Below, piece after piece: positions 1 through 64,000 of a stretch of 64,000 bases of DNA. The position numbers and the translations under genes are program-made. Under the pieces are notes generated by a model that made no database searches, was not told the origin of the DNA, and worked only from the letters and a program-made list of their open reading frames with translations. Origin of the DNA: Ralstonia sp. UNC404CL21Col (GTDB lineage Bacteria; Pseudomonadota; Gammaproteobacteria; Burkholderiales; Burkholderiaceae); contig NZ_JIBE01000004.1 of NCBI RefSeq assembly GCF_000620465.1, positions 806,001 to 870,000 on the forward strand, in the 5' to 3' direction. The first letter of the stretch is position 1; the number at the start of each line of letters is the position of its first letter.

Positions 1-1
1 G

Positions 2-1159
2 CTGTATCACTTTGCCGTGGAGGTGGCCGAAGCGCCGAGCGAGCGGCACTGGCTCCTGGCCGCCTATGCGCTGGATGCCGCGCTGATCGCGCTGCTGCTG
101 ACCACCAACCTCGTCATCGATGGCGTGCACGCGTTCCACTTCGGTTTCTATCCGAAGGCGGGCGTGCTGGAGGCCGTGCATATCGCCCAGACAGTTGCGC
201 TGGTCACGCGCGGCATGTGGGTGCTCTACCGCGAGCAGCGGCATGCCACCGCCGAAAAGCGCAAACGGTTGCTGACGTGCCTGTTCGGCGTCGGGCTGAT
301 TTCGCTGGCAGCGGCCGACTACGCCGTCAACTACGGCGTTGCGTTCTACCCGCCGGGCGTGCTCCCGCTGGCCATTGCGCTGGGCATCATCGCCGTGGGC
401 GTGGTCAAGTTCGACCTGATGCGCCCGTATGCACTGGCCGCCACCGTTGCACATGAAGTGCGTACGCCACTGACGACCATCCGCCTGCAGGCCGCCGAAA
501 TCGCGCGCGCGTGGCCCGACGTCTACCGCGGCTATCAGCTCGCCATCGACAACGGCCTGTGCCAACCGCCGCAACATCCAGCCATGCTGGATCGCCTGTC
601 CAAACTGGCGGGCGCCATCACGTCGGAAGTCGCATCCGCGCACAGCGTGATCGAAATGGCGTTGGCCTCCGTTACGCTGGAGCGCCTCGACCGGCGCACC
701 TTTGCGGCCCACTCGCTGCGCGAATGCGTGGAGACAGCCGTGGCGCAGTATCCCTTTCAGGCCGGCGAGCGCGAACGCGTGCACGTGGAGGCCTTCAACG
801 CCGACTGGCGCTTCGTGGGCTCCGACACGCTGCTGGTCTATGTGCTGTTCAACCTGTTGAAGAACGCGCTGCACGCCATCCAGATCGCGCGCAAGGGGCA
901 CATCGAAATCTTCGCCCGTCACGATGGCGACAGCTACGTGCTCGTGGTGCGCGACAGCGCCACCGGCATTCCGCCCAGCGTGCAGCGCCGCATGTTCGAC
1001 CCATTCTTCTCGACCAAGCATGTCGGCAAGGGCTCGGGCGTGGGGCTGACATTCTGCCGCCGCGTCATGCAGGCATTCGGCGGGCGCATCCAGTGCGAAT
1101 CCGTGGTTGGGGAATACACGCTGTTCTCCATGCGGTTTCCCCAACCTCCTGCTATCTGA
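2..1159 (+). CDS. membrane sensor histidine kinase, N-terminus cut by window edge
   Basis: The frame is open from the first bases, so the true start lies upstream; the in-frame GTG at 17 is only internal or alternative. About four hydrophobic helices remain (residues ~13-33, 53-71, 85-105, 113-131 counted from that GTG). They are followed by an H-box with AHEVRTP (His146), an N-box NLLKNALHA, a D-x-G-x-G element and a GKGSGVGL G-box, so autophosphorylation looks intact. A long helical insert follows the H-box, as I recall for the CqsS/LqsS/PhcS type of autoinducer sensor kinase; that subfamily assignment is inference. No receiver gene is adjacent: the next gene is convergent and encodes a thioesterase. 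Confidence 0.85.
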   Translation: MYHFAVEVAEAPSERHWLLAAYALDAALIALLLTTNLVIDGVHAFHFGFYPKAGVLEAVHIAQTVALVTRGMWVLYREQRHATAEKRKRLLTCLFGVGLISLAAADYAVNYGVAFYPPGVLPLAIALGIIAVGVVKFDLMRPYALAATVAHEVRTPLTTIRLQAAEIARAWPDVYRGYQLAIDNGLCQPPQHPAMLDRLSKLAGAITSEVASAHSVIEMALASVTLERLDRRTFAAHSLRECVETAVAQYPFQAGERERVHVEAFNADWRFVGSDTLLVYVLFNLLKNALHAIQIARKGHIEIFARHDGDSYVLVVRDSATGIPPSVQRRMFDPFFSTKHVGKGSGVGLTFCRRVMQAFGGRIQCESVVGEYTLFSMRFPQPPAI

Positions 1160-1178
1160 CGTTCACACCTTCAGAGCG

Positions 1179-1685
1179 TCAGGACACGTGCGCCAGCTCC
1201 GGCAGCGTGTCCAGCTCGTACGCCTTCACGCGCGTGCGCACGTGGTCCGGCAACCGCTGAATCACGCGCTCAGCGTTGGCGCACACCACCTGCTGATACC
1301 CCAGCGACACCAGCCGCCCGCCTGAGACAAACCGGAACACCATGTAGAACGAGCACGGCTGCACCCGGAAGGTGTTCAGGTGGCATTCCACGCGCTGAAA
1401 CGGAAATGTCTCTTCAACGAATTCCTGATGCGCCAGCTTGGTCACGAAGATCACGCGTCCGCTCATGAGCAGATCTGCGTCAATGCATTCGTGGAACCAG
1501 CGCTCGCGCACCACGCCCTGCCACTCGAAATACCGGGCGAAATACGTATTGGCGTAGGCGTTGGAATCCTTCAGATAGACATCGAAGGCGTGTTGGAACG
1601 TCTGCTGCGCAGAAATGGCTTCGGGCAGCTCGGCATTGCGCAGATAGTGGTCGACAACTGTGGCAATGGATTGGCCTGTCGGCAT
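1179..1685 (-). CDS. hotdog-fold acyl-CoA thioesterase-like protein
   Basis: 168 residues from the ATG at 1685; the longer upstream frame has no protein-like composition and was discarded. The stretch DSNAYANTYFARYFEWQG followed by RERWF matches the catalytic-helix region of 4HBT/enediyne-type hotdog thioesterases, where an Asn/Asp-rich loop leads into an aromatic helix and an RE pair. The substrate is unknown; small acyl-CoA or ACP thioesters are the family expectation. It ends 19 bp from the convergent sensor kinase gene. No signal peptide, so cytosolic. Confidence 0.7.
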   Translation of the reverse strand: MPTGQSIATVVDHYLRNAELPEAISAQQTFQHAFDVYLKDSNAYANTYFARYFEWQGVVRERWFHECIDADLLMSGRVIFVTKLAHQEFVEETFPFQRVECHLNTFRVQPCSFYMVFRFVSGGRLVSLGYQQVVCANAERVIQRLPDHVRTRVKAYELDTLPELAHVS

Positions 1686-1816
1686 CGCATACTCCAAGAA
1701 TGGACTGGCTGCTGGCGGCAGCCGCGCATGTGCGGTGGTCCCGCGCATGTGTCCATTCTTCCGATGCACTTGCCGTTGCGTAACAAGGCAATGCCGTAGC
1801 CCTACGAACGGGCGGT

Positions 1817-3475
1817 CTACTCCCGGCCCGCAACACTCCGCAGCCCCGGCGGCCCCTGGTGAAAGCGGAATGTATTGCGCCCGTTGCGCTTGGCATCGTA
1901 GAGCGCCGCATCGGCCCATTCGAAAAGCACGTCCAGTCGTTCGTCGCCAGGCGTGAGCGTGACGGCACCGGCTGACAGCGTGACGTACGGCGCAGCAACG
2001 GAAGCCGCGTGCGGTTCGGCACGTTCAGCCACCATGGCCACGGCGCGGGCCACCGCCTGCCGGGCGTCATCGCGGTTCAGGTCGAACAGCATGGCCACGA
2101 ATTCTTCGCCGCCCACGCGCGCGATGAAGTCATCGGGGTGACGGCACGCCATGCCCAGCGTGTCGGCCACCATGCGCAGGCATTCGTCGCCTTGCAGGTG
2201 GCCGTAGGTGTCGTTGTATTGCTTGAAGCAATCGATGTCGAACAGCGCCAGCGTGACGGGGCGATTCTCCCGGCGGGCATGGTCGAACAGGCGCGGGGCC
2301 TGTGTCTCAAAAAAGCGGCGATTGAACAGCTGCGTAAGCGCGTCGCGATTGACATCGTTCTCGAGCACGCTGAGCTTGGCCTGCGTACGCTGCAGCTCGC
2401 CGCGCAGCGCGTCCTGGGCGCTGGCCATGCCCGCACGCTGCATCTGCTCGACCGTCACGTCGCGCAACAGCAGGAACATGCCCGCGTGCCGGCCGCGCGC
2501 GTCGCTCAGGCCTTCGAGCGTGACTTCCAGCGTGCGGCCCGTGTCGGGCAGCCAGACCTGGTGGCGATTGGGCAGTCGCGTCCGCTCGAATTCGCGCAGG
2601 ATGCCCGCCACGTTCAGCACGGCGGGCGGCATTGCATGCATCTGGGCGCTGGGCAGCAGATCGCGCGCGGCGGCGTTGATACTCGCAATGGAACCATCGC
2701 GGGCCAGCACGATGCAGCCGTCCCGCATGGCTTCGACGATCTTGCCCCGTGCGTAGGCGGCGGTATCACGCAGGCGCGGCCGCAGGACGACCCAGCCCAG
2801 CAGCGCGGTGCTGACCGCAAACGTGGCCGGTGTGAGATCGCCGCCGATCGCCGTCGTCCAGCGTTGCAGATACGCCAGGTGCGCCACCAGCGGCAGCAGT
2901 TGCCCGATGACAAGCGCCAGTCGCACCTGCGTGCGCGACGACACGTAAAGCCCCGAGCCCGCTTCGTCGATGGGGAACACCAGCAGCACAAGGCTGATGG
3001 CGAGCAGCACGTAGTTGTAGGCCGTGCCGATCCAGAAGACCCGCCCGTGATCGAACACGGCGCGCTGCATGCCGTCGATGACGACAAAGCGCGCATCAAG
3101 CCATACCAGGTGGTGCAGTTCATTGGTGGCGACCAGCCCGATGAACGCAGCGGCCACCAGCAGCGCCAGCACCCAGCCAGCCCGCACCAGCGGCAACGCA
3201 TTGAGTTCGGGCCGTATGAGGCCAATCACCATGCGCAGCCACGCCGCCGGCACCATCATGATCCCGAGATAGGCGACCTTGGCCCAGCCCACGCGCACGG
3301 GCATGTCGAAGGTCACGACCTCCATGAGACGTGCGCCGCTCCACAGCGCGGTGCCGAGCGCAAGCAGCATGAAGGCCGCGACTTCCGTGTCGTCACGGCG
3401 CGGCCATGACAGGCCGATCAGCGCGATGGAGACGAGCGCAGCGCAAGCCAGTGCTGCGATCAGCATGATCGGCAC
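1817..3475 (-). CDS. diguanylate cyclase with 7TM-type sensor, PAS and GGDEF domains
   Basis: About 550 residues. The N-terminal ~230 residues contain seven or so hydrophobic helices (HisKA_7TM-like layout), then a PAS-like segment (~245-350), a short coiled coil and a GGDEF domain that opens with DALTQLFNRRFF. The active-site loop reads RVGGEEF, so c-di-GMP synthesis from two GTP is expected at the inner membrane. The inhibitory I-site five residues before GG reads HPDD instead of RxxD, so product feedback may be weak. The start is GTG at 3475 or ATG at 3466. Neither has a good ribosome site of its own, but a small overlapping upstream frame does. Confidence 0.9.
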   Translation of the reverse strand: MPIMLIAALACAALVSIALIGLSWPRRDDTEVAAFMLLALGTALWSGARLMEVVTFDMPVRVGWAKVAYLGIMMVPAAWLRMVIGLIRPELNALPLVRAGWVLALLVAAAFIGLVATNELHHLVWLDARFVVIDGMQRAVFDHGRVFWIGTAYNYVLLAISLVLLVFPIDEAGSGLYVSSRTQVRLALVIGQLLPLVAHLAYLQRWTTAIGGDLTPATFAVSTALLGWVVLRPRLRDTAAYARGKIVEAMRDGCIVLARDGSIASINAAARDLLPSAQMHAMPPAVLNVAGILREFERTRLPNRHQVWLPDTGRTLEVTLEGLSDARGRHAGMFLLLRDVTVEQMQRAGMASAQDALRGELQRTQAKLSVLENDVNRDALTQLFNRRFFETQAPRLFDHARRENRPVTLALFDIDCFKQYNDTYGHLQGDECLRMVADTLGMACRHPDDFIARVGGEEFVAMLFDLNRDDARQAVARAVAMVAERAEPHAASVAAPYVTLSAGAVTLTPGDERLDVLFEWADAALYDAKRNGRNTFRFHQGPPGLRSVAGRE

Positions 3476-3608
3476 GCCGCGCGCGCATGGCGATGCCGGC
3501 GAATGACGACGCCAGCCGGTTGGTCCACGTGTATTCCCCGTTCGTTTGTTGTTCTTGCAGCGTATCGGGCACTGTTGTCGGGTGGATGACTGCGCGATGC
3601 GCCTCCAC
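3393..3608 (-). CDS. possible 71-aa upstream ORF overlapping the diguanylate cyclase start
   Basis: A GTG at 3608 is preceded by AGGAGG with an 8-base spacer, the best ribosome binding site in this gap. The frame runs through and past the start of the diguanylate cyclase and ends inside it. The encoded peptide is polar at first (TLQEQQTNGEYTW) and resembles no family I know. It could be a leader that couples translation of the cyclase, or an untranslated chance frame. The rest of the 305-bp gap up to the ABC transporter gene shows no other gene. Confidence 0.3.
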   Translation of the reverse strand: MEAHRAVIHPTTVPDTLQEQQTNGEYTWTNRLASSFAGIAMRARRADHADRSTGLRCARLHRADRPVMAAP

Positions 3609-3781
3609 TACCCGTTCCTCCTATCGGCAGGAATTGTAAAAACTGAAGGCCAGCGCGGCTTTGCAGCGCATGGTGGCGCCGTTGCGTGCCGGCATGCGTA
3701 TATCGATCTGCCAATGAATTCGTTTGCGCGGCGCAGCAATCACCCTACGCTTGAACCCCTAAAAATCATCAGGGGGTTGTC

Positions 3782-4669
3782 ATGCAAGCAAGCGTTTCGG
3801 GCGCGTTCTCGTTGTCGGGTCTGGCGCAGGCGTTGGCAAGGTCGTCGCGCCAGGCGGTGGGTGTGGTCATCGGGGCGGCGCTCGCGGTGGCGGTGCTCCA
3901 CGCGCCACAAGCCCATGCCGACAAGCTGGACGACATCAAGAAGGCGGGTGTGCTGCGGGTGGGTGTGTTCGACGCCAATCCGCCGTTCGGTTACGCCGAT
4001 GCCAAGACCGGCCAGCCTGTTGGCTTGGACGTGGACTACGCGCAGGAAATCGCCAACAAGCTGGGCGTCAAACTGGAATTGCGCGCCACCAATCCGGCCA
4101 ACCGCGTGCCGCTGCTCACGTCCGGCAAGGTCGACATCGTGGCCGCCAACTTCACCATCACCGATGAGCGCAAGAAGCAGATTGAATTCAGCACGCCGTA
4201 CTTTGCCAGCGGCCTGCAGTTCATCGCCAAGAAGGGTGTACTCAAGCAGCCGGACGATTTGAAGAAAGACGGCATCCGCCTGGGCGTCGACAAGGGCACC
4301 ACGCAGGAAACCACGCTGCGCGACGGCTATCCTAACGCCCGCGTGATTGCCTATGACGATTCCCCGCTCGCGCTCACCGCACTGCGCACCGGTGCCATCC
4401 AGGCATTTGCGCAGGATGGTGCCAAGCTGGGCGCGCTGCTGGCCACGCTGCCCAATCGCAGTGAACTGGAGATCTCGCCTTTCGTGCTGACGCGCGAGTA
4501 CATGGGCATCGGTGTGCCGAAGGGCGAAACGAAGCTGACAGCCACCATCGACCAGATTCTGCAAGGTCTCGAGAAGGACGGCACCGCCGGCCGCATCTAT
4601 GACCGCTGGTTCGGTCCGAAGAGCGCCGCCCCGCTGCCGCGCGACTTCATCATCGGCAGCACCAAGTGA
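3782..4669 (+). CDS. polar amino-acid ABC transporter, periplasmic binding protein
   Basis: 295 residues with a long signal peptide ending around QAHA|D (residue ~46), then a family-3 solute-binding fold: the opening IKKAGVLRVGVF, PFGYADA, and a hinge region with VDIVAANFTIT and YFASGLQF. It would capture an amino acid, probably polar or sulfur-containing, in the periplasm. The ATG is preceded by AGGGGG with a 5-base spacer. The stop overlaps the start of the first permease (GTGA), so the three genes form one operon. No ATPase gene lies next to them. Confidence 0.92.
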   Translation: MQASVSGAFSLSGLAQALARSSRQAVGVVIGAALAVAVLHAPQAHADKLDDIKKAGVLRVGVFDANPPFGYADAKTGQPVGLDVDYAQEIANKLGVKLELRATNPANRVPLLTSGKVDIVAANFTITDERKKQIEFSTPYFASGLQFIAKKGVLKQPDDLKKDGIRLGVDKGTTQETTLRDGYPNARVIAYDDSPLALTALRTGAIQAFAQDGAKLGALLATLPNRSELEISPFVLTREYMGIGVPKGETKLTATIDQILQGLEKDGTAGRIYDRWFGPKSAAPLPRDFIIGSTK

Positions 4670-5433
4670 GCTTGAGCCTGCCGGCCCTCCTCCAACCCCT
4701 GCCGCCGCGTTATCTCGGCTGGATGCTGGAGGGCTTCGGGATGACGCTGCTGGTGTCGGCGGCTGCCATCGCGGGCGGGCTGGCCATTGGCCTGCTCCTG
4801 ACGGCGCTGCGCGCGAGTGCTCAGCCGTGGCTGCACTTGCCGGCCCGCGCGCTGGTGGCCTTCCTGCGCAAGACGCCGTTATTGGTCCAATTGTTCTTCT
4901 GGTATTTCGGCGCGGCGCAATTGCTGGGCGAAGACGTGGTCGGTGCCATCACCGGCTGGGGCGGCATCGCCGTGGGTGCCTGGCGATTGCCTGCGCCGTC
5001 GTTCGAATTTCTGGCGGCGGCGTTCGGCATCGCGCTGTACGCCGGCGCGTTCTTCTCGGAAGAGCTGCGCGCCGGCATTCGGGCGGTGCCGCGCGGGCAG
5101 CGCGAGGCCGCGCTATCGCTGGGTTTCACGCCGCGTGCCGCCTTCCTGCGTGTGGTGCTGCCGCAGGCGCTGCGCGTGTCGGCGCTGCCGCTGCTGGGGC
5201 AATGTGCCAACACCATCAAGAACACCTCGCTCGCCATGGGCATCGGGCTGGCCGAGCTTGCGTATAGCGCGCGACAGGTGGAAACCGACACGCTGCTCGC
5301 CTTCCAGGCCTTTGCCGTGGCAACCGTGCTGTATGCAGGGCTGATCCTGTTGCTGCAATGGGCCGCGCCCCAGTTGCTGCGGCGGCTCGGCTGGGCATCG
5401 ACATCGACGCTGCCGAACGGAGCGCCCTCGTGA
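4666..5433 (+). CDS. amino-acid ABC transporter permease (HisM type), first of pair
   Basis: 255 residues, GTG start overlapping the stop of the binding-protein gene in a GTGA junction. Five to six hydrophobic helices, with the EAA loop that docks on the ATPase visible as ELRAGIRAVPRGQREAALSLG (residues ~127-147). It also contains the family signature around FLRKTPLLVQLFFWYFG. It should form the membrane channel together with the following permease. Its own stop again overlaps the next start, indicating translational coupling. Confidence 0.92.
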   Translation: MSLSLPALLQPLPPRYLGWMLEGFGMTLLVSAAAIAGGLAIGLLLTALRASAQPWLHLPARALVAFLRKTPLLVQLFFWYFGAAQLLGEDVVGAITGWGGIAVGAWRLPAPSFEFLAAAFGIALYAGAFFSEELRAGIRAVPRGQREAALSLGFTPRAAFLRVVLPQALRVSALPLLGQCANTIKNTSLAMGIGLAELAYSARQVETDTLLAFQAFAVATVLYAGLILLLQWAAPQLLRRLGWASTSTLPNGAPS

Positions 5434-6203
5434 CGACGGAAGCCGTGCTCCTGCACCTGCGTTACCTGCTGATCGGTCCGTATCCGAATGGCCCGCTGGC
5501 CGGCGCGGCGCTCACCTTGTGGATGGCGCTGTGGGCGTGCGTGGTCGCCACGGCAGCGGGTGTTGGTGCGGCACTGTTGCTCGACCGGCTCGACGCCATG
5601 CCAAGGCTGCGCCGACTGGCGCGTCTGCTGCGCGGGCTGCTGGCCACGCTGCGGGCCATCCCGGTACTGATGCTGATGTTCTGGGCGTACTTTCTGATCC
5701 CGATGGCGCTGGGCGTGGCGGTGCCGGAAACCGCCACGGTCGCCGCCGCGCTTGCCGCCGTGGGCGCTGCCTACATCACCCAGAGCATGGAGGCCGGCTT
5801 GCGCGCCGTCGGTGCCGGGCAGCGCAACGCGGCGCTGGCGCTGGGCATGTCGCCCACACAGGCGTTGCTGACCGTGGTGCTGCCGCAGGCGTGGCGTATC
5901 ATGCTGCCGTCGCTGGCCAATCAATGGGTGTCGACGGTCAAGGACACATCGCTGGCCTACATCGTGGGCGTGGTGGAATTGTCCACTGCCGCCAGCCAGG
6001 TCAACAGCCGCACCGTGGCCTACCCGGCGGAGGTATTCGGCGCGGTGGCCGTGCTGTATTTCCTGCTGTGCACCGGCATCGAGGCCTTGCCCAACTGGTT
6101 GCGCGCGGGCCCCCGCACGCCCGTGGCGCAACCAGCCCACATGTCGACCTGGCAACGCTTTTTGCGCTGGCGTGAACGCCCTGTTTCAGATGCCGTGACA
6201 TAG
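5430..6203 (+). CDS. amino-acid ABC transporter permease, second of pair
   Basis: 257 residues from the GTG at 5430, chosen because it overlaps the previous stop as GTGA, exactly like the junction before it; the frame is open further upstream but inside the previous gene. Several membrane helices and an EAA loop (MEAGLRAVGAGQRNAALALG, mid-protein) are present. The conserved segment LRAIPVLMLMFWAYF corresponds to the LRxxPxLv region of the partner permease. The operon ends here without an ATP-binding subunit, so the pair must use an ATPase encoded elsewhere. Confidence 0.9.
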   Translation: MTTEAVLLHLRYLLIGPYPNGPLAGAALTLWMALWACVVATAAGVGAALLLDRLDAMPRLRRLARLLRGLLATLRAIPVLMLMFWAYFLIPMALGVAVPETATVAAALAAVGAAYITQSMEAGLRAVGAGQRNAALALGMSPTQALLTVVLPQAWRIMLPSLANQWVSTVKDTSLAYIVGVVELSTAASQVNSRTVAYPAEVFGAVAVLYFLLCTGIEALPNWLRAGPRTPVAQPAHMSTWQRFLRWRERPVSDAVT

Positions 6204-6250
6204 GTCACATCGCTATCTTGGGTTCACAAAACGTCGGTATCATCGAGAAC

Positions 6251-7732
6251 ATGACCGATACCCGCGCCTCTACCCATCTCTATCCCGCGCACGACCTGGC
6301 GATCTGCACCGACGCCAACACTGCCGTCGAGCGCATCACCGCCATCTACGAGCGCTCCGCGCAGGCGATCCGCGATCGCTTCCACGCCTTTGCGCGCGGA
6401 GAGGACTGCAGCGAAGACCTCGCCGCCTGCTATCCGTATCTCGGCATCACCGTCGACCCGAAAACGCTGGTGAGCGACGCGCGGCCGGCGTGGGGCACGG
6501 TGGCGTATCCGGGCGTGTACGGCACGACGCTCACGCGACCGGACTTGTTCCGTGATTACTACCGCGTACAGATTGAGCGCCTGCTGCACTATCACAACAG
6601 CCCCGTCGTGGTGGGCGTGAGCAACCGGCCGATTCCACTGCCGTTCGTGGTGGAAGCGTCGACGGTGGACATCACGCCGGAACAGGCGCGCGCGCTGGGG
6701 GGCGCGTTTACGCTGCCCGACCTTGCGCAGATCGACGATTCCATCGCCAACGGCACATACCGCCCGATTGGCGACGAACCGCAGCCCTTGTCGATGTTCA
6801 CAGCCGAGCGCGTCGACCTGGCCCTGCAGCGCCTGTACCACTACACCGCCACGCACCCGAAGCACTTCCAGCGCTTCGTGCTGTTCACCAATTACCAGCG
6901 CTATGTCGATGAGTTTGCCGCCCTCGGCCGCAAGCTGATGGAGGACGGCAACGACGAGGGCTACATCCGCTTTGTCGAGCCCGGCGACACCGAACACGAA
7001 CTCGGCACGCCCGCGCCGGACGACTCCCACCGCATCAAGGGCCTTCCGCAGATGCCCGCCTACCACCTGGTGCGCGAAGATCGCCTGGGGGTGACGCTGG
7101 TGAACATCGGCGTGGGCCCGTCCAACGCCAAGACCATCACCGATCACCTGGCCGTGCTGCGTCCGCACTGCTGGATGATGATCGGCCACTGCGGCGGCCT
7201 GCGCCGCTCACAGCAGCTGGGCGACTACGTGCTCGCCCACGCCTATGTGCGCGACGACCACGTGCTCGACCAGGACCTGCCCCCTTGGGTGCCCGTGCCG
7301 CCCATCGCCGAGATCCAGGTGGCGCTGCAGGAGGCGGTGGCGCGCATCACGGGGCTCTCGGGCGCCGACATGAAATCGCGCATGCGTACCGGCACGGTGG
7401 TCTCCACCGACGACCGCAACTGGGAGTTGAAGTACCAGGCGCTGTACAGCCGCTTCAACCAGTCGCGCGCGATTGCGATCGACATGGAAAGCGCGACCAT
7501 TGCCGCCAACGGCTTCCGCCTGCGCGTGCCCTACGGCACCCTGCTGTGCGTGTCGGACAAGCCGCTGCACGGCGAACTGAAGCTGCGCGGCATGGCCAAC
7601 CTGTTCTACCGCCAGCGTGTCAGCCAGCATTTGGACATCGGCATGGAAGCCGTGCGCCTGTTGCGCGAAAGCGGCGTTGAAGCGCTGCACTCGCGCAAGC
7701 TGCGCAGCTTTGACGAACCCGCGTTCCGATAG
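6251..7732 (+). CDS. amn: AMP nucleosidase
   Basis: 493 residues, close to the ~484 of E. coli Amn. It hydrolyses AMP to adenine and ribose 5-phosphate in the cytosol and helps set adenylate levels. The N-terminal ~200 residues form the Amn-specific domain. The C-terminal part carries nucleoside-phosphorylase-family motifs: NIGVGPSNAKTITDHLAVLR, IGHCGGLRRSQQLGDYV, and AIAIDMESATIAANGFRL with the ribose-binding Met-Glu. The ATG at 6251 (MTDTR) gives the family start; an earlier in-frame start at 6218 lacks support. It stands alone, convergent with the LysR gene. Confidence 0.95.
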   Translation: MTDTRASTHLYPAHDLAICTDANTAVERITAIYERSAQAIRDRFHAFARGEDCSEDLAACYPYLGITVDPKTLVSDARPAWGTVAYPGVYGTTLTRPDLFRDYYRVQIERLLHYHNSPVVVGVSNRPIPLPFVVEASTVDITPEQARALGGAFTLPDLAQIDDSIANGTYRPIGDEPQPLSMFTAERVDLALQRLYHYTATHPKHFQRFVLFTNYQRYVDEFAALGRKLMEDGNDEGYIRFVEPGDTEHELGTPAPDDSHRIKGLPQMPAYHLVREDRLGVTLVNIGVGPSNAKTITDHLAVLRPHCWMMIGHCGGLRRSQQLGDYVLAHAYVRDDHVLDQDLPPWVPVPPIAEIQVALQEAVARITGLSGADMKSRMRTGTVVSTDDRNWELKYQALYSRFNQSRAIAIDMESATIAANGFRLRVPYGTLLCVSDKPLHGELKLRGMANLFYRQRVSQHLDIGMEAVRLLRESGVEALHSRKLRSFDEPAFR

Positions 7733-7758
7733 CGCGGGTGAGCACCGACTAGCGCCGG

Positions 7759-8676
7759 TTAGCGCGGGGGCGGCTCCGGCAGCGCCTCGCGCAGGAAGTC
7801 CAGAAATACCCGCACCACCTCGGGCAAGGTGCGGCCCGCCAGGGTCTGCAGTTCCACGGTCCGCCCCCGCATGCCGCGCTCGCGGATCTCCGCGGCATGC
7901 AATTCACCGCGCTGCACGCGCTCGCGCACGGTGATTTCCCCGGCAATGCCCAAGCCGCCGCCTTGCAGCACGAAACTCAACAGCCCGTCGAAGCGGTTGC
8001 TGACCAGCACCGGCTCGAACACGAGCCCACGTTGACTGCAGCCCATGTCGAACAACTGGCGCACCGTGTTGTCCGGCCCGGAAAGCGCAATCGGGAATGG
8101 GTGCATCTGCGCCAGCGTCACGCTGCTGAACTTCGCCAGCGGGTGGTCGGGCCGCATGATGGCAAACACCGAGCCACGCTGCTGATACGCCACGCGAATG
8201 CCGTGCACGGCGGCGCGGCTGTAGGTCAGGCCGATGTCCACGTCGCCACGCAAGACGGCCTCGGTCACGCGCATGGGCTCTTCGGCGCGCAGGTCGAACT
8301 GAATGCCGGGATGCCGCTCGCGAAACGCCACGATGGCGCGCGGCACAAACTCGATCGCAAAGCCATCGGAACACGCAATGCGCACGCGGCCGCGCTGCAG
8401 CCCTTGCAGGCGTTGGATATCCGACACCACGCGCTCTGCTTCCAGCGCCCCGCGCAGGGCATGCGCGGCAAGCAGCTCGCCGGCTGCGCTGGGTCGCATA
8501 CCGCGCGGTTGACGCTCGAACAGCGGCACGCCGAGCAGCTCTTCAAGCATCGCCACCTGCCGGCTGATGGCGGAGGCGCTGACATGCAGGCGCGCGGCCG
8601 CTTCAGTCAACGAGCCCGTGCGCACGACCTCCAGAAAATAGCGGAGGGACGTCTCCTGCAGGCGATGAGATGACAT
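7759..8676 (-). CDS. LysR-family transcriptional regulator
   Basis: 305 residues. The N-terminal winged helix-turn-helix is clear (residues ~10-65: YFLEVVRTGSLTEAAARLHV, SASAISRQVAMLE, LFERQPRGM), followed by a periplasmic-binding-protein-like effector domain. It is divergent from the exported M20 peptidase gene, with 128 bp between the two starts, and LysR proteins usually control such a divergent neighbour. That regulatory link is inferred from position alone. Confidence 0.9.
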   Translation of the reverse strand: MSSHRLQETSLRYFLEVVRTGSLTEAAARLHVSASAISRQVAMLEELLGVPLFERQPRGMRPSAAGELLAAHALRGALEAERVVSDIQRLQGLQRGRVRIACSDGFAIEFVPRAIVAFRERHPGIQFDLRAEEPMRVTEAVLRGDVDIGLTYSRAAVHGIRVAYQQRGSVFAIMRPDHPLAKFSSVTLAQMHPFPIALSGPDNTVRQLFDMGCSQRGLVFEPVLVSNRFDGLLSFVLQGGGLGIAGEITVRERVQRGELHAAEIRERGMRGRTVELQTLAGRTLPEVVRVFLDFLREALPEPPPR

Positions 8677-8804
8677 AAGCGACGTAGGCGCAAGGCCCTT
8701 CTGCTTTGCATGAAACGCAAAGATATCCCAAGAAAATTCTAATGGTCAAAAAGGTGCGGTATGCGCAGACTCACCCGGAACTGTTCGACCAGCGGAGTGT
8801 CCTG

Positions 8805-10376
8805 ATGTCCCTTCAGCAAGCAGCACGTCAATCTGACGCCCCCCGCGCATCCCGTCGCCTCCGGGCGCTGGTGCCGGCACTCATGTTGGGTGCCGCTGGC
8901 CTGGCCGGCGCCGCCGAGCTGTCTGCGGCTGATGCCGAACGCCATGCCCAGGCCACCTACCGCGAGTACTTCGAGCTGCTCTCCCTGCCCAACGACGCCA
9001 TCGTGCCGGAGGATGTCCGCAAGAATGCCGACTGGCTGGAGCAGGCGTTCCGCAGGCGTGGTTTCACGACCCAACAGTTGGCGAACAACGGCAAACCGAT
9101 GCTCTACGCCGAGCTGCCGAACCCGGATGCCGCGCGCAAGACGGTGCTGTTCTATATGCACCTCGACGGCCAGCCGGTGATTCCCGCGCAGTGGGCGCAA
9201 AAGAGTCCGTGGACACCGGTGCTCAAGCACAAGACCGCACAAGGCAACTGGGAAGAGATCGACTCCGCGCAGCTGTTCAGCGGCCCGCTCGATCCGGAAT
9301 GGCGCGTATTCGGCCGTTCGTCCGCCGACGACAAGGGCCCGATCATGATGATGCTGGCCGCCATCGACGCACTGAAGGCCAGCGGCGGCCAGCCCGCCGT
9401 CAACGTCAAGATCATTCTCGACAGTGAAGAAGAGAAAGGCTCGCCGTCGATCAGCAAGGTCATGCAGGCAAACCGCGAGCTGCTGCGCTGCGACGCTATC
9501 GTCATCCACGACGGCCCCATGCATGCGAGCAACCTGCCCACGCTGGTCTTCGGTAACCGCGGTGCGGCCGAAGCCCGGCTCACCGTCTACGGCGCCAAGG
9601 TGCCGCTGCACAGCGGGCACTACGGCAACTACGCCCGCAATCCAGCCCAGCAGTTGGCCAACCTGCTGGCATCGATGAAGAACGACGCGGGCCGGGTGAC
9701 GGTGCCCGGCTATTACGACCACGTGAAGATCAGCGCGGCCGACCGCAAGATCATGGCGGCCGTTCCCGACGACCAGGCAGCGCTCAACAAGCGCCTGGGC
9801 ATTGCGCATGCCGACAAGGTCGGCGCCAATTACCAGGAGGCGATGCAGTACCCGTCATTGAACGTGCGCGGCATGGCGTCTGCGGCGGTGGGCGACAAGG
9901 TGGCGAACATCGTGCCCGACAAGGCCGTCGCCGAACTGGACCTGCGCACCACGCCCGACTCCACCGCGGGCTACCTCGGCAAGCTGATCGAGCAGCACAT
10001 CGAGCGCCAGGGCTACCACCTCGTCAAGAACGCCCCGACCGACGAAGAGCGCAGCCGCTACGACAAGCTGGCCACCTTCACGTATCAGAGCGAGGGCGCG
10101 GATGCCGCGGGTTCACCCATCGACTCGGCAGTGGGCACATGGGCCTACAAGTCGCTGACCGACACCTTTGGTGCGAACCCGGCGCCGGTCCGCATCCGCA
10201 TGATGGGCGGGACGGTGCCCACGGCGGAAATCGTTGGCGTGCTGCAGGTACCGTTCGCGATCATTCCTCTGGTCAATGCCGATAACAACCAGCATGCCGC
10301 GAACGAGAACCTGCGGATGGGCAACTACGTGAGCGGCGTGCGCACGCTCTACGGCCTGCTGACGCACCCGCTCTGA
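8805..10376 (+). CDS. exported M20-family metallopeptidase
   Basis: 523 residues from the ATG at 8805, chosen because GGAG lies about 9 bases upstream and the start places a signal peptide (RRLRALVPALMLGAAGLAGA) at the N-terminus. The M20 di-metal site is visible: His119-x-Asp121 in YMHLDGQP, the bridging Asp in SSADDKG (~175), and the Glu cluster in DSEEEKGS (~208-210). The segment GYYDHVKIS is family-specific. The expected role is periplasmic hydrolysis of peptides or acylated amino acids. The divergent LysR gene is its probable regulator. Confidence 0.9.
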   Translation: MSLQQAARQSDAPRASRRLRALVPALMLGAAGLAGAAELSAADAERHAQATYREYFELLSLPNDAIVPEDVRKNADWLEQAFRRRGFTTQQLANNGKPMLYAELPNPDAARKTVLFYMHLDGQPVIPAQWAQKSPWTPVLKHKTAQGNWEEIDSAQLFSGPLDPEWRVFGRSSADDKGPIMMMLAAIDALKASGGQPAVNVKIILDSEEEKGSPSISKVMQANRELLRCDAIVIHDGPMHASNLPTLVFGNRGAAEARLTVYGAKVPLHSGHYGNYARNPAQQLANLLASMKNDAGRVTVPGYYDHVKISAADRKIMAAVPDDQAALNKRLGIAHADKVGANYQEAMQYPSLNVRGMASAAVGDKVANIVPDKAVAELDLRTTPDSTAGYLGKLIEQHIERQGYHLVKNAPTDEERSRYDKLATFTYQSEGADAAGSPIDSAVGTWAYKSLTDTFGANPAPVRIRMMGGTVPTAEIVGVLQVPFAIIPLVNADNNQHAANENLRMGNYVSGVRTLYGLLTHPL

Positions 10377-10389
10377 CACGCCACTACGG

Positions 10390-11916
10390 TCAAGCCGCGC
10401 GAAACAGCCCATGCAGCCCGAGCGGCGCCACGCCGTTCAGGCTAGCCATGGCGACGGGCCCCGCAGAAACCCTCTGTGCATCGAACGCCGTCAATCTGGT
10501 GCACCCGGCGTCTACATCGAACACCGTGCCGATCAGCCAGCCCTCGCCTTCGCGGGCGCCGGCCGATGCCGACACGAATACGTGTTCTTCCACCAGCGTG
10601 CGGTGGCCGAAGCGGTACTGCTGGACCTGGCCCGAATCCGTATCGACGCGCATGACGGTGTCAAAGCCGTGCAGCGCCTGCGGGCCGCCATCCGACGATG
10701 GCGCCGTGTGGGCCACCATGAACAGCGCGCGATGGCGCTGTGCGGTGCGCCGCGAGTCGATCTTCGGGAATTCAGCAACGTGGTCGGTGCTGAACTGCTC
10801 GGCGCGGCCCGTTCGCAGATTCAGACGCACTTGCGTGAGACGCGCGCCGGGCGACGGGCGAATCTGCCCGCGCATCAATTCACGCAGCGACGTGGTGACG
10901 ACCGAGGCATCGTCGGAGCGGATGTAATCGAGATGGATCTCCTGTCCGTCCGGCGACGACCACGCATTGCCCAGGTGGAAGACAAAGCCCGCCGGCAACG
11001 CCAACCAGCGCATGCGCGTGACGTCGTCCTTGTCCAGCACCAGCACGCGCATCCCCAACTCCGGCCGCCACACATGTGAATCGAGAAACGACATGCCGGC
11101 GTGCGAGCGTTCAACGTCGTACACGAACGGCGGCAGCAGAAACACCAGATGGCGCTGCGTCACGGCAAAGTCGTGCACCATCGCCACGTCCGGCACCTTG
11201 ATGGACTCCACGCGCTTGAGTGCGCCGTCTGCGCCCACGCAGTAGACGGTCAGCAGACCGGCCGCGCTGCTCACGCCAAAATTCCACAGCGTGCCGTCGG
11301 GCTCGACCTTGGGGTGGGCGGAAAACGGCATGCCCTTGTAGTCGTCGCGCCAGGTCTGCACGCCAAGCGTGCGCAGCGAATCCGGATCGACACGCGTGGC
11401 CGAGCCGCCTTCCCACAGCGCGAGCATCTCGTCGCCGTGCATCACCAGGCTCGTGTTGGCAACGTTGATGCTGTCGGGCGAGGCCACCGGCTCCATGTCG
11501 GGGCTGGCGGTACCGAACGTCGCGCGCAACGGCCGGCCGGCGGTGGTGTCGGCGATGAACTTGTCGGTGCGCACGAACACGCCGCGGTGCGTCACGCCCT
11601 GCTCGCTGATGTCGTAGCGCTGGATCATGCCGTCGCCATCGAACAGATGGTGATAACGCACGCCCCCGATCTCATGCCGCGCCGGGCCGTTTCGATAAAA
11701 GGCGCCGCGCAACGCGGGCGGGAAGACGCCCTCCACCTTCAACGAGCGGGTCGGCATGTCGGCGCCCACACCCTGATAACCGGCAAGCCATGGAGTTTGC
11801 GCACGTGCTGCGGCAAACCCGGCAGCCCACGGGTCGGGGGTGGCGGCCATCACGTCGGTCAAGGTCAAACCAAAGGGTGCGGCGCCCAAGGCCGCAAGAA
11901 AGGATCGGCGTTGCAT
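10390..11916 (-). CDS. carotenoid oxygenase (RPE65/CCD family), Tat-like leader
   Basis: 508 residues. The leader MQRRSFLAALGAAPFG suggests Tat or Sec export, unusual for a family that is mostly cytosolic. The four iron-binding histidines of the beta-propeller are recognisable: His201 (SAHPK), His248 (MVHDF), His314 (VFHLGN) and His502 (LHGLF). YRNGPAR and HLFDGDGM are family signatures. It should cleave a conjugated double bond of a carotenoid or stilbene-type substrate with O2. A DUF2141 gene lies 19 bp upstream on the same strand, so the two are probably co-transcribed. Confidence 0.92.
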   Translation of the reverse strand: MQRRSFLAALGAAPFGLTLTDVMAATPDPWAAGFAAARAQTPWLAGYQGVGADMPTRSLKVEGVFPPALRGAFYRNGPARHEIGGVRYHHLFDGDGMIQRYDISEQGVTHRGVFVRTDKFIADTTAGRPLRATFGTASPDMEPVASPDSINVANTSLVMHGDEMLALWEGGSATRVDPDSLRTLGVQTWRDDYKGMPFSAHPKVEPDGTLWNFGVSSAAGLLTVYCVGADGALKRVESIKVPDVAMVHDFAVTQRHLVFLLPPFVYDVERSHAGMSFLDSHVWRPELGMRVLVLDKDDVTRMRWLALPAGFVFHLGNAWSSPDGQEIHLDYIRSDDASVVTTSLRELMRGQIRPSPGARLTQVRLNLRTGRAEQFSTDHVAEFPKIDSRRTAQRHRALFMVAHTAPSSDGGPQALHGFDTVMRVDTDSGQVQQYRFGHRTLVEEHVFVSASAGAREGEGWLIGTVFDVDAGCTRLTAFDAQRVSAGPVAMASLNGVAPLGLHGLFRAA

Positions 11917-11935
11917 GACGGGCCCTCGCTCAGCA

Positions 11936-12376
11936 TCAGTGCAAGTGAATCGTCACGCGCTGGTCACCCTGCACGTCGATGGCGGCATCGTCAAATGCGG
12001 GCGGCCCGAAACGGCCGCGAGCATCACGGCTGAAGCCGTAAGGCTCGATGGGAATGCCGGCCGGGTTGGTGCCAAGTTTGCCGTCGTTGTTGGCGTCATG
12101 GAAGACCGACAACGCGTAGCGCCCCGCCGGCAGATTCGGATAGACGAAGGTGACGTTGCTGCCAGACACGCTTTCGAGCGCGGCAATGTCAGCGCGGACG
12201 GCCGAATCGGGCTTCAGCCAACCGGCGGTGTCGCGGAACATCGCGGCGCGCACCGCGCCTTGACGCCCTTGTGCGCCCTCCACCACGACAGTCAGCGTTG
12301 CGGCGGATGCGCTCGCGGCAAGCGTCGTCGCCAGCAAGGCTAGGGCAATGCGCGGCAAAGAAAACATGGCAGTCAT
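11936..12376 (-). CDS. DUF2141 family exported protein
   Basis: 146 residues with a signal peptide ending ~SASA. The mature part matches the DUF2141 pattern: a beta-sandwich with PAGRYALSVFHDANNDGKL, NPAGIPIEPYGFS and a C-terminal beta strand. DANNDGKLGTN resembles a calcium-binding loop, which is speculation. AGGAG sits 6 bases before the ATG at 12376. It is first in a two-gene unit with the carotenoid oxygenase. DUF2141 genes commonly sit beside carotenoid or isoprenoid genes, but their function is unknown. Confidence 0.85.
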   Translation of the reverse strand: MTAMFSLPRIALALLATTLAASASAATLTVVVEGAQGRQGAVRAAMFRDTAGWLKPDSAVRADIAALESVSGSNVTFVYPNLPAGRYALSVFHDANNDGKLGTNPAGIPIEPYGFSRDARGRFGPPAFDDAAIDVQGDQRVTIHLH

Positions 12377-12558
12377 GAACGTCTCCTGAGTGGCCGGCGA
12401 TGCATTGATGGCCGGCGGTCAGGAGGCAATGTAGGCGGGAGCCCCGCCCGCAGTCAGCGAGCATGCGACGAAGGGCGGATGCCGGGGCGCAAACGGTCGC
12501 TTGCGGGCGATGAACGCATCACAGAATTCACAGGACATGCACGTCTGACGTGCCAACG

Positions 12559-12584
12559 AAAACGCCCGCCGGAGTGGGCGGGCG
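12559..12584 (-). terminator. intrinsic terminator after the 73-aa gene
   Basis: Perfect 8-bp arms, CGCCCGCC (12563-12570) and GGCGGGCG (12577-12584) around GGAGTG. Read on the minus strand, the stem is followed by TTTTCGTT. It lies 17 bp beyond the stop of the small minus-strand gene. Confidence 0.8.
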
Positions 12585-12600
12585 CTGATGGCGTGGGAGG

Positions 12601-12822
12601 CTAGTGCGGCAAGCTGGACAAACGATGCTCGGCAAGCAGCACGCTGGCACTCAACGCCAGTTGCGGCGAGATGAAGCCCTCGGGCATCTCGATGTCTTCC
12701 CAATCGCACACGATGTGACCGGCACGACAGATTTGAAAACGGGCCGTCCAGCGATGATCGTCGCGTTGCAGCGGGTCAACGAAGATGACATGCGCTCCAT
12801 GTGTCACTTCCTGAATCGCCAT
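12601..12822 (-). CDS. small conserved-looking protein, 73 aa
   Basis: The ATG at 12822 has a GGGGA ribosome site a few bases upstream, and the stop is followed by a clear intrinsic terminator; both support a real gene. The protein has two Cys (FQICRAGHIVCDW), is acidic, lacks a signal or membrane segment, and ends in a helix. I do not recognise the family. It sits downstream of the PhyH dioxygenase gene on the same strand (~100 bp gap), possibly as a separate transcript. Confidence 0.7.
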   Translation of the reverse strand: MAIQEVTHGAHVIFVDPLQRDDHRWTARFQICRAGHIVCDWEDIEMPEGFISPQLALSASVLLAEHRLSSLPH

Positions 12823-12919
12823 TGTGGTTCCCCGTTGTTGGTCGTTGGAAGACCACCTTAGCAAAGGCCCGTGACACAAATCTGTCCGCCGCTCACCTAC
12901 AAATGGGGGAGGGCGCACC

Positions 12920-13711
12920 TCAACCGACCAGCGGATCGGGCCGCGCCGACGAGCGCGTTCCCGGCAGCGGATGGTTGTTGGGGCCGTAGTACGTAAACAC
13001 GGCCGAGAATTTGACCGCGCCCGTTTGGTTGGCACGTGCGGCGTGGAAGGTGTTGCAGTGGAAAAGCAGGACATCGCCGGGCAGCAGCGGCACGGGGCGC
13101 GCGGTATCGATCAATGCGCGGTTTTCCGGCAGTTCCTGGCGCAGGAACAGCTTGGCGTCGAACCGGTCGGCAGGCAGGTCAAGCTTGTGGCTGCCTGGAA
13201 TGACCCACAGACAGCCGTTATCGACGGTCTCTTCCACCAGGGCCAGCCACGACGACACCAGTTCGTTCCGTTCGAACGACCAATAGCGGCTGTCGCGGTG
13301 CCAATGCGTGGCGGTGCCAAACGCGGGATGCTTCGTCATCACGCAATTGTGGTGCGCGAGCGAAAGGTGCACGGGGCCACCGATCAGTTGCGCAATCGCG
13401 CCGGCTACGCGTGGGTCGCGGGCCCATTCGGTATACGGCGTGCCGCGTGAATCGGCGTCGAGCAGGCGGCGCACTGTCTGGCCGCCCTCGGCGTCGCGCG
13501 AAAGGGGGGCGCCGGCATAGCCGACATCGGTTTCCAGCTCCACCGGCGCCGCAGCGCGGGCCAGCCCGTCCTGCGCAGCCGCAAGCAACGCGGCGGTCAC
13601 CTGCTGGCTGACGAAGCCGCGCAACACGACGTAGCCGTGCTCCTTGAAGAAGGCTTGTTGCTCGTCGGAAAGCGGGTGTGCGTGGGTGGTGGTGGGGGCA
13701 GACGCGGACAT
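12920..13711 (-). CDS. phytanoyl-CoA dioxygenase (PhyH) family protein
   Basis: 263 residues. The Fe(II)/2-oxoglutarate site is visible: His138-x-Asp140 in HWHRDSRYW, the distal His223 in FHAARANQTG, and WVIPGSHK, the usual PhyH link between them. It should hydroxylate a small molecule with 2-oxoglutarate and O2 in the cytosol; the substrate cannot be read from the sequence. It is monocistronic as far as can be seen, with a ~125-bp gap to the upstream glycosyltransferase gene. Confidence 0.9.
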   Translation of the reverse strand: MSASAPTTTHAHPLSDEQQAFFKEHGYVVLRGFVSQQVTAALLAAAQDGLARAAAPVELETDVGYAGAPLSRDAEGGQTVRRLLDADSRGTPYTEWARDPRVAGAIAQLIGGPVHLSLAHHNCVMTKHPAFGTATHWHRDSRYWSFERNELVSSWLALVEETVDNGCLWVIPGSHKLDLPADRFDAKLFLRQELPENRALIDTARPVPLLPGDVLLFHCNTFHAARANQTGAVKFSAVFTYYGPNNHPLPGTRSSARPDPLVG

Positions 13712-13836
13712 GGCGACAAGAGCGTACGGAGACGGCGAAAGACAACGAGTGTAACGCGCCGCCGTAAGCGTTGCAGGCCCGACATACGGCGGGCCTGCTC
13801 AGGATCAAACGTGGGGAGTGCTGTCCTGCTGGAGCC

Positions 13837-14844
13837 TTACCAAAACGCCTGCTGGCCGGACAACCGGAAATACTTTGCGATCACCATCAAACCGAGCAGG
13901 CGCTCCTGGTCGCGATCCATGAACTGCGCCACCCACCGGTTGGCGTTGCGGACAATCGCCAATGCATCGCCCGGGTATTTCCGGTAATGCTCCATTTTCT
14001 CCTGAAGATCGGAATAATCGTCTTTCAGCAGAACATAATGCACGTCGGGAATCAGCCTTCCCTCCATGAACCACGTCTCATACCGGGGCCGCCTCATGAA
14101 GCACAGCGAATTGGACGCCATGATCCATTTCAAATTCGTTGCAACGTCATTTCCTTCGACACTGACAATAAACTTATATTGCAATTGCTCTGCAATCGTC
14201 ATGGGCGATTTGTAAGTCGCTTTCCCAATTTCCGATTTCCGAGTATCGCCGATGTTGACGTGCGGCAGGTCATGGCATCGCGCCACAAAGGCTTGGCGGT
14301 GTTCCTGATGGCAAGGGCCACGGAACACCGCCATGGGCTTCTTGTCGTGAAAGTCGATCGTGTCGCGCGCCAGCGAAAAATGCCGGATGGCGTCGAGCTT
14401 CAAGAGAATGCCATTATGGGCGCTGCTCTTGATCGGCCGGCTTTTTACGAATGCGGGGTGGGTAGGCTCGGCCGTCACGTCGCCGCAGTCGTAGTCAAAA
14501 CTGTAGCCCGGGCCGAAATAATCCATCAGATCGACGAGATCATAGAAATAGGTGCTCCCGATTTCACAATCCTTGTCGACAATGGTGCTTGTAGAGGATT
14601 TCAGCAGGAACTTCGAATACTCCACGGCATTGCGGCTCGGGTCGAATGTCTCCGAAATCGAGTTGTAATAGCTCAACCGATCGAAGACGTCCTGCATACG
14701 CCGCTGGCCAGTTCTACTTTTTAGAAGTCTCTCGGCCTTTCCATTTTTTGTAGCGGGCGCGAGAAAATGGCTTGAGGCATTCGAAAAGTAATACCAGAAT
14801 TTTCTTGCAGAGACCCTGCTCAAGCGGTATTTGAGATGACGCAT
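13837..14844 (-). CDS. GT90 / LpsA-type glycosyltransferase
   Basis: 335 residues with features of the CAP10/GT90 family (lipopolysaccharide core or capsule glycosyltransferase): MAVFRGPCHQEHRQAFVARC, IGDTRKSEIGK, then IAEQLQYKFIVSVEGNDVATNLKWIMASNSLCFM, with the donor-binding ExN near the C-terminal third. It probably adds a sugar, classically xylose or another pentose, to a surface glycan. Its base composition is visibly more AT-rich than its neighbours and it stands alone, which suggests acquisition with a surface-glycan locus. Confidence 0.8.
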   Translation of the reverse strand: MRHLKYRLSRVSARKFWYYFSNASSHFLAPATKNGKAERLLKSRTGQRRMQDVFDRLSYYNSISETFDPSRNAVEYSKFLLKSSTSTIVDKDCEIGSTYFYDLVDLMDYFGPGYSFDYDCGDVTAEPTHPAFVKSRPIKSSAHNGILLKLDAIRHFSLARDTIDFHDKKPMAVFRGPCHQEHRQAFVARCHDLPHVNIGDTRKSEIGKATYKSPMTIAEQLQYKFIVSVEGNDVATNLKWIMASNSLCFMRRPRYETWFMEGRLIPDVHYVLLKDDYSDLQEKMEHYRKYPGDALAIVRNANRWVAQFMDRDQERLLGLMVIAKYFRLSGQQAFW

Positions 14845-15218
14845 GAACCAAAAGATGCCGCGGAAATTAAACTCAGGGCGTCACTTTTCGGGTGAAAGTT
14901 CGGAGCCCATGTACAGAATAGGTGGCGCTTGAGCCACTTTTGCATGCCGCTGATGCACGGTGTCGCCGATCACGCTTGCCCTTCAGACAGCGCGGCGGCC
15001 CGGTGATGCTTCGCATCGGCGGCGGCCCTCACTTTACCGTAAGAATCTTGCAACTCATTCCAATTGTGGCCAGCAGGCCGCCGGCTTCCGTACAGAGCCC
15101 GTTGCCCGCCGCATGACCGTTGTCATGGCGTCACACTTTTCAGCCACCCCAGGCTGGAGCGCTTTTCCCTCCGACGGCATTAAAGACACGGGCAGGCGTG
15201 CGCCCGCCCGCCTTCGTG
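14845..15218. other. 374-bp intergenic stretch, no gene seen
   Basis: No frame with protein-like composition or ribosome site on either strand. The left part is the promoter region of the minus-strand glycosyltransferase. Near 15187-15216 an imperfect GC-rich hairpin (GGGCAGGCG against CGCCCGCC) could end the copper-cluster transcript on the minus strand, but it lacks a T tract and I do not call it firmly. Confidence 0.5.
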
Positions 15219-15539
15219 TTACTGCACGTCCAAAGCCGTTACGGTCAATGCACCGTTCACTTTATCGGCGATAAATCGCACTTTGCTGCCGACCGCTACC
15301 TTGGAAAGCATGGCCGGATCCTGGACGCGGAAGACCATCGTCATGGGCTCCATGCCCAGGTTGTCGAGCGGGCCATGCTTGATGGTCAGCTTGCCGGCAG
15401 CGGTGTCGATCTTCTTGATCTCGCCTTCGGACATGGGGGCGGCAGTGGTGGCCGCAGGTGCGGAAGCAGCATCCTCAGCTGCGTGGACGAACGGTGCGCC
15501 GGCCAGCAGCGCAGTCAGTATCAGGGCGTGACGAAACAT
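15219..15539 (-). CDS. CusF-like periplasmic copper-binding protein
   Basis: 106 residues from the ATG at 15539, with a signal peptide ending FVHA|A (residue 20). The mature OB-fold matches CusF: LTIKHGPLDNLGMEPMTMVF, with His55, Met66 and Met68 aligning with the Cu(I) ligands H36, M47 and M49 of E. coli CusF. The tryptophan that caps the copper (W44) is replaced by Met63, giving a third possible thioether ligand. It is the last gene of the copper cluster. Its role would be a copper shuttle in the periplasm. Confidence 0.88.
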   Translation of the reverse strand: MFRHALILTALLAGAPFVHAAEDAASAPAATTAAPMSEGEIKKIDTAAGKLTIKHGPLDNLGMEPMTMVFRVQDPAMLSKVAVGSKVRFIADKVNGALTVTALDVQ

Positions 15540-15576
15540 GTTGGGCTCCTTGTCGAACGAGATGGTTGGGGAGGGG

Positions 15577-16065
15577 TCAGGACTTGTTGCCGCGCACCTG
15601 CACGGCGCCGCGCATGCCGGCCTCGAAATGGCCGGGCTGCAGACAGGCAAATTCCACCGAGCCGGGGCGCGTGAAGCGCCAGACGATCTCGCCGCGCTGG
15701 CCTGGGTCTACGGTGACGGCGTTGGCGTCGGCATGCTCCATCTCGGGGTGCCGGCGCATCTGCTCGGCGTGGGCAACGAGGTCGGCCGGCGTGCCCAGCG
15801 TCATCTCATGCCGTACCTGGCCGCTGTTGACGACTTCGAAGCGGATGGTCTCGCCGCGCTGAACGCTGATCTGCGCGGGCGTAAAGCGCATGGTGTCCGC
15901 CATGTCGACGCGCACCGTGCGCGTGATGCGGGCGGCGTCGCCGGGTTCACCGATAGCGGCATCGCCATGGTCATGCCCGCCGGCGTGATCGCCGGATGCG
16001 TGTGCAATGGCGGCCATCGACATCAGCGCGGCCAGGAAGGTGGAACGGATCAGATTGCGTTGCAT
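15577..16065 (-). CDS. cupredoxin (plastocyanin-like), periplasmic
   Basis: 162 residues; the ATG at 16065 places a signal peptide (FLAALMSMAAIAHA) at the N-terminus. After it comes a His-rich stretch (GDHAGGHDHGD), then a type-1 copper fold with ligands His86 (VRHEM), Cys141, His146 and Met151 (CLQPGHFEAGM). The probable role is copper binding or electron transfer to or from the multicopper oxidase encoded 48 bp upstream. The gap to the CusF-like gene is 37 bp, so both are in one operon. Confidence 0.9.
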   Translation of the reverse strand: MQRNLIRSTFLAALMSMAAIAHASGDHAGGHDHGDAAIGEPGDAARITRTVRVDMADTMRFTPAQISVQRGETIRFEVVNSGQVRHEMTLGTPADLVAHAEQMRRHPEMEHADANAVTVDPGQRGEIVWRFTRPGSVEFACLQPGHFEAGMRGAVQVRGNKS

Positions 16066-16112
16066 GTTTGGTCTCGGTCTACGTTTCGTACGGGATGTGG
16101 ATTCAGCATCGA

Positions 16113-17411
16113 TCAGTCGTCGATGCCGGTGCCGGTGTATTCGTAGGCGACGGTGCCCTTCGGGTGCTTGTACCAACCGGGGTCGGCGTAGCTGTTGCGC
16201 GGCAGATCGCGGCGCACCTTCATCACGGTGAACATGCCGCCCATTTCGATGGCGCCGAACGGGCCCTGCCCCGTCATCATGGGCAGCGTGTTGTCGGGCA
16301 GCGGCATTTCCATCTCGCCCATGTCGGCCATGCCGGCCTGGCCCATGCCCATGTAGTCGGGCACCAGCGCGTTCATCTTCTTGGCGAGGTCTTTTTGCTG
16401 CACGCCGATCATGGTCGGCACGTTGTGCCCCATGGCGTTCATCGTGTGGTGCGACTTGTGGCAGTGGAAGGCCCAGTCGCCGGGGTTGTCGGCAATGAAC
16501 TCGATGGCGCGCATCTGGCCCACGGCAATGTCGGTCGTCACCTCCGGCCAGCGTGCGCTTGGCTGGACCCAGCCGCCATCGGTGCCCGCCACTTCGAACG
16601 TATGGCCGTGCAGATGCATCGGGTGGTTCGTCATGGTGAGGTTGCCCATGCGGATGCGCACGCGGTCGCCCAGACGCACGGGCAACGGGTCGATGCCGGG
16701 AAAGACGCGGCTGTTCCACGTCCACATGTTGAAGTTGGTCATCTCGGCCACGCGCGGCGTGTAAGAGCCGGGGTCGATGTCGTACGCGGCGAGCAGGAAG
16801 ACGAAGTCGCGGTCGACGCGATGCTGCGCCGGGTCTTTCGGATGCACGACGATAAAGCCCATCATGCCCATCGCCATCTGCACCATCTCGTCGGAATGCG
16901 GGTGGTACATGAAGGTGCCGGACTTCTTCATCTCGAACTCATAGACGAAGGTCTTGCCGGTTGGAATGTGCGGCTGCGACAGGCCACCCACGCCGTCCAT
17001 GCCGGCGGGCAGGATCATGCCGTGCCAGTGCACCGTGGTGTGCTCGGGCAGCTTGTTGGTGACGAAGATGCGCACGCGATCGCCTTCCACGCATTCGATC
17101 GTCGGGCCGGGGCTCTGGCCGTTGTAGCCCCAGAGATGGCCCGTCATGCCCGGTGCAAATTCGCGCTCGACGGGCTCGGCCACGAGGTGGAACTCCTTCC
17201 AGCCGCCGCGCATGCGCCACGGCAGCGTCCAGCCGTTGAGCGTGACGACGGGGTTGTAGGGCCGGCCGTTGGGCGGCGCAAGCGGCGGCTGCGTGGCGGG
17301 CTTCGATTGCAGCGGTGCTTCGGGCAGCGAGGCCGCGCCGGCGCGCGAGACCATCGCTGCGCCCAGCATGGCCGCGCCCGTGCCGCCGAGAAATTGACGT
17401 CGGGAAACCAT
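16113..17411 (-). CDS. Tat-exported multicopper oxidase
   Basis: 432 residues from the ATG at 17411, which follows AAGGA by 8 bases. A twin-arginine leader (SRRQFLGGTG) directs a folded copper enzyme to the periplasm. All four copper motifs are present: HWHG, YHPHSDEM, HPMHLHGHTF and FHCHKSHHTMNAMGH. Met-rich segments (MVQMAMGMMG, YMGMGQAGMADMGEMEM) resemble those of cuprous oxidases such as CueO and CopA. The likely reaction is oxidation of Cu(I) to the less toxic Cu(II). It is about 150 residues shorter than plasmid CopA. Its start lies 3 bp from the TolC-type gene. Confidence 0.93.
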   Translation of the reverse strand: MVSRRQFLGGTGAAMLGAAMVSRAGAASLPEAPLQSKPATQPPLAPPNGRPYNPVVTLNGWTLPWRMRGGWKEFHLVAEPVEREFAPGMTGHLWGYNGQSPGPTIECVEGDRVRIFVTNKLPEHTTVHWHGMILPAGMDGVGGLSQPHIPTGKTFVYEFEMKKSGTFMYHPHSDEMVQMAMGMMGFIVVHPKDPAQHRVDRDFVFLLAAYDIDPGSYTPRVAEMTNFNMWTWNSRVFPGIDPLPVRLGDRVRIRMGNLTMTNHPMHLHGHTFEVAGTDGGWVQPSARWPEVTTDIAVGQMRAIEFIADNPGDWAFHCHKSHHTMNAMGHNVPTMIGVQQKDLAKKMNALVPDYMGMGQAGMADMGEMEMPLPDNTLPMMTGQGPFGAIEMGGMFTVMKVRRDLPRNSYADPGWYKHPKGTVAYEYTGTGIDD

Positions 17412-17413
17412 GT

Positions 17414-18823
17414 TCAATGTCCTTGAGGAGGGTTCGGCGCTGTGGTGGCCGCATTCGCTTCAGCCGGCGGCAGCTTGCCGCCCAGCGCCATCTGCAAGTC
17501 AGTCTGCGCAATCCAGTAACCGCGCAGCGCGTCGATGTAGCCGTTCACGGCATTCACCTGCTCGCGCGCATCGGCCAGCAGTTCGAACACGCTCACGAGC
17601 ATGCCGTTGTAGCGCAGTAGCATCTCGTCGGAGATGCGCTTGCGCACGGGCACGACCTCGTCGCGGTAGTGGCGCGTGAGGTCATATGCGGTCTGGTAGC
17701 GCACGTACGATTCACGCACTTCCGAACGCGCACGCACGGCGGTGTCGGCAAGCTGGTCGGCCACCTGCATGTAGATCGCCTGCGCGCGCGCCACGCGGGC
17801 ACCGCCCCAGTCGAACAGCGGGATCTCGATGCTGATCTCGTAGCCCGTTTCACGTGGCTCGTTGGATTTGCTGTTGCGCACGTAGCCGAGATCCAGCACG
17901 TTGATGAAGCGCGTGGCCTGCGTGAGCCCCAGCGACGATGCCAACCCCTCGACCTGCAACTTGCCCGCCTGGATATCGAGCCGGTTGCGCAACGCATAGG
18001 CTTCGATCTGCTGCAATTCGGGGCGATCCTTGGGTAGGTCGGGCAGCCGTTCCGGCAGCTTGAAGTCGGTATCCGCGCCCCACACACCCAGCAGGTGGAT
18101 CAACGCTTCGCGCTCGGCCTGCGCCTGCTGCCGCGAGCGCGCCAAGGTGGCGGTGGCCTCTGCATAGAAAGCGTGCTCACGCGCGCGATCCAGCTTGCTG
18201 AAGTTGCCCGCAGACGCCAGGCGCTTGGCGAACTCGGCCCCGGCTTCGGCAGCTTGCTGAACCTGCTCTGCATAGCGTGCAGATTGCTCCGCAGCGACGG
18301 CATTAACGTATGCGCGGCGTGTCTCTGCGGCCACCTGCAGCATCTGATTGGCGACAAGCAGCTTGGTCTGTTCGAAGTAACGGCCTTCGATGCGCATGGC
18401 CATCGGCAGCGTCAGCAGGTTCAGGAACGACAGCGAGAACGTGCGTTCGATCGACACGTCGTCGCCGCTGCGCGTGCGCTTGAAACTGAAGCCGGGATTC
18501 GGCAGGCGGCTGGCCTGCACGAGCGCGGCTTCCGAGAGCCCCAGCTCCGCATACGAAGCCTGCAGGCCACGGTTGTTCAGTAGCGCGATCTGCACGGCGC
18601 TGTCCATCGTCAGCGGCTGGGCCAGCAGCTCGCGCGTGCGTTGCGCGGCGCTGTCGCGTGCTTCCGGTGAACGCTGCCAGGTGGCGTCCTTGCCCAGCCG
18701 GTCGCGCGCCACATCGGCAACGGTCTTAAAGCCGCTGTCTTGCGTGATGGTGGCGCAGCCGCTCAGCAGCAGCGTGCCCGCCAGCGCGCACAGGGCGAGT
18801 CGGCGGTTGGAGAGTTTGAGCAT
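17414..18823 (-). CDS. TolC-family outer-membrane efflux lipoprotein
   Basis: 469 residues with a lipoprotein signal (LLLSGCATI, lipidated Cys at ~23), then two repeats of long coiled-coil helices typical of outer-membrane efflux factors (…AVQIALLNNRGLQASYAELGLSEAAL… and the matching second half). It would form a trimeric outer-membrane channel. No membrane-fusion or inner-membrane pump gene lies in the cluster, so the channel must pair with a pump elsewhere or serve another export role. It follows the His-rich protein gene by 9 bp. Confidence 0.88.
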   Translation of the reverse strand: MLKLSNRRLALCALAGTLLLSGCATITQDSGFKTVADVARDRLGKDATWQRSPEARDSAAQRTRELLAQPLTMDSAVQIALLNNRGLQASYAELGLSEAALVQASRLPNPGFSFKRTRSGDDVSIERTFSLSFLNLLTLPMAMRIEGRYFEQTKLLVANQMLQVAAETRRAYVNAVAAEQSARYAEQVQQAAEAGAEFAKRLASAGNFSKLDRAREHAFYAEATATLARSRQQAQAEREALIHLLGVWGADTDFKLPERLPDLPKDRPELQQIEAYALRNRLDIQAGKLQVEGLASSLGLTQATRFINVLDLGYVRNSKSNEPRETGYEISIEIPLFDWGGARVARAQAIYMQVADQLADTAVRARSEVRESYVRYQTAYDLTRHYRDEVVPVRKRISDEMLLRYNGMLVSVFELLADAREQVNAVNGYIDALRGYWIAQTDLQMALGGKLPPAEANAATTAPNPPQGH

Positions 18824-18832
18824 GGCGCCGCC

Positions 18833-19189
18833 TCAGTGGTGGTGCATGCCGGGCATGGACTCGCCGGCAGGCTTGTTGGAGGAGGCAGCCGGCGCGCTCG
18901 CGGGCATGCTGTGCCCCGCGTGGCCGCCATGCGCGGCGCCGCCCGGCGTAGGGCCCACGGCTGCGTTGGTCTCGCGCCAGGGCGCAGGACCGGTATCGCG
19001 ATACGCGTGGTAACTGTCGAATGTGCGCGGCACGGCGACGGCCGGCACGGCGACGGCCGGCACAGCGGCGTCCGCGTTCAGGGGATCAGGCGGAGATGCC
19101 GCCGGCGCAGATGCGGCGCCCTGCGCGACTACCCATGGCGGCACCAGCGCCAGCAGCGCGGCGGCTACGAACCATCGTTTGAAAAGCAT
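18833..19189 (-). CDS. exported His/Met-rich protein of the copper cluster
   Basis: 118 residues, signal peptide to VVAQ|G, then a low-complexity Ala/Pro region with an in-frame AVPAVAV repeat and a C-terminal tail rich in His and Met (HGGHAGHSMP…ESMPGMHHH). No known fold; it looks like a metal-buffering or sensing peptide. Context (nine bases before the TolC gene, inside the copper operon) supports a copper role, which is inference. Confidence 0.75.
   Translation of the reverse strand: MLFKRWFVAAALLALVPPWVVAQGAASAPAASPPDPLNADAAVPAVAVPAVAVPRTFDSYHAYRDTGPAPWRETNAAVGPTPGGAAHGGHAGHSMPASAPAASSNKPAGESMPGMHHH
19029..19073. repeat. 15-bp tandem repeat in the His/Met-rich gene
   Basis: Two exact copies of GGCACGGCGACGGCC (19029-19043, 19044-19058) and a degenerate third copy. 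The unit is a multiple of three, so the copy number changes only the length of the AVAVP segment. Confidence 0.8.
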
Positions 19190-19285
19190 GAGAAACCTCG
19201 ATCAGGCGTGATGACGTACGGCCGCATGCGGTGCATGGAGCCGTCAAACCAGAGGCCAGCCCGTTCTATGGACGGACTGGTGGCG

Positions 19286-19681
19286 TCAAGCGCGAATCGA
19301 GGGTGGACGTTGCAGCGCTTCGGGAATGAAGCTGCGGAAGGAAACAGCCAAGCCACGCGGCGCAGCGGCCGGCAGCTTGATCAGCGGCACGCCAAGGCTG
19401 GCGGCCAGGGGAACGACCGAACCCAGCGAACACGTCGCGCAGATCGGGCAGGTCTTGCAGTGCGACTGTGCCGGCGCTTTCGACTCGGCACCGGCGGCCA
19501 TGGCGTCTTCGTGCTCATGGCAGGCATCGGATATGACGGTAGCGTCATCCGGCGTTGCCAGGGCAACCATCGCATCGTCCATGGCACCGCCGCGCGCCAT
19601 CATGGCCGTCGCGGCAAACCCTTGCAGGGGCAGTGCCAGGACGACCAGCCAGAGCAGGAGGCGGGTCAGCAATCGGTGCAT
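19286..19681 (-). CDS. exported Cys-rich protein, first gene of copper cluster
   Basis: 131 residues, signal peptide ~1-23 (LLLWLVVLALPLQGFA). A central motif HCKTCPICATC (about residue 74-84), preceded by CHEHED, offers several thiol and imidazole ligands. It resembles DUF2946- or CopL-like proteins that often head copper operons; the exact family is uncertain. It would be transcribed first, from a promoter in the 172-bp gap shared with the divergent thioesterase gene. Confidence 0.7.
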   Translation of the reverse strand: MHRLLTRLLLWLVVLALPLQGFAATAMMARGGAMDDAMVALATPDDATVISDACHEHEDAMAAGAESKAPAQSHCKTCPICATCSLGSVVPLAASLGVPLIKLPAAAPRGLAVSFRSFIPEALQRPPSIRA

Positions 19682-19853
19682 GGAAAACAGGAGGGCCTGA
19701 AAATCATTTGCGGCGCAAACCGGTAGTGTAGCGCGATGCCATCAAATTTCACGCAATGCAGCACAACGTGCGTCGCGCACGGCACAATGGCTGCCTGCTG
19801 CGTACCCATTTCTGCGCACCCTGCTTTCCCCATCATCCCTGCTTCAACGCCCC

Positions 19854-20357
19854 ATGAATACGCAATCCCACCAGCTCAGCATGACCGTGCTGATGACGCC
19901 CGACATGGCCAATTTTTCCGGCAACGTACACGGCGGCCACATCCTCAAGTTTCTCGATCAGGTCGCGTATGCGTGCGCGAGCCGCTATGCCGGCCGCTAT
20001 GTCGTGACGCTGTCGGTGGACCAGGTTGTGTTCCGCCAGCCGATTCACGTGGGTGAACTGGTGACGTTCCTCGCGTCGGTCAACTACACCGGCCGCACGT
20101 CGATGGAAATCGGCATCAAGGTGGTGACGGAGAACATCCGCAACCAGGTCGTGCGCCATACCAACAGCTGCTACTTCACGATGGTGGCCGTGGACGACGA
20201 CGGCAAGCCGGCCGACGTGCCGCCGCTGGTGCCCGCCAACGCCGAAGAACAGGAACGCTTCGAAGCCGCGCAGCAGCGCCGCGCCCTGCGCCAGGAAATG
20301 GAAGCCCGGCACAAGGCGATCAAGGCAACCTACGGCCCGTCCGGCACGCGCAACTAA
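19854..20357 (+). CDS. acyl-CoA thioesterase (YciA/ACOT type)
   Basis: 167 residues. The hotdog domain shows the YciA/BFIT signature: MTPDMANFSGNVHGGHILKFLDQ with the catalytic Asp, then ACASRYAGRYVVTLSVDQVVFRQPI. A charged C-terminal tail follows. It hydrolyses acyl-CoA to fatty acid and CoA in the cytosol. It is divergent from the copper cluster, with no sign of joint function. Confidence 0.92.
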   Translation: MNTQSHQLSMTVLMTPDMANFSGNVHGGHILKFLDQVAYACASRYAGRYVVTLSVDQVVFRQPIHVGELVTFLASVNYTGRTSMEIGIKVVTENIRNQVVRHTNSCYFTMVAVDDDGKPADVPPLVPANAEEQERFEAAQQRRALRQEMEARHKAIKATYGPSGTRN

Positions 20358-20459
20358 GCGCGCGTTGAAATCGGCAGTGCCGCGACACCCCGCGTCGCGC
20401 CTGCCTGCCTACGCAGTCAGCAAGGAACTGCGAGCCGCGTGGTATCGCGGTCGCGCATT

Positions 20460-20496
20460 GTTATCCACAGGCTTACCCACTGTTTCTGTGGATAAC
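20460..20496. promoter_or_regulatory. inverted pair of consensus DnaA boxes / stem-loop
   Basis: TTATCCACA (20461-20469) and TGTGGATAA (20487-20495) are both perfect matches to the DnaA box consensus and face each other across 17 bases. The arms extend to GTTATCCACAG and CTGTGGATAAC, so the transcript could also fold as an 11-bp stem with a 15-base loop. It lies in the gap between two convergent genes, where a terminator would be expected, but there is no T tract. Confidence 0.6.
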
Positions 20497-20517
20497 GCGC
20501 GCAAGCCTCAACGCGGC

Positions 20518-21327
20518 TTACGGTTGCGGCAGCCCGTGCAGAAATGCAAGCACGGCCGCATTGAACAACGCGGGGCGCTGCAACGGAGCGAAATGGCTCA
20601 CGCCCGGCAGCAACACAAACTGCGCATCAAGAAGGGTCCTCGCCAAATAGTGTGCGTGCTCGGGCCGGATGAACTCGTCGTGTTCGCTCTGCACGATCGT
20701 CACCGGCACGCGCGTCGCGGCAAGCTCCGCGGCCGTGGCGTTGGGTTGCGTCTGCATCATTTCGGTGACGGCCGCGACGAATGCATCGAAATCGTCGGGC
20801 GTGGATGAGAGCGCGGTGTAATCCTTTCGATGGCGCTCGAAGCAGCGATCGATGACGGGCGTGGGCGAAAAGGGCTTGGCGCCGGTCGGGTCCATGTTGC
20901 AGCCGAAAAAGAACACGCCCGTGGCGCGTTCCGGCGTCTGCATGGCGAGGGTGAGCGCAACGCAAGCGCCGTCGCTCCAGCCGATGAAGGCGGCGCGGTC
21001 GATGTGCAATGCATCCATGACGGCCCGCACGTCGGAGGCCATGCGCGTGTAGGCGTAAGGCTGCGCATCGCGCGTGCTGCGGCCGTGCCCACGGCTATCG
21101 ATGACGATGGGCCGGTAGCCCGCGCTCATGAGTGCCGGCACCTGATTGCCCCAATTGCCGCTATGGCCGAGCCCGCCATGCAGCAGGATCACAGGCATGC
21201 CGGCGCCGAACGTGGCATACCAGATGCGGGCGCCGTCGTGTTCGACATGTCCCTCCTCAAGGGCGGCCGGCAGCGGTGCAGCACCGTGGGCCGCAAACCG
21301 GGACAGATCGTCGTCGAAGGGGCCCAT
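20518..21327 (-). CDS. alpha/beta hydrolase
   Basis: 269 residues with the full catalytic set: oxyanion-loop VILLHGGLGHSGNW, nucleophile elbow GWSDG, the acid in QSEHDEF and the base in PGVSHFAP. Esterase or lactonase-type activity is expected in the cytosol; the substrate is unknown. The next minus-strand gene starts 12 bp before… that is, this gene follows a small membrane-protein gene only on the downstream side (21340-21672 is upstream of it), so the two may share a transcript. Confidence 0.88.
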   Translation of the reverse strand: MGPFDDDLSRFAAHGAAPLPAALEEGHVEHDGARIWYATFGAGMPVILLHGGLGHSGNWGNQVPALMSAGYRPIVIDSRGHGRSTRDAQPYAYTRMASDVRAVMDALHIDRAAFIGWSDGACVALTLAMQTPERATGVFFFGCNMDPTGAKPFSPTPVIDRCFERHRKDYTALSSTPDDFDAFVAAVTEMMQTQPNATAAELAATRVPVTIVQSEHDEFIRPEHAHYLARTLLDAQFVLLPGVSHFAPLQRPALFNAAVLAFLHGLPQP

Positions 21328-21339
21328 GTCAATCAGGTA

Positions 21340-21672
21340 TCACGCCGTGTAGCCAAGCGCCGCGAACTGCTGCTTGAACCACCAGTAACAGAGCGCCGCA
21401 GCCGCCGCAAAAATGGCCACGAGCACCCAGCCAAGTGGCGTGAGGCGCTTGCGTTCGGCGTCACGATAAGCCAGCTTGTCGCCGCCTGCCAGAAACGCCA
21501 GCCCGAACACCAGACACCCCGGCACCAGCACCATCGCCTTGAGCGAGTAATGCACCGTCGGCGCGCCCGCCTGCGCCTGATGCAGCGGGCCAAGGATGAA
21601 GAACCATCCGATCACCGCGCCGAGGATGAGCACCAGCACGCCGCCCAAGCGAGTCTTGAGGTCTTGAGACAT
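21340..21672 (-). CDS. small membrane protein, 110 aa
   Basis: Start chosen at the ATG 21672 (MSQDLKTRLGG); the frame upstream is not protein-like. Three hydrophobic helices (LGGVLVLILGAVIGWFF, AMVLVPGCLVFGLAFL, LGWVLVAIFAAAAALCYWWF). I do not recognise the family. Its stop lies 12 bp before the start of the alpha/beta hydrolase gene on the same strand, suggesting an operon. Confidence 0.7.
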   Translation of the reverse strand: MSQDLKTRLGGVLVLILGAVIGWFFILGPLHQAQAGAPTVHYSLKAMVLVPGCLVFGLAFLAGGDKLAYRDAERKRLTPLGWVLVAIFAAAAALCYWWFKQQFAALGYTA

Positions 21673-21800
21673 GGAAGTTCCGAGGGATGGATTGGCCAGC
21701 GCCACATCGGCGCCAGCGTGATCCCGCGAGGATAGGGAAGCCCCATCGGCCATGCAACTTGTGTTAAGCCCGTTAACACAGGCCGCCATTCCGCGTCGGA

Positions 21801-22202
21801 CTAGCGCGCCGCTTCGTCTTCGATCTGGATGCCCAGTTCATTGAGCACTTCGCGCGCGGATCGAAAGGCCTCGATGGCCGCTGGCGCGCCGGCATAGATG
21901 GCGCTATGCAGCAGCACTTCGCGGATCTCCACCGCCGTTGCACCGTTGTTGATGGCGCCGCGCACATGGCCCTTCAGCTCAGTGCTGCGGCCCAGGGCGG
22001 CCAGCATCGCGCAGGTGCACAGGCTGCGCGTCTTGAGGTCGATGCCGTCCCGCTGCCACGTGCTGCCCCAGGCGTGCTCGTTGAGCCAATCCTGCAGCGG
22101 CGCCGAGAACGCATCCAGCCCGCTCATCGCGCGTTCCACGAACGCGTCGCCCATCACCTGCGCGCGGCGTGCGCGTCCGGCCTGCTTGTCTTGTTCCGAC
22201 AC
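21801..22202 (-). CDS. carboxymuconolactone decarboxylase family protein
   Basis: 133 residues from the GTG at 22202, chosen because GGAGG lies 8 bases upstream; an earlier in-frame start lacks this. The CMD fold is shown by RSLCTCAMLAALGRSTELKGHVRGAINNGAT and REVLLHSAIYAGAPAAIEAFRSA, as in PcaC (4-carboxymuconolactone decarboxylase). It has one Cys pair CTC rather than the CxxC of AhpD, so decarboxylase rather than peroxidase chemistry is more likely. It lies 33 bp after the TauE-like gene. Confidence 0.85.
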   Translation of the reverse strand: MSEQDKQAGRARRAQVMGDAFVERAMSGLDAFSAPLQDWLNEHAWGSTWQRDGIDLKTRSLCTCAMLAALGRSTELKGHVRGAINNGATAVEIREVLLHSAIYAGAPAAIEAFRSAREVLNELGIQIEDEAAR

Positions 22203-22235
22203 GATGCCCTCCTCCGTTCTGAAAGAAACAGTCAA

Positions 22236-23018
22236 TCAGGCTGGCTTGACCAGCAGCATCATCAGCGCGGTACCCAGCAGCACGGCGCAGAACGCCAGCC
22301 GCAGACGCCGCGCTGAAAACCGATACGCCAACGCCACACCCCACGACACGCTTGCAATTCCACCGGCCGCCAGCGGAATGCCTGTACCCCAATCCACATG
22401 GCCGGCATGCGCATACGTTGCCAGTGCGATGAGCGAGCCGGGCACCACCAGTGCGAGGGCCATGCCCTGGGCGCGTGTCTGCGGCATACCGAAGAACGTC
22501 ACGAGCGCCGGCACCACCACGAGCCCGCCACCCACCGTGAAGATGCCCGACATCGCCCCGCTGGCAACGCCCATCAATGGCAAGGCTGCGGCCGGCATGG
22601 CGCGTGGGGCAGCGTGCGTGGCATCACCGGCATTCGGCTTCTCTTTGAGTTGCGAGGCAAAGTACACCGCCAGCGCGATCAGGAATACGGCAAATGCCGT
22701 ATGCAGCAGATGAGCATCGAGCCCCGCCGCAAAACGCGCGGCAACGTAGGTCGCCGCCATCGAGAACACGCAGATCAGCGCGACAGAACGCAGATGCACC
22801 GGATGCCGCTGGTGATACCGCCAGAAACCGATCAGCACATTGGGCGCAATCATTACCAGCGCGGTGCCCTGCGCCAGGTGCTGGTCCATTCCGTACAGGT
22901 AGCCGAGCACAGGAATGGCGATCAGCCCGCCGCCAATGCCGAGCAAACCGCCTGCAACGCCAAGGCCCATGCCGAGCAGCAAATTGACCAGACCCGTGAG
23001 AACCGCGTGAGACGCCAT
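22236..23018 (-). CDS. TauE/SafE family membrane transporter
   Basis: 260 residues with about eight membrane helices in two homologous halves, each starting with the family glycine motif: GLLGIGGGLIAIPVL (residue ~24) and GIFTVGGGLVVVPAL (~158). The family exports sulfite, sulfoacetate or other organic anions across the inner membrane. It is the first gene of a two-gene unit with the CMD protein, which hints at an aromatic or organosulfur substrate, though this is weak. Confidence 0.9.
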   Translation of the reverse strand: MASHAVLTGLVNLLLGMGLGVAGGLLGIGGGLIAIPVLGYLYGMDQHLAQGTALVMIAPNVLIGFWRYHQRHPVHLRSVALICVFSMAATYVAARFAAGLDAHLLHTAFAVFLIALAVYFASQLKEKPNAGDATHAAPRAMPAAALPLMGVASGAMSGIFTVGGGLVVVPALVTFFGMPQTRAQGMALALVVPGSLIALATYAHAGHVDWGTGIPLAAGGIASVSWGVALAYRFSARRLRLAFCAVLLGTALMMLLVKPA

Positions 23019-23115
23019 GCCGACAAGAAAGGAGGGACGAGAAACAAACGCGGCGGCGCGCTGTATCTGCTACAGCGCGCCGCCGGAAGTGAAGCTCAGA
23101 TTGTAGCGCCCGCCG

Positions 23116-23904
23116 TTACGCCGGGGTCTCGGCAAGGTGCGCAGCGAAGCCCGATTTTCCGGGTGCGATTCCGTCCCGCAGCGTGAGCGCCGGAATCTCG
23201 TAATCACCGGCGTTCTGCCGCCGGAACGGGATCGGCGCGGTGGTGAACAAGGTGTCGAGTCGCTCGCCCAGCGCGCGCGTCGTCTGTGCAAAGCGCGCCT
23301 CGTCCATGCGGCCGGTGCGGTAGCTCACGAACGGCGGCACCACATCGAAACCGGGGTAGTACAGGATGCCGTGCTGGATCGGAAACAGGATGTCGTCGAT
23401 CGGGCCGTTGATGCCGCGCGGGCTGTAGTGCGACTCCCACCCGCCCGTCGTCACGATCAGCATGGCGCGTTTGCCGGCGAGTGTGCCTTCGCCGTAGCGG
23501 TCGCCCCAGTGGGTGTCGGAGTGCTCGCCAACGCCATAGGCGAAGCCATACGCATAGACGCGCTCGACCCAGCCCTTGAGGATGGCCGGCATCGAAAACC
23601 ACCACAGCGGAAACTGCAGGATCACAGCGTCGGCCCAGCGCAGCTTGGTTTGCTCTGCGGCGATGTCCGGGGACTGCAGGCCGTTCTCGAAGGCGTACTT
23701 GGAATCCAGCGACGGGTCGAAACGCGAACCCACCGGCGCGACAGTGCTGTCGCTGGCATCAAGCACGGCCTTCCATTGCATGGCGTACAGATCCGATACC
23801 TGCACGGTGTGCCCGGCGGCCTGCAGACGCTGGACGGCAAAGTCCTTGAGGGCACCGTTGAGCGACTTGGGTTCAGGATGGGCGTAGACGATCAGGACAT
23901 TCAT
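23116..23904 (-). CDS. NAD(P)H:quinone oxidoreductase / flavodoxin-fold protein
   Basis: 262 residues from the ATG at 23904. The flavodoxin-like fold opens with MNVLIVYAHPEPKSLNGALK (FMN/FAD phosphate loop) and continues with ILQFPLWWFSMPAILKGWVERV and LIVTTGGWESHYSPRG, as in KefF/MdaB/NQO1. It should reduce quinones or electrophiles with NAD(P)H in the cytosol. It is divergent from a LysR gene and probably under its control, with a dyad in the 87-bp gap. Confidence 0.9.
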   Translation of the reverse strand: MNVLIVYAHPEPKSLNGALKDFAVQRLQAAGHTVQVSDLYAMQWKAVLDASDSTVAPVGSRFDPSLDSKYAFENGLQSPDIAAEQTKLRWADAVILQFPLWWFSMPAILKGWVERVYAYGFAYGVGEHSDTHWGDRYGEGTLAGKRAMLIVTTGGWESHYSPRGINGPIDDILFPIQHGILYYPGFDVVPPFVSYRTGRMDEARFAQTTRALGERLDTLFTTAPIPFRRQNAGDYEIPALTLRDGIAPGKSGFAAHLAETPA

Positions 23905-23958
23905 GGCGGCAGCTCCAAATGAGGAATTGGCTCCAGAATGCGGTTCGCCCAGGTATAT

Positions 23959-23982
23959 TGGAAATGAATTGTTCATATTCCA
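23959..23982. promoter_or_regulatory. imperfect dyad between quinone reductase and LysR genes
   Basis: GGAAATGAA (23960-23968) and TTCATATTCC (23972-23981) are inverted around TTG, with one base bulged. It lies only 10 bp before the LysR start, the place for a LysR autoregulatory operator. Confidence 0.45.
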
Positions 23983-23991
23983 GGCATAGGC

Positions 23992-24885
23992 ATGAATAAT
24001 CTTAGACGGTTGGACCTGAACCTGCTGGTGACACTTGATGTGCTGCTGACCGAGCACAACGTCACGCGTGCGGCGGAGCGGCTGAACTTCTCGCAGCCTT
24101 CCGTGAGCGTGCACTTGGCCAAGTTGCGCGCCATCTTCGGCGACCCGCTTTTGCTTCCGGGCCCGCGCGGTATGCGCCCCACGGCGCGCGCTGAAAGCCT
24201 GCGCGAGCCCCTGCGGCTGGCGCTGGAAGCACTGGAGCAGGCGGTCGCGCCCGCCAGCCCGTTCGACCCGGCACACGCTACCAACACGTGGCGCGTGGCC
24301 GCCACGGATTACGGCGAATCCACCATCGCGCTGCCGGCGCTGAACACGCTGCGATCAAACGCGCCGGGCACGCGGCTCGCCATACTGGAGCTGGTCCCTA
24401 CTCGCCTGGAAAAGCAAGCGGAGCAAGGGGAGATCGATCTCGCGTTCCACACCACAGACGCCGCGCCACCGGGCCTGCGCCGCCGTACGCTGTTCACTGA
24501 ACGCTATGTGCTGATCGGCCGCGCGGGGCACCCGCGCCTGAAGCGCAAGCCCACACTGGCGCAGTTCTGCACGCTCGATCACGTGATCGTGTCGCCCGAT
24601 GGCGGTGGCTTCTTCGGCGTGACAGATGAAGCGCTGGCGGCAGCCGGTGCCACACGACGCGTCGTGCTGTCGGTGCCGCACTTCCTGTTTGTGATGACAG
24701 CGGTGGCGAGCACTGACATGGTCGCCATGCTGCCCGAGCGGCTCGTGCGGGGCGCCAGCGCGCTGCAGGTGGTCGAACCGCCGGTGGAGGTGCCCGGCTA
24801 TGAGATGTCGATGCTGTGGCATGAGCGCGTGCATCGAGACCCCGGACATCAGTGGTTGCGGGATGTGATTGCAGGCGCGGTCTGA
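23992..24885 (+). CDS. LysR-family transcriptional regulator
   Basis: 297 residues of the NodD/SyrM-like branch: RLDLNLLVTLDVLLTEHNVTRAAERLNFSQPSVSVHLAKLR is the N-terminal HTH, followed by PRGMRPT and an effector domain. Divergent from the quinone reductase gene; LysR proteins of this branch often control a flavin reductase next door and are induced by quinone-like or electrophilic compounds. That link is inferred. Confidence 0.9.
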   Translation: MNNLRRLDLNLLVTLDVLLTEHNVTRAAERLNFSQPSVSVHLAKLRAIFGDPLLLPGPRGMRPTARAESLREPLRLALEALEQAVAPASPFDPAHATNTWRVAATDYGESTIALPALNTLRSNAPGTRLAILELVPTRLEKQAEQGEIDLAFHTTDAAPPGLRRRTLFTERYVLIGRAGHPRLKRKPTLAQFCTLDHVIVSPDGGGFFGVTDEALAAAGATRRVVLSVPHFLFVMTAVASTDMVAMLPERLVRGASALQVVEPPVEVPGYEMSMLWHERVHRDPGHQWLRDVIAGAV

Positions 24886-24905
24886 AGGACCGCGCCACCG
24901 TTCCC

Positions 24906-25361
24906 CTATTTGCACTGCTGCTTCTTGATGGAGACCTCCTCCAAATCGGCGGCGGTGTAAAGCGCCGGCACGTTCGGGTCGCCGGCAGCCGTCATCGCCG
25001 CGTTCAGGTTCGCCAGTGCCTGAAGGTGGCCGGCCTCGCCGCTTGCAAAGCGCTGCTGCTCCGATTTCGATGCGCCGTACATGCCGTTGCACAGCAGCGC
25101 CTTGCGGAAGATTTCCAACACCGCGATCCGCGCAAAGTATGTCTCGCGCCGCTCCGACGCAGTGGCGGGCGCGTGGTTGATCTTGGCGTAGTGGTTGGTG
25201 CACTGCGTGCCGAGAATCGGGTACGCCTCCTTGATGCCGTCACAGGAAGCAACCTTCGCCGGCGGTGCAGCCAATGCGGCCGCGGCCGCCAGCGATGCGA
25301 TCAGGGACACCAACGCCAGCAGCGCGATGCGGATGACGGGCACATTCGAGCGGATGTTCAT
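24906..25361 (-). CDS. exported protein of unknown function, 151 aa
   Basis: Signal peptide ~1-32 (IALLALVSLIASLAAAAALAAP), then a mature, mostly helical domain with four Cys (VASCDG, GTQCTNHY, LLCNGMYG, KQQCK) that could form two disulfides. I do not recognise the family. GGAG precedes the ATG at 25361 with a suitable spacer. Convergent with the LysR gene, 20 bp apart. Confidence 0.65.
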   Translation of the reverse strand: MNIRSNVPVIRIALLALVSLIASLAAAAALAAPPAKVASCDGIKEAYPILGTQCTNHYAKINHAPATASERRETYFARIAVLEIFRKALLCNGMYGASKSEQQRFASGEAGHLQALANLNAAMTAAGDPNVPALYTAADLEEVSIKKQQCK

Positions 25362-25670
25362 TGCAGGTTCTCCTCAGTCAGATACGTGAACAAAAAACGC
25401 AGCGGCAACCGGTAGCGCTGCGTGAACTGACGATACGGGGGAGGTCTGTGGCGGCGGAATGCACCAGACGTTCTGGCGCAGGCCAGGGGAAACGCGGCAC
25501 GGGAGAAATGGGCCAAGCCGCCCCACGTGCATTTGACGGCGACGGTTGATTGCCATGGCAACGCGCAACGTGGGCTGCCCACAACGCTTCATGCGGCTGC
25601 CAGCCCGTTTGCGCAATCTCCGTTTGCCGGGCTGGCGCGGCCCCGGTAGAGTCTTTCCCCAATGGGTTCA
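25362..25670. other. intergenic stretch upstream of the riboswitch
   Basis: About 310 bp between the divergent exported-protein gene and the riboswitch. No frame with protein-like composition. It must hold the promoters for both directions; I cannot point to a convincing -35/-10 pair. Confidence 0.4.
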
Positions 25671-25680
25671 CACCCAGAGG

Positions 25681-25757
25681 TCTGGGCAAAACCGGAGTGA
25701 TCCGGCGACGCAAAGCTATAGGGACTTCGCTGGACGAAGTCAGCCAGTTGCCCGCCA
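25681..25757 (+). ncRNA. cyclic-di-GMP-I riboswitch (GEMM-I)
   Basis: The GEMM-I plan can be followed base by base. P1 pairs GGGCAA (25684-25689) with TTGCCC (25748-25753). P2 is CCGGA/TCCGG closed by a GTGA tetraloop of GNRA type (25692-25705). The hallmark core GACGCAAAGC follows at 25707-25716, then P3 GACTTCG/CGAAGTC (25723-25741), and the closing CAGCCAGTTGCC. These are the known c-di-GMP contact and docking elements of the class. The start of the GH135-like gene is ~60 bp downstream, so c-di-GMP would gate its expression. Whether binding turns it on or off is not evident. Confidence 0.93.
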
Positions 25758-25758
25758 A

Positions 25759-25775
25759 CCCGCAACGGGAGCGGG
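25759..25775 (+). promoter_or_regulatory. short hairpin after riboswitch, possible expression platform
   Basis: CCCGC (25759-25763) and GCGGG (25771-25775) flank a 7-base loop immediately after P1. There is no T tract, so it is not a plain intrinsic terminator. Another hairpin, CCCAGA/TCTGGG (25673-25686), overlaps the left strand of P1 and would exclude it. Confidence 0.4.
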
Positions 25776-25817
25776 CCTGATGACACACGCAAAGAACGGC
25801 GTGGTCGGGGGCACATC

Positions 25818-26672
25818 ATGAAAACGATACAAACGGGGGGGCGTTCGCCCGCATCCGCCACGCTGGCCGTGGCATCGCAAACGGGCAACGCAAAGCGCAG
25901 GTTCGCGCGGGCCGCCTATGCCGCATTCGCCCTGGTGTCCGGCGCGCTGATGGGCGCATCGCATGCCAGCGCTGAAGGGCTGCTGGTGCCGTCGTACATC
26001 TATCCGTCAGGCACAGGCGCAACGCAGTGGAGTGCGCTGGCCACAGCGGCAACGTCGGTACCCACCACGGTCATCCTCAACCCGAACAGCGGCCCGGGCA
26101 CCACGCAGGATGCCAACTACGTTACCGCCGTCGCCAAGGTCCGTGCCGCAGGCGGCAAGGTGATCGGGTACGTCTCCAGCTCGTACGCCAACCGGTCGTT
26201 GTCGGCCGTGGTGCAGGACATCAACACCTACCAGGCGCTGTACCAGGTCGACGGCTTCTTCATCGACGAGATGACCGCCGACAGCACGACCGCGCACATC
26301 CAGTTCTATCAGTCGGTCTACAACTACATCAAGGGGTTGTCGCCCAACTACACGGTCACAGGCAACCCGGGCACCAATGTGCCGGAGATCTACGCCAGCC
26401 TGCCGGTGGCAGACCAGCTCGTGGTGTTCGAAGACAGCGCCAAGCACTACGCCAGCTATGCGCCGTTGGCGTGGCAGGCCAACTATCCGAAGGCGCGCTT
26501 TGCGCACATCGTCTACGCTGCGTCGGCCACGCAGATGCAAACTTTCGTTCGCAACGCGTCAGGCAAGGGCGCTGCTGCGGTGTTCATCACGAACAAGACG
26601 TTGCCGAACCCGTATGGCGCGCTGCCGAGTTACTGGAGCCAGGAGGTGTCCGCCACGGCCGTTGCCCCGTGA
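25818..26672 (+). CDS. secreted spherulin-4 / GH135-like glycoside hydrolase
   Basis: 284 residues. A signal peptide with an extended N-region ends near SHAS (residue ~51). The mature part is a TIM-barrel of the spherulation-specific family 4 type: LLVPSYIYPSG, TTVILNPNSGPG, GKVIGYVSSSYANR, VDGFFIDEMTAD and TVTGNPGT. The candidate catalytic acids Asp150, Glu151 and Asp206 have the same spacing (0, 1, 56) that I recall for D166/E167/D222 of fungal Sph3, which cleaves GalNAc-containing exopolysaccharide. It is preceded by a c-di-GMP riboswitch, so a biofilm-matrix role is likely. The exact substrate is unknown. Confidence 0.87.
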   Translation: MKTIQTGGRSPASATLAVASQTGNAKRRFARAAYAAFALVSGALMGASHASAEGLLVPSYIYPSGTGATQWSALATAATSVPTTVILNPNSGPGTTQDANYVTAVAKVRAAGGKVIGYVSSSYANRSLSAVVQDINTYQALYQVDGFFIDEMTADSTTAHIQFYQSVYNYIKGLSPNYTVTGNPGTNVPEIYASLPVADQLVVFEDSAKHYASYAPLAWQANYPKARFAHIVYAASATQMQTFVRNASGKGAAAVFITNKTLPNPYGALPSYWSQEVSATAVAP

Positions 26673-26794
26673 CCGCGCGGGCGTGACGCACGCCGCATGT
26701 GCGGGCTGATGCTCCGCACATGCTTTATATTCGGGCCACACCACATCCCCCCTTCGCCGCCTGCCGGCGTTGAGGCAACAACAAGGAGAACCCC

Positions 26795-27877
26795 GTGGCC
26801 CTTTCTTCCAACAAGCTGCCCCCCTGGACTGTCGCCGCCCCGCTGCTCGCGTGGGTGGTGCTGGTCGGCGGCTCGTTCATGACGCCCCCCGGCTGGCTCA
26901 TCGCACTGATGGCGCTGGCACTGGCGGGGGCCGTCTTCGCTGCCGTCCACCATGCCGAAGTCGTCGCGCACAAGGTGGGCGAGCCCTTCGGCACGCTCGT
27001 CCTGGCAATCGCCGTGACCGTGATCGAAGTGGCGCTGATCGTGTCGGTGATGCTCTCTTCCGGGCCGGAGAAAGCAGGCTTGGCGCGCGACACCGTGTTT
27101 GCCGCGGTCATGCTCATCTGCAACGGCATCGTGGGCGTGTGCCTGTTCGTGGGCGGCCTGCGCCACCGCGAGCAAGCCTTCCAGGCGCCGGGGGCCACCG
27201 CCGCGCTGGCCGTGCTGGCTGCACTGGTCACGCTGACCATGGTGCTGCCCAATTACACGAGTTCCACGCCGGGGCCGGTCATGACCTCGTCGCAGTTGGC
27301 CTTTGCCGGCGTCACATCGCTGGTGCTGTACGGCTGCTTCGTCATCGTGCAGACCATCCGCCACCGCGATTACTTCCTCGTCGACAGCGCCAACGAAGAC
27401 GTGCATGCCCCGCCGCCGCCAGCACGCGTGGCTGCGCTCAGCGCAGTGTTGCTGATGGCGTCGCTGGTGGCCGTCGTGGGGCTGGCGAAGGTGCTGTCGC
27501 CTTCGGTGGAAGCCGCCATCCTGAATGCCGGCGCGCCGCCCGCAACGGTCGGCATCGTCATCGCCGCGCTGGTGCTGCTGCCGGAATGCCTGGCCGCTCT
27601 GCGCGCCGCCAATGCAGATCGCATTCAGACCAGCCTGAACCTCGCGCTGGGCTCGGCGCTGGCGAGTATCGGCTTGACCATCCCGACCGTGGCCGCCGTG
27701 TTCATCTGGATCGGCCGCCCGCTCGAACTGGGCCTGGGCCCCAAGGAAATGGTCCTGCTGTTCCTCACGCTGATCGTGTCGTCGCTCACGTTGGGCAAGG
27801 GCCGCACGACCATCCTGCAAGGCGTCGTGCACCTGGCGATCTTTGCGGCGTATCTGTTTCTCTCGATCGTGCCCTGA
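26795..27877 (+). CDS. chaA: Ca2+/H+ antiporter, ChaA type
   Basis: 360 residues from the GTG at 26795, with AGGAGA upstream. About eleven membrane helices in two inverted halves, each with the acidic CaCA signature: GTLVLAIAVTVIEVALIVSVML and VIAALVLLPECLAALRAANAD. E. coli ChaA (366 residues) has the same length. It would extrude Ca2+ (also Na+ or K+) in exchange for protons across the inner membrane. A strong terminator follows the stop. Confidence 0.92.
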   Translation: MALSSNKLPPWTVAAPLLAWVVLVGGSFMTPPGWLIALMALALAGAVFAAVHHAEVVAHKVGEPFGTLVLAIAVTVIEVALIVSVMLSSGPEKAGLARDTVFAAVMLICNGIVGVCLFVGGLRHREQAFQAPGATAALAVLAALVTLTMVLPNYTSSTPGPVMTSSQLAFAGVTSLVLYGCFVIVQTIRHRDYFLVDSANEDVHAPPPPARVAALSAVLLMASLVAVVGLAKVLSPSVEAAILNAGAPPATVGIVIAALVLLPECLAALRAANADRIQTSLNLALGSALASIGLTIPTVAAVFIWIGRPLELGLGPKEMVLLFLTLIVSSLTLGKGRTTILQGVVHLAIFAAYLFLSIVP

Positions 27878-27907
27878 GCAAGGCGCACGATCGCAGGTCG
27901 ATGTATG

Positions 27908-27933
27908 GGGCGCCGGATAGGCGCCCTTTTTTT
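27908..27933 (+). terminator. intrinsic terminator after the antiporter gene
   Basis: GGGCGCC (27908-27914), loop GGATA, GGCGCCC (27920-27926), then seven T. It starts 31 bp after the stop of the antiporter gene. Confidence 0.92.
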
Positions 27934-27949
27934 GGCGCCACGTCAGGCG

Positions 27950-29329
27950 CTACTGCACCGGCTCCATGCTTTGCAGCAACGTGGGAATCAACTCCGACAC
28001 CGTCGGGTGAATGTGCATGGCGCGGCTGATGGTCGTGTACGGCGCCTTGGCATACATCACGTCAAGGATCGAATGCACCGCCTCGTCGCCGCCCACACCG
28101 AGGATCGACGCACCCAGGATTTCGTGCGTCTGCGCATCGACCACGACGCGCATGAAACCCTGGCTCTCGCCCTTCTCCACCGCACGGCCAACGCGCGTCA
28201 TCGGGCGGTTGCCGACCAGCAGCTTGCGTCCTGATTGCTTCGCTTCCGAGAGCGACATGCCGACGCGCGCAAGCGGCGGGTCGATGTACATGGCGTACGC
28301 CTGAATGCGGTCCGACACCTTGCGCGGATCGTCGTCGAGCAGATTGGCCGCGACGATCTCGTAATCGTTGTAGGCCGTGTGCGTGAAGGCGCCGCGGCCG
28401 TTGCAATCGCCCAGGGCCCAGATGCCGGGCACGTTGGTGCGCAACTGATCGTCAACGACAATATTGCCGCGCTTGTCGGTTTGCACGCCGGCCTTGTCGA
28501 GGCCCAGATCGTCGGTATTGGGCACGCGCCCGACAGCCATCAGCAGATGCGAGCCCGACACCTCGCGCGCGCCGCTGCCGCACTCCAGGCCGACCACCAC
28601 GTTGGCGCCGTCGCGTCGCACGCTCAGGCAGTCGGCGTTGACCTGCACGTCGATGCCTTCCGCTTCCAGAATCTCGCGCACCGCCTGCGATACGTCTTCG
28701 TCTTCGCGCGCGATCAGGCGCGGGCCTTTCTCGACAATCGTCACGCGCGATCCGAAGCGGCGGAACATCTGGCCGAACTCGAGCCCGACGTAGCTCCCGC
28801 CGATCACGACGAGGTGCTCGGGCAGAAAATCCACGTCCATCATGGTGGAGTTGGTGAGGAACGGCACCTGGTCGAGCCCGGGCATGGGCGGCACCAACGC
28901 CCGACCGCCGACGTTGATGAAGATGCGCTCGGCTTCGAGCAGTGCGTCGCCAACGCGCACGGTGCGCGCGCTTTCGAAGCGGGCATGGCCCTGGAAGACC
29001 GTGCAGTGCTCCAGGCCGCGCACCCATTGCTCCACGCCGTGGCTGGAGCGGCCGGAAATCTCATCCTTGCGGGCCTTCACGCGCTGCATGTCGACGGTGA
29101 CACCGCCGTCGATCATCACGCCGTATTCGGCCGCACGCTGGGCCATGCGCGCTGCATAGGCGCTGGCCACCATGGCTTTCGTGGGGATGCAGCCGGTGTT
29201 GACGCACGTACCGCCAAAGCGGCCGCGCTCGACGATGGCGACCTTCATGCCGGCACCCGACAGGCGCGCCGCCAGCGGAGGGCCGGCCTGGCCGGTGCCG
29301 ATGATGATGGCGTCGAAGCGTTGCGTCAT
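27950..29329 (-). CDS. FAD-dependent pyridine nucleotide-disulfide oxidoreductase (mercuric reductase-like)
   Basis: 459 residues from the ATG at 29329, preceded by AGGAG. FAD loop IIIGTGQAGPPLAARLSGAG, redox-active disulfide GGTCVNTGCIPTK (Cys ~42 and ~47), NAD-binding VVIGGSYVGLEFGQMFRRFG, and the second FAD motif GIWALGDCNGRGAFTHTAYND. The dimerisation domain carries HIHPTVSELIPT with the catalytic His-x4-Glu. The MerA-specific C-terminal Cys pair is missing, so a thiol or quinone reductase is likelier than mercury reduction. Stands alone. Confidence 0.9.
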   Translation of the reverse strand: MTQRFDAIIIGTGQAGPPLAARLSGAGMKVAIVERGRFGGTCVNTGCIPTKAMVASAYAARMAQRAAEYGVMIDGGVTVDMQRVKARKDEISGRSSHGVEQWVRGLEHCTVFQGHARFESARTVRVGDALLEAERIFINVGGRALVPPMPGLDQVPFLTNSTMMDVDFLPEHLVVIGGSYVGLEFGQMFRRFGSRVTIVEKGPRLIAREDEDVSQAVREILEAEGIDVQVNADCLSVRRDGANVVVGLECGSGAREVSGSHLLMAVGRVPNTDDLGLDKAGVQTDKRGNIVVDDQLRTNVPGIWALGDCNGRGAFTHTAYNDYEIVAANLLDDDPRKVSDRIQAYAMYIDPPLARVGMSLSEAKQSGRKLLVGNRPMTRVGRAVEKGESQGFMRVVVDAQTHEILGASILGVGGDEAVHSILDVMYAKAPYTTISRAMHIHPTVSELIPTLLQSMEPVQ

Positions 29330-29494
29330 GGCGCTCTCCTTCGTGTGGTTGCCGACGGCAGCCGTCTCGCTATGGTAGGCGGCGCACGTGGCAACGGCGA
29401 GTCGCGACGACCGGTTTTGCCGACCGCGCCGTCGCCGGAAGGAAAGCAAGAAAGCGGCCGGTGCGCTCAGTGGCGAGCGCACCGGCGCATCAGA

Positions 29495-29929
29495 TCAGTG
29501 GTGGTGATGGTGCTTGCCGTGGCGACGGTAGCCGCGGCCGCGGTCGTCGCGGTCGGAGTACGAATTGCGCTGCACGTTGCCGCCCAGTGCTGCGCCCGCA
29601 CCGCCACCCAGGCCAGCGCCCACGATGCCGCCCGTGTGACCGCCCATGGCGTTGCCTGCAGCCGCGCCCACGCCGCCGCCCAATGCGCCGCCCACGATGG
29701 CGCCCTTGCGCTCGCGGCCGTTGGCCGTCAATGCGCCGCCCGCGCCGCCGCCGATCGCCCCGCCGATCACCGAGCCGGTCTGCCCGCCGAGTGCGCCGCC
29801 CACGGCCGCACCGCCAGCGCCACCCAGCGCGCCGCCCAGGGCATTGCGCAGGTCATCCGCCGCTGCGGGCAAGGCCGTCAGGCCGACGAGCGTTGCCACA
29901 ATCAGGGCCGGTGCAATTTTCTTCAACAT
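29495..29929 (-). CDS. exported glycine-zipper protein with polyhistidine tail
   Basis: 144 residues from the ATG at 29929 (AGGAGAACACC in front). Signal peptide to LPAAA, then ~80 residues of glycine-zipper repeats (GGALGGAGGAAVGGALGG and similar) that usually insert in or span a membrane, then a charged tail rich in Arg and Asp ending HGKHHHHH. The family includes outer-membrane and surface-antigen-type 17-kDa proteins. The His tail might bind metals. Confidence 0.8.
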   Translation of the reverse strand: MLKKIAPALIVATLVGLTALPAAADDLRNALGGALGGAGGAAVGGALGGQTGSVIGGAIGGGAGGALTANGRERKGAIVGGALGGGVGAAAGNAMGGHTGGIVGAGLGGGAGAALGGNVQRNSYSDRDDRGRGYRRHGKHHHHH

Positions 29930-30136
29930 GGTGTTCTCCTTATGCGCAAATGCAGGATGCGGCACTCGACTCAACAGTGAGGGGCCGATCCGGGCTCGAT
30001 GAGTTCGGGGCGGAGAATACAAGTCGCGCATCAGGGCGGGTTAAACACATTCGTCAATCTCGTAACAGAATGTTGCTAGTTCGAGCCCATCCGTAAGCCG
30101 TTGATAAGACAGACAAACACGAGAACAGGAGAACCC

Positions 30137-30646
30137 ATGCCCAGCTACATCGCCTTCCTGCGCGCCGTCAACGTGGGGGGCACCGGCAAACTGCCCATGG
30201 CCGAGTTACGCGCGATGTGCGAGTCGATCGGGCTGACCGGCGTACGCACCTACATTGCCAGCGGCAACGTGGTTTTTCAGAGCCGGCTGGCCGAAGCGAC
30301 CATCAAGGCGAAGCTGGAACGCTGCCTGGAGGACTACGCCGGCAAACCCGTGGGCGTGCTTGTGCGCACGGGCGCCGAATTGGCAGCGGTGTTGGAAGGC
30401 AATCCGTTCAAGACGGCGGCGCCCAACCGGACGGTCGCGATCTTCCTGGATACACCGCCGCCCGCCGATGCGTTGGCCGCCGCCACCGGCCTTCGGACGG
30501 AAGAGATGGCCCTGGGCACCCGCGAAATCTACGTCCACTACGGCGACGGCATGGCCGATTCCAAACTGAAGATCCCCGCCGCCAAGACGGGGACGGCGCG
30601 CAACATGAACACCATCGCCACGCTGGTCGACTGGGCGGCCGAATAG
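30137..30646 (+). CDS. DUF1697 family protein
   Basis: 169 residues from the ATG at 30137 (AGGAGAACCC upstream). The signature YIAFLRAVNVGGTGKLPMAELR at the N-terminus and YIASGNVVFQS are diagnostic of DUF1697; the end has KTGTARNMNTIATLV, as in the family. It is a cytosolic protein of unknown function found widely in bacteria. No functional clue from the neighbours. Confidence 0.9.
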   Translation: MPSYIAFLRAVNVGGTGKLPMAELRAMCESIGLTGVRTYIASGNVVFQSRLAEATIKAKLERCLEDYAGKPVGVLVRTGAELAAVLEGNPFKTAAPNRTVAIFLDTPPPADALAAATGLRTEEMALGTREIYVHYGDGMADSKLKIPAAKTGTARNMNTIATLVDWAAE

Positions 30647-30662
30647 CGGCGCTCAGCGCCGG

Positions 30663-31523
30663 TCATTGCGCTGTCGACTTGCGCTTGGTCATGTGGTGAA
30701 AATACGCCAGCAGATCGTTGAGCTGCGCATCGGACAGCGTCTTCTCGTCGATGGCCGACATGCGTGCGTTGGGCCACCAGCGCAGGGATTGCGGATCGCG
30801 GATCAGGTGGCGCAGTTTCTCGTCGCCGAGGTATTCCACCGGGCTGTACGGCACGTTCAGGTCGGGGCCCAGGTTGGCATCGCCAGCGCGATTGAGCGTG
30901 TGGCACGAAAAGCAGACGCGCTGGAACGTGGCGAAACCGCGCATGACCGGGCCGTCTGCGGGCAGCCCCGCGGCGGGCCGGATGGCCGCGAAGCGCTCGC
31001 CCGGCAGCGCGGCCACGTCAATGCGCACGATGCTGTACGTCCACAGGCTTTCGTTCACGAGCGACGCCTTGGCCGGCGGCGCCGTCCAGATCAGCCGGAA
31101 CGGGCCAATGTCCTGGCCCTTGAGCGTCGGCCACGGTGCGGCAGGGTCTTCCACGGCCAGCCAGGCGCGCGGGCCGTCCGCGCGATCGCCGAGCAGCAAA
31201 CGCATCGGCAGGTGCGAAACGTAGCCGTCGCTGGCGGCGGTGGTGGCACTGGCGTCGGGGCTGATCGTCTGCCCTTGGAACAGCGCCGTCACCGGGATCG
31301 CCTTGAAGGTCAGGCGGCGCTTCAGGTTCTGGTCTTCCACGGTCACGCTGGTCAGGCGTGGATCGTGCAGCAATGCCTCGCGCGACAGCGTGCGGTGCTC
31401 GGTGCCGATGTTGACGGTCAGCGTCGCGCCGTCATCGGGGGCATCGGCTGCATGGGCGGCGCTGCTGAACGCCACGCATGCGCAGAGCGTCCATCCAGCG
31501 ATCGTCGCAAGCCAGTTCTTCAT
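30663..31523 (-). CDS. exported cytochrome c family protein with an N-terminal oxidoreductase-like domain
   Basis: 285 residues from the ATG at 31523 (AGGAG upstream). Signal peptide to SSAAHA, then ~150 residues that resemble the molybdopterin-oxidoreductase-like substrate domain (LPMRLLLGDRADGPRAWLAVEDP, GPFRLIWTAPP). The C-terminal domain has a single c-type haem site CFSCH (~residue 203) and a distal Met candidate in ARMSAIDEKTLSDAQLNDLLAYF. It would carry electrons in the periplasm. It is 88 bp downstream of the MocR gene on the same strand. Confidence 0.82.
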   Translation of the reverse strand: MKNWLATIAGWTLCACVAFSSAAHAADAPDDGATLTVNIGTEHRTLSREALLHDPRLTSVTVEDQNLKRRLTFKAIPVTALFQGQTISPDASATTAASDGYVSHLPMRLLLGDRADGPRAWLAVEDPAAPWPTLKGQDIGPFRLIWTAPPAKASLVNESLWTYSIVRIDVAALPGERFAAIRPAAGLPADGPVMRGFATFQRVCFSCHTLNRAGDANLGPDLNVPYSPVEYLGDEKLRHLIRDPQSLRWWPNARMSAIDEKTLSDAQLNDLLAYFHHMTKRKSTAQ

Positions 31524-31613
31524 GGGGTCTCCTGTCGGCAAATCGGGCCGGAAATCGGCCATTTCGTTGCGACGAGAGTGTAGGCAAGCGCACGAGGTTT
31601 GGCACGGTTTTCG

Positions 31614-32951
31614 TTATCGATCCACCTGCGCCTGCACGTGCTGCCTGACGGTCTGCAACGCGGCGTCGAGCCGGTCGAGCGCGACGGAGCCCAGCGCCAG
31701 CCGCAGTGCATGCGGTACCTGCTTCGATGTCGCAAACGGCTCTGCGGTGGACACGGAGATGCCGTCTTGCTGCAGCGCCACGGCAACGCGGTCGGCGCGC
31801 ACCTCGGGCGGTAGCGCAAGCCAGACAAAGTACGAGGTTGGATGCGTGACCAGCGTCAGCCCGGCCAGCGCCTTGCGGGCAATCGCTTGACGGGCCGCGG
31901 CATCACGCCGCTTCTCGGCCTCCAGGCGCTCGACCGTGCCGTCGTCCAGCCATGCGCAGGCGAGGCTCGTGACAATGGCCGGGGTGTTCCACGTCGTGGC
32001 GCGGATGGCGCGTTCCAGCTGCGGCACCCACGCTGCCGGCGCGGCAACGAAGCCGAAACGCAGGCCGGTAGCCACACTTTTGGACAGGCCGGCGATGTAG
32101 AGCGTCGATTCCGGCGCCAGCGCGGCCAGCGGCGCGGGCGGGTTGTCTTCCAGAAAGGCGTAGGCCGCGTCTTCCACGGCGAGCAGGCCGTGGCGACGCA
32201 CGATGGCCGCCAGCTGGCGCCGCCAGCCGATGCCGCTCACCCAGCCGAGCGGGTTGTGCAGCGTCGGCATGACGTAGACGGCGCGCACACGGCGGCGTGC
32301 GCACAGCCGCTCCAGTGCATCCAGGTCCAACCCTTGCTCGGCGGCCGGCAGCGGCGCCAGTTCCAGATGCAGCATCTCGGCGACGACCTTGAAACCGGGA
32401 TACGTCAGCGCGTCCACCGCCACCACATCGCCGGGCTTGAGCAGCGCCATCGCCGTCACGGCCAGGCCGTGCTGCGCGCCGTCGACCACAAGTACGTTGT
32501 CCGGCGCGACAGGCAAACCGCGCCGTGCCAGATGGCGCGCCACGCAGCCGCGTTCATGCGCGCGGCCGCCATGCGGTGCATAGCGCAACAGCGCCTCCAG
32601 ATCGCCTCCGGCAGCCAGCTTGCGCAGTGCGCGGCTCAGCAGCCGGGCTTGGCCGGGCAGCGACGGGTAGTTGAAGTTCAGATCCACCACGCCGGCCGCT
32701 ACGGCCTGCTGGTCGATACCGAGGCCGCGCGGCAGCGTGTTTTCGCGCACGAACGTGCCGCGCCCCACTTCGCCGCTCACCAGGCCCATCGCTTCGAGTT
32801 CGGCATACACGCGCGTGGCCGTGACCAGCGCAACGCCGTGGCGCTGCGCCAGTTGCCGGTGCGTGGGCAGGCGTGTGCCGGGCGGCAGATGGCCGGTGCG
32901 GATCTGCGTGGCCAGTTCGTCGACGAGCGGCTGGTAGCGGGCCTGGGTCAT
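31614..32951 (-). CDS. MocR/PdxR-type regulator (GntR HTH fused to aminotransferase fold)
   Basis: 445 residues. N-terminal GntR winged helix (LATQIRTGHLPPGTRLPTHRQLAQRHGVALVTATRVYAELEAMGLV, residues ~12-60), then a fold-type I aminotransferase domain with the PLP lysine in IAGLSKSVATGLRFG and HNPLGWV for the cofactor Asn. MocR proteins respond to PLP or an amino compound. It is divergent from a DJ-1/PfpI gene (87 bp between starts), its most likely target. Confidence 0.92.
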   Translation of the reverse strand: MTQARYQPLVDELATQIRTGHLPPGTRLPTHRQLAQRHGVALVTATRVYAELEAMGLVSGEVGRGTFVRENTLPRGLGIDQQAVAAGVVDLNFNYPSLPGQARLLSRALRKLAAGGDLEALLRYAPHGGRAHERGCVARHLARRGLPVAPDNVLVVDGAQHGLAVTAMALLKPGDVVAVDALTYPGFKVVAEMLHLELAPLPAAEQGLDLDALERLCARRRVRAVYVMPTLHNPLGWVSGIGWRRQLAAIVRRHGLLAVEDAAYAFLEDNPPAPLAALAPESTLYIAGLSKSVATGLRFGFVAAPAAWVPQLERAIRATTWNTPAIVTSLACAWLDDGTVERLEAEKRRDAAARQAIARKALAGLTLVTHPTSYFVWLALPPEVRADRVAVALQQDGISVSTAEPFATSKQVPHALRLALGSVALDRLDAALQTVRQHVQAQVDR

Positions 32952-33038
32952 TTCCGGGGTGTACTAAGGACAATTTTTTGATTGTATTGCCCCGTGCGCC
33001 TAGCATCCGGTCTATTCCGACGCTGCAGCACATCAATC

Positions 33039-33641
33039 ATGCACATCGCCATCCTGACCTTCGACGGCTTCAACGAGCTGGATTCGCTCATCGCCTTTGG
33101 CGTGCTTCACCGCATCAAGAAGCCGGACTGGCGCGTGAGCCTGTGTTGCCCGCACACCGAAGTCACGTCGATGAACGGCGTGACGATGCATGCGCAATCG
33201 ATGCTGGAAGACGCCCGCACCGCAGATGCCGTGCTTGTCGGCAGTGGCATCCGCACGCGCGATGTGGTGGCCGATCCGGCGTTGATGGCGCGGCTGGCGC
33301 TCGATCCGTCACGCCAGTTGATCGGCGCGCAGTGCTCCGGCACGTTGATATTGGCCAAGCTGGGGCTGCTCGGCAGCGTGCCGGCCTGTACGGACCTGAC
33401 CACCAAACCCTGGGTGCAGGAAGCCGGCGTGGAAGTGCTGAACCAGCCGTTCTACGCCAACGGCAATGTGGCGACGGCAGGCGGCTGCTTTGCTTCGCCC
33501 TACCTGGCGGCATGGGTGATTGCGCGCACGGAAGGCATTGACGCCGCCGCAGAAGCCCTGCACTACGTCGCGCCCGTCGGCGAGAAAGAAGCCTACGTAG
33601 AAAACGCCCTGCGCAACCTGCGGCCTCACCTGCCTGGCTGA
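33039..33641 (+). CDS. DJ-1/PfpI family protein
   Basis: 200 residues from the ATG at 33039 (MHIAILTFDGFNELD). The nucleophilic elbow is AQCSGTLILAKLG with the conserved Cys ~103; it ends with a helix-rich segment EKEAYVENALRNLRP. Class-I glutamine-amidotransferase-like fold; related proteins are isonitrile hydratases, glyoxalases or chaperones. Divergent from the MocR gene, which probably regulates it. Confidence 0.85.
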   Translation: MHIAILTFDGFNELDSLIAFGVLHRIKKPDWRVSLCCPHTEVTSMNGVTMHAQSMLEDARTADAVLVGSGIRTRDVVADPALMARLALDPSRQLIGAQCSGTLILAKLGLLGSVPACTDLTTKPWVQEAGVEVLNQPFYANGNVATAGGCFASPYLAAWVIARTEGIDAAAEALHYVAPVGEKEAYVENALRNLRPHLPG

Positions 33642-33715
33642 TCGCGGTGGCGCGAGCAGGCCGATAGACTGGTTGGCCCTTCACGCATCGCAGATACGCG
33701 ATCAGGAGTCACTTC

Positions 33716-34171
33716 TTGAACACGCTGACGACACTGAAGACGCTGGCCCTTCCCGTTGCCGTGGTGCTGCTGGCCCACAGCGCCGGCGCGGTTGCCGCGG
33801 AGAGCCTCGCCAACGGCGTCAAGCGCCGTGCGCCGCAGGGCATTTCCACCAGGCTGTATGCCTGCGTCGACAAGGCGCCGGATAACGCCGACGCGATCGG
33901 CGCATGCCTCTCTGCAGAAAAGGCCGCGCAGGACGAGCGCCTGGACCGTACGTACAAGACACTGCTCGGCGCATTGAACGGCAAGGCGAAAGACGCCCTG
34001 GTGAGTTCTCAGCAGGCGTGGCAGGACTTCCACACCAGAACGGCGGCCTTGGAGACTGCCATTTACGGCAAAGGCAAGCTCGACGATCTGCAGCGCCTGG
34101 AGAATGAAGTCTTCCGCCTGAGCGAGCGCGCGAACGCACTCGACAAGTACCTGGCCGCGAAGGGGCAGTAA
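33716..34171 (+). CDS. LprI-like (DUF1311) exported protein
   Basis: 151 residues from a TTG with AGGAG seven bases upstream. Signal peptide to GAVAA. The mature part has the DUF1311/LprI pattern: YACVDKAPDNADAIGACLSAEKAAQDERLDRTYKTLLGAL and SSQQAWQDFHTRTAALE, with two Cys for a disulfide. Family members inhibit lysozyme or bind cell-wall components in the periplasm. No operon partner. Confidence 0.8.
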   Translation: MNTLTTLKTLALPVAVVLLAHSAGAVAAESLANGVKRRAPQGISTRLYACVDKAPDNADAIGACLSAEKAAQDERLDRTYKTLLGALNGKAKDALVSSQQAWQDFHTRTAALETAIYGKGKLDDLQRLENEVFRLSERANALDKYLAAKGQ

Positions 34172-34176
34172 GCCTT

Positions 34177-34968
34177 TCAGGCGTTGGCCGTCGCCGACAA
34201 CCAGTTGCGCAGGATGGCCACGCTGTAGCGTGAATCCACCTGCGCGATGAACTGCGCGAAGTCGACGCTGGCCGCGTCATCCGCGCGGTCGGAAATCGTC
34301 CGGATGGCGGCAAACGGCACGCCCCACTCGTGGCACACCTGCGCCACGGCGGCGCCTTCCATCTCGACGGCCAGGGCGTCGGGCAACGCCGTGCGCAGCA
34401 CCGCGCTTTCTGCCGAGGTGCAGACAAAGCGGTCTCCGCTGACGATCAGGCCGCGATGCACCTGCGGCGCCGCAATCCCGAACGCGCGCATGACATCCGG
34501 GCCGAGCAGCGCATGCGGGTCGGCCAGTACGGCGCCGGCGCTTTCCAGCAAGCCGTTGGCGAGCGACGTGTCAGCGGGGAAACGAGCCATGCCGGTCAGC
34601 GGAATCTCCCAGCGCGGGAACAGCGGCGACGCGTCCACATCGTGTTGCAGCAGTTCCTCCGACACCACGACGTCGCCCACTGCGACGCCCGGCGCCAGCG
34701 CGCCGGCCACGCCGGCAAATACCACCGCGCGGACGTTGAACTGCGTGATCAGCACCGCGGTGGTGGACGCCGCTGCCACCTTGCCGACACGCGACAGCAC
34801 CACGACCACTGCGTGGCCATCCAGCCGGCCCGTCCAGAAATCACGGCTGCCGATGTGGATGCACTGCGCATCGGACAGGCACGTCAGCAGTTCGTTGATC
34901 TCTTCATGCAGGGCGGCAACGATGCCGATCGGGCCACAGGCGTTGGGCTGGGAAGACGGTGGGTTCAT
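34177..34968 (-). CDS. mtnN: 5'-methylthioadenosine/S-adenosylhomocysteine nucleosidase
   Basis: 263 residues from the ATG at 34968; another in-frame start at 35016 adds 16 residues, and neither has a clear ribosome site. Family motifs: GIVAALHEEINELL, VVFAGVAGALAPGVAVGDVVVSEELLQHD, SGDRFVCTS, VEMEGAAVAQVC (ribose-binding Met-Glu) and RTISDRADD with the catalytic Asp. It splits MTA and SAH into adenine and a thioribose, clearing by-products of polyamine and autoinducer synthesis. The gap to the next upstream minus-strand gene is 83 bp. Confidence 0.92.
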   Translation of the reverse strand: MNPPSSQPNACGPIGIVAALHEEINELLTCLSDAQCIHIGSRDFWTGRLDGHAVVVVLSRVGKVAAASTTAVLITQFNVRAVVFAGVAGALAPGVAVGDVVVSEELLQHDVDASPLFPRWEIPLTGMARFPADTSLANGLLESAGAVLADPHALLGPDVMRAFGIAAPQVHRGLIVSGDRFVCTSAESAVLRTALPDALAVEMEGAAVAQVCHEWGVPFAAIRTISDRADDAASVDFAQFIAQVDSRYSVAILRNWLSATANA

Positions 34969-35051
34969 GCGGGATGCGGCGCCGGCTTGGGGCGTGGATA
35001 TGTCGAAAGACGCCATTGTCGCCGCAATCAGCCTTGGCCCGGCGCCGGCGC

Positions 35052-35738
35052 TCAGAGGCGCTGCGCCGCGCGTTGCACGGCGTCATGGCGATCCGCGCGC
35101 AAGCGGTCCAGCCGCGACGTCACCGCTTCGAGAATTTCCGGTGCCGCACGCTCCGGGCGGCCGCAATCGAACGGCGGCGCAGGGGCGTATTCGATACCGA
35201 GCTGCACGGCCTGCGCATGCTCGGCTCCGGCAATGTCCGCCATGACCGTCAGCGCCATGTCGATGCCGGCCGTCACGCCGCCGCCGGTGATGAGGTTGCC
35301 GTCACGCACCACGCGGGCTTCATCCACAGTGGCGCCAAACGCGGGCAGCAGGTTGCGCCATGCCCAGTGGCAGGCCGCGCGCTTGCCCTGCAGCAACCCC
35401 GCCGCGCCCAGCACGAGCGAGCCACTGCAGACGGACGTGACATAGCGTGCGCCGTCGGCCAGCCGCCGCACCTGGCGCACGAACTCAGCGTCTTCCATGG
35501 CTTCGATCACGCCAAAACCGCCGGGCACGCAGATCAGGTCTGCGTGCGCAATATCGGCCAGCCGCTGCACGTTCGAGATCGTGAGACCGCCGTCGGCATG
35601 GATGTCGCCACCGGCCGCGGATGCCACCACGCATTGCGCGCCGGGCAGCCGCCAGAACACTTCGTGCGGGCCGGTGAAATCGAGCTGGGTGACGCGGTTG
35701 TACAGCGCAAAGACAACGATGAACGGGGAAGTCGTCAT
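35052..35738 (-). CDS. DJ-1/PfpI family protein, isonitrile hydratase-like
   Basis: 228 residues from the ATG at 35738. VVFALYNRVTQLDFTGPHEVFWRLPG, ICVPGGFGVIEAM and the nucleophilic elbow TSVCSGSLVLGAAGLLQGKRAACHWAW match the InhA/isonitrile hydratase branch of the DJ-1 superfamily. It is divergent from a GlxA-type AraC regulator that carries a related N-terminal domain, and these two genes probably form a regulator/enzyme pair. Confidence 0.88.
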   Translation of the reverse strand: MTTSPFIVVFALYNRVTQLDFTGPHEVFWRLPGAQCVVASAAGGDIHADGGLTISNVQRLADIAHADLICVPGGFGVIEAMEDAEFVRQVRRLADGARYVTSVCSGSLVLGAAGLLQGKRAACHWAWRNLLPAFGATVDEARVVRDGNLITGGGVTAGIDMALTVMADIAGAEHAQAVQLGIEYAPAPPFDCGRPERAAPEILEAVTSRLDRLRADRHDAVQRAAQRL

Positions 35739-35843
35739 GGTTCGGCTCTCCTGAAAGTGAAGTGATGTGATGGCGGGTTGACGCTTCACAGGATCGCGCT
35801 CTATCGTGTTGGCAGCAATGACCTGTCTCCCACTTTTTCTGCC

Positions 35844-36779
35844 ATGGCCCATCGCATCGCTGTGCTGATCTTTCCGGACTTCCAACTGCTCGACGCTGCG
35901 GGGCCGGTGGCGGCGTTTGAAGTCGCCAGCCGGTATCGGGACGACCACTACGCGCTGCGCACGATTGCCGCGCAGGCCGGCCTTGTCCGCAGTTCTTCCG
36001 GGGCGCGCTGGGATGCTGACGCCCTGCCCCCGGCCAGCCAGGTCGACACGCTGCTCATTGCCGGCGGCGACGGCGTGGATGCGGCCATGGCCGATGCGCG
36101 CACGCGCCGCTTTGTGCAGCGCTGCGCGGCCCGCGGCGCGCGCGTCGCCAGCGTGTGTTCGGGCAGCCTGCTGCTGGCCGCAACGGGCTTGCTCAACGGC
36201 CGGCGTGCCACCACCCACTGGAGCCGCAGCGAGCAGTTCGCGCGCACGTTTCCGCAAGTGCAGCTCGAACCCGATCACATCTACGTGAACGACGGCCCGA
36301 TCTGGACCAGCGCCGGCATCAGCGCCGGCATCGACCTGGCGCTCGCGCTCATCGCCGACGACCTGGGCGAGCGCCTAGCCCGCGCGGTCGCAAGGCAGTT
36401 GGTCGTGTACTACCGTCGGCCCGGCGGACAGTCGCAGTTTTCAGCGCTGAATGAGATGGATTCGGCACGCGGCCGCTTCAAACCGCTGCTGGACCACGTG
36501 CGCCGCAATCTGGGCGAGCCGCATCGCGTGGGCGATCTGGCCGAGCACGCCTGCATGAGCCCGCGCCATTTCGCGCGCGCGTTCCAGGTCGAAACCGGTC
36601 TCACTCCTGCAAAAGCCGTGGAAAAATTGCGCGTTGAAGCAGCCCGCGCCGCGCTGGAAAGCGGGGCTGTCTCCATGCAGCGGGTGGCCGCCGAATGCGG
36701 TTTTGGCGATACCGAGCGCATGCGGCGCAGTTTTCAGCGCTTGCTGGGCGTGCCTCCGTCATCGTTGCGCGCACGCTGA
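35844..36779 (+). CDS. GlxA-type transcriptional regulator (DJ-1 domain plus AraC HTH)
   Basis: 311 residues from the ATG at 35844 (MAHRIAVLIF). Residues ~1-190 form a DJ-1/PfpI domain (ASVCSGSLLLAATGLLNGRRATTHW), and residues ~210-305 an AraC double HTH (LAEHACMSPRHFARAFQVETGLTPAKAVEKLRVEAAR, GFGDTERMRRSFQRLLGVPP). This layout is the GlxA/FtrA family. Divergent from the isonitrile-hydratase-like gene with ~105 bp between starts, its probable target. Confidence 0.92.
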   Translation: MAHRIAVLIFPDFQLLDAAGPVAAFEVASRYRDDHYALRTIAAQAGLVRSSSGARWDADALPPASQVDTLLIAGGDGVDAAMADARTRRFVQRCAARGARVASVCSGSLLLAATGLLNGRRATTHWSRSEQFARTFPQVQLEPDHIYVNDGPIWTSAGISAGIDLALALIADDLGERLARAVARQLVVYYRRPGGQSQFSALNEMDSARGRFKPLLDHVRRNLGEPHRVGDLAEHACMSPRHFARAFQVETGLTPAKAVEKLRVEAARAALESGAVSMQRVAAECGFGDTERMRRSFQRLLGVPPSSLRAR

Positions 36780-36920
36780 CACCGCTAAAACCCGCGCCAC
36801 TCCGCCATCTGGCCTTCTCAGGTCCGAACTTTGCGTCCGAGCCCCGCGCCGCCCGATATCGACAAGAAAGGGCGGGAGCCACGGACACAAGCAACGTAAG
36901 GAGCCAAGGAGGAGATGCAA

Positions 36921-37079
36921 ATGGACACTCGGGAAATGCTGGCCATCGTGGGGGTCACGCTGGCCGTGATTACGGCGTATTCGCTGGCCCGCGATCTGAC
37001 CGACGAGCCGCTGGGCCTGCGGGCACCGCAAACCGGCCTCGTGCACGTGCAAGCGCAGGTGAGTGCGCCGCATCAGTGA
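36921..37079 (+). CDS. single-span membrane micropeptide, 52 aa
   Basis: The ATG at 36921 follows a near-perfect Shine-Dalgarno (AAGGAGGAG) by 6 bases, the strongest in this area. The peptide has one hydrophobic helix (residues ~6-22, MLAIVGVTLAVITAYSLA) and then a short polar tail with RAPQTGLVHVQAQV. No known family. Its TGA overlaps a GTG that could start the SIR2-like gene, so translation of the two is probably coupled. Confidence 0.7.
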   Translation: MDTREMLAIVGVTLAVITAYSLARDLTDEPLGLRAPQTGLVHVQAQVSAPHQ

Positions 37080-37084
37080 CGCGC

Positions 37085-38008
37085 ATGGGGCGCAAAGGGC
37101 AACCGGCATCCCTGATCGAATGGCCACCGCGCCTGGTAGAAGACATCGCCCGGCGCCGCGCGGTGCTCTTCTTCGGGTCGGGCATTTCGGCCAACGCCCG
37201 TTCTGCCGACGGCACACGGCATCCGCCCACCTGGGCGGAGCTGCTGTGCCTGGCCGCAGACGCCATTGCCCCCAGCGCATCAAGACTGGCGGAAGAGGTG
37301 CGCGCCTTTGTCGCGCGCGGCGATGTCCTGACCGCTGCAGAAATCGTGCGCCGCGTCCTGGGCCAGCGTCGGCTGACCGCGCTGTTGCGACGTGAACTGG
37401 TCACGCCGCGCTTTGAAGCGGCACCCATCCACGACGCGTTGATCGCGCTCGATTTCCGCATCACGCTCACCCCCAACTTCGACACGCTGTACGAAGCGCG
37501 TGCCCACTCGCACGGCACAGCGCCGGTCGTGGTGTGCGACTACAGCAACCCCACGGTGGCGGCACGCGTGCGTGAAGACTGCAACCTGATCATCAAGACG
37601 CACGGCTCGATGAGCCACCCAGCCTCGCTCATCTTTTCTCGCTGCGACTATGTCCGGGCGCGAGCGCACTACCGGGCCTTCTACGACCTGGTGGAGGCAT
37701 TGCTGCGCACGCACACCTTCCTGTTTCTCGGCTGCGGCATCGACGACTCCGACATGCGCGCGCTGCTCGAAGCCTACGGCGCCGAACACCCCGGCGCCGA
37801 ACGCCATTACTTCGTGACCGCCGCCGACACGTTCTCAGACATCACCGCCGCCGTGCTGGAAGACGCGCTCAACCTGCACGTGCTCCGCTATCAGGCGCAG
37901 GCATCGGACCATTCAGCGCTGCTTGCGGCTGTCCGTGCACTCGGCACGGCGGTCCAGCGCGAGCGCACGGCCATGCGCGGCCATCACCCGCGCGGCGCCA
38001 AGCGATGA
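37085..38008 (+). CDS. SIR2-like domain protein (putative NAD+ hydrolase)
   Basis: 307 residues from the ATG at 37085; a GTG at 37076 overlapping the upstream stop is a good alternative and adds three residues. SIR2_2 features: NAD loop LFFGSGIS (31-35), TPNFDTLYE with Asn131 and Asp133, and KTHGSM with the catalytic-type His173. FLGCGIDDSDM and a C-terminal fold follow. The zinc-binding Cys tetrad of true sirtuin deacetylases is absent. Proteins of this type in anti-phage systems (ThsA, DSR) cleave NAD+ after infection. Its stop overlaps the DUF72 start (ATGA). A defence role is inference. Confidence 0.82.
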   Translation: MGRKGQPASLIEWPPRLVEDIARRRAVLFFGSGISANARSADGTRHPPTWAELLCLAADAIAPSASRLAEEVRAFVARGDVLTAAEIVRRVLGQRRLTALLRRELVTPRFEAAPIHDALIALDFRITLTPNFDTLYEARAHSHGTAPVVVCDYSNPTVAARVREDCNLIIKTHGSMSHPASLIFSRCDYVRARAHYRAFYDLVEALLRTHTFLFLGCGIDDSDMRALLEAYGAEHPGAERHYFVTAADTFSDITAAVLEDALNLHVLRYQAQASDHSALLAAVRALGTAVQRERTAMRGHHPRGAKR

Positions 38009-38880
38009 CCATCCGTATCGGCATCTCGGGTTGGCGCTACGAAGGATGGCGCGGCGTGTTCTATCCGGAAGATCTGGCGCAGCGCCGGGAACTGGAATAT
38101 GCGTCGCGCCAGTTCGACACCATCGAGATCAACGGGTCGCACTACTCGCTGCAATCGATCACCAGCTGGCAGGCCTGGCATGACACCGCGCCCGACGGTT
38201 TCGTTTTTGCCGTCAAGGGACCACGCTACCTGACCCACATGCTGCGCTTTCGGGACGAGACCGCGGTGCCGGCGCTGGCCAATTTCTTTGCCTCCGGGGT
38301 GCTGGCGCTGCGGCGCAAGCTCGGCCCCTTCCTGTGGCAATTTCCGCCCAACTACCGGTTCGATGCCGAGCGGTTCGAGCGCTTTCTTTCGCTGTTGCCC
38401 CAGGACACGTCAGGTGCGCGTGCGTTGGCGCGGCAGCACGACGGACGCGTCAAGGCTCCGTGGTTTTCCACGCGCGATCAGCAGCCCCTGCGCCATGCGG
38501 TGGAAGTGCGCCACGACAGCTTCTGCACCCCGGAATTTGCCGCGCTCCTGCGCCGGCATCACGCTGCGCTGGTGGTCTCGCACGCCATTGCGGATTGGCC
38601 GTACTTTGAAGACGTGACAAGCGATTTCGTCTACCTGCGCCTGCACGGCGCCGATGCGCTCTACACCGGCGCCTATGCCGATGCCGCACTGGACCGCTGG
38701 GCCGACCGCATCCGCCAATGGGCCGCAGGCCGTGAGCCGCCCGATGCACAACGCGTTGGTACACCCGCCAAACAGCGGCGCGGCGGCCGCGACATCTATT
38801 GCTACTTCGATAACGATAAAAAGGTCGAAGCGCCCTCCGATGCGCGGCGCTTGCTCGAACGGTTGCAGCGTGCCGAGTGA
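38005..38880 (+). CDS. DUF72 family protein
   Basis: 291 residues. RIGISGWRYEGWRGVFYP at the start, FDTIEINGSHYSLQS, FAVKGPRYLTH, FLWQFPPNYRFD, and the end FDNDKKVEAPSDARRL are the DUF72 (YecE-like) signature; TIM-barrel fold with unknown activity. It starts inside the stop of the SIR2-like gene (ATGA overlap), so the SIR2-like and DUF72 proteins are made together. DUF72 genes are widespread and usually considered housekeeping. Confidence 0.9.
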   Translation: MTIRIGISGWRYEGWRGVFYPEDLAQRRELEYASRQFDTIEINGSHYSLQSITSWQAWHDTAPDGFVFAVKGPRYLTHMLRFRDETAVPALANFFASGVLALRRKLGPFLWQFPPNYRFDAERFERFLSLLPQDTSGARALARQHDGRVKAPWFSTRDQQPLRHAVEVRHDSFCTPEFAALLRRHHAALVVSHAIADWPYFEDVTSDFVYLRLHGADALYTGAYADAALDRWADRIRQWAAGREPPDAQRVGTPAKQRRGGRDIYCYFDNDKKVEAPSDARRLLERLQRAE

Positions 38881-38922
38881 GACGGCGGCTCAGGGCGAGC
38901 GCGCATTGCCCTCATCGCGCGG

Positions 38923-40251
38923 TTACGACGCAACCACCTGACCGAGCCGCACCTGCGCCACCAGACCACCGCCTTCGCGATTGCGCAACGTGAGCCCACC
39001 GCCTGCAGCCTCCGCCAACTGCTGTGCGATCGCCAGGCCCAACCCCGTGCCGCCCGTTTCGCGGCTGCGCGAATTCTCCAGCCGTACAAACGGCTGCAAC
39101 ACCGCCTCAAGCTTGTCTTCGGGAATACCGGGACCGCGATCGCGCACCTCGATCACCACGGCGTCGCCGTCGCGACGCACATCCATTTCCGCCGCGCCGC
39201 CAAACTTGATGGCGTTGTCGGTCAGGTTGGTCAACACGCGGCGCAAGGCATGCGGGCGCGTGACGATCGCGCCGGTGGCGTGCTGCTCCAGCGTGACGGG
39301 CTTGCCGGTGTCCTGGTAGTCGTACACCAGGCTCTCGACAAACGATCCGACGTCGATACGCGAGGGCTTTTCACCGTCGCCATGCGCGCTGCGCGCATAG
39401 GCCAGGCCCTCGCGCACGAGCGTTTCGATCTCGGCCAGATCGTTCAACAGCTTGCGCTTCTCTTCGGAGTCTTCGCCCAATTCGGCGCGCAGCTTCATGC
39501 GTGTGATGGGCGTCTGCAAGTCATGCGAAATGGCGGCCAGAATCTGCACGCGCTCTTCGACAAAGCGGGCAATGCGCTGGCGCATGGCGTTGAACGCGTG
39601 CGCCGCGCGCGCCAGTTCGGTCGGGCCGTTCTCGTCCAGCGGCGGCGTCTGCGCGTTGGGGTTGAGCGCATCGGCGGCATCGGCCAATGCCACCAGCGGC
39701 CGGATCGACAGCCGCACCGCAAACCAGCAGCACACGATCAGCAACAGCAATTGCACCACCAGCACATACGGCAGCCACTGCGCGATGGGCGTCATGCGCG
39801 GATGCACGTCAATGGTGAGCGTGCTGCCGTCGCTGAGCGTGAGGTGCGCCTGCAGTTGCTTGCCGTCGCCGGGAATCGACTCGACCGTCACGGGAAAGCG
39901 GCCGCCGCTGGCCTCGCTGATGCGCGCGGCGATGTCCTTGCCGCGCTGGGTCATCTCCGGCACGCCGGGCAAGCCCGGGCCGAGGATGTACTGATAGTTG
40001 CCGCGGTTCAGACGCGGCAGCCACTGCGGGCGCTCGTCGGCAGGCAGGCGGTCGAGGATGGCGATGGCGGTGGACACATCGGTTTCCAGCGTGCCGAGCA
40101 TCACCTCGCGCGCGCTCATGTAGCGCTCGGAAAACAGCACGGCAAACGACAGCGCATACGCCACCACCAAACCCGCCAGCAGGATCACAAAGAGGCGCGA
40201 GCCCAGCGTGCGTGGCCATGCCCAGGCACGCGTGCTCATGGTTGCGGTCAT
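38923..40251 (-). CDS. EnvZ-type sensor histidine kinase
   Basis: 442 residues. Membrane helices at ~17-40 and ~160-185 enclose a ~120-residue periplasmic sensor; then a HAMP segment (RPLVALADAADALNP), H-box ISHDLQTPITRMKLRAEL (His ~247), N-box NLTDNAIKFGG, D-x-G-x-G (DRGPGIP) and GGTGLGLAI. It starts inside the stop of the response-regulator gene (ATGA overlap), so the pair is co-expressed. The stimulus cannot be read from the sequence; the divergent redox genes suggest envelope or oxidative stress. Confidence 0.93.
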   Translation of the reverse strand: MTATMSTRAWAWPRTLGSRLFVILLAGLVVAYALSFAVLFSERYMSAREVMLGTLETDVSTAIAILDRLPADERPQWLPRLNRGNYQYILGPGLPGVPEMTQRGKDIAARISEASGGRFPVTVESIPGDGKQLQAHLTLSDGSTLTIDVHPRMTPIAQWLPYVLVVQLLLLIVCCWFAVRLSIRPLVALADAADALNPNAQTPPLDENGPTELARAAHAFNAMRQRIARFVEERVQILAAISHDLQTPITRMKLRAELGEDSEEKRKLLNDLAEIETLVREGLAYARSAHGDGEKPSRIDVGSFVESLVYDYQDTGKPVTLEQHATGAIVTRPHALRRVLTNLTDNAIKFGGAAEMDVRRDGDAVVIEVRDRGPGIPEDKLEAVLQPFVRLENSRSRETGGTGLGLAIAQQLAEAAGGGLTLRNREGGGLVAQVRLGQVVAS

Positions 40252-40991
40252 TGGCGTGCCTCCTTGATCTCCACCGGCTTGGCAAAGACATAGCCCTCGC
40301 TGCGCACGGTCTTGATGTACGCCGGATCGCGCGCATCGTCGTTCAGGCGCTGGCGCAGGCGGCTGACGAGCAGATCGACGGATCGCTCGAACATCTCCGC
40401 CTCGCGGCCCTGCGTGAGGTTGAGCAGTTGATCGCGGTTGAACACGCGCATCGGGTGGTCGACAAACACGCGCAGCAGCCGGTATTCCGCGCCGCTCAGC
40501 GCAACGATGGTGCCTTCGGCATCGATCAGGTGGCGTGCGGTGGTGTCGAGCTGCCAATCACCAAAGGCCAGCATCTGGCCCGCTTCGGAAATCTGCAGGT
40601 TGGGCGGCAGCATGCGCGTGCGGCGCAGTACGGCCTTGATGCGGGCAAGCAATTCGCGCGCGGCAAACGGCTTTGCCAGGTAATCGTCGGCGCCCATTTC
40701 CAGGCCGATGATGCGATCGGTCTCGTCGTCGCGCGCGGTCAGCATCAATACGGGCGTCGCCTTGTGCTTGCCGGCGCGCAGTTCGCGGCACAGCACCAGG
40801 CCGTCGTCGCCGGGCAGCATCAGGTCAAGCACAATCAGGTCGACGGTGTTGGCCTCCAGGAACGCACGCATGTGGCGCCCGTCGGGCGAGGCGGTCACAC
40901 GCAGGCCGTTCTTGGTGAGATACGTCGAAACGAGTTCGCGAATCTCGCGGTCATCATCGACGATCAGGATGTGGTCGACGTGGGCGTCCAT
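40248..40991 (-). CDS. OmpR-family response regulator
   Basis: 247 residues from the ATG at 40991. Receiver domain with acidic pair DDD (12-14), phospho-acceptor Asp in VLDLMLPGDDG, Thr in MLTARDD and Lys in LAKPF; C-terminal winged helix (VALSGAEYRLLRVFVDHPMRVFNRDQLL, SVDLLVSRLRQRLND, VRSEGYVFA). Partner of the kinase that overlaps its stop. Divergent from the DipZ-like gene with ~209 bp between; matching TTTGTA elements lie there and upstream of the Ohr gene. Confidence 0.93.
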   Translation of the reverse strand: MDAHVDHILIVDDDREIRELVSTYLTKNGLRVTASPDGRHMRAFLEANTVDLIVLDLMLPGDDGLVLCRELRAGKHKATPVLMLTARDDETDRIIGLEMGADDYLAKPFAARELLARIKAVLRRTRMLPPNLQISEAGQMLAFGDWQLDTTARHLIDAEGTIVALSGAEYRLLRVFVDHPMRVFNRDQLLNLTQGREAEMFERSVDLLVSRLRQRLNDDARDPAYIKTVRSEGYVFAKPVEIKEARQ

Positions 40992-41069
40992 GGGGGGTGA
41001 CCTCGGCACGATGGAAGGTGGAAGGAAGGCGCCATTTTGCGCCTCTCCGAGTGACGCAGCGAGCCCGTG

Positions 41070-41117
41070 TTGTATCGCAGTGCATCTGGCGGATGCGTTT
41101 GTACAGTTCGATACAAA
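41070..41117. promoter_or_regulatory. TTTGTA-type inverted elements in the OmpR/DipZ divergent region
   Basis: TTTGTA (41098-41103) and TACAAA (41112-41117) form an inverted pair, and TTGTATCG (41070-41077) is the exact inverse of CGATACAA (41109-41116). They lie between the divergent regulator and DipZ-like starts and are candidate operator elements. Confidence 0.45.
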
Positions 41118-41200
41118 GTCACCCCTGCCGTGATACATGCCAGCTACGCGCGCGGCGTCTGATGGAGGCCATCCCGATCCCTTGCGGAGGAATGTCGACC

Positions 41201-42970
41201 ATGAGCCTGCTGATACTCGCCTACCTGGGCGGCGCGCTGACCATCCTCAGTCCGTGCATCCTGCCCGTTCTGCCGTTCGTGCTGAGCCGTACCAATCAGC
41301 CCTTTGTACGCGGCAAGCTGCCCATGCTCGCCGGCATGGCACTCACCTTTGCCGGCTTTGCGACGCTGCTTTCGGCTGGCGGTGCGTGGGCGGTGCGGGC
41401 CAACGAGGTGGGCCGGTTTGCGGCGCTCGCACTGCTGGCGGTGTTCGGGCTGTCGTTGCTATGGCCACGGCTGGCCGATCTGATGGCGCGGCCCGCAGTG
41501 GCGCTGGGCAACCGGCTGGCCGGGCAAGCAGCGACGGGTGGTACAGCGGCCGAGCCTTCGGTGGCGGGCTCGCTGCTGCTGGGCGTCGCCACGGGGATGC
41601 TGTGGGCGCCATGCGCCGGCCCGATCCTCGGTTTGGTGCTGACCGGCGTGGCGCTCAACGGCGCCAGCGTGTCCAGCGCACTGGCGCTGGCGGCCTACGC
41701 GGCGGGTGCGGCTACGTCATTGGCGGCAGCGCTGGGGCTGGGCGGCCGCGTGTTCAGCGCCATGAAGCGCTCCATGGGGCTGGGCGAGTGGGCGCGTCGC
41801 ATCATGGGCGCGAGCGTGCTGGGCGGCGTGGCGCTCATCGGCCTGGGGGCAGATACGGGCCTGCTGGCGCGCCTGTCTACCGGCGGCACCACGCAGCTTG
41901 AGCAAGCGCTGGTCAACGGGCTGGGCGTGAACCGGCCGGCGCCGCAAGGCAGCCTCAACGTGGTGTCCGAAGCCAACGCCGCGCCCGCGGCCAAACCCAG
42001 CGGCTTGCCCGTAGAGGGCCGCCTGGCTTCGTTCGACGGCGCGGTGCAGTGGCTCAACTCCCCGCCGCTCACGGGCGACCAGTTGCGCGGCAAGGTCACG
42101 CTGGTCTATTTCTGGACGTACTCCTGCATCAACTGCATCCGCACGCTGCCGTACCTGCGCGCGTGGGCCGACAAGTACAAGGACCAGGGCCTGACCGTCG
42201 TGGGCGTGCACACGCCGGAATTCGCCTTCGAGAAGTCGCCCGAGAACGTCGCCCGCGCCGTCAGCGGCTTCCGCGTCAATTTTCCGGTCGCCATCGACAG
42301 CAACTACCGCATCTGGAACGCCTTCCACAACAGCTACTGGCCCGCCGCGTACTTTGTCGATGCCCAGGGCAATATCCGGCACCACCAGTTTGGCGAGGGG
42401 GACTACGCCGCCTCCGAACGCGTCATCCAGGCCTTGCTGGCCGAGGCAGGCAACCAGCAGGTGGCGGGTGGCGTGGTCGTGCCCGACGCGCCCGGGGCGC
42501 AAGCGGCGCCGGACCTGGACAACGTCCGCTCGCCGGAAACGTACGTCGGTTACGCGCAAGCCACGCGCTTTGCATCGCCGGGCGATGCGCAGGTCGGCAC
42601 ATCGCACGCATACCGCGTCGGCAAGCTCGGCCTGAACGACTGGGGCTTGTCGGGCCAATGGACCATCGACGCCGAGCGGGCCACCCTCGACCGCGCTGGC
42701 GGCGGCATCGTCTACCGATTCCACGCGCGGGACCTGCACCTCGTGCTCGGGCCCGCCGCCGATGGGGGTGCCGTGCGCTTCACCGTCACGATCGACGGCA
42801 AGGCGCCCGGCGACAGCCACGGCGCCGATACCGATGCCCACGGCAACGGCGCCGTCACGCAAACGCGCCTCTACCAGCTCGTCCGGCAAGCCGGCACGGT
42901 GGGCGAACACACGTTCGAGATCCGCTTCCTCGATGCCGGGGCGCATGCCTACGCCTTCACCTTCGGCTGA
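41201..42970 (+). CDS. DipZ-like protein (CcdA membrane domain, thioredoxin domain, C-terminal sugar-binding-like module)
   Basis: 589 residues from the ATG at 41201 (GGAGG ten bases upstream; an ATG at 41192 is too close to it). Residues ~1-220 are a six-helix CcdA/DsbD-beta domain with Cys in LSPCILPVLPF and WAPCAGPILG. Residues ~270-420 are a TlpA/thioredoxin domain with active site SCINC. The last ~150 residues are a beta-rich module as in mycobacterial DipZ. It would carry electrons from cytosolic thioredoxin to the periplasm. The Ohr and TlpA-like genes follow on the same strand. Confidence 0.92.
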   Translation: MSLLILAYLGGALTILSPCILPVLPFVLSRTNQPFVRGKLPMLAGMALTFAGFATLLSAGGAWAVRANEVGRFAALALLAVFGLSLLWPRLADLMARPAVALGNRLAGQAATGGTAAEPSVAGSLLLGVATGMLWAPCAGPILGLVLTGVALNGASVSSALALAAYAAGAATSLAAALGLGGRVFSAMKRSMGLGEWARRIMGASVLGGVALIGLGADTGLLARLSTGGTTQLEQALVNGLGVNRPAPQGSLNVVSEANAAPAAKPSGLPVEGRLASFDGAVQWLNSPPLTGDQLRGKVTLVYFWTYSCINCIRTLPYLRAWADKYKDQGLTVVGVHTPEFAFEKSPENVARAVSGFRVNFPVAIDSNYRIWNAFHNSYWPAAYFVDAQGNIRHHQFGEGDYAASERVIQALLAEAGNQQVAGGVVVPDAPGAQAAPDLDNVRSPETYVGYAQATRFASPGDAQVGTSHAYRVGKLGLNDWGLSGQWTIDAERATLDRAGGGIVYRFHARDLHLVLGPAADGGAVRFTVTIDGKAPGDSHGADTDAHGNGAVTQTRLYQLVRQAGTVGEHTFEIRFLDAGAHAYAFTFG

Positions 42971-42987
42971 CGGCGCGCCGCCGTTTT
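42970..42987 (+). terminator. probable weak intrinsic terminator after the DipZ-like gene
   Basis: ACGGC (42970-42974), loop GCGCC, GCCGT (42980-42984) and TTT. Short stem, T tract interrupted by G. Confidence 0.45.
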
Positions 42988-43000
42988 GTACGCGTTTGTA
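42985..43000. promoter_or_regulatory. 10-bp-spaced TTTGTA direct repeat upstream of the Ohr gene
   Basis: TTTGTA occurs at 42985-42990 and 42995-43000, i.e. one DNA turn apart, the usual spacing for an OmpR/PhoB-family dimer site. The same hexamer lies in front of the divergent OmpR-type regulator. Two further GATACGT elements follow at ~43016 and ~43058. Confidence 0.45.
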
Positions 43001-43177
43001 TCCGGCCACAACACAGATACGTACCCAGACAAAACGGCCCTGCCACGCTACTTCAGGGATACGTCGGCCTTCTTTAATACGTCTCGTGGCCCCGGCAACC
43101 AGCGAGCACCCAGCCGCTGACGCCGGGACGCAAATCCAACCTTCAAGCCTTTCCCTTTCATCAAAAAGGAGATCAAC

Positions 43178-43594
43178 ATGACCCGCATCGAAAACGTTCT
43201 GTACACCGCCAAGGTCAACGTCACCGGCGGCCGCGACGGCCAGGCGCACAGCGATGACGACCGCCTGAACCTGAAGCTCTCGCCCCCGGGCAGCAGCGGC
43301 CGCGGCACGAACCCCGAGCAACTGTTTGCCGCAGGCTGGTCGGCCTGCTTTATCGGTGCGATGGGCCGTGCGGCCAGCCAGATGAAGATCAAGCTGCCGG
43401 CGGATCTGGCCTTGAACACCGAAGTCGACCTGGGCACCACCGACGATGCGTTCTTCCTGCAGGCACGGCTGAACGTGAGCCTGCCCGGCCTGGACCGCGA
43501 CGTGGCGCAAGCCGTGGTGGAAGCGGCCCACCAGCTCTGCCCGTATTCGAAGGCCACGCGCGGCAACATCCACGTCGAGCTGAACCTGGTCTGA
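43178..43594 (+). CDS. ohr: organic hydroperoxide resistance protein (Ohr)
   Basis: 138 residues, the usual Ohr length. The peroxidatic Cys is in GWSACFIGA and the resolving Cys in AHQLCPYSKATRGN; the N-terminal Arg/Glu partners are in NPEQLFAAG. It is the thiol peroxidase that removes organic hydroperoxides in the cytosol with lipoylated proteins as reductant. AAGGAG precedes the ATG. No OhrR gene is adjacent; TTTGTA elements upstream suggest control by the nearby OmpR-type pair. Confidence 0.95.
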   Translation: MTRIENVLYTAKVNVTGGRDGQAHSDDDRLNLKLSPPGSSGRGTNPEQLFAAGWSACFIGAMGRAASQMKIKLPADLALNTEVDLGTTDDAFFLQARLNVSLPGLDRDVAQAVVEAAHQLCPYSKATRGNIHVELNLV

Positions 43595-43682
43595 CGCACC
43601 ACACGGCCCACCGCACGCTACATGCCGTACGTCGCAATCGGCCGGCGGGCTTCCGCTCTCAACCTTTTACGGAGTCCACATC

Positions 43683-44237
43683 ATGCGCACAACGTTCCGC
43701 GCCGCCCTCGCGGCACTTGCCATCGGCGCCGTCTACTTTGTCGGGACGGGCGCGCCCGCCTTCAGCCAGACCGCCGCCACCGGCGCCGCTGCGCCAGAAT
43801 TCACAGGTATCAACCAGTGGCTGAACTCGCCGCCGCTGTCCATGAAAGACCTGCGCGGCAAGGTCGTGCTGGTGGATTTCTGGACGTACTCCTGCATCAA
43901 CTGCCTCAACACGCTGCCGCACGTGAAGCAGTGGTACGACAAGTACAAGGATCAAGGCCTGGTCGTGGTGGGCGTGCACACACCGGAATACGCGTTCGAA
44001 AAATCGACCGCCAACGTGCAGGAAGCGCTCAAGCGCCTGGACGTCCGCTACCCGGTCGCGCAGGACAACAGCTACGCAACGTGGTCGGCCTTCCACAACC
44101 AGTTCTGGCCCGCGCTGTACCTGATCGATGCCGACGGGCGCATCGTCTACCAGCACTTTGGCGAAGGCCGCTACGCCGAAACGGAAGCGGCCATCCAGAA
44201 GCTGCTGGCCAATCAAAAACCCCAGAAGCCCGCGTGA
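43683..44237 (+). CDS. TlpA-like periplasmic thioredoxin-fold protein
   Basis: 184 residues with a signal peptide to APAFS. The thioredoxin domain has active site YSCINCLNTLP and VVVGVHTPEYAFEKS. It is strikingly similar over its whole length to the thioredoxin domain of the DipZ-like protein encoded 2.5 kb upstream (both have WLNSPPL, FWTYSCINC, GVHTPE, FHN-FWPA), so the two share an origin by duplication. Probably accepts electrons from the DipZ-like membrane domain. Confidence 0.9.
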   Translation: MRTTFRAALAALAIGAVYFVGTGAPAFSQTAATGAAAPEFTGINQWLNSPPLSMKDLRGKVVLVDFWTYSCINCLNTLPHVKQWYDKYKDQGLVVVGVHTPEYAFEKSTANVQEALKRLDVRYPVAQDNSYATWSAFHNQFWPALYLIDADGRIVYQHFGEGRYAETEAAIQKLLANQKPQKPA

Positions 44238-44271
44238 CGGCGCCGCGCGAGGCAACCCGCCCCAACCGTGC

Positions 44272-45075
44272 TTACGAGCGCCAGCGGGCGGGGCGTTTTT
44301 CCAGGAAGGCGTCGATGCCCTCCCCGGCGTCTTCTTCCATCATGTTGCGGGCCATGACGTCGCCTGCGTACGCATAGGCATCGGCAAGCGGCATCTGCCG
44401 TTGCCGGTAGAACATCGCCTTGCCGTAGCGAATGGCGGTGGGGCTTTTCGAGACGATGTCCGCCACCTTGCGGGCAACGGCGTCATCCAGCTCCGCCGCC
44501 GGTACGGCCTCGTTGATCAGGCCCCAGTCGGCCGCCGTGGCCGCATCGATAAAGCGGCCCGTCACGAGCATGTCGAATGCGCGCTTGGGGAGCACGTTGC
44601 GCGACAACGCCACTGCCGGCGTCGAACAGAACAGGCCGACGTTGATGCCCGACACCGCAAACCGCGCCGCATCCGAAGCGATGGCGAGATCGCAACTGCC
44701 GACCAACTGGCAACCCGCCGCGGTCGCCACGCCATGCACGCGCGCAATGACCGGCACCGGCAGCACCTGGATCGCCTGCATCACCACGCTGCAGCGCGCA
44801 AACAGCGCCTGGTAATACGCAAGCTCCGGCGTGCCGCGCATTTCACGCAGGTCGTGCCCGGCACAGAACGCCTTGCCCTCGGCGCCCAGCACCACGCAGC
44901 GCACCGTCGCATCTTGCGCAATGTCGTCCAACACGCGCTGCAGCGCATCGAGCATGGCTTCAGACAACGCATTGAACTGCAGCGGCCGATTCAGCCGCAG
45001 GGTGACGACGCCGTCGCGGTCATCGCGCAAGACAGGCGGTTCGACGGCAGTCTGGGTGGTGGGTTGAGGTTGCAT
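44272..45075 (-). CDS. enoyl-CoA hydratase/isomerase family protein
   Basis: 267 residues from the ATG at 45075, which has AAGGAG five bases upstream. Crotonase motifs: LRLNRPLQFNALSEAML, GKAFCAGHDLREM (oxyanion hole), HGVATAAGCQLVGSCDLAIAS and INVGLFCSTPAVALSRNV. The catalytic Glu pair of classical hydratases is not evident (Gly/Cys around the second site), so hydratase activity is uncertain; it resembles the ECHDC3 group. Convergent with the TlpA-like gene. Confidence 0.88.
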   Translation of the reverse strand: MQPQPTTQTAVEPPVLRDDRDGVVTLRLNRPLQFNALSEAMLDALQRVLDDIAQDATVRCVVLGAEGKAFCAGHDLREMRGTPELAYYQALFARCSVVMQAIQVLPVPVIARVHGVATAAGCQLVGSCDLAIASDAARFAVSGINVGLFCSTPAVALSRNVLPKRAFDMLVTGRFIDAATAADWGLINEAVPAAELDDAVARKVADIVSKSPTAIRYGKAMFYRQRQMPLADAYAYAGDVMARNMMEEDAGEGIDAFLEKRPARWRS

Positions 45076-45346
45076 GCGCACTCCTTTGCAGGGTGGTGCC
45101 GTGGGGGCACCAGTCTATTCCCGCGCAGCGCGGGTTGCACTCGGGCGTTCCCCGTAACACCCTGCCGGGCACCAGCGGCAGCAGGCCTGAAAGTTCTACC
45201 CCCTTGGCCGCGTTGACATCGGGCAGGCCACTGACTATCACGCGTCTATGACGTCGGTTGCCCCCGGGCAACGCAATCACATCGCAGTCGCACGGCAAGT
45301 CACACCACAAGCGAACGCGTGACGCTGTCACCGCAAGGGGGCCAAC
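45076..45346. other. 271-bp intergenic region
   Basis: Promoter region for two divergent genes. The only structure is an inverted repeat GTTGCCC (45257-45263) / GGGCAAC (45266-45272) about 75 bp before the MASE4-like gene. Confidence 0.4.
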
Positions 45347-46276
45347 GTGATGTCGGAAACGCTGGACATGCAGCGGGGCTTGTTACTGAGCCTCTCGCCA
45401 GGACGCCGAACGTACTGGATGGCGCAAGCCGTGGCCGTGCTGTCGCTCGTGGTGCTGGTGTCCGCCGTGCCGTTTGCGAAGGTGCAGCTGGCGCAACTTC
45501 CGTCGTTCGTACCGATTTACGAATCGGCTCTCATCCTCAATGACCTGATTACCGCCGCGCTGCTCTTCGGGCAGTTCGCCATCACGCGGTCGCGGGCGAT
45601 GTTGGCACTCGCCAGCGGTTACCTGTTCACGGCCACCACGGCGCTGGGGCATCTGCTGTCGTTTCCGGGGCTGTTCGCCCCTGGCGGGCTGCTTGGGGCG
45701 GGGCCGCAGAGCACTGCGTGGATCTACATGTTCTGGCACGCGGGCTTTCCGCTGTTTGTCATCGCTTACGCCGTGCTCAAGGGGCGCGAAGAGCGCGAGC
45801 CCGATCGCTTTCCGGCCTACACGCTGACACGGAAAACAGCGCTGTGCACCGTGGCCGCCGTGCTGGGCGCATCCGCCGCGTGCGTGGCACTCGCAACCGT
45901 CGGCGAGCACCTGCTGCCACCCATCATGGCCGCCAACCGCTACACGCCCACCATGGCAATCGTGGCCGGCAGCACGTGGTGCATTTGCGTGGCCGCGCTG
46001 GTCGTACTGTGGCGCACCCGCCCGCACTTGACGCTCGATGTCTGGCTGATGGTGGTGCTGTGCGTGTGGATCTGCGATGTCGCGCTCAGCACCGTGTTCA
46101 ACGGGGGGCGGTATGACCTCGGCTTCTATGCCGGCCGCGTGTTCGGGCTGCTGGGCGCGAGCTTTGTGCTGCTGTCGTTGTTGATCGAGAACACCGTGCT
46201 GCATTCGCGGCTGGCGGCAGCGCGGGCAGAACTCAAGCAGCTTGCGGCGGGCAACGTTGGGGATCGGCAAGGCTGA
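45347..46276 (+). CDS. orphan MASE4-like membrane sensor protein
   Basis: 309 residues with about eight membrane helices and the MASE4 pattern: LLFGQFAITRSRAMLALASGYLFTA, PQSTAWIYMFWHAGFPLFVIAYA, and NGGRYDLGFYAGRVFGLLGASFVLLSLL. In most known proteins this sensor is followed by GGDEF or histidine-kinase modules. Here the protein ends soon after a short helix (LAAARAELKQLAAG) and nothing similar follows downstream. It may work as a stand-alone sensor with a partner in trans or be the remnant of a larger protein. GTG/ATG start near 45347 is uncertain by a few codons. Confidence 0.75.
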   Translation: MMSETLDMQRGLLLSLSPGRRTYWMAQAVAVLSLVVLVSAVPFAKVQLAQLPSFVPIYESALILNDLITAALLFGQFAITRSRAMLALASGYLFTATTALGHLLSFPGLFAPGGLLGAGPQSTAWIYMFWHAGFPLFVIAYAVLKGREEREPDRFPAYTLTRKTALCTVAAVLGASAACVALATVGEHLLPPIMAANRYTPTMAIVAGSTWCICVAALVVLWRTRPHLTLDVWLMVVLCVWICDVALSTVFNGGRYDLGFYAGRVFGLLGASFVLLSLLIENTVLHSRLAAARAELKQLAAGNVGDRQG

Positions 46277-46302
46277 CGGCTGGGTCTTTCCTTTACATGC
46301 TG

Positions 46303-46743
46303 CTATGCCCGCTCTAACGGAGCAGAGCCCCGCTTGGTACGAGTCGCCGGCTTCCTGCTCGTAACCTTCTTTGCACCGCCATTTCGGGACGCGCTCACCT
46401 TTGCAGCTTTCACTTTGGCGTTGGCTCCACGCTTGCCGACCTTCATATTTTCTTGGGAGACGGCCGGCTTGGCCTGCAAGTGCAACCCAAGTGCCTTCAT
46501 GACCTGCAGTACCGTCGAGAACGCCGGATTCCCCCCTGCGCGCAGTGCCTTGTACAGGCTTGTACGTCCAAGGCCCGTTTCTTCTGCAATTTGAGCGATG
46601 CCCTTCGCTCGAGCGATCACGCCGATCGACTCCGCAATAAAAGCGGCATCCCCCGTTTCGAGCGCCGCTGACAAAAATTCGGCCATGGTCTCTTCACTGT
46701 CCAGGTATTCGGCAGCGTCAAACTCTCGCGTTGCGATACTCAT
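46303..46743 (-). CDS. HigA-like antitoxin with long Lys/Arg-rich tail
   Basis: 146 residues from the ATG at 46743 (GAAGGG eight bases upstream); a GTG at 46752 overlapping the toxin stop is the alternative. Residues ~1-92 are an HTH antidote of the HI1420 type (MAEFLSAALETGDAAFIAESIG, IAQIAEETGLGRTSLYKALRAGGNPAFSTVLQVMKALGL). The last ~50 residues are a disordered Lys/Ala/Arg tail (NAKVKAAKVSASRNGGAKK), like histone H1 or bacterial H1-like proteins, not usual in this family. It should neutralise the toxin and repress the operon. Confidence 0.85.
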   Translation of the reverse strand: MSIATREFDAAEYLDSEETMAEFLSAALETGDAAFIAESIGVIARAKGIAQIAEETGLGRTSLYKALRAGGNPAFSTVLQVMKALGLHLQAKPAVSQENMKVGKRGANAKVKAAKVSASRNGGAKKVTSRKPATRTKRGSAPLERA

Positions 46744-46748
46744 GGTGC

Positions 46749-47045
46749 TCACCCTTCAACCTGTTTGGCCATTTCTCTGGCCTTATTGATGTCTTTGCTC
46801 TGGGACCCCTTGTCACCTCCACAAAGCAAGATATACACGGTGTCGCCACGTTGCGTGTAGTACACCCGGTAACCGGGGCCGTGGTCGATTCGCATTTCGC
46901 ACACCCCTTCCCCGACGGATTTCCAATCACCAAAGTTTCCGCTCCTGGCGCGCTGGATGCGGGAAGCAATGCGGGCGCGAGCTAACCTGTCAGCCAAGCC
47001 CTGAAGCCAGTTGGCGAATGTCTCGGTCTCATGGATCGTATTCAT
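46749..47045 (-). CDS. RelE/HigB-type toxin
   Basis: 98 residues from the ATG at 47045. The HI1419-type addiction-module killer pattern is clear: ETETFANWLQGLADRLARARIASRIQRARSGNFGDWKSVGEGVCEMRIDHGPGYRVYYTQ and LLCGGDKGSQSKDINKA. These toxins cut mRNA at the ribosome. Toxin first, antitoxin second with overlapping ends, as in HigBA. A run of A/T (47048-47085) with two GGATAC elements upstream probably holds the promoter and operator. Confidence 0.92.
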   Translation of the reverse strand: MNTIHETETFANWLQGLADRLARARIASRIQRARSGNFGDWKSVGEGVCEMRIDHGPGYRVYYTQRGDTVYILLCGGDKGSQSKDINKAREMAKQVEG

Positions 47046-47208
47046 TCGCAAAATTGTATCCGTCAGGATACAGACAAAAGTTGCAAATTGTCGAGTTCCT
47101 ATGATTCGGGCGACGCCGCGATATTGGGGTAATCCGCCATTTCGGCCGGCGCCCACCTTTTCGACACTCCTGCCACACCACCAAAAAAAACAAGGGGCGG
47201 AGACAGGT

Positions 47209-48360
47209 ATGGACCGGAGGCAATTCGTACGGAGTTCAGTAGCACTGGGCGGCGCAATGATGCTCACGCCCCTGGCGCGCGCGGCGGAAGCCGGCGTGTT
47301 TGCAGACAAGATCGTCTTTGGGCAGACGGTGGGGTTCGACAGCGTATGGGGTGGGCTGTACAAGAACTACACCAACGGCCTGCTGGCGGGCTTCGAGCAG
47401 GTCAATGCCCAGGGCGGCGTGGCCGGCCGCAAGCTGGTCGTCAAGCGGCTGGAAGACAACTACCTGCCTGACAAGGCGGTAGCCAACGTCAAGGCGCTGG
47501 TGCAGGAAGGCGTGTTCGGCCTTGTGTGCATGGGCGGCACCGGCAACACCATCGCCGCCTTGCCGCTGCTGGAGCAATACCGCCTGCCCATGGTGGGCGC
47601 CATGACGGGCGCGGGCGCCGCGCGCAAGCCCAGCGCGCCGCTCTTCCACACGCGCGCCAGCTACGCAGACGAAGTCGCGAAGATGGTGCAGCACGCCACG
47701 ACCATCGGCCTGAAGCGCGTGGCCTTGGTCTACCAGGACAACCCCTTCGGCGCCGGCAATGCCGACGCCGCCAAGGCCGCTGCGGCCAAGTTCGGCGCGC
47801 AGATCGTCGCGCTCATCCCGCACAACGCCAAGGGAGATGACATCGACATGGTGGTCGACAAGATTGCCGCCGCCAACCCGCAGACCACGCTGCTGTTTAC
47901 GTCGCCTGCATCCGTCGCCGACATGCTCACGCGCTATCAGGCCAAGCACGGCCCCGTGCCGCTGCCGCAGCCGTGGATCCTGTCCGTCACCACGCCCAAG
48001 ACCGTGTTCGAGAAAGCCGGCCCGCTGGCGCACGGCGTGGCTGTCACGCAGGTCATGCCCGGGCCCAATGCTCGCACCCAGCCGCTGGTGCGCGCGTTTC
48101 GCGAAGCCAACGACAAGTTTGGCGACCACAACAACCAGACCTACGAAGCGGTGGAAGGCTTTCTCACCGCCCGCGTCATCGTGGAGGGCCTGCGCGCCTG
48201 CGGCAGCAACCCCACGCGCGACGGCTTCATCCAGGCGCTGGAAGGCTTCGGCACACGCGACTTTGGCGGCGTGCGCGTCCACTACGACCGCACCAACCAC
48301 GCCGGGCTGGACTACGTAGACGTCACGATGATCGGCAGCAACGGCCACCTCGTCGGCTGA
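47209..48360 (+). CDS. periplasmic binding protein of branched-chain amino acid type
   Basis: 383 residues from the ATG at 47209. Leader MDRRQFVRSSVALGGAMMLTPLARA, with a Tat-like RR. The mature part is a type-I periplasmic binding fold (ADKIVFGQTVGFDSVWGGLYKNYTNGLLAGFEQVNAQGGVAGRKL, VCMGGTGNTIAALPLLEQYRLPMVG, FHTRASYADEVAKMVQHA). It binds a branched-chain amino acid, amide or aromatic acid. No permease or ATPase gene lies beside it, so it is either an orphan subunit or a sensor. Confidence 0.9.
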   Translation: MDRRQFVRSSVALGGAMMLTPLARAAEAGVFADKIVFGQTVGFDSVWGGLYKNYTNGLLAGFEQVNAQGGVAGRKLVVKRLEDNYLPDKAVANVKALVQEGVFGLVCMGGTGNTIAALPLLEQYRLPMVGAMTGAGAARKPSAPLFHTRASYADEVAKMVQHATTIGLKRVALVYQDNPFGAGNADAAKAAAAKFGAQIVALIPHNAKGDDIDMVVDKIAAANPQTTLLFTSPASVADMLTRYQAKHGPVPLPQPWILSVTTPKTVFEKAGPLAHGVAVTQVMPGPNARTQPLVRAFREANDKFGDHNNQTYEAVEGFLTARVIVEGLRACGSNPTRDGFIQALEGFGTRDFGGVRVHYDRTNHAGLDYVDVTMIGSNGHLVG

Positions 48361-48378
48361 GCGGGGCGCAAAAAAGCC

Positions 48379-48410
48379 AACAAGGCAACAAGGCAACAAG
48401 GCAACAAGGC
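48379..48410. repeat. four tandem copies of AACAAGGC
   Basis: Four exact 8-bp copies in a row, 19 bp after the stop of the binding-protein gene and ~80 bp before the lipoprotein gene. Non-coding, so copy-number change would alter spacing only. Confidence 0.9.
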
Positions 48411-48488
48411 AGTGCGCAGCGGATAGCGACTGCAAAAAGGTTGGAGCGGCGGCGTAGAATCCGCTTGCCACGGAAGCCCCGCCCAACC

Positions 48489-49076
48489 ATGCCCGCCCGC
48501 GCCATCGCAATACGCTGCGTCGCAATCCTCTGTGCCATCGCGCCTCTCGCAGGTTGCGTGAGCTATCAAGACCCGCGCACGCCCGAACAGCAGAAGCTTG
48601 CGCTGCAGCAGGCCGCCAATGAACTGGTCGGCCGCTACACCATCACAGACAGCCGCAACGACGATGGCCGCGGCTACACGCAAGCCATCGTCAGCAGGCA
48701 AGACGGCTCAGACCAGCTCAGCCTGCAGTTGATGGGCCCGGCCACCGGCGCCGTCACGTTGGCCGGTTCCGACTGCCGGGGCTGGTATACCGAGAACCAC
48801 CGCTATACCGCCATGCAGTGCGATGCGCTGACCGGCGAGGTCAACTTCTTCGCGCTGATGCGCCAGGCCAACCCGGCGCCCGTGAACTCCGGCACCATAC
48901 CGGCTTCATTTGCGACGATGACGGTTCCGGAAGGCAGCTACCGCTTCGACATTGCAGACCGCGGCGGGCGGTATCACCACTACGTGCTGACGAAGACGCC
49001 GCTGCAGCAGGTGAGCGAAGCGCCAGGTGCCCCGCGGCGATGGCCGGCACCGCCGACGCCACGCGCATCACAGTAG
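48489..49076 (+). CDS. putative lipoprotein, 195 aa
   Basis: Start at the ATG 48489, which places a lipoprotein signal first (CVAILCAIAPLAGC, lipidated Cys at ~24). The mature part has YTITDSRNDDGRGYTQAIV, and two Cys (GSDCRGW, AMQCDAL) that may be bridged. Family unknown. The next gene follows after 65 bp on the same strand. Confidence 0.7.
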   Translation: MPARAIAIRCVAILCAIAPLAGCVSYQDPRTPEQQKLALQQAANELVGRYTITDSRNDDGRGYTQAIVSRQDGSDQLSLQLMGPATGAVTLAGSDCRGWYTENHRYTAMQCDALTGEVNFFALMRQANPAPVNSGTIPASFATMTVPEGSYRFDIADRGGRYHHYVLTKTPLQQVSEAPGAPRRWPAPPTPRASQ

Positions 49077-49141
49077 GCATTGCCGGCTTAGCATTCAGAA
49101 CAGAACACAACGCAACAACGCACGTTTCAAAGGGGTAGGAG

Positions 49142-49819
49142 TTGTCGAAAAAGATCATCTCTCTGGTCTTGGCCTGCGCTTGCAGCATGAGCCAAGTGGC
49201 CTTCGGACAAATCTCGATGGAGGCGCCGCTGACGGACGCGCCGCCAACCGAAGCGCTGCAGACGGAAATCCTTCAGGCCGGCACACCGCAGGCAGACGCA
49301 CCCAAGGTTGAAGCAGCGCCGCAAGCCGAAGCGCCCGCGCCCGAGCCCGCGCCAAGGGCGGAGCCCATCGTGAAGGTCGAACAAAGCTATTGGGCGGCCG
49401 AAGGCCTGAGCGCGCGGATGCGCAAGGCGCGTGCGATCACGCTGTATTTGATGGACCCCGCCCTGGCGTCGCTCAAGGCCGTGGATGAAGCGCACCTGAA
49501 AGACGCCGGCTGCGAATACCGCACCGAAGACGCCGCACTCATCGCCAACTTTGCCGATACCGTGGAAAGCGCCAGCGTGCGCAGCAGCTCGTTCTCACTG
49601 CAGTTCGAACCGCGCGAAGCCGTGTACCTGGCGCTGGGCGGCGGCAGCGAGATGAAGCTGCTGTTCGAGAAGCCCTACCCGAATCAAGCGGAAGTGCTGG
49701 GACAGATCAACGGTCAACCGGTCTCGGCCAGCAAGAGCCTGGTGGAAGGCCTCTATCGATGGGCCGCAAAGGTGGGGCGCGTTCGGCGGTGCGAGGGCTT
49801 TGTGGGCCGATACCGCTAA
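49142..49819 (+). CDS. exported protein of unknown function, 225 aa
   Basis: TTG start with AAGGGG seven bases upstream. Signal peptide to VAFGQ, then a Pro/Ala/Glu-rich linker (APQAEAPAPEPAPRAEP), then a ~150-residue domain (QSYWAAEGLSARMRKARAITLYLMDP, FEPREAVYLALGGGSEMKLLFEKPYP) with two Cys. No family recognised; the linker suggests it reaches across the periplasm. Confidence 0.65.
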   Translation: MSKKIISLVLACACSMSQVAFGQISMEAPLTDAPPTEALQTEILQAGTPQADAPKVEAAPQAEAPAPEPAPRAEPIVKVEQSYWAAEGLSARMRKARAITLYLMDPALASLKAVDEAHLKDAGCEYRTEDAALIANFADTVESASVRSSSFSLQFEPREAVYLALGGGSEMKLLFEKPYPNQAEVLGQINGQPVSASKSLVEGLYRWAAKVGRVRRCEGFVGRYR

Positions 49820-49837
49820 GCCACCCACGCCGTCCCC

Positions 49838-52009
49838 TCAAAGCGCAGGCGCAAACGCCCGCAGATTGGCCTCCAGCACAAACTGCTGGCACACGCTCGG
49901 CGCCAGCGGGCGGCTGAAGAAATACCCCTGAAACCGGTCACAGCCCAGCGCCGACAGGCGCTTGAGCTGCTGCTCCGTCTCCACGCCTTCCACCACGGTG
50001 GACAGGTTCAGCGTGCGGCTCAGGCTGGCAATGCTGCGCACGATGTGTTCATTGACGCTGCCGGCGCTCACGTCGGCCAGCGAGCGGTCGATCTTTACGG
50101 TGTCCAGCGGCAGCTCGCGCAGGTAGTGCAGTGACGTATGGCCCATCCCGAAATCGTCGAGCGCGACTTTCACGCCGGCCTCGCGCAGCTGCTTCAGGTT
50201 GCCGATGGCGTTGATGTCCGGCAGCAGCATCGTCGATTCAGTGATCTCCAGTTCAAGCTGCGTGGGCGACAACCCCTCGCGATGCAGGATGTCGAGCACG
50301 TTCCGATACAGCCTGCAGTCCAGCAGCTGCCGTGGCGACAGATTCACGGCGATCACGAAGTCGTCCGGCAGCACGCCGCGCCAGGCCGCGCGCTGCTGGC
50401 ACGCGAGCGACAGAATCCGTAGACCCAGCTGATCGATCTTGCCAATGTCATCGGCCAGTGCCACGACGATGGGCGGGGCCACGCGGCCCAGCACCGGATG
50501 CTGCCAGCGCAGCAGCGCCTCGGCGCCGAACACGCGCCCGGTGGCGCAATCCACCTGCGGCTGAAACTCCAGGAAGATCTGCCCTTCTTTCTTGATGGCG
50601 TCTTCCAGGTCGCTGGCCAGTGCCACCGCCATGCGGCCTTCGTCGCCGGGCAGGTCCAGACAGCGCTTGCCCTTCAGGCTCACCTCGGCCGACTCGGCAA
50701 TCTGCAGCAAAGACGCCAGCACATCCTGACTGCGCCGTGCGGACAGCACATCCGACATGCGGACGAAGGGCAGGTAAATCGCCGCCCCCACCACCAAACC
50801 GACGAGCTGCACCACCGCGCCCCACACCGAGCCCGTGGCCGCATAGCCGCTGAACAGCGCCGGCGTGGTCCACGCCACGGGGTAGCTCGTCTTGGGCAGC
50901 AGGTCGGCAATGGTGGCCGCATAGGCGATCAGGATCTGCACCAGCGGCGTGAGCAGGAACGGAATCGCATAAACCGGGTTGAGCACCAGCGGCAGCCCGA
51001 ACAGCAGCGGCTCGTTCACGTTGAACAGCGCCGGCAGCATGACGACCAGCGCCATCTTGCGGCCGCGCTGCGTGCGCCTGGACATCAGCAGCGCCAGCAT
51101 CAGGCTGAGCGTGCCGCCCGAGCCGCCCATGCGCGCAAACACCGCGAAGAAGTGATAGGTAAAGATGAACTGCGGCTGCCCGCCCCCGGCCACTGCCGCC
51201 GCATTGGCCTGCGTGGCCGGCTCCAGGATGTGCTGATGCACCGCGTACAGCGCGTTCGGCCCATGGATGCCGAACAGCCAGAGCACCTGCGCCACGGTTT
51301 CGTAGGCCAGCCCAAACAGCAGGCTGTTGGCGACTTCCGAATACGGCGCTGCCAGCAGCGCATCGCATGCGGCCATCAGTTGCGACCAGCCGGCCCACGC
51401 CACGCCGGCTTTGAGCAGCGCAAACGCGAGGATCGTCAGCATGCCGGCGGGCACCACCGACAGCACGTCGCCCACCAGCAGATCGTTGCTCAAATGGTGG
51501 GACGGAATGCGCAAACGGCGGATGCTGCACAGCTTCAGAAACAGCGTGCCGCCCAGCGACGCCACCACCAGCGCCCCAAACAGCCCCTGCCCCAGCGAAA
51601 GCCACGGCATCAACGATGCATCCGTACCCGGCGCAATGAGCGTAAAGAAGCACGACACCACCACCACGGCCGCCACGGTGGGGTTGACCACGCGGTGCCC
51701 GGCGCGCTGGTTGTGCAACTGCGCCAACACATCGGCAAACCCGAACAGCGCGACCAGCGCGCCGATGCCGATCGTGCCGGCCAGCACGCTGTCGCAAAAG
51801 GCATCGAGCCCGGGGCCGAAGGCCTGCAGCAGCAGGTGGCGCATGCCGGCGGTAGGCGGATTGCGCAACAGCAGCGCCACCGCGGCCACCATGATGAGCG
51901 GCAACGAGAGCGCCAGCCCGCGCCGAATGGCAATGAAATACGGCCCACGGTCGAAGCGCTCGGCAGCGCTCAACAACCTCAGCCAAGGCGATAGCGCCTG
52001 CGTCGTCAT
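49838..52009 (-). CDS. PTS EIIC-like membrane domain fused to an EAL c-di-GMP phosphodiesterase
   Basis: 722 residues from the ATG at 52009. Residues ~1-420 resemble a lactose/cellobiose-type PTS EIIC: about ten helices, with the sugar-binding signature LFNVNEPLLFGLPLVLNPV. Residues ~465-715 are an EAL domain with all catalytic motifs: FGAEALLRW, VNLSPRQL, LEITEST, LDDFGMGHTSL, VKIDRSL, VEGVETEQ and QGYFFSRP. No EIIA/EIIB gene nearby. It would hydrolyse c-di-GMP in response to a ligand bound by the EIIC part; the coupling is inferred. Confidence 0.92.
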   Translation of the reverse strand: MTTQALSPWLRLLSAAERFDRGPYFIAIRRGLALSLPLIMVAAVALLLRNPPTAGMRHLLLQAFGPGLDAFCDSVLAGTIGIGALVALFGFADVLAQLHNQRAGHRVVNPTVAAVVVVSCFFTLIAPGTDASLMPWLSLGQGLFGALVVASLGGTLFLKLCSIRRLRIPSHHLSNDLLVGDVLSVVPAGMLTILAFALLKAGVAWAGWSQLMAACDALLAAPYSEVANSLLFGLAYETVAQVLWLFGIHGPNALYAVHQHILEPATQANAAAVAGGGQPQFIFTYHFFAVFARMGGSGGTLSLMLALLMSRRTQRGRKMALVVMLPALFNVNEPLLFGLPLVLNPVYAIPFLLTPLVQILIAYAATIADLLPKTSYPVAWTTPALFSGYAATGSVWGAVVQLVGLVVGAAIYLPFVRMSDVLSARRSQDVLASLLQIAESAEVSLKGKRCLDLPGDEGRMAVALASDLEDAIKKEGQIFLEFQPQVDCATGRVFGAEALLRWQHPVLGRVAPPIVVALADDIGKIDQLGLRILSLACQQRAAWRGVLPDDFVIAVNLSPRQLLDCRLYRNVLDILHREGLSPTQLELEITESTMLLPDINAIGNLKQLREAGVKVALDDFGMGHTSLHYLRELPLDTVKIDRSLADVSAGSVNEHIVRSIASLSRTLNLSTVVEGVETEQQLKRLSALGCDRFQGYFFSRPLAPSVCQQFVLEANLRAFAPAL

Positions 52010-52105
52010 AGGACTCGATCTTTGTTCGAGGTGGATCGGCAAATCCCGGGGCAGCCCGAAGTGTTGCCTATGGGGCTACGAATCCTAATCGACATGACCC
52101 GGAAT

Positions 52106-52173
52106 GCACTTAAGTGCGCGTTTGTGCAATACGCAAAAAAGGTCATCCGCCCATGGCAAGCTTTGTGCAATAC
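52106..52173. promoter_or_regulatory. palindrome and 12-bp direct repeat in divergent promoter region
   Basis: GCACTTAAGTGC (52106-52117) is a perfect 12-bp palindrome. TTTGTGCAATAC occurs twice, at 52121-52132 and 52162-52173 (41 bp apart). They lie in the 287-bp gap between the divergent EIIC-EAL and FUSC-type genes and are candidate regulator sites. Nothing else is seen in the gap. Confidence 0.45.
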
Positions 52174-52296
52174 CTAGGGGAAACCCGGAGTCTTGCCGTG
52201 CTCGCCGCCTCCAAAGCGCACCACGGCAAGGCACCGGCACCAACGTGGCGCCCATCCTGTGTACGGCGCGCCCCAGAATCTGCAACGATCTTGCCT

Positions 52297-53373
52297 ATGT
52301 CGATTTCCCTTCGTGCGCCCCGCACTGTGAAACTGCCTGCACCCTTTCTTTCCCTGCTCCGCCTCGTGCGCGATCCGCACCGGCGCTATCGGCACGCGCG
52401 GTACATCCATGCCACGCGCGTCGGCCTGGGCGTGCTGCTGTCCATTGCCGTCACGGCGGGCTTTGGCTGGCCGCATGGGGAGTGGGCCACCATCTCGCTG
52501 CTGATCGTCATTGCCGGTCTGCAGCACCACGGCAACATCCGCAAGCGCGCGGCGGAGCGCGCCTGGGGCACGCTCATCGGCGCGGTGGCGGGGCTGTTGA
52601 TCATCGTTCAGCAGACGTGGCTGGGGCACCTGCCGCTCACGTATGCGCTCACAGCTATGGCGTGCGGCATCTGCGCGTATCACGCCATCGGCAGGGGCGG
52701 CTATATCGCGCTGCTCGCCGCCATCACGCTCGTCATTGTGGTCGGCCATGGCGACAACAACCTGCTCGACGGCGCGTGGCGCACGCTCAACGTGCTGGTG
52801 GGGATTGCGATTGCGCTGCTGTTCTCGTTTGCGCTGCCGCTGTATGCCACGTATTCGTGGCGCTACCGGCTGGCCGATGCGCTGCGCGAATGCGCCCGGG
52901 CGTATGCCAATCTCGGCCAGGCAGGTGATGCACCGAGCGAGCGCAGCAAGCAGCTCGGCAAGCTGAATACGCTGCTGGTGCAGTTGCGCTCGCTCATGCC
53001 ATCGGTCTCGAAAGAAATTGACGTGCCGCTGGAGCGCCTGGAGAACATCCAGCGCAGCCTGCGTATCTGCATCAGCACGCTGGAGTTGCTCAACGCAACG
53101 CGCGGCGCGCCGGGCCAACCGAGCCCAGCCGCACTGCCCGCCGCCGGTGCCGGCGCCCGGCGCATTCGCGACACGCTGATCGGCATGTCGCGCGCGTTGC
53201 GCTTTGGCACGCTGGCGCGCTTGGCACGGCCGCGCGCCGCCGACTCCGCCGACGTCAGCCACGCCCCCGGCACGCCCACCGTGGAAAGCGCGCTGGCCGA
53301 CGGCTTTGCCAACGAGATCGACAACCTGCGGCGGCAACTGCTGGCGATTGCGCCGCAGTGGAATATCGGGTGA
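52297..53373 (+). CDS. FUSC-family inner membrane protein
   Basis: 358 residues from the ATG at 52297. Residues ~40-185 hold about six helices with FUSC (fusaric acid resistance/AaeB-like) features: WATISLLIVIAGLQHHGNIRKRAAERAWGTLIGAVAGLL. The C-terminal half is cytosolic and helical. It is about half the length of AaeB/YccS. It is expected to export aromatic acids or other amphipathic compounds, with unknown partner proteins. Confidence 0.85.
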   Translation: MSISLRAPRTVKLPAPFLSLLRLVRDPHRRYRHARYIHATRVGLGVLLSIAVTAGFGWPHGEWATISLLIVIAGLQHHGNIRKRAAERAWGTLIGAVAGLLIIVQQTWLGHLPLTYALTAMACGICAYHAIGRGGYIALLAAITLVIVVGHGDNNLLDGAWRTLNVLVGIAIALLFSFALPLYATYSWRYRLADALRECARAYANLGQAGDAPSERSKQLGKLNTLLVQLRSLMPSVSKEIDVPLERLENIQRSLRICISTLELLNATRGAPGQPSPAALPAAGAGARRIRDTLIGMSRALRFGTLARLARPRAADSADVSHAPGTPTVESALADGFANEIDNLRRQLLAIAPQWNIG

Positions 53374-53463
53374 AGCGCGGGCGCCTGGCGCCCCTTGCAA
53401 CGTGCCTTGGCGGCGGCCTCGACCTCCGCCAAGCACTGCGGCCTCACCTCGTCTCAACTCACA

Positions 53464-55761
53464 TCACATCGCGGCCAGCGCCGCCACCTCCGCCGCGCTC
53501 AATGCGCCCGCTTGAACGCGGAAATCCTGAATGCGGCCGTTGAACGACGGGTGCGCCCAATTGCGGCCCAGGAAGGTGACCTGATCGCCAATCTGGCGCG
53601 GCGACAGCAGCATGTCGTCGGACCTGCCCACCTCAGTGCCGTCAACGTACAGGCGGCAGGTATTGCCCTGCAGGGTGACCGCCACATGGACCCAGCGGCG
53701 AATCGGCATGGCCCACGGGGCTGCCACAACCTGCGCGTCGTTCGCTCCGGCGCCGAAGATTCCGAAGCGCAGCACGCCACTGCCGGACTGAGGGGCGATG
53801 AACATGGAGCTGAATCCATCCTGCCCCGCGAAGAACATGCAGGTGTCCCAGTGCAGTCCATTCGCGTAGGCCCAGAAAGACAGGCTGAAGTCGTCCAGGT
53901 CGCTGAACACGCCGGCGGGCAGCTGCAGGCCGGCCTTCTGACCGTCAAACACGATGGCCTTGTCGTTGCGGTGCCCGTCGCCCCAGGTTGCGCCGTCCAG
54001 CAGCGTGCCCTCCACCAAGGTCGTGGTGCCGGCGGCGGTGAGCAGCGCGCCGACCGTGCCGGTGCCGTTCGGATCATTCAGCGGCATCGACAGGCGCACC
54101 TCACCCGGCACGGCAATGCGCGCCACGTTGGAGCCGGCGCTGGGGGCGCCGCTGCCCTGGGCGGTGATCTGATAGAACCAGACGCCGTTGGGCGGTGTAT
54201 CGCTGTAGGTGAGCAGCTCGCTGGCCGAAACCGTGCCCAGTTGGGTGAACGGCCCATTGGCCTGGCTTGCGCGCTTGACCGCATACGAGGTCGCACCCAC
54301 GCTGCCCCACCACGACAACACGACGCGGTTGCCGCGCAGGTACGCCGTGAGGCCAGACGGCGGCTTCATCGGGCTGGCATAGTCGGGGCGGCGATGGACC
54401 AGCGTCGGCCACATGACGTCATCGCTGCTGCCGCCGTACTTGGGCTCGACCAACTTCACGATGCGCGAGACGTTGGGCGCCGCCAGCCCCATGCGGTTGA
54501 CGTAGTGGTTGTAGATCGGCTCCCAGGCGTTGCGGCCGTGCTGGAACGACTGGTTCACCTGCGTCCACAGGTTCGTGTGCGGCTGCGACGGATCCTGTTC
54601 ACGCGCATAGGGCATCGGGTAGGTCTTGCCGTTCTCGTCCAGCAGGTTGGAGCGCGCCACGTATTCAGCAGCGGCAAGGAAGCGGTTGTTGTGCAGGCTG
54701 TAGAGATCGTCGCCCTGGTTCCACGCCATCTCAAGGAGGTCGCCGCCCAGCGACATGCCCAGCGTCGAGTGCCCCTGGTCGCGGCCGCTCTCCTCCCACT
54801 GCCCGAAATGGCCCGGGTGCATGAAATAGACGCTGTGCACGATGGAGCCGTTGCCGAACATCTTCAGCGTGCCGCGGTTGTTGCCCGCGTAGTAGTCGCA
54901 GGCCAGGCGATAGAGATCGGGCCGGTCGCAGAACACGCCAATCGCCAGCGCACCGCACAGCGATGCCATGTCCCAGTTGGCGTGCGACCCCAGCGCCGCG
55001 TTGTTGAGACGGTTTTGCGAGATGCCGGCGAAGACGTTGAGCAGCATGTCCTGAAAGCGCTTCAGGCGCTCCGGCGCCCAGCCGGAGTAGGTACGCAGCA
55101 CCTCACCGATCTGCGCCAACTGGTGCCCTTGTATGCCGGCCAGGATGATGAAGGTGTGATCGTCATGCGCAGTGGAACCGGGCGGTACCGTGCCAACCTC
55201 CTTCAGCGTGTTGGCCCAGGCGTCCAGGAACTCTGCCGCCTTGTCGGCATAGCGGTTGTCCTGCGGGTCAGACAGCTTCCAGCGCAGTACCAGGGTCCAG
55301 GCGTGCCGGATGTCACCGTACAGCGCGTACTTGGTGCTGTCGGCCCGGTACACCGCCGGCTGCGGATTGGGCTTGGCGTTCAACGAGGCATTGGGCTCGG
55401 CGCACAGCTTGTTCCACCAGCCCGCCCACGGCTCCTGGCCTGCCTTGATGAGCGCGCGGATGCGGGTGAAGTCGTCTTCGGTGGCCAGCAGCCCCGGGTG
55501 GCGGAAGATGCCGCTCTCCGAAGCCGGCACGGGCGCCGGTGCGGGGGTGGGCGTTGCGGGTGCAGGAGCGGTCGGTGACTGCCCCCCTCCGGTCTTCTCC
55601 TGCGTCTGGCCGACCCCTGTTGCGGAGGCATCGTCCACACCCGCGCCACACCCCGGCAGCAGCGGCAACATGGGGAACAGACCCAGACCCAATGACAACG
55701 CCCGACGTATGGGATTGGGTATTTCGTTGAGCCTTGCGTGCTCGACTGACTTTTTGGACAT
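53464..55761 (-). CDS. alginate-lyase-like lipoprotein with LamG domain
   Basis: 765 residues. Probable lipoprotein signal (LFPMLPLLPGC, Cys ~38), Pro/Ala-rich linker (~60-80), then an alginate-lyase-type alpha-toroid (~85-470; HDDHTFIILAGIQGHQLAQIG, NNAALGSHANWDMASLCGALAIGVFCDR). A fibronectin-like segment (~475-560) and a LamG-type sandwich (~570-760; FSLSFWAYANG, WVHVAVTLQGNTCRLYVDGTEVG) follow. It would cleave an acidic polysaccharide outside the cell or in the periplasm. Reading frame intact. Confidence 0.85.
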   Translation of the reverse strand: MSKKSVEHARLNEIPNPIRRALSLGLGLFPMLPLLPGCGAGVDDASATGVGQTQEKTGGGQSPTAPAPATPTPAPAPVPASESGIFRHPGLLATEDDFTRIRALIKAGQEPWAGWWNKLCAEPNASLNAKPNPQPAVYRADSTKYALYGDIRHAWTLVLRWKLSDPQDNRYADKAAEFLDAWANTLKEVGTVPPGSTAHDDHTFIILAGIQGHQLAQIGEVLRTYSGWAPERLKRFQDMLLNVFAGISQNRLNNAALGSHANWDMASLCGALAIGVFCDRPDLYRLACDYYAGNNRGTLKMFGNGSIVHSVYFMHPGHFGQWEESGRDQGHSTLGMSLGGDLLEMAWNQGDDLYSLHNNRFLAAAEYVARSNLLDENGKTYPMPYAREQDPSQPHTNLWTQVNQSFQHGRNAWEPIYNHYVNRMGLAAPNVSRIVKLVEPKYGGSSDDVMWPTLVHRRPDYASPMKPPSGLTAYLRGNRVVLSWWGSVGATSYAVKRASQANGPFTQLGTVSASELLTYSDTPPNGVWFYQITAQGSGAPSAGSNVARIAVPGEVRLSMPLNDPNGTGTVGALLTAAGTTTLVEGTLLDGATWGDGHRNDKAIVFDGQKAGLQLPAGVFSDLDDFSLSFWAYANGLHWDTCMFFAGQDGFSSMFIAPQSGSGVLRFGIFGAGANDAQVVAAPWAMPIRRWVHVAVTLQGNTCRLYVDGTEVGRSDDMLLSPRQIGDQVTFLGRNWAHPSFNGRIQDFRVQAGALSAAEVAALAAM

Positions 55762-55940
55762 CTTATTGACCCGACTGTTTTTTATATGTGGCGCAACCGT
55801 AGGTCAGGCAGCGAATACGCGTCAACGCAATCGCCCAGTCGGTGAGTATTTTTGAGTCTTCGTTCGCACCTTCACCATGCAAGGAATCAGAAGCGATCAG
55901 GGCCCACCCAGCAAAAGCGAGCGCCCCCCTTGCGAGCCGT

Positions 55941-56486
55941 TCAATCCACCACTTCGGCAATCTCGTCCACGTCGAGTGTCCTGCCGAACTTGTTCTTCAA
56001 ACCCTGCCCCCATGCATGCACGTGCACGCCGGGTGTGAGGTACGACGCCAGCTCTGCGGCCGCATGGGGCGGCATGCGCAACGAGGTGCCATCGTCCAGC
56101 AACGCGCCGCGCAGTTCGCCCTTCGGCCCGAAGAGCGACAGCTTGACCTGCCCCGTGGCCTCCATCGGCCGACGCGCACTTGTGCGCTTGGCAGGCTTGT
56201 CGCCCTTGGCGGGCGGACCTTCATCAAGGATGACCTTGCCGCGCTCTGTGGTGAGCGAGATCGCGGCGATCATGTCGGCGCCGCGCGGCTTCACCCCGCG
56301 TATGCGGACCTTGTCGCCCAGCACGACATGCCGGGCCAGTTGACGCGACAAATGCGGCGGCACGTGAACCTGCCGAAGTGTGCGACCACCCAGCACAAAG
56401 CCGTCGACGTCGCCTTCAGGGTTGAGAAGGAAGTTGCGGACCGTGCCGCGGACTTCCGGAAGACTTTCAGGATCGATCCAATGCAT
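55941..56486 (-). CDS. putative OB-fold-like protein, 181 aa
   Basis: Start at the ATG 56486 with AAGGAGG eight bases upstream. Two similar beta-barrel-like halves: VRGTVRNFLLNPEGDVDGFVLGGRTLRQVHVPPHLSR… and ATGQVKLSLFGPKGELRGALLDDGTSLRMPPHAAAELA…, linked by a basic stretch KPAKRTSARR. The internal repeat is clear (G-x-V-x-x-F/L…G-x-x-R-x-x-x-P-P-H). I know similar proteins only as conserved hypotheticals. No signal peptide, so cytosolic. Confidence 0.75.
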   Translation of the reverse strand: MHWIDPESLPEVRGTVRNFLLNPEGDVDGFVLGGRTLRQVHVPPHLSRQLARHVVLGDKVRIRGVKPRGADMIAAISLTTERGKVILDEGPPAKGDKPAKRTSARRPMEATGQVKLSLFGPKGELRGALLDDGTSLRMPPHAAAELASYLTPGVHVHAWGQGLKNKFGRTLDVDEIAEVVD

Positions 56487-56817
56487 TGCGTGTCCTCCTT
56501 TGCTCGCTGTGCTTGCCATGAGAAGAGTTGAACGCGCCGCAATGAACATGCCCATGCACCGCAGCCCGCAGAGGCGTGGAGCGCTGACTGCCACCCCGCG
56601 GCGACACGCATTCCTCAATTATTCTCACCAGCGCATGCGGGGCAGAGGCACGTAGGTAGACTCGCCCGTAGCCATCTGTTCACGAGCCTCCGTGAAGAAA
56701 GTGGTCGGGGAGCCCCGGGGTTGACCACCTCGGGGCTTTTTTTCTTGTTGGGAGGTTGCGGGGCACCAGCGGCGGACCATGCTTCGCGCCACTGCCACCT
56801 TGCTGCATGCGAGCCGA
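56487..56817. other. 331-bp gap with an orphan terminator and a possible small RNA
   Basis: No plus-strand gene ends here, yet a plus-strand intrinsic terminator lies at 56711-56744, with a hairpin TTCACG/CGTGAA upstream (~56679-56696). On the minus strand a 16-codon frame (MATGESTYVPLPRMRW, ending ~56625) has GGAGG 12 bases upstream. Either a small RNA or a tiny leader peptide is possible. Confidence 0.4.
56711..56744 (+). terminator. intrinsic terminator without a plus-strand gene
   Basis: AGCCCCG (56711-56717) pairs with CGGGGCT (56731-56737), followed by seven T. Inner arms GTGGTC (56701-56706) / GACCAC (56723-56728) offer an alternative fold. Confidence 0.8.
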
Positions 56818-57843
56818 TTACTTTGGTGTGTCGCCTGCGTTGGCGTTGAGCGCAGCCAGGCCAATCGCACAGCGCGAGTCCACGCCCACCTTTCTCATGA
56901 TGTGCCCGACGTGCGTGCGCACCGTCCAGTAACTGATGTTCAACGCCAGGGCAATCTGCTTGTCTGACATGCCCTTGAGCATCAGGTGGCAGACCTCGCC
57001 TTCGCGCGCGGTCACGCCAAACCGCTGCTGGAACCACGCAGACGAGCCCACCACGCGCGCGAGCAGATGCACCCGAACGACCGGCGCGGCGTTGCCGTCC
57101 TCGGCCGGGCGTTCCACACACAACCCGAAGCCGTTCCATTGCCCGCCGCGCAACCCGTTGGCGACCGCGGCCAATTCGGCATAAAGCGCATCGCGCTCTT
57201 CACTGCTGACGCCGGCCATGATGGCGCGCGCCTTGGTGTTGGGCTGGGGTGGCGACGTGCCATCCAGCACAAACGTCGGCATATGCATCTCTGCATCAGC
57301 GCCCACGTCTTCCGCTTCCTGAACCACGCGAAGCTGCTGGGCATTCAGCAGATGCGGCTTCAAGAGGTTGAGCAGCAAGGTTTCTCGGTCGCCAAACTGC
57401 TTGTTGGGATCGCTGGTGCTGAATCGATAGTCGAGCAGCATCCCGTTGGCATCGGGCAGGCGTAGGCTGATGCCCGGATACGCCTGATGCCGGCAAAGAT
57501 AGTCGGTGAAGTACTCCGAGCGGCCCCATTCCGAGCGGGCGATCTTTCGCTCGATCACCACCGGTTCAAAGCTGTCTTGCAGCAGCTCCGCAATGCAATC
57601 GACCGCGTGGAAGTAGTGCCGATATTCCACGCGCATGCCCTGGTCCCGGCCCCACAAGGCGCTGGAATGCGGATGATGCGCACCGCCCGGCCACCAGAAC
57701 AACTGCGCCATGAGATCTACATGCAGCAGCGCCCCGAGCTTTTGGGCCAGTTCGGGGCGTTCAACAAGGCTGCGGCTCGAGGGCTCGTGAAGACGCCCCG
57801 TGATATCGAGCAGCGCGCGCAATTCTGCTGTGGAGAGATCCAT
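56818..57843 (-). CDS. LuxR-type transcriptional regulator, large
   Basis: 341 residues from the ATG at 57843. The C-terminal ~65 residues are a LuxR HTH: FGVTAREGEVCHLMLKGMSDKQIALALNISYWTVRTHVGHIMRKVGVDSR. The N-terminal ~260 residues have no recognisable autoinducer or PAS domain, though AELRALLDITGRLHEP and a helical middle are typical of a GAF-like regulator class. Divergent from a second, small LuxR-type gene with a 24-bp dyad between them. Confidence 0.88.
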   Translation of the reverse strand: MDLSTAELRALLDITGRLHEPSSRSLVERPELAQKLGALLHVDLMAQLFWWPGGAHHPHSSALWGRDQGMRVEYRHYFHAVDCIAELLQDSFEPVVIERKIARSEWGRSEYFTDYLCRHQAYPGISLRLPDANGMLLDYRFSTSDPNKQFGDRETLLLNLLKPHLLNAQQLRVVQEAEDVGADAEMHMPTFVLDGTSPPQPNTKARAIMAGVSSEERDALYAELAAVANGLRGGQWNGFGLCVERPAEDGNAAPVVRVHLLARVVGSSAWFQQRFGVTAREGEVCHLMLKGMSDKQIALALNISYWTVRTHVGHIMRKVGVDSRCAIGLAALNANAGDTPK

Positions 57844-58197
57844 CAATCGCTGGGCCGGCTTGTTGCCGGGTCTTGAGTCTGGGAATCCGTTGTGCTGATC
57901 CGGTCACGCGTGTCCGTGCAAAACCAAACCGCTCTATCGCGCTCTATCGGCATGACGGCGCGGGGCTATAGCCAATGCACTGTCATGGTGCCAAGCGTTG
58001 CGGATGTCAGGCGAAAGCAGGATTTGGCCCACCCCGCGTAGCGCAGCCGCACCGCGCTGACCATCGCTAAGGATAGCGATGGTTGCCCGCCACCCCGTTT
58101 TGCGATAGTGCGCCTGCGGAGGAATGCATGCGGCTACGAGCCGGCACCCCGCCACCTTCACTGTTGAAGTTGCATTGTGTTTTTCCGGGGGACCCAC
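57844..58197. other. 354-bp divergent promoter region between two LuxR-type genes
   Basis: Contains the 24-bp dyad at 58060-58083 and a doubled CTCTATCG (57933-57950) but no gene. Confidence 0.5.
58060..58083. promoter_or_regulatory. 24-bp perfect dyad, candidate LuxR-type operator
   Basis: ACCATCGCTA (58060-58069) and TAGCGATGGT (58074-58083) are perfect inverses around AGGA. It lies 115 bp before the small LuxR-type gene and ~217 bp before the large one. A 20-bp-plus dyad is the typical shape for a dimeric LuxR-family site. Confidence 0.6.
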
Positions 58198-58683
58198 ATG
58201 CCAGCGCCACTACTCACGTCGACCAGCCCGCCGCACTTATGCCGCCCCGGCCTTGCATCGACTGCCATGGTTGCGCGTTGGGACTCGGTTCCCTCCTCAT
58301 CGCTGGCCGTCATCTTCCTGGATACATCACTCCTCAACGACGCCACCTGGAACTGGCTGCCTTCACACCCCAAGCTGCAGCCGATGGCGCTGGAAGACGT
58401 GCAGCAGATGCTGAACGGCGCATTGCAAGGGCCTGCGCCGGCAAGCGGCATCTCAGCCAGCGCATCGCCCGCCGCCCGCGAGCCCAAGCCTCAGTCCAGG
58501 CCCCTCACCCGCCGCCAGTGCGACGTACTTCAAGAGGTGGTGTGCGGCCGGTCGAACGCCGAGATTGCGGAGCGGCTGCACATCAGCGTGGAAACCGTCA
58601 AAAGCCACATGCGCCAACTGCTCGTGCGCATGGGGGCGCGCAACCGCACTGAGCTGGCGACGATTTATCAGCGGAGTCGGTAG
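58198..58683 (+). CDS. LuxR-type HTH protein, small
   Basis: 161 residues from the ATG at 58198 (GGGGGA upstream). Residues ~95-155 are a LuxR HTH: LTRRQCDVLQEVVCGRSNAEIAERLHISVETVKSHMRQLLVRMGARNRTELATI. The N-terminal ~90 residues are short and low-complexity, without a receiver or autoinducer domain (the receiver-like WDSVPSSSLAVIFLD stretch is too short). It may bind DNA constitutively or dimerise with another regulator. Confidence 0.85.
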   Translation: MPAPLLTSTSPPHLCRPGLASTAMVARWDSVPSSSLAVIFLDTSLLNDATWNWLPSHPKLQPMALEDVQQMLNGALQGPAPASGISASASPAAREPKPQSRPLTRRQCDVLQEVVCGRSNAEIAERLHISVETVKSHMRQLLVRMGARNRTELATIYQRSR

Positions 58684-58803
58684 GGATTGCCGGACACAGC
58701 AATTGCATACGCTGCAGCACACCTGCTTGGGCCGCCGCGAGAAGGGCAGACATGCGCCATCGCCCCGAGGCCGAAGGCACCCGGGCATACACGTTTGCGG
58801 TGA

Positions 58804-58832
58804 ACAAAAAAAAACGCCCTGCACACGGGCGT
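58804..58832 (-). terminator. orphan intrinsic terminator, minus strand
   Basis: ACGCCC (58814-58819) and GGGCGT (58827-58832); on the minus strand the stem is followed by nine or more T. The nearest minus-strand gene ends 350 bp away. Confidence 0.8.
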
Positions 58833-58913
58833 GACCCTCACCCCTCAAATGAGGCGTCTTAAAACGCAGGAAACGCAAAAGTGAGGACCAATGAGCATCC
58901 TGCGTATTCACAT
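58804..58913 (-). ncRNA. candidate minus-strand small RNA
   Basis: Bounded on the 3' side by the orphan terminator. A GATAAT -10-like box ~107 bases upstream gives a possible start near 58913 but the -35 is poor. The stretch holds the hairpin CCTCATTTGAGG. Only the 3' end is well supported. Confidence 0.35.
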
Positions 58914-59030
58914 TATCGACTGACGTGGCAGAAACTGAATCACGAATAAGACGTAGCTTTGGATTAAGGCCTTCCCCAGGCCCTTGCCTCAGTTTTGCAG
59001 TCATGCCTGCACAAGGCGTGTAAACCCGCA

Positions 59031-59139
59031 TGTGCTCAGGCCAGTACATTTCGCTCCGGCGCTGGTACATTCGCTGGGGAGCCCGCGCTCCCCATTGCCT
59101 TGAAGGCGGTCCATTTCTCTCCGGACCGCCTTTATTTTT
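59031..59139 (+). ncRNA. candidate plus-strand small RNA
   Basis: TTGCAG (58995-59000) and TGTAAA (59019-59024) with 18 bases between them form a plausible promoter; transcription would start near 59031. The RNA would contain a hairpin GGGGAGC/GCTCCCC with a CCGC loop (59076-59093) and end at the terminator GGCGGTCC/GGACCGCC plus TTTATTTTT (59105-59139). Direct repeat GTACATTTCGCT / GTACATTCGCT lies in its first half. No reading frame of note. Confidence 0.5.
59105..59139 (+). terminator. intrinsic terminator of the candidate small RNA
   Basis: GGCGGTCC (59105-59112), ten-base loop, GGACCGCC (59123-59130), then TTTATTTTT. No plus-strand protein gene ends within 400 bp. Confidence 0.88.
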
Positions 59140-59181
59140 GGCATCTCGTCTATGCCGTCCGAACAAATCCGATTTATGCGG

Positions 59182-60420
59182 CTACTTGACGCGTCGCTGG
59201 GCTTCGATAATGGAAGGGCTTGTCTGTGGCGTGACGGCCGGCAACGGACCAGGGCGACCTAGCAGATAGCCTTGACCCTTGCGTACACCCAGGTCGACAA
59301 GCAGACTTTTTTGGTCCGGATCTTCAATGCCCTCTGCGATGAGGTCGCAGCGGATTTCGCTTGCAAACGTCACCATCGCCTTGACTAGCGCCCGCTTGGT
59401 GGCGTCGTGTTGGAGGTTTGTAGTCAAACGCGCGTCGAGCTTGATGAGGTCGGGTTTCAATTCAACGATGTGCCGCATCGTCGCGTAGCCGGAGCCCGCA
59501 TCATCGATGGCGATACGAACCGACTTGGTCCGCAGTGGCCGCAGCGCCGACTGCAGGTCGGGGTAGTCTTCGACCAGTGCGTGCTCCGTAATTTCGAGCA
59601 CGACGCGGTCGGCGGGAACGTTCTCGAACATGGCTTCAAGTTTGCCGGTGAGGATCGTGCCAGGAGAAGCGTTGACGGCAAGATACAAGTCTGGAAAGGT
59701 CGGCAGCGCCCGTAAGCCTTTCCGGATTGCCAGCATCTCGAGTTCGGCCCCCAACCCTGCTTCCCAGGCGTCGGAGAACCAGAGGTACGGTGGTCTGTCT
59801 TGCCCGCCTGGAAATCGGGAGAGCACCTCCAAGCCGACCAACTGCGAATCGACAAGCGACCGTATCGGCTGAAACACCACCGTGAGGTTGTCATGCTCGA
59901 TCACGCTACTGACGCGCGCGTGCTTTTCGCTCAGTTCGCGTTTCGCTTGGTGATGCCGTTCGATCTGCCGGCTGATCACCTTGGAGAACGCAGACATCAG
60001 TTCCAGGTCACGAGAGTTCAGTGAGTGGTCGGACCGGTCGCTGAAACAGCAGAACATCCCGAAAATCGAGCCATCGGCGCGCTGAACAGGCACGCTGATA
60101 TGTGCGCCGACTTGGATCGCGGGCGTGGGAGGAAGCTCCCAGCCCTGCAGCTGGGTCGCATCGTGGATCAGCCTCGGCAGCCGGCCTTCTGCGACGCGTA
60201 TGCAAAAGCTCTCTGCAAGCGGGTCCGATCTTCCAACCCGCAATGGTGAAGGTTCAACCCCGCTGTCGACATACCGGAAAACGCGCTGCCCGCCGACAAA
60301 CTCCGAGACGAACGCGAACGGCATGCCCAAATGCGTCCGGACGGTGCGGACAATTTGTGTGATCAGCTCTTCGGCTTCTGCATCTGGTGGCACGAGGCTA
60401 CCAGCAAGAAAATCCTCCAA
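59182..60420 (-). CDS. GAF-EAL c-di-GMP phosphodiesterase
   Basis: 412 residues from a TTG with GGAGG five bases upstream. Residues ~10-155 form a GAF domain (FAFVSEFVGGQRVFRYVDSG, FCIRVAEGRLPRLIHDA, VGAHISVPVQRADGSIFGMFCCF). Residues ~175-400 are an EAL domain: GLEVLSRF (Glu-Val-Leu for EAL), AVNASPGT, LEITEHALVED, IAIDDAGSGYATM, LIKLDARL, AEGIEDPDQ and GQGYLLGRP. All metal and catalytic positions appear kept despite the altered EAL. Cytosolic. Confidence 0.9.
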   Translation of the reverse strand: MEDFLAGSLVPPDAEAEELITQIVRTVRTHLGMPFAFVSEFVGGQRVFRYVDSGVEPSPLRVGRSDPLAESFCIRVAEGRLPRLIHDATQLQGWELPPTPAIQVGAHISVPVQRADGSIFGMFCCFSDRSDHSLNSRDLELMSAFSKVISRQIERHHQAKRELSEKHARVSSVIEHDNLTVVFQPIRSLVDSQLVGLEVLSRFPGGQDRPPYLWFSDAWEAGLGAELEMLAIRKGLRALPTFPDLYLAVNASPGTILTGKLEAMFENVPADRVVLEITEHALVEDYPDLQSALRPLRTKSVRIAIDDAGSGYATMRHIVELKPDLIKLDARLTTNLQHDATKRALVKAMVTFASEIRCDLIAEGIEDPDQKSLLVDLGVRKGQGYLLGRPGPLPAVTPQTSPSIIEAQRRVK

Positions 60421-60680
60421 TTTCTCCTCCTGGCGGACTGGGCGCCTCTCTCCGTAATACCCCGAGCATTTGACGCCGCTATTTCCTCATGGAAAGTATG
60501 AGTCGCAATTTCTTCTCCCGCAAAAAAAACATACCGAATGTGATTAATAGGATGCCCACTTTCGCCGCCTAGGGATTTCCACTTATCTGCCTGGGCAAAT
60601 CCGTGTCGATATGTATATGGACGGTGCCGTTTTGAAACGTGACTCCGCATAGACATGGTGGATTTATCGCGGCGGTGAGC

Positions 60681-62066
60681 ATGGCGAACATTACTCAATC
60701 CCAATTATCGGAAGCCATCGCGCAACTTGTGAGTTGCGGCGTGTTCTCCGTGGATCGAGAGATGCGCTTCCTTTCATGGAACCGCTTCATGCAGTACCAC
60801 AGCGGCCGCTCCGGCGAGGACGTGTTGGGGCGCAATATGTTCGAGCTGTTCCCGGAACTGCCAGAAAAATGGCTGCGCAAGAAAATCGAGAGCGTTTTTG
60901 TTCTGGGGGTCTCTGCGTACACGTCGTGGGAACATCGACCCTACCTGTTCCGTTTCAGGCATACGCGGCCAATTACGGACACCATGGAATGGATGCAGCA
61001 AAACTGCAGCTTCATCCCCATCGAGGATGAAAATGGCGTCGTCATTGCGGTGGGTGTTACGTTGCTCGATGCCACGGATGTTTGTCTGGCATATGGAGAG
61101 CTTCGCAAACGCGAAAAAATCGCCACCGACGCGCTGCAAGAACTGACGGTGCGTAACGGGCAGTTGTCCGCGCTCAACGAAGAACTTGCACAAGCGCATC
61201 AGCAACTGCTGCAGTCTGAAAAACTCGCTGCCATCGGGCAGCTTGCTGCCGGGATTGCCCATGAGATCAACAATCCCGTGGGCTTTGTGCTGTCGAATCT
61301 CAACACCCTGCAGCGCTACTTGAGCACATTGCTCGACTACGCCCGCGGCATGGAACAGTTGATCACTGACGCGGCCCCGTCGCTGGAGGGTCAGCTTGCT
61401 CACCTCGCCCGCACTGCCGATATCGATTACTTGGCCGAAGACGCGCCCGCGCTGGTATCTGAATCTCGTGAAGGCTTAACCCGCGTACGAGACATCGTGG
61501 TCGACCTGCGGGACTTCTCTCGGGTAGACAGTTCGCACCAGTGGGAACAGGTCGACATTCACCGCTGCATCGAGTCGACGCTGAACATCGTCCACAACGA
61601 AATCAAGTATCACGCTGACCTCGTGCGGGAGTACAGCGAGTTGCCGCAGGTCACCTGTATTCCGTCCCAGGTCAATCAGGTGGTGCTGAACTTGGTGGTC
61701 AACGCGGCGCAGGCATATGCAAGCAAGCAGGCGCAAGGCGGCCAGCGCGGAACGATTGCAGTGCGCACCGGGTGCGACGCGGATGATCCCAAGTCGATCT
61801 GGTTCGAGGTGGCCGACGCCGGCTGCGGAATACCGCCCGAGAACCTCAAGCGGATCTTCGATCCGTTCTTTACGACCAAGCCTGTCGGCAAAGGCACCGG
61901 GCTTGGGCTCTCACTCACATACGGCATCGTCAAAGCCCATGGTGGCCGAATCGATGTGGCAAGCCAAGTTGGTGAAGGAACGACGTTTCGTGTGGTATTG
62001 CCGCTGTGCCACGAAAGCAATGCTCCTGCCGCCGACCAGCGCGCGGGCTCACTCGCGCCAGCATGA
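60681..62066 (+). CDS. PAS-domain sensor histidine kinase
   Basis: 461 residues from the ATG at 60681. N-terminal PAS (~8-130: FSVDREMRFLSWNRFMQYHSGRSGEDVLGRNMFELFPEL), a coiled coil (~140-185), H-box GQLAAGIAHEINNPVGFV with His194, N-box NLVVNAAQAYASKQ, DAGCGIPPENLKRIFDPFFTTK and GKGTGLGLSLTYGI. No membrane segment, so it senses something in the cytosol. The receiver, CheC-type and receiver-HD genes follow on the same strand with short gaps or overlap; it presumably phosphorylates one or both receivers. Confidence 0.93.
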   Translation: MANITQSQLSEAIAQLVSCGVFSVDREMRFLSWNRFMQYHSGRSGEDVLGRNMFELFPELPEKWLRKKIESVFVLGVSAYTSWEHRPYLFRFRHTRPITDTMEWMQQNCSFIPIEDENGVVIAVGVTLLDATDVCLAYGELRKREKIATDALQELTVRNGQLSALNEELAQAHQQLLQSEKLAAIGQLAAGIAHEINNPVGFVLSNLNTLQRYLSTLLDYARGMEQLITDAAPSLEGQLAHLARTADIDYLAEDAPALVSESREGLTRVRDIVVDLRDFSRVDSSHQWEQVDIHRCIESTLNIVHNEIKYHADLVREYSELPQVTCIPSQVNQVVLNLVVNAAQAYASKQAQGGQRGTIAVRTGCDADDPKSIWFEVADAGCGIPPENLKRIFDPFFTTKPVGKGTGLGLSLTYGIVKAHGGRIDVASQVGEGTTFRVVLPLCHESNAPAADQRAGSLAPA

Positions 62067-62099
62067 TTTTCAAGTATTTACCCTGAAGGGATATTCACC

Positions 62100-62468
62100 A
62101 TGGCGCTACCAGTCATCGTTGCCGACGACTCTTCTTTGGCACGCAAGCTTTTGATCAACGCACTACCGGAAGACTGGGATGTCGAGGTGACCCAGGCCTC
62201 CAACGGCGCGCAGGCGATTGAGCTCTTCCGCGCGGGCAAAGGTACCGTGGTCTTTCTTGATCTCACGATGCCCGATATGGATGGCTTCCAGGTGCTGGAG
62301 CATATCCGTCACGCGGGCGAGGATGCCTTTGTGATTGTTGTGTCGGCGGACATTCAGGCAGGCGCTGTCGAACGCGTCAAACACCTGGGGGCAATCGGGT
62401 TCGTTCCGAAGCCCGTGTCGGCTGAGCGGATTGTTCCGATCCTGCGGGGGTATGGCCTCTATGAATGA
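62100..62468 (+). CDS. single-domain response regulator (CheY type)
   Basis: 122 residues, only a receiver: acidic pair in VADDSS (~9-10), phospho-acceptor Asp in VFLDLTMPDMDG (~54), Ser/Thr position in VVSADIQ and Lys in FVPKPV. No output domain, so it acts by protein contact or as a phosphate carrier. The gap to the kinase gene is 33 bp, and its stop overlaps the CheC-type start by 8 bp. Confidence 0.92.
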   Translation: MALPVIVADDSSLARKLLINALPEDWDVEVTQASNGAQAIELFRAGKGTVVFLDLTMPDMDGFQVLEHIRHAGEDAFVIVVSADIQAGAVERVKHLGAIGFVPKPVSAERIVPILRGYGLYE

Positions 62469-63072
62469 CTTGGCACTCAATGAAGAGCAGCGCGATGCGC
62501 TGCAGGAGATCGCCAACATCGGCATGGGGAAGGCAGGCGCGGCCCTGGCTGCCTTGCTTGGCGAATTCGTGACCCTGTCTGTGCCGGGCATCAAGCTGGT
62601 CGACGCTGCTCAGTTGCGGACGGATCTGCTCGGCGGCGACATGGCTGGAGACACGCCTCCACCGGTTCGGCAAGCATTCCAATCCGACATCTCCGGTGAA
62701 GCGATCGTGCTCTTTGGCAAGGACGGCCGCGAAGAACTCGAAGAGTTGATGGGCTATGACAACGCAGACGTCAATGTGGGGAGCGAGGCGTTGTCGGACA
62801 TTGCAAACCTGCTCGTCGGTGCCTGTGTGCGTAGTGTGTTTGAGCAACTGGGGCGGAATCTGTCGTTCTCTCGTCCGAGCTTTGTGCCGCCGTCGGCTCT
62901 TCAGCATGCGCTGTCTGACGAGCAGCTCGGGCGCTGGGACGTAGCCCTGCTGCTGGAAGTGCGCTTCACGCTGGAGCGGGGCGGGTTCGTCGCCAAGTTG
63001 GTCATGCTGCTGCCCGAAACCGCTATCCGAAAAATGAAAGATGCCCTGGAGCAATTCCTGCAGGCGCTCTGA
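62461..63072 (+). CDS. CheC-type phosphatase
   Basis: 203 residues from the ATG at 62461, close to B. subtilis CheC (209). Two CheC half-sites of the D/S-x3-E-x2-N-x22-P form are visible. The first is canonical: Asp12, Glu16, Asn19 and Pro42 (RDALQEIANIGMGKAG). The second has Glu109, Asp113, Asn116 and Pro139, so the catalytic Glu is changed to Asp. It should dephosphorylate the phospho-Asp of the receiver encoded in overlap with it. No chemotaxis gene is nearby, so this is a phosphorelay outside chemotaxis. Confidence 0.87.
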   Translation: MNDLALNEEQRDALQEIANIGMGKAGAALAALLGEFVTLSVPGIKLVDAAQLRTDLLGGDMAGDTPPPVRQAFQSDISGEAIVLFGKDGREELEELMGYDNADVNVGSEALSDIANLLVGACVRSVFEQLGRNLSFSRPSFVPPSALQHALSDEQLGRWDVALLLEVRFTLERGGFVAKLVMLLPETAIRKMKDALEQFLQAL

Positions 63073-63111
63073 TGAGCCCCGGAACCCCAGACGAAACTGA
63101 GAGACCCCGCC

Positions 63112-64000
63112 ATGCTTTCCTACGAAGAAGAAGCAGTGCAAACCATCGTGCCGGAGCCGGGCGTGCAGACGGACGCGCAGCCGGCATCGACCGTGGCCTC
63201 CGCTGGCACGCCTCTGATCCTGCTCGTTGACGATGAGCCGGGCGTACTTTCATCGTTGCGGCGCCTGTTGCGGCCCACGGGCTACCGCGTACTCACTGCC
63301 GAGAGCGGCGCTGCAGCGCTGGATATGCTGGGCGTCTATCCGGTTGATCTCGTCATTTCCGACATGCGCATGCCTGGCATGAACGGCGCCGAGTTCCTCG
63401 CACGGGCCCGTGAGCGCTATCCGGACGTCATGCGCATTCTGCTCACCGGTTATTCGGAGATCGACTCGGCGGTGCGCGCCATTAACGAAGGTGGCGTTTA
63501 TCGCTACCTGAACAAGCCTTGGGACGATCAGGATCTGCTCCTGACCGTCAAGCATGCGATCGAGCAGCGTGGCCTTGCGCAAGAAGCACAACGCCTTACC
63601 GATCTGACGCGCCAGCAGAACGAGGCCTTGCAGCGGCTGAACACGGGGCTGGAGGCACAGGTTCAATCGCGTACCGAGGAAATCAGGCAGACGGTGATGT
63701 TTCTGGAAGGGGCGCAGCGCGACCTTAAAACCAACTTCACCAACATGGTTCAGGTCTGCGCCAGCATGATCGAACTCCGGTGCGGAGCGATGGCCCGCCA
63801 GTCACTCCGCGTGGCCAACCTGGCGCGACGGATCGCGATGGAAGCGGGCCTCACCGGGCTTCAGGTGCAAGACATTTTCCACGCCGGCTTGCTCCACGGC
63901 ATTGGCAAGTTGTCGTTGCCGGACGCCTTGCTGAACACGTCGCTCGATCGGCTATCCCCTGAGCAGGCCCAACAGTTTTACCAACATCCGCTTCGCGCTC
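63112..64000 (+). CDS. response regulator fused to a degenerate HD-GYP domain, cut by window edge
   Basis: 296 residues seen. A ~33-residue extension precedes a receiver (LLVDDEPG; phospho-acceptor Asp84 in ISDMRMPGMNG; Thr113 in LLTGYS; Lys136 in NKPW), then a coiled coil (~160-205) and an HD-GYP-like domain. Two metal ligands are lost: the consensus HSxRV reads QSLRV (Gln231) and the HD pair in LLHDIGK reads LLHGIGK (Gly264). It is thus probably unable to cleave c-di-GMP as known HD-GYP enzymes do. The GYP part is beyond the edge. Confidence 0.88.
   Translation, partial: MLSYEEEAVQTIVPEPGVQTDAQPASTVASAGTPLILLVDDEPGVLSSLRRLLRPTGYRVLTAESGAAALDMLGVYPVDLVISDMRMPGMNGAEFLARARERYPDVMRILLTGYSEIDSAVRAINEGGVYRYLNKPWDDQDLLLTVKHAIEQRGLAQEAQRLTDLTRQQNEALQRLNTGLEAQVQSRTEEIRQTVMFLEGAQRDLKTNFTNMVQVCASMIELRCGAMARQSLRVANLARRIAMEAGLTGLQVQDIFHAGLLHGIGKLSLPDALLNTSLDRLSPEQAQQFYQHPLRA

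What the first reader, a model, noticed from the sequence alone, without database searches (positions are those of the whole stretch)
25681..26672. c-di-GMP-I riboswitch controlling a secreted spherulin-4/GH135-like glycosidase
Seen: complete GEMM-I architecture (P1, GTGA tetraloop, GACGCAAAGC core, P3) ~60 bp before the start of an exported protein whose three acidic residues (150, 151, 206) have the Sph3 spacing. Known: GEMM-I binds c-di-GMP; Sph3-type GH135 enzymes cut GalNAc-containing exopolysaccharide. Inferred: the second messenger that drives biofilm formation directly gates a matrix hydrolase, giving a built-in matrix remodelling or dispersal switch. I do not know a described bacterial example.
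Basis: partly seen in the sequence, partly recalled or inferred. Interest (0 to 1): 0.82.

Follow-up and report, generated by a model that had tools for sequence, protein, structure and literature searches.

The report
c-di-GMP riboswitch on Pel-matrix hydrolase
A small RNA sensor for the bacterial biofilm signal c-di-GMP sits in front of the gene for a secreted enzyme that probably cuts the bacterium's own sugar matrix, so the signal that builds a biofilm may also decide directly when the matrix-cutting enzyme is made.

Summary
Window 25675-25755 (+) is a c-di-GMP-I riboswitch (RF01051, 54.5 bits), 62 nt before the ATG of a Spherulin4/GH135-like protein (PF12138, E 5.8e-52) whose D150, E151 and E205 (not 206) align with the Sph3 active site. 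The pair is conserved: 15 of 16 genomes of the genus (Ralstonia) have one of each; the other has neither. Across 398 family genomes, 32 of 34 RF01051 sites found lie directly before this gene. The likely substrate is Pel: all 38 genomes with a strong Spherulin4 hit carry pelG, against 108 of the other 360, and 15 of 62 named loci have pel genes beside it, in three arrangements. The leader has a covarying anti-P1 hairpin and a second hairpin at the ribosome-binding site. Modelling, two decayed aptamers, and a sigma-28-like promoter in Paraburkholderia, Caballeronia and Robbsia (absent in Ralstonia) favour an OFF switch: hydrolase made at low c-di-GMP. Both parts are known kinds; I found no description of the combination in the library searched. 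The main rival is an ON switch for a Pel-processing enzyme.

The parts
25624..25652 (+). weak sigma-70-like promoter candidate TTGCCG-N17-TAGAGT (tentative)
   Evidence: Read by eye; 8 of 12 consensus positions, below the 9 of 12 threshold of the promoter scan, which found none. The TAGAGT word recurs in the Ralstonia leaders printed (one has TTAGAGTG).
25675..25755 (+). c-di-GMP-I (GEMM-I) riboswitch aptamer; P1 strands about 25684-25689 and 25747-25752
   Evidence: RF01051 54.5 bits, E 6.8e-8; only match found in the genome.
25750..25776 (+). anti-P1 hairpin (25750-25755 with 25771-25776), mutually exclusive with P1
   Evidence: Helix 1: 8 pairs in 31 leaders, 94.6% of cells paired, 4 pairs with changes on both sides; shuffle and slide controls were run on helices 1 and 2 together.
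25782..25806 (+). second hairpin, ending directly before the ribosome-binding site
   Evidence: Helix 2: 8 pairs, 88.6% of cells paired, 6 pairs with changes on both sides.
25775..25812 (+). predicted ligand-bound extension: GCC 25775-25777 pairs with GGC 25810-25812, covering part of the Shine-Dalgarno sequence 25807-25811
   Evidence: 31 of 31 leaders keep the three pairs, but they never vary, so there is no covariation evidence; such a helix appears in several folds with P1 enforced.
25818..26672 (+). sph4: Spherulin4/GH135-like glycoside hydrolase, 284 aa, probably secreted; D150, E151, E205 equivalent to the Sph3 active site
25818..25976 (+). N-terminal Sec-type signal peptide (by eye, about residues 1-53)
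   Evidence: Sequence; no predictor was run.
26695..26723 (+). intrinsic-terminator-like hairpin after the gene; suggests a single-gene transcript
   Evidence: 11-pair stem followed by TTTATATTCG; 4 terminator-like sites in the scanned region against a shuffle mean of 1.3 (sd 1.2).

Best explanation
A translational c-di-GMP-I OFF riboswitch controls a secreted GH135-type endo-alpha-1,4-N-acetylgalactosaminidase that acts on the cell's own Pel polysaccharide. Without ligand, the 3' strand of P1 is taken up by an anti-P1 hairpin; the second hairpin stands alone and the ribosome-binding site is relatively free, so the enzyme is made. With c-di-GMP bound, P1 closes, the anti-P1 hairpin opens, and the freed GCC pairs with the GGC of the Shine-Dalgarno region, lowering translation. 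High c-di-GMP (when Pel is made) would thus silence the hydrolase; falling c-di-GMP would release it to trim or loosen the Pel matrix. In Paraburkholderia, Caballeronia and Robbsia the transcript also appears to start from a FliA (sigma-28) promoter, so the enzyme would be made in motile, low-c-di-GMP cells. Shown by computation: the riboswitch, the enzyme family, the conserved pairing, the association with pel, the covarying hairpins and the promoter motif. Inferred: ligand binding in vivo, direction, export, substrate and biological role.
For: Riboswitch and GH135-like enzyme with the active-site triad kept (Asp166/Glu167/Glu222 of Sph3 from PMC10485009 passages). Genus: 15 of 16 genomes have one RF01051 and one PF12138, adjacent; G009 has neither. 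Family: 32 of 34 RF01051 sites found in 398 genomes lie before Spherulin4. Pel: 38 of 38 genomes with a strong Spherulin4 hit have pelG, against 108 of the other 360 (Fisher p 9e-19, not corrected for relatedness); G009 lacks pelG too. 32 of 36 further genomes, reached through 38 of the 62 named loci, have pelG. 15 of 62 named loci have pel genes within the fetched flank, in three arrangements. The window's genome has a pelA-G operon on another contig. Platform: anti-P1 hairpin and second hairpin covary. Direction: Shine-Dalgarno more open in the ligand-free fold in 22 of 31 leaders, less in 3, about equal in 6. Two damaged aptamers (L040; L043/L100) keep the anti-P1 hairpin, Shine-Dalgarno and an open gene, as expected if the unbound state is permissive. 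A sigma-28-like site at or near the aptamer start in 23 of 26 non-Ralstonia leaders (22 of 25 distinct genomes), spacing 11 in 22 of the 23.
Against: No experiment. Differences in Shine-Dalgarno openness are modest (mean 0.51 against 0.41; over a wider start window 0.54 against 0.50), and the pairs proposed to cover it never vary. The outer P1 pair forms in only 16 of 31 leaders. Fungal Sph3 cut re-N-acetylated but not native Pel (PMC9135694), which fits processing before deacetylation better than matrix dispersal. Ralstonia, the window's genus, shows no sigma-28-like site (0 of 15), has no pel gene within the fetched flank of sph4 (10 of 10 loci), and keeps an apparently intact hydrolase domain in PelA (5 of 5 checked), so the enzyme may be partly redundant. 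Seven of 39 strong Spherulin4 loci in the family search lack an intact RF01051 match (two carry relics), and Nitrosomonas, Zoogloea and Comamonadaceae relatives have none before the gene. One search scored only 10 candidates a genome with strict filters, so RF01051 sites elsewhere may have been missed; in the 36 further genomes only 9 of 24 sites lie before Spherulin4. Vibrio Vc1 is an ON switch (PMC4744006, abstract read). pelG also occurs in 108 genomes without Spherulin4.
Confidence: 0.58

Rival explanations
1. ON switch for a Pel-processing enzyme: c-di-GMP raises the hydrolase together with Pel, and the enzyme trims nascent, still acetylated chains in the periplasm or at the cell surface, as proposed for Sph3 in fungal galactosaminogalactan synthesis.
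For: Sph3 prefers fully acetylated polymer and did not release oligosaccharides from native Pel (PMC9135694 and PMC12054363 passages). Sph3 is required for GAG biosynthesis and proposed to prevent clogging (PMC12054363 passage). Genes beside pel also fit synthesis. Vc1 is an ON switch (PMC4744006 abstract).
Against: Modelled Shine-Dalgarno openness points the other way (22 against 3 of 31). Decayed aptamers keep the gene. The sigma-28-like promoter in Paraburkholderia, Caballeronia and Robbsia ties the gene to motility. 108 of 146 pelG genomes in the family search have no Spherulin4 hit, so it is not needed for Pel synthesis in general.
Confidence: 0.27
2. The enzyme acts on foreign GalNAc polymers (fungal galactosaminogalactan, Pel of competitors) rather than own Pel, as a weapon or a feeding enzyme gated by lifestyle.
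For: Characterised GH135 is the fungal Sph3 acting on GAG (PMC12054363 and PMC10485009 passages). Relatives of these bacteria often live with fungi (recalled). Four of 36 further genomes have Spherulin4 but no pelG match (some of them fragmentary MAGs).
Against: Strong co-occurrence and repeated linkage with the cell's own pel operon; joint absence with pelG in G009.
Confidence: 0.09
3. The aptamer is real but irrelevant for expression in this genome, and the enzyme is in effect constitutive.
For: Two relatives have clearly decayed aptamers and four Burkholderia loci have none, so loss is tolerated.
Against: The window's aptamer is complete over all 87 model positions and scores 19.5 bits above the cut-off. 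Conserved core and covarying helices in 31 leaders.
Confidence: 0.05

Closest known systems
c-di-GMP-I (GEMM-I) riboswitch, RF01051
   Same: Full match to the covariance model with GNRA loop, GACGCAAA core and P1/P2/P3; the G before CAAA is kept in 28 of 28 aligned aptamers, which argues against the G20A cGAMP-type change (the change is named in PMC6274999 passages; its placing at this G is recalled).
   Different: The target gene: I found no description of a c-di-GMP riboswitch before a GH135 enzyme in the held library. The platform looks like a translational anti-P1 design; no terminator-like site was found in the leader on the + strand.
GH135 Sph3 of Aspergillus (5c5g, 5d6t)
   Same: Sequence homology (E 1.7e-15) and the D-E...E triad.
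   Different: Bacterial, apparently exported by a signal peptide, co-occurring with pel genes, and under a riboswitch. Substrate and fold not shown.
PelA hydrolase domain (GH166) and other operon-borne matrix hydrolases such as PslG
   Same: Presumed same substrate class as PelA (alpha-1,4-GalNAc/GalN); encoded with or beside the matrix operon in some relatives.
   Different: A separate protein of another GH family, away from the pel operon in Ralstonia, where PelA keeps its own hydrolase domain.
Vc1 riboswitch before gbpA in Vibrio cholerae
   Same: c-di-GMP-I switch before the gene of a protein acting at N-acetylglucosamine surfaces (PMC4744006 abstract).
   Different: Vc1 is an ON switch for an attachment protein; here an OFF switch for a hydrolase is predicted.

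Membership tests
c-di-GMP-I riboswitch (RF01051) | Covariance-model score above the gathering cut-off over the full aptamer | tested here: met
   54.5 bits against 35, model 1-87 of 87
c-di-GMP-I riboswitch (RF01051) | Conserved core and paired P1, P2, P3 | tested here: met
   P2 100% paired and hardly varying, P3 96.8% paired with changes on both sides at 4 of 7 pairs, two inner P1 pairs 31 of 31; the outer P1 pair only 16 of 31
c-di-GMP-I riboswitch (RF01051) | Binds c-di-GMP and changes expression | not testable with these tools
   Needs in-line probing and reporters
c-di-GMP-I riboswitch (RF01051) | Expression platform mutually exclusive with P1 | tested here: met
   Anti-P1 hairpin shares the P1 3' strand and covaries
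Spherulin4 / PF12138 | Profile score above the curated cut-off over the whole domain | tested here: met
   177 bits against 30.2, profile 2-238 of 239
GH135 | Active-site Asp-Glu and Glu of Sph3 | tested here: met
   D150, E151, E205 align with them and are invariant in 32 of 32; Sph3 residues from PMC10485009 passages
GH135 | (beta/alpha)8 barrel | not tested
   Structure prediction switched off; sequence homology to solved barrels only
GH135 | Retaining endo-alpha-1,4-N-acetylgalactosaminidase activity | not testable with these tools
   Needs an enzyme assay
FliA (sigma-28) regulon | TAAAGTTT-N11-GCCGATAA-like promoter (consensus in PMC4866697 passage) | tested here: not met
   Not in Ralstonia, the window's genus (0 of 15). 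Met in 23 of 26 non-Ralstonia leaders.

The most novel reading that the evidence does not exclude
A doubly gated matrix-exit enzyme: in Burkholderiaceae a Pel hydrolase is transcribed (in Paraburkholderia, Caballeronia and Robbsia) by the flagellar sigma factor and translated only when c-di-GMP is low, so that one RNA couples departure from the biofilm to motility. In this family the riboswitch class would be kept mainly for this one gene.
Probability: 0.4. Interest if true: 0.76.

Novelty: new variant of a known kind. Interest (0 to 1): 0.64.

Why it matters
c-di-GMP is known to switch matrix synthesis on through proteins, PelD among them (recalled). A direct RNA gate on an enzyme that cuts the same matrix would close the loop without a transcription factor and make biofilm exit testable with one gene and one RNA. 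It would also give a bacterial GH135 enzyme a likely natural substrate (Pel); the passages read of a 2025 structural paper name only fungal Sph3 as a characterised GH135 member (PMC12054363). The link with flagellar transcription in relatives would join the two halves of the motile-sessile decision at one gene.

Tried and rejected
Replacement hypothesis: PelA beside Spherulin4 in L071 has a degenerate hydrolase domain, so I asked whether Spherulin4 replaces it. I read PelA from 67 loci: 26 from 21 of the 23 non-Ralstonia genomes with a strong Spherulin4 hit, 5 from 5 of 15 Ralstonia genomes, and 36 from 35 of the 108 pelG genomes without Spherulin4. 61 gave a PelA; 6, all in the last group, had none in the stretch. 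By motif (FLDT..D and AFES), Spherulin4 genomes have 20 intact and 11 degenerate copies, the others 13 intact and 17 degenerate. Rejected as a rule. It remains that the PelA divergent from Spherulin4 is of the degenerate, shortened type in all six pairs of the family search that were read (L067-L072; L068 checked), although L067 and L070 keep a glutamate at the aligned site.

Sigma-28 promoter as a general feature: absent in Ralstonia (0 of 15) and in the 3 Oxalobacteraceae-type leaders. Shuffle p was above 0.05 for three of the 23 positive leaders (L109, L097, L114). Flagellin control: 8 of 10 loci (of 14 matches) had a best site scoring 10.5 or more, 2 did not; several of these loci are near-identical and no shuffles were run. 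In the window and its complement 3 sites score 11 or more at spacing 11.

First folding attempt misplaced P1 in some leaders because of a wrong search word; it was redone and only that count is used. In one search the Shine-Dalgarno position was set by pattern and is doubtful for a few leaders (L003, L050).

Decayed aptamers rechecked with permissive Rfam filters: L043 24.9 bits, below the cut-off of 35; L040 and five other Spherulin4 loci no RF01051 match at E up to 1.

No near match among plasmids. Paper searches: searches found no paper; some searches gave listings (14, 15, 31 and 67 show 20 of 43, 23, 27 and 55 papers), read as listings except for the papers named in the report.

Full report
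What is there. Window 25675-25755 (+) is a complete c-di-GMP-I riboswitch (RF01051, 54.5 bits, cut-off 35, E 6.8e-8), the only Rfam match at gathering threshold in the 64 kb and the only RF01051 match found in the 5.09-Mb genome (150 of 338 first-look candidates scored). It ends 62 nt before ORF 25818-26672. The 284-aa product matches Pfam Spherulin4 (E 5.8e-52) and, by sequence, solved Sph3 (5d6t, 5c5g); NCBIfam gave no family. A terminator-like hairpin follows at 26695-26723, and the next gene is a calcium/proton exchanger relative, so the gene is probably transcribed alone.

The enzyme. Sph3 has putative catalytic residues Asp166, Glu167 and Glu222 (PMC10485009, passages read). In the pairwise alignment the letters at the matching places are D150, E151 and E205. 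They are invariant in 32 of 32 sequences from the window and 31 of the named loci. PMC12054363 (passages) prints Asp196/Glu222 for Sph3; that aspartate number differs from PMC10485009, and the spacing fits 166. The N-terminus looks like a signal peptide by eye. A fold could not be predicted.

Conservation of the pair. Fifteen of 16 genomes of the genus have exactly one RF01051 match and exactly one PF12138 match, adjacent by coordinates; the sixteenth, G009, has neither. In 398 genomes of the family, RF01051 was found at 34 sites in 33 genomes (strict filters, at most 10 candidates scored a genome, so a lower bound) and PF12138 at 42 sites in 41 genomes. By coordinates, 32 of the 34 riboswitches lie on the same strand just before a PF12138 gene; the two exceptions are both in G032. 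Of the 42 PF12138 sites, 39 score 153 bits or more and 3 (G039, G134, G385) score 82-98 bits. Of the 39, 32 have the riboswitch, two (G115, G160) have decayed copies, and five have none found (G337, G342, G352, G386, and the second copy in G122). Among named loci (62 loci) the aptamer is before the gene in 10 of 10 Ralstonia-type loci (motif check) and 21 of the other 52 (covariance model R1): Paraburkholderia, Caballeronia, Robbsia, strains labelled Burkholderia, and three Oxalobacteraceae or unclassified Burkholderiales records. Nitrosomonas, Zoogloea, Comamonadaceae and planctomycete loci have none before the gene. R1 was built from such aptamers, so its hits to those members are partly by construction. 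In 36 further genomes (38 of the 62 named loci asked, 2 not held), RF01051 occurs at 24 sites in 14 genomes, of which 9 lie before Spherulin4; Oxalobacteraceae, Zoogloea and planctomycete genomes use the class for other genes too.

Pel. [quoted passage not shown] The window's genome has a pelABCDEFG operon on another contig (L066; pelC and pelE placed by order, without a Pel-specific family hit), with an intact-looking GH166 domain in PelA (5tcb E 1.3e-47). PelG (PF16933) occurs in 146 of 398 family genomes. All 38 genomes with a strong Spherulin4 hit have it; the three with weak hits do not; 108 of the 357 genomes without any Spherulin4 hit have it. Fisher p for 38 of 38 against 108 of 360 is 9e-19, not corrected for shared ancestry. 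G009 lacks PelG as well. Of the 36 further genomes, 32 have PelG. In 15 of 62 named loci pel genes lie within the fetched stretch: divergent from pelA (L103, L105, L106, L108, L109, L112, L118), before pelA on the same strand (Zoogloea L126, L127), and after pelG on the same strand (L133, L136-L139, L144). Three arrangements argue for a functional tie rather than chance neighbourhood. The 10 Ralstonia-type loci show no pel gene in the fetched stretch.

PelA. I asked whether Spherulin4 replaces a lost PelA hydrolase. It does not as a rule: among 61 PelA proteins, Spherulin4 genomes have 20 intact and 11 degenerate copies, genomes without it 13 intact and 17 degenerate, and all 5 Ralstonia genomes checked have both enzymes.

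Expression platform. In 31 leaders aligned without structure the 3' strand of P1 can instead pair with a downstream GCGGGC-type strand (anti-P1 hairpin), and a second hairpin ends next to the Shine-Dalgarno sequence. Together these 16 pairs are formed in 91.6% of cells, with 10 pairs changed on both sides; 0 of 500 shuffles reached the paired percentage, the cells changed on both sides or the covariation score, 1 of 500 reached the number of pairs changed on both sides, and 4 of 500 the number of pair types. Slid versions drop to 25-43% paired. The leaders are related, which these controls correct only in part. In several folds with P1 enforced a GCC-GGC helix over the Shine-Dalgarno region forms; it is possible in 31 of 31 but invariant, so it has no covariation support. 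In a two-state computation the Shine-Dalgarno is more open by over 0.05 without P1 in 22 of 31, less in 3, equal in 6. This points to OFF, weakly. Two damaged aptamers before open genes keep the anti-P1 hairpin and Shine-Dalgarno (L040; L043/L100); RF01051 scores 24.9 bits in L043 and nothing at E up to 1 in L040. This fits a permissive unbound state.

Promoters. In 23 of 26 non-Ralstonia leaders (22 of 25 distinct genomes, L061 and L107 being the same) the best match to TAAAGTTT-N11-GCCGATAA (consensus as printed in PMC4866697, passage) lies at or near the start of the aptamer; spacing is 11 in 22 and 12 in L110, and L094 is offset by 11 bases. Shuffle p was 0.035 or less for 20 of the 23 and higher for L109, L097 and L114. 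The three Oxalobacteraceae-type leaders and all 15 Ralstonia leaders lack it. Flagellin loci of six family genomes served as a control: 8 of 10 had a site of 10.5 or more, including the window's genome (TAAACTTT-N11-ACCGATAA), so Ralstonia appears to have the promoter type but not at this gene. The Ralstonia start may be a weak TTGCCG-N17-TAGAGT, below the scan's threshold.

Reading. Most likely c-di-GMP lowers translation of a secreted Pel hydrolase. The serious rival is an ON switch for a processing enzyme, supported by the preference of Sph3 for acetylated polymer. Neither ligand binding nor activity was tested.

Literature. Searches of the held library found no paper with 'spherulation-specific family 4' and c-di-GMP, none with 'c-di-GMP riboswitch' and 'glycoside hydrolase', none with 'c-di-GMP-I riboswitch' and Burkholderiales. 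The listings (20 of 23, 11 of 11, 4 of 4 and 20 of 55 papers shown) have no title on this pairing; of those papers I saw passages of PMC6335245, PMC8461298 and PMC6274999 and the abstract of PMC4744006. Most subscription papers are missing from the library, so absence from print is not shown.

Noticed in passing
L071:11835-14606; L067-L072; 61 PelA proteins: Two PelA types in Burkholderiaceae: one with an intact-looking GH166 hydrolase motif (FLDTLDS, AFES) and one with a shortened, degenerate hydrolase domain; both kinds occur in one genome in several cases. The shortened type is the one divergent from Spherulin4 in the six pairs read.
   Followed up: partly
L046 and L079 (G032): The only genome of the family search with RF01051 sites not before Spherulin4: two aptamers, one before a protein that looks by eye like an HD-GYP-type protein, one before a small, apparently secreted protein.
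   Followed up: partly
G413:C41:35925-36328 (L160): Zoogloea genome with five c-di-GMP-I sites, two of them divergent and about 240 bp apart.
   Followed up: no
L043:2323-2376 (same as L100:9794-9847) and L040:2335-2420: Decayed aptamers in two genomes of genus g10 (one is Caballeronia grimmiae): one has lost most of P3, the other has changes in the core, while the hairpins and gene after them stay intact.
   Followed up: yes
L146, L147, L152: c-di-GMP-I aptamers before proteins that look by eye like secreted metalloproteases, in two Oxalobacteraceae-type MAGs and a planctomycete.
   Followed up: no
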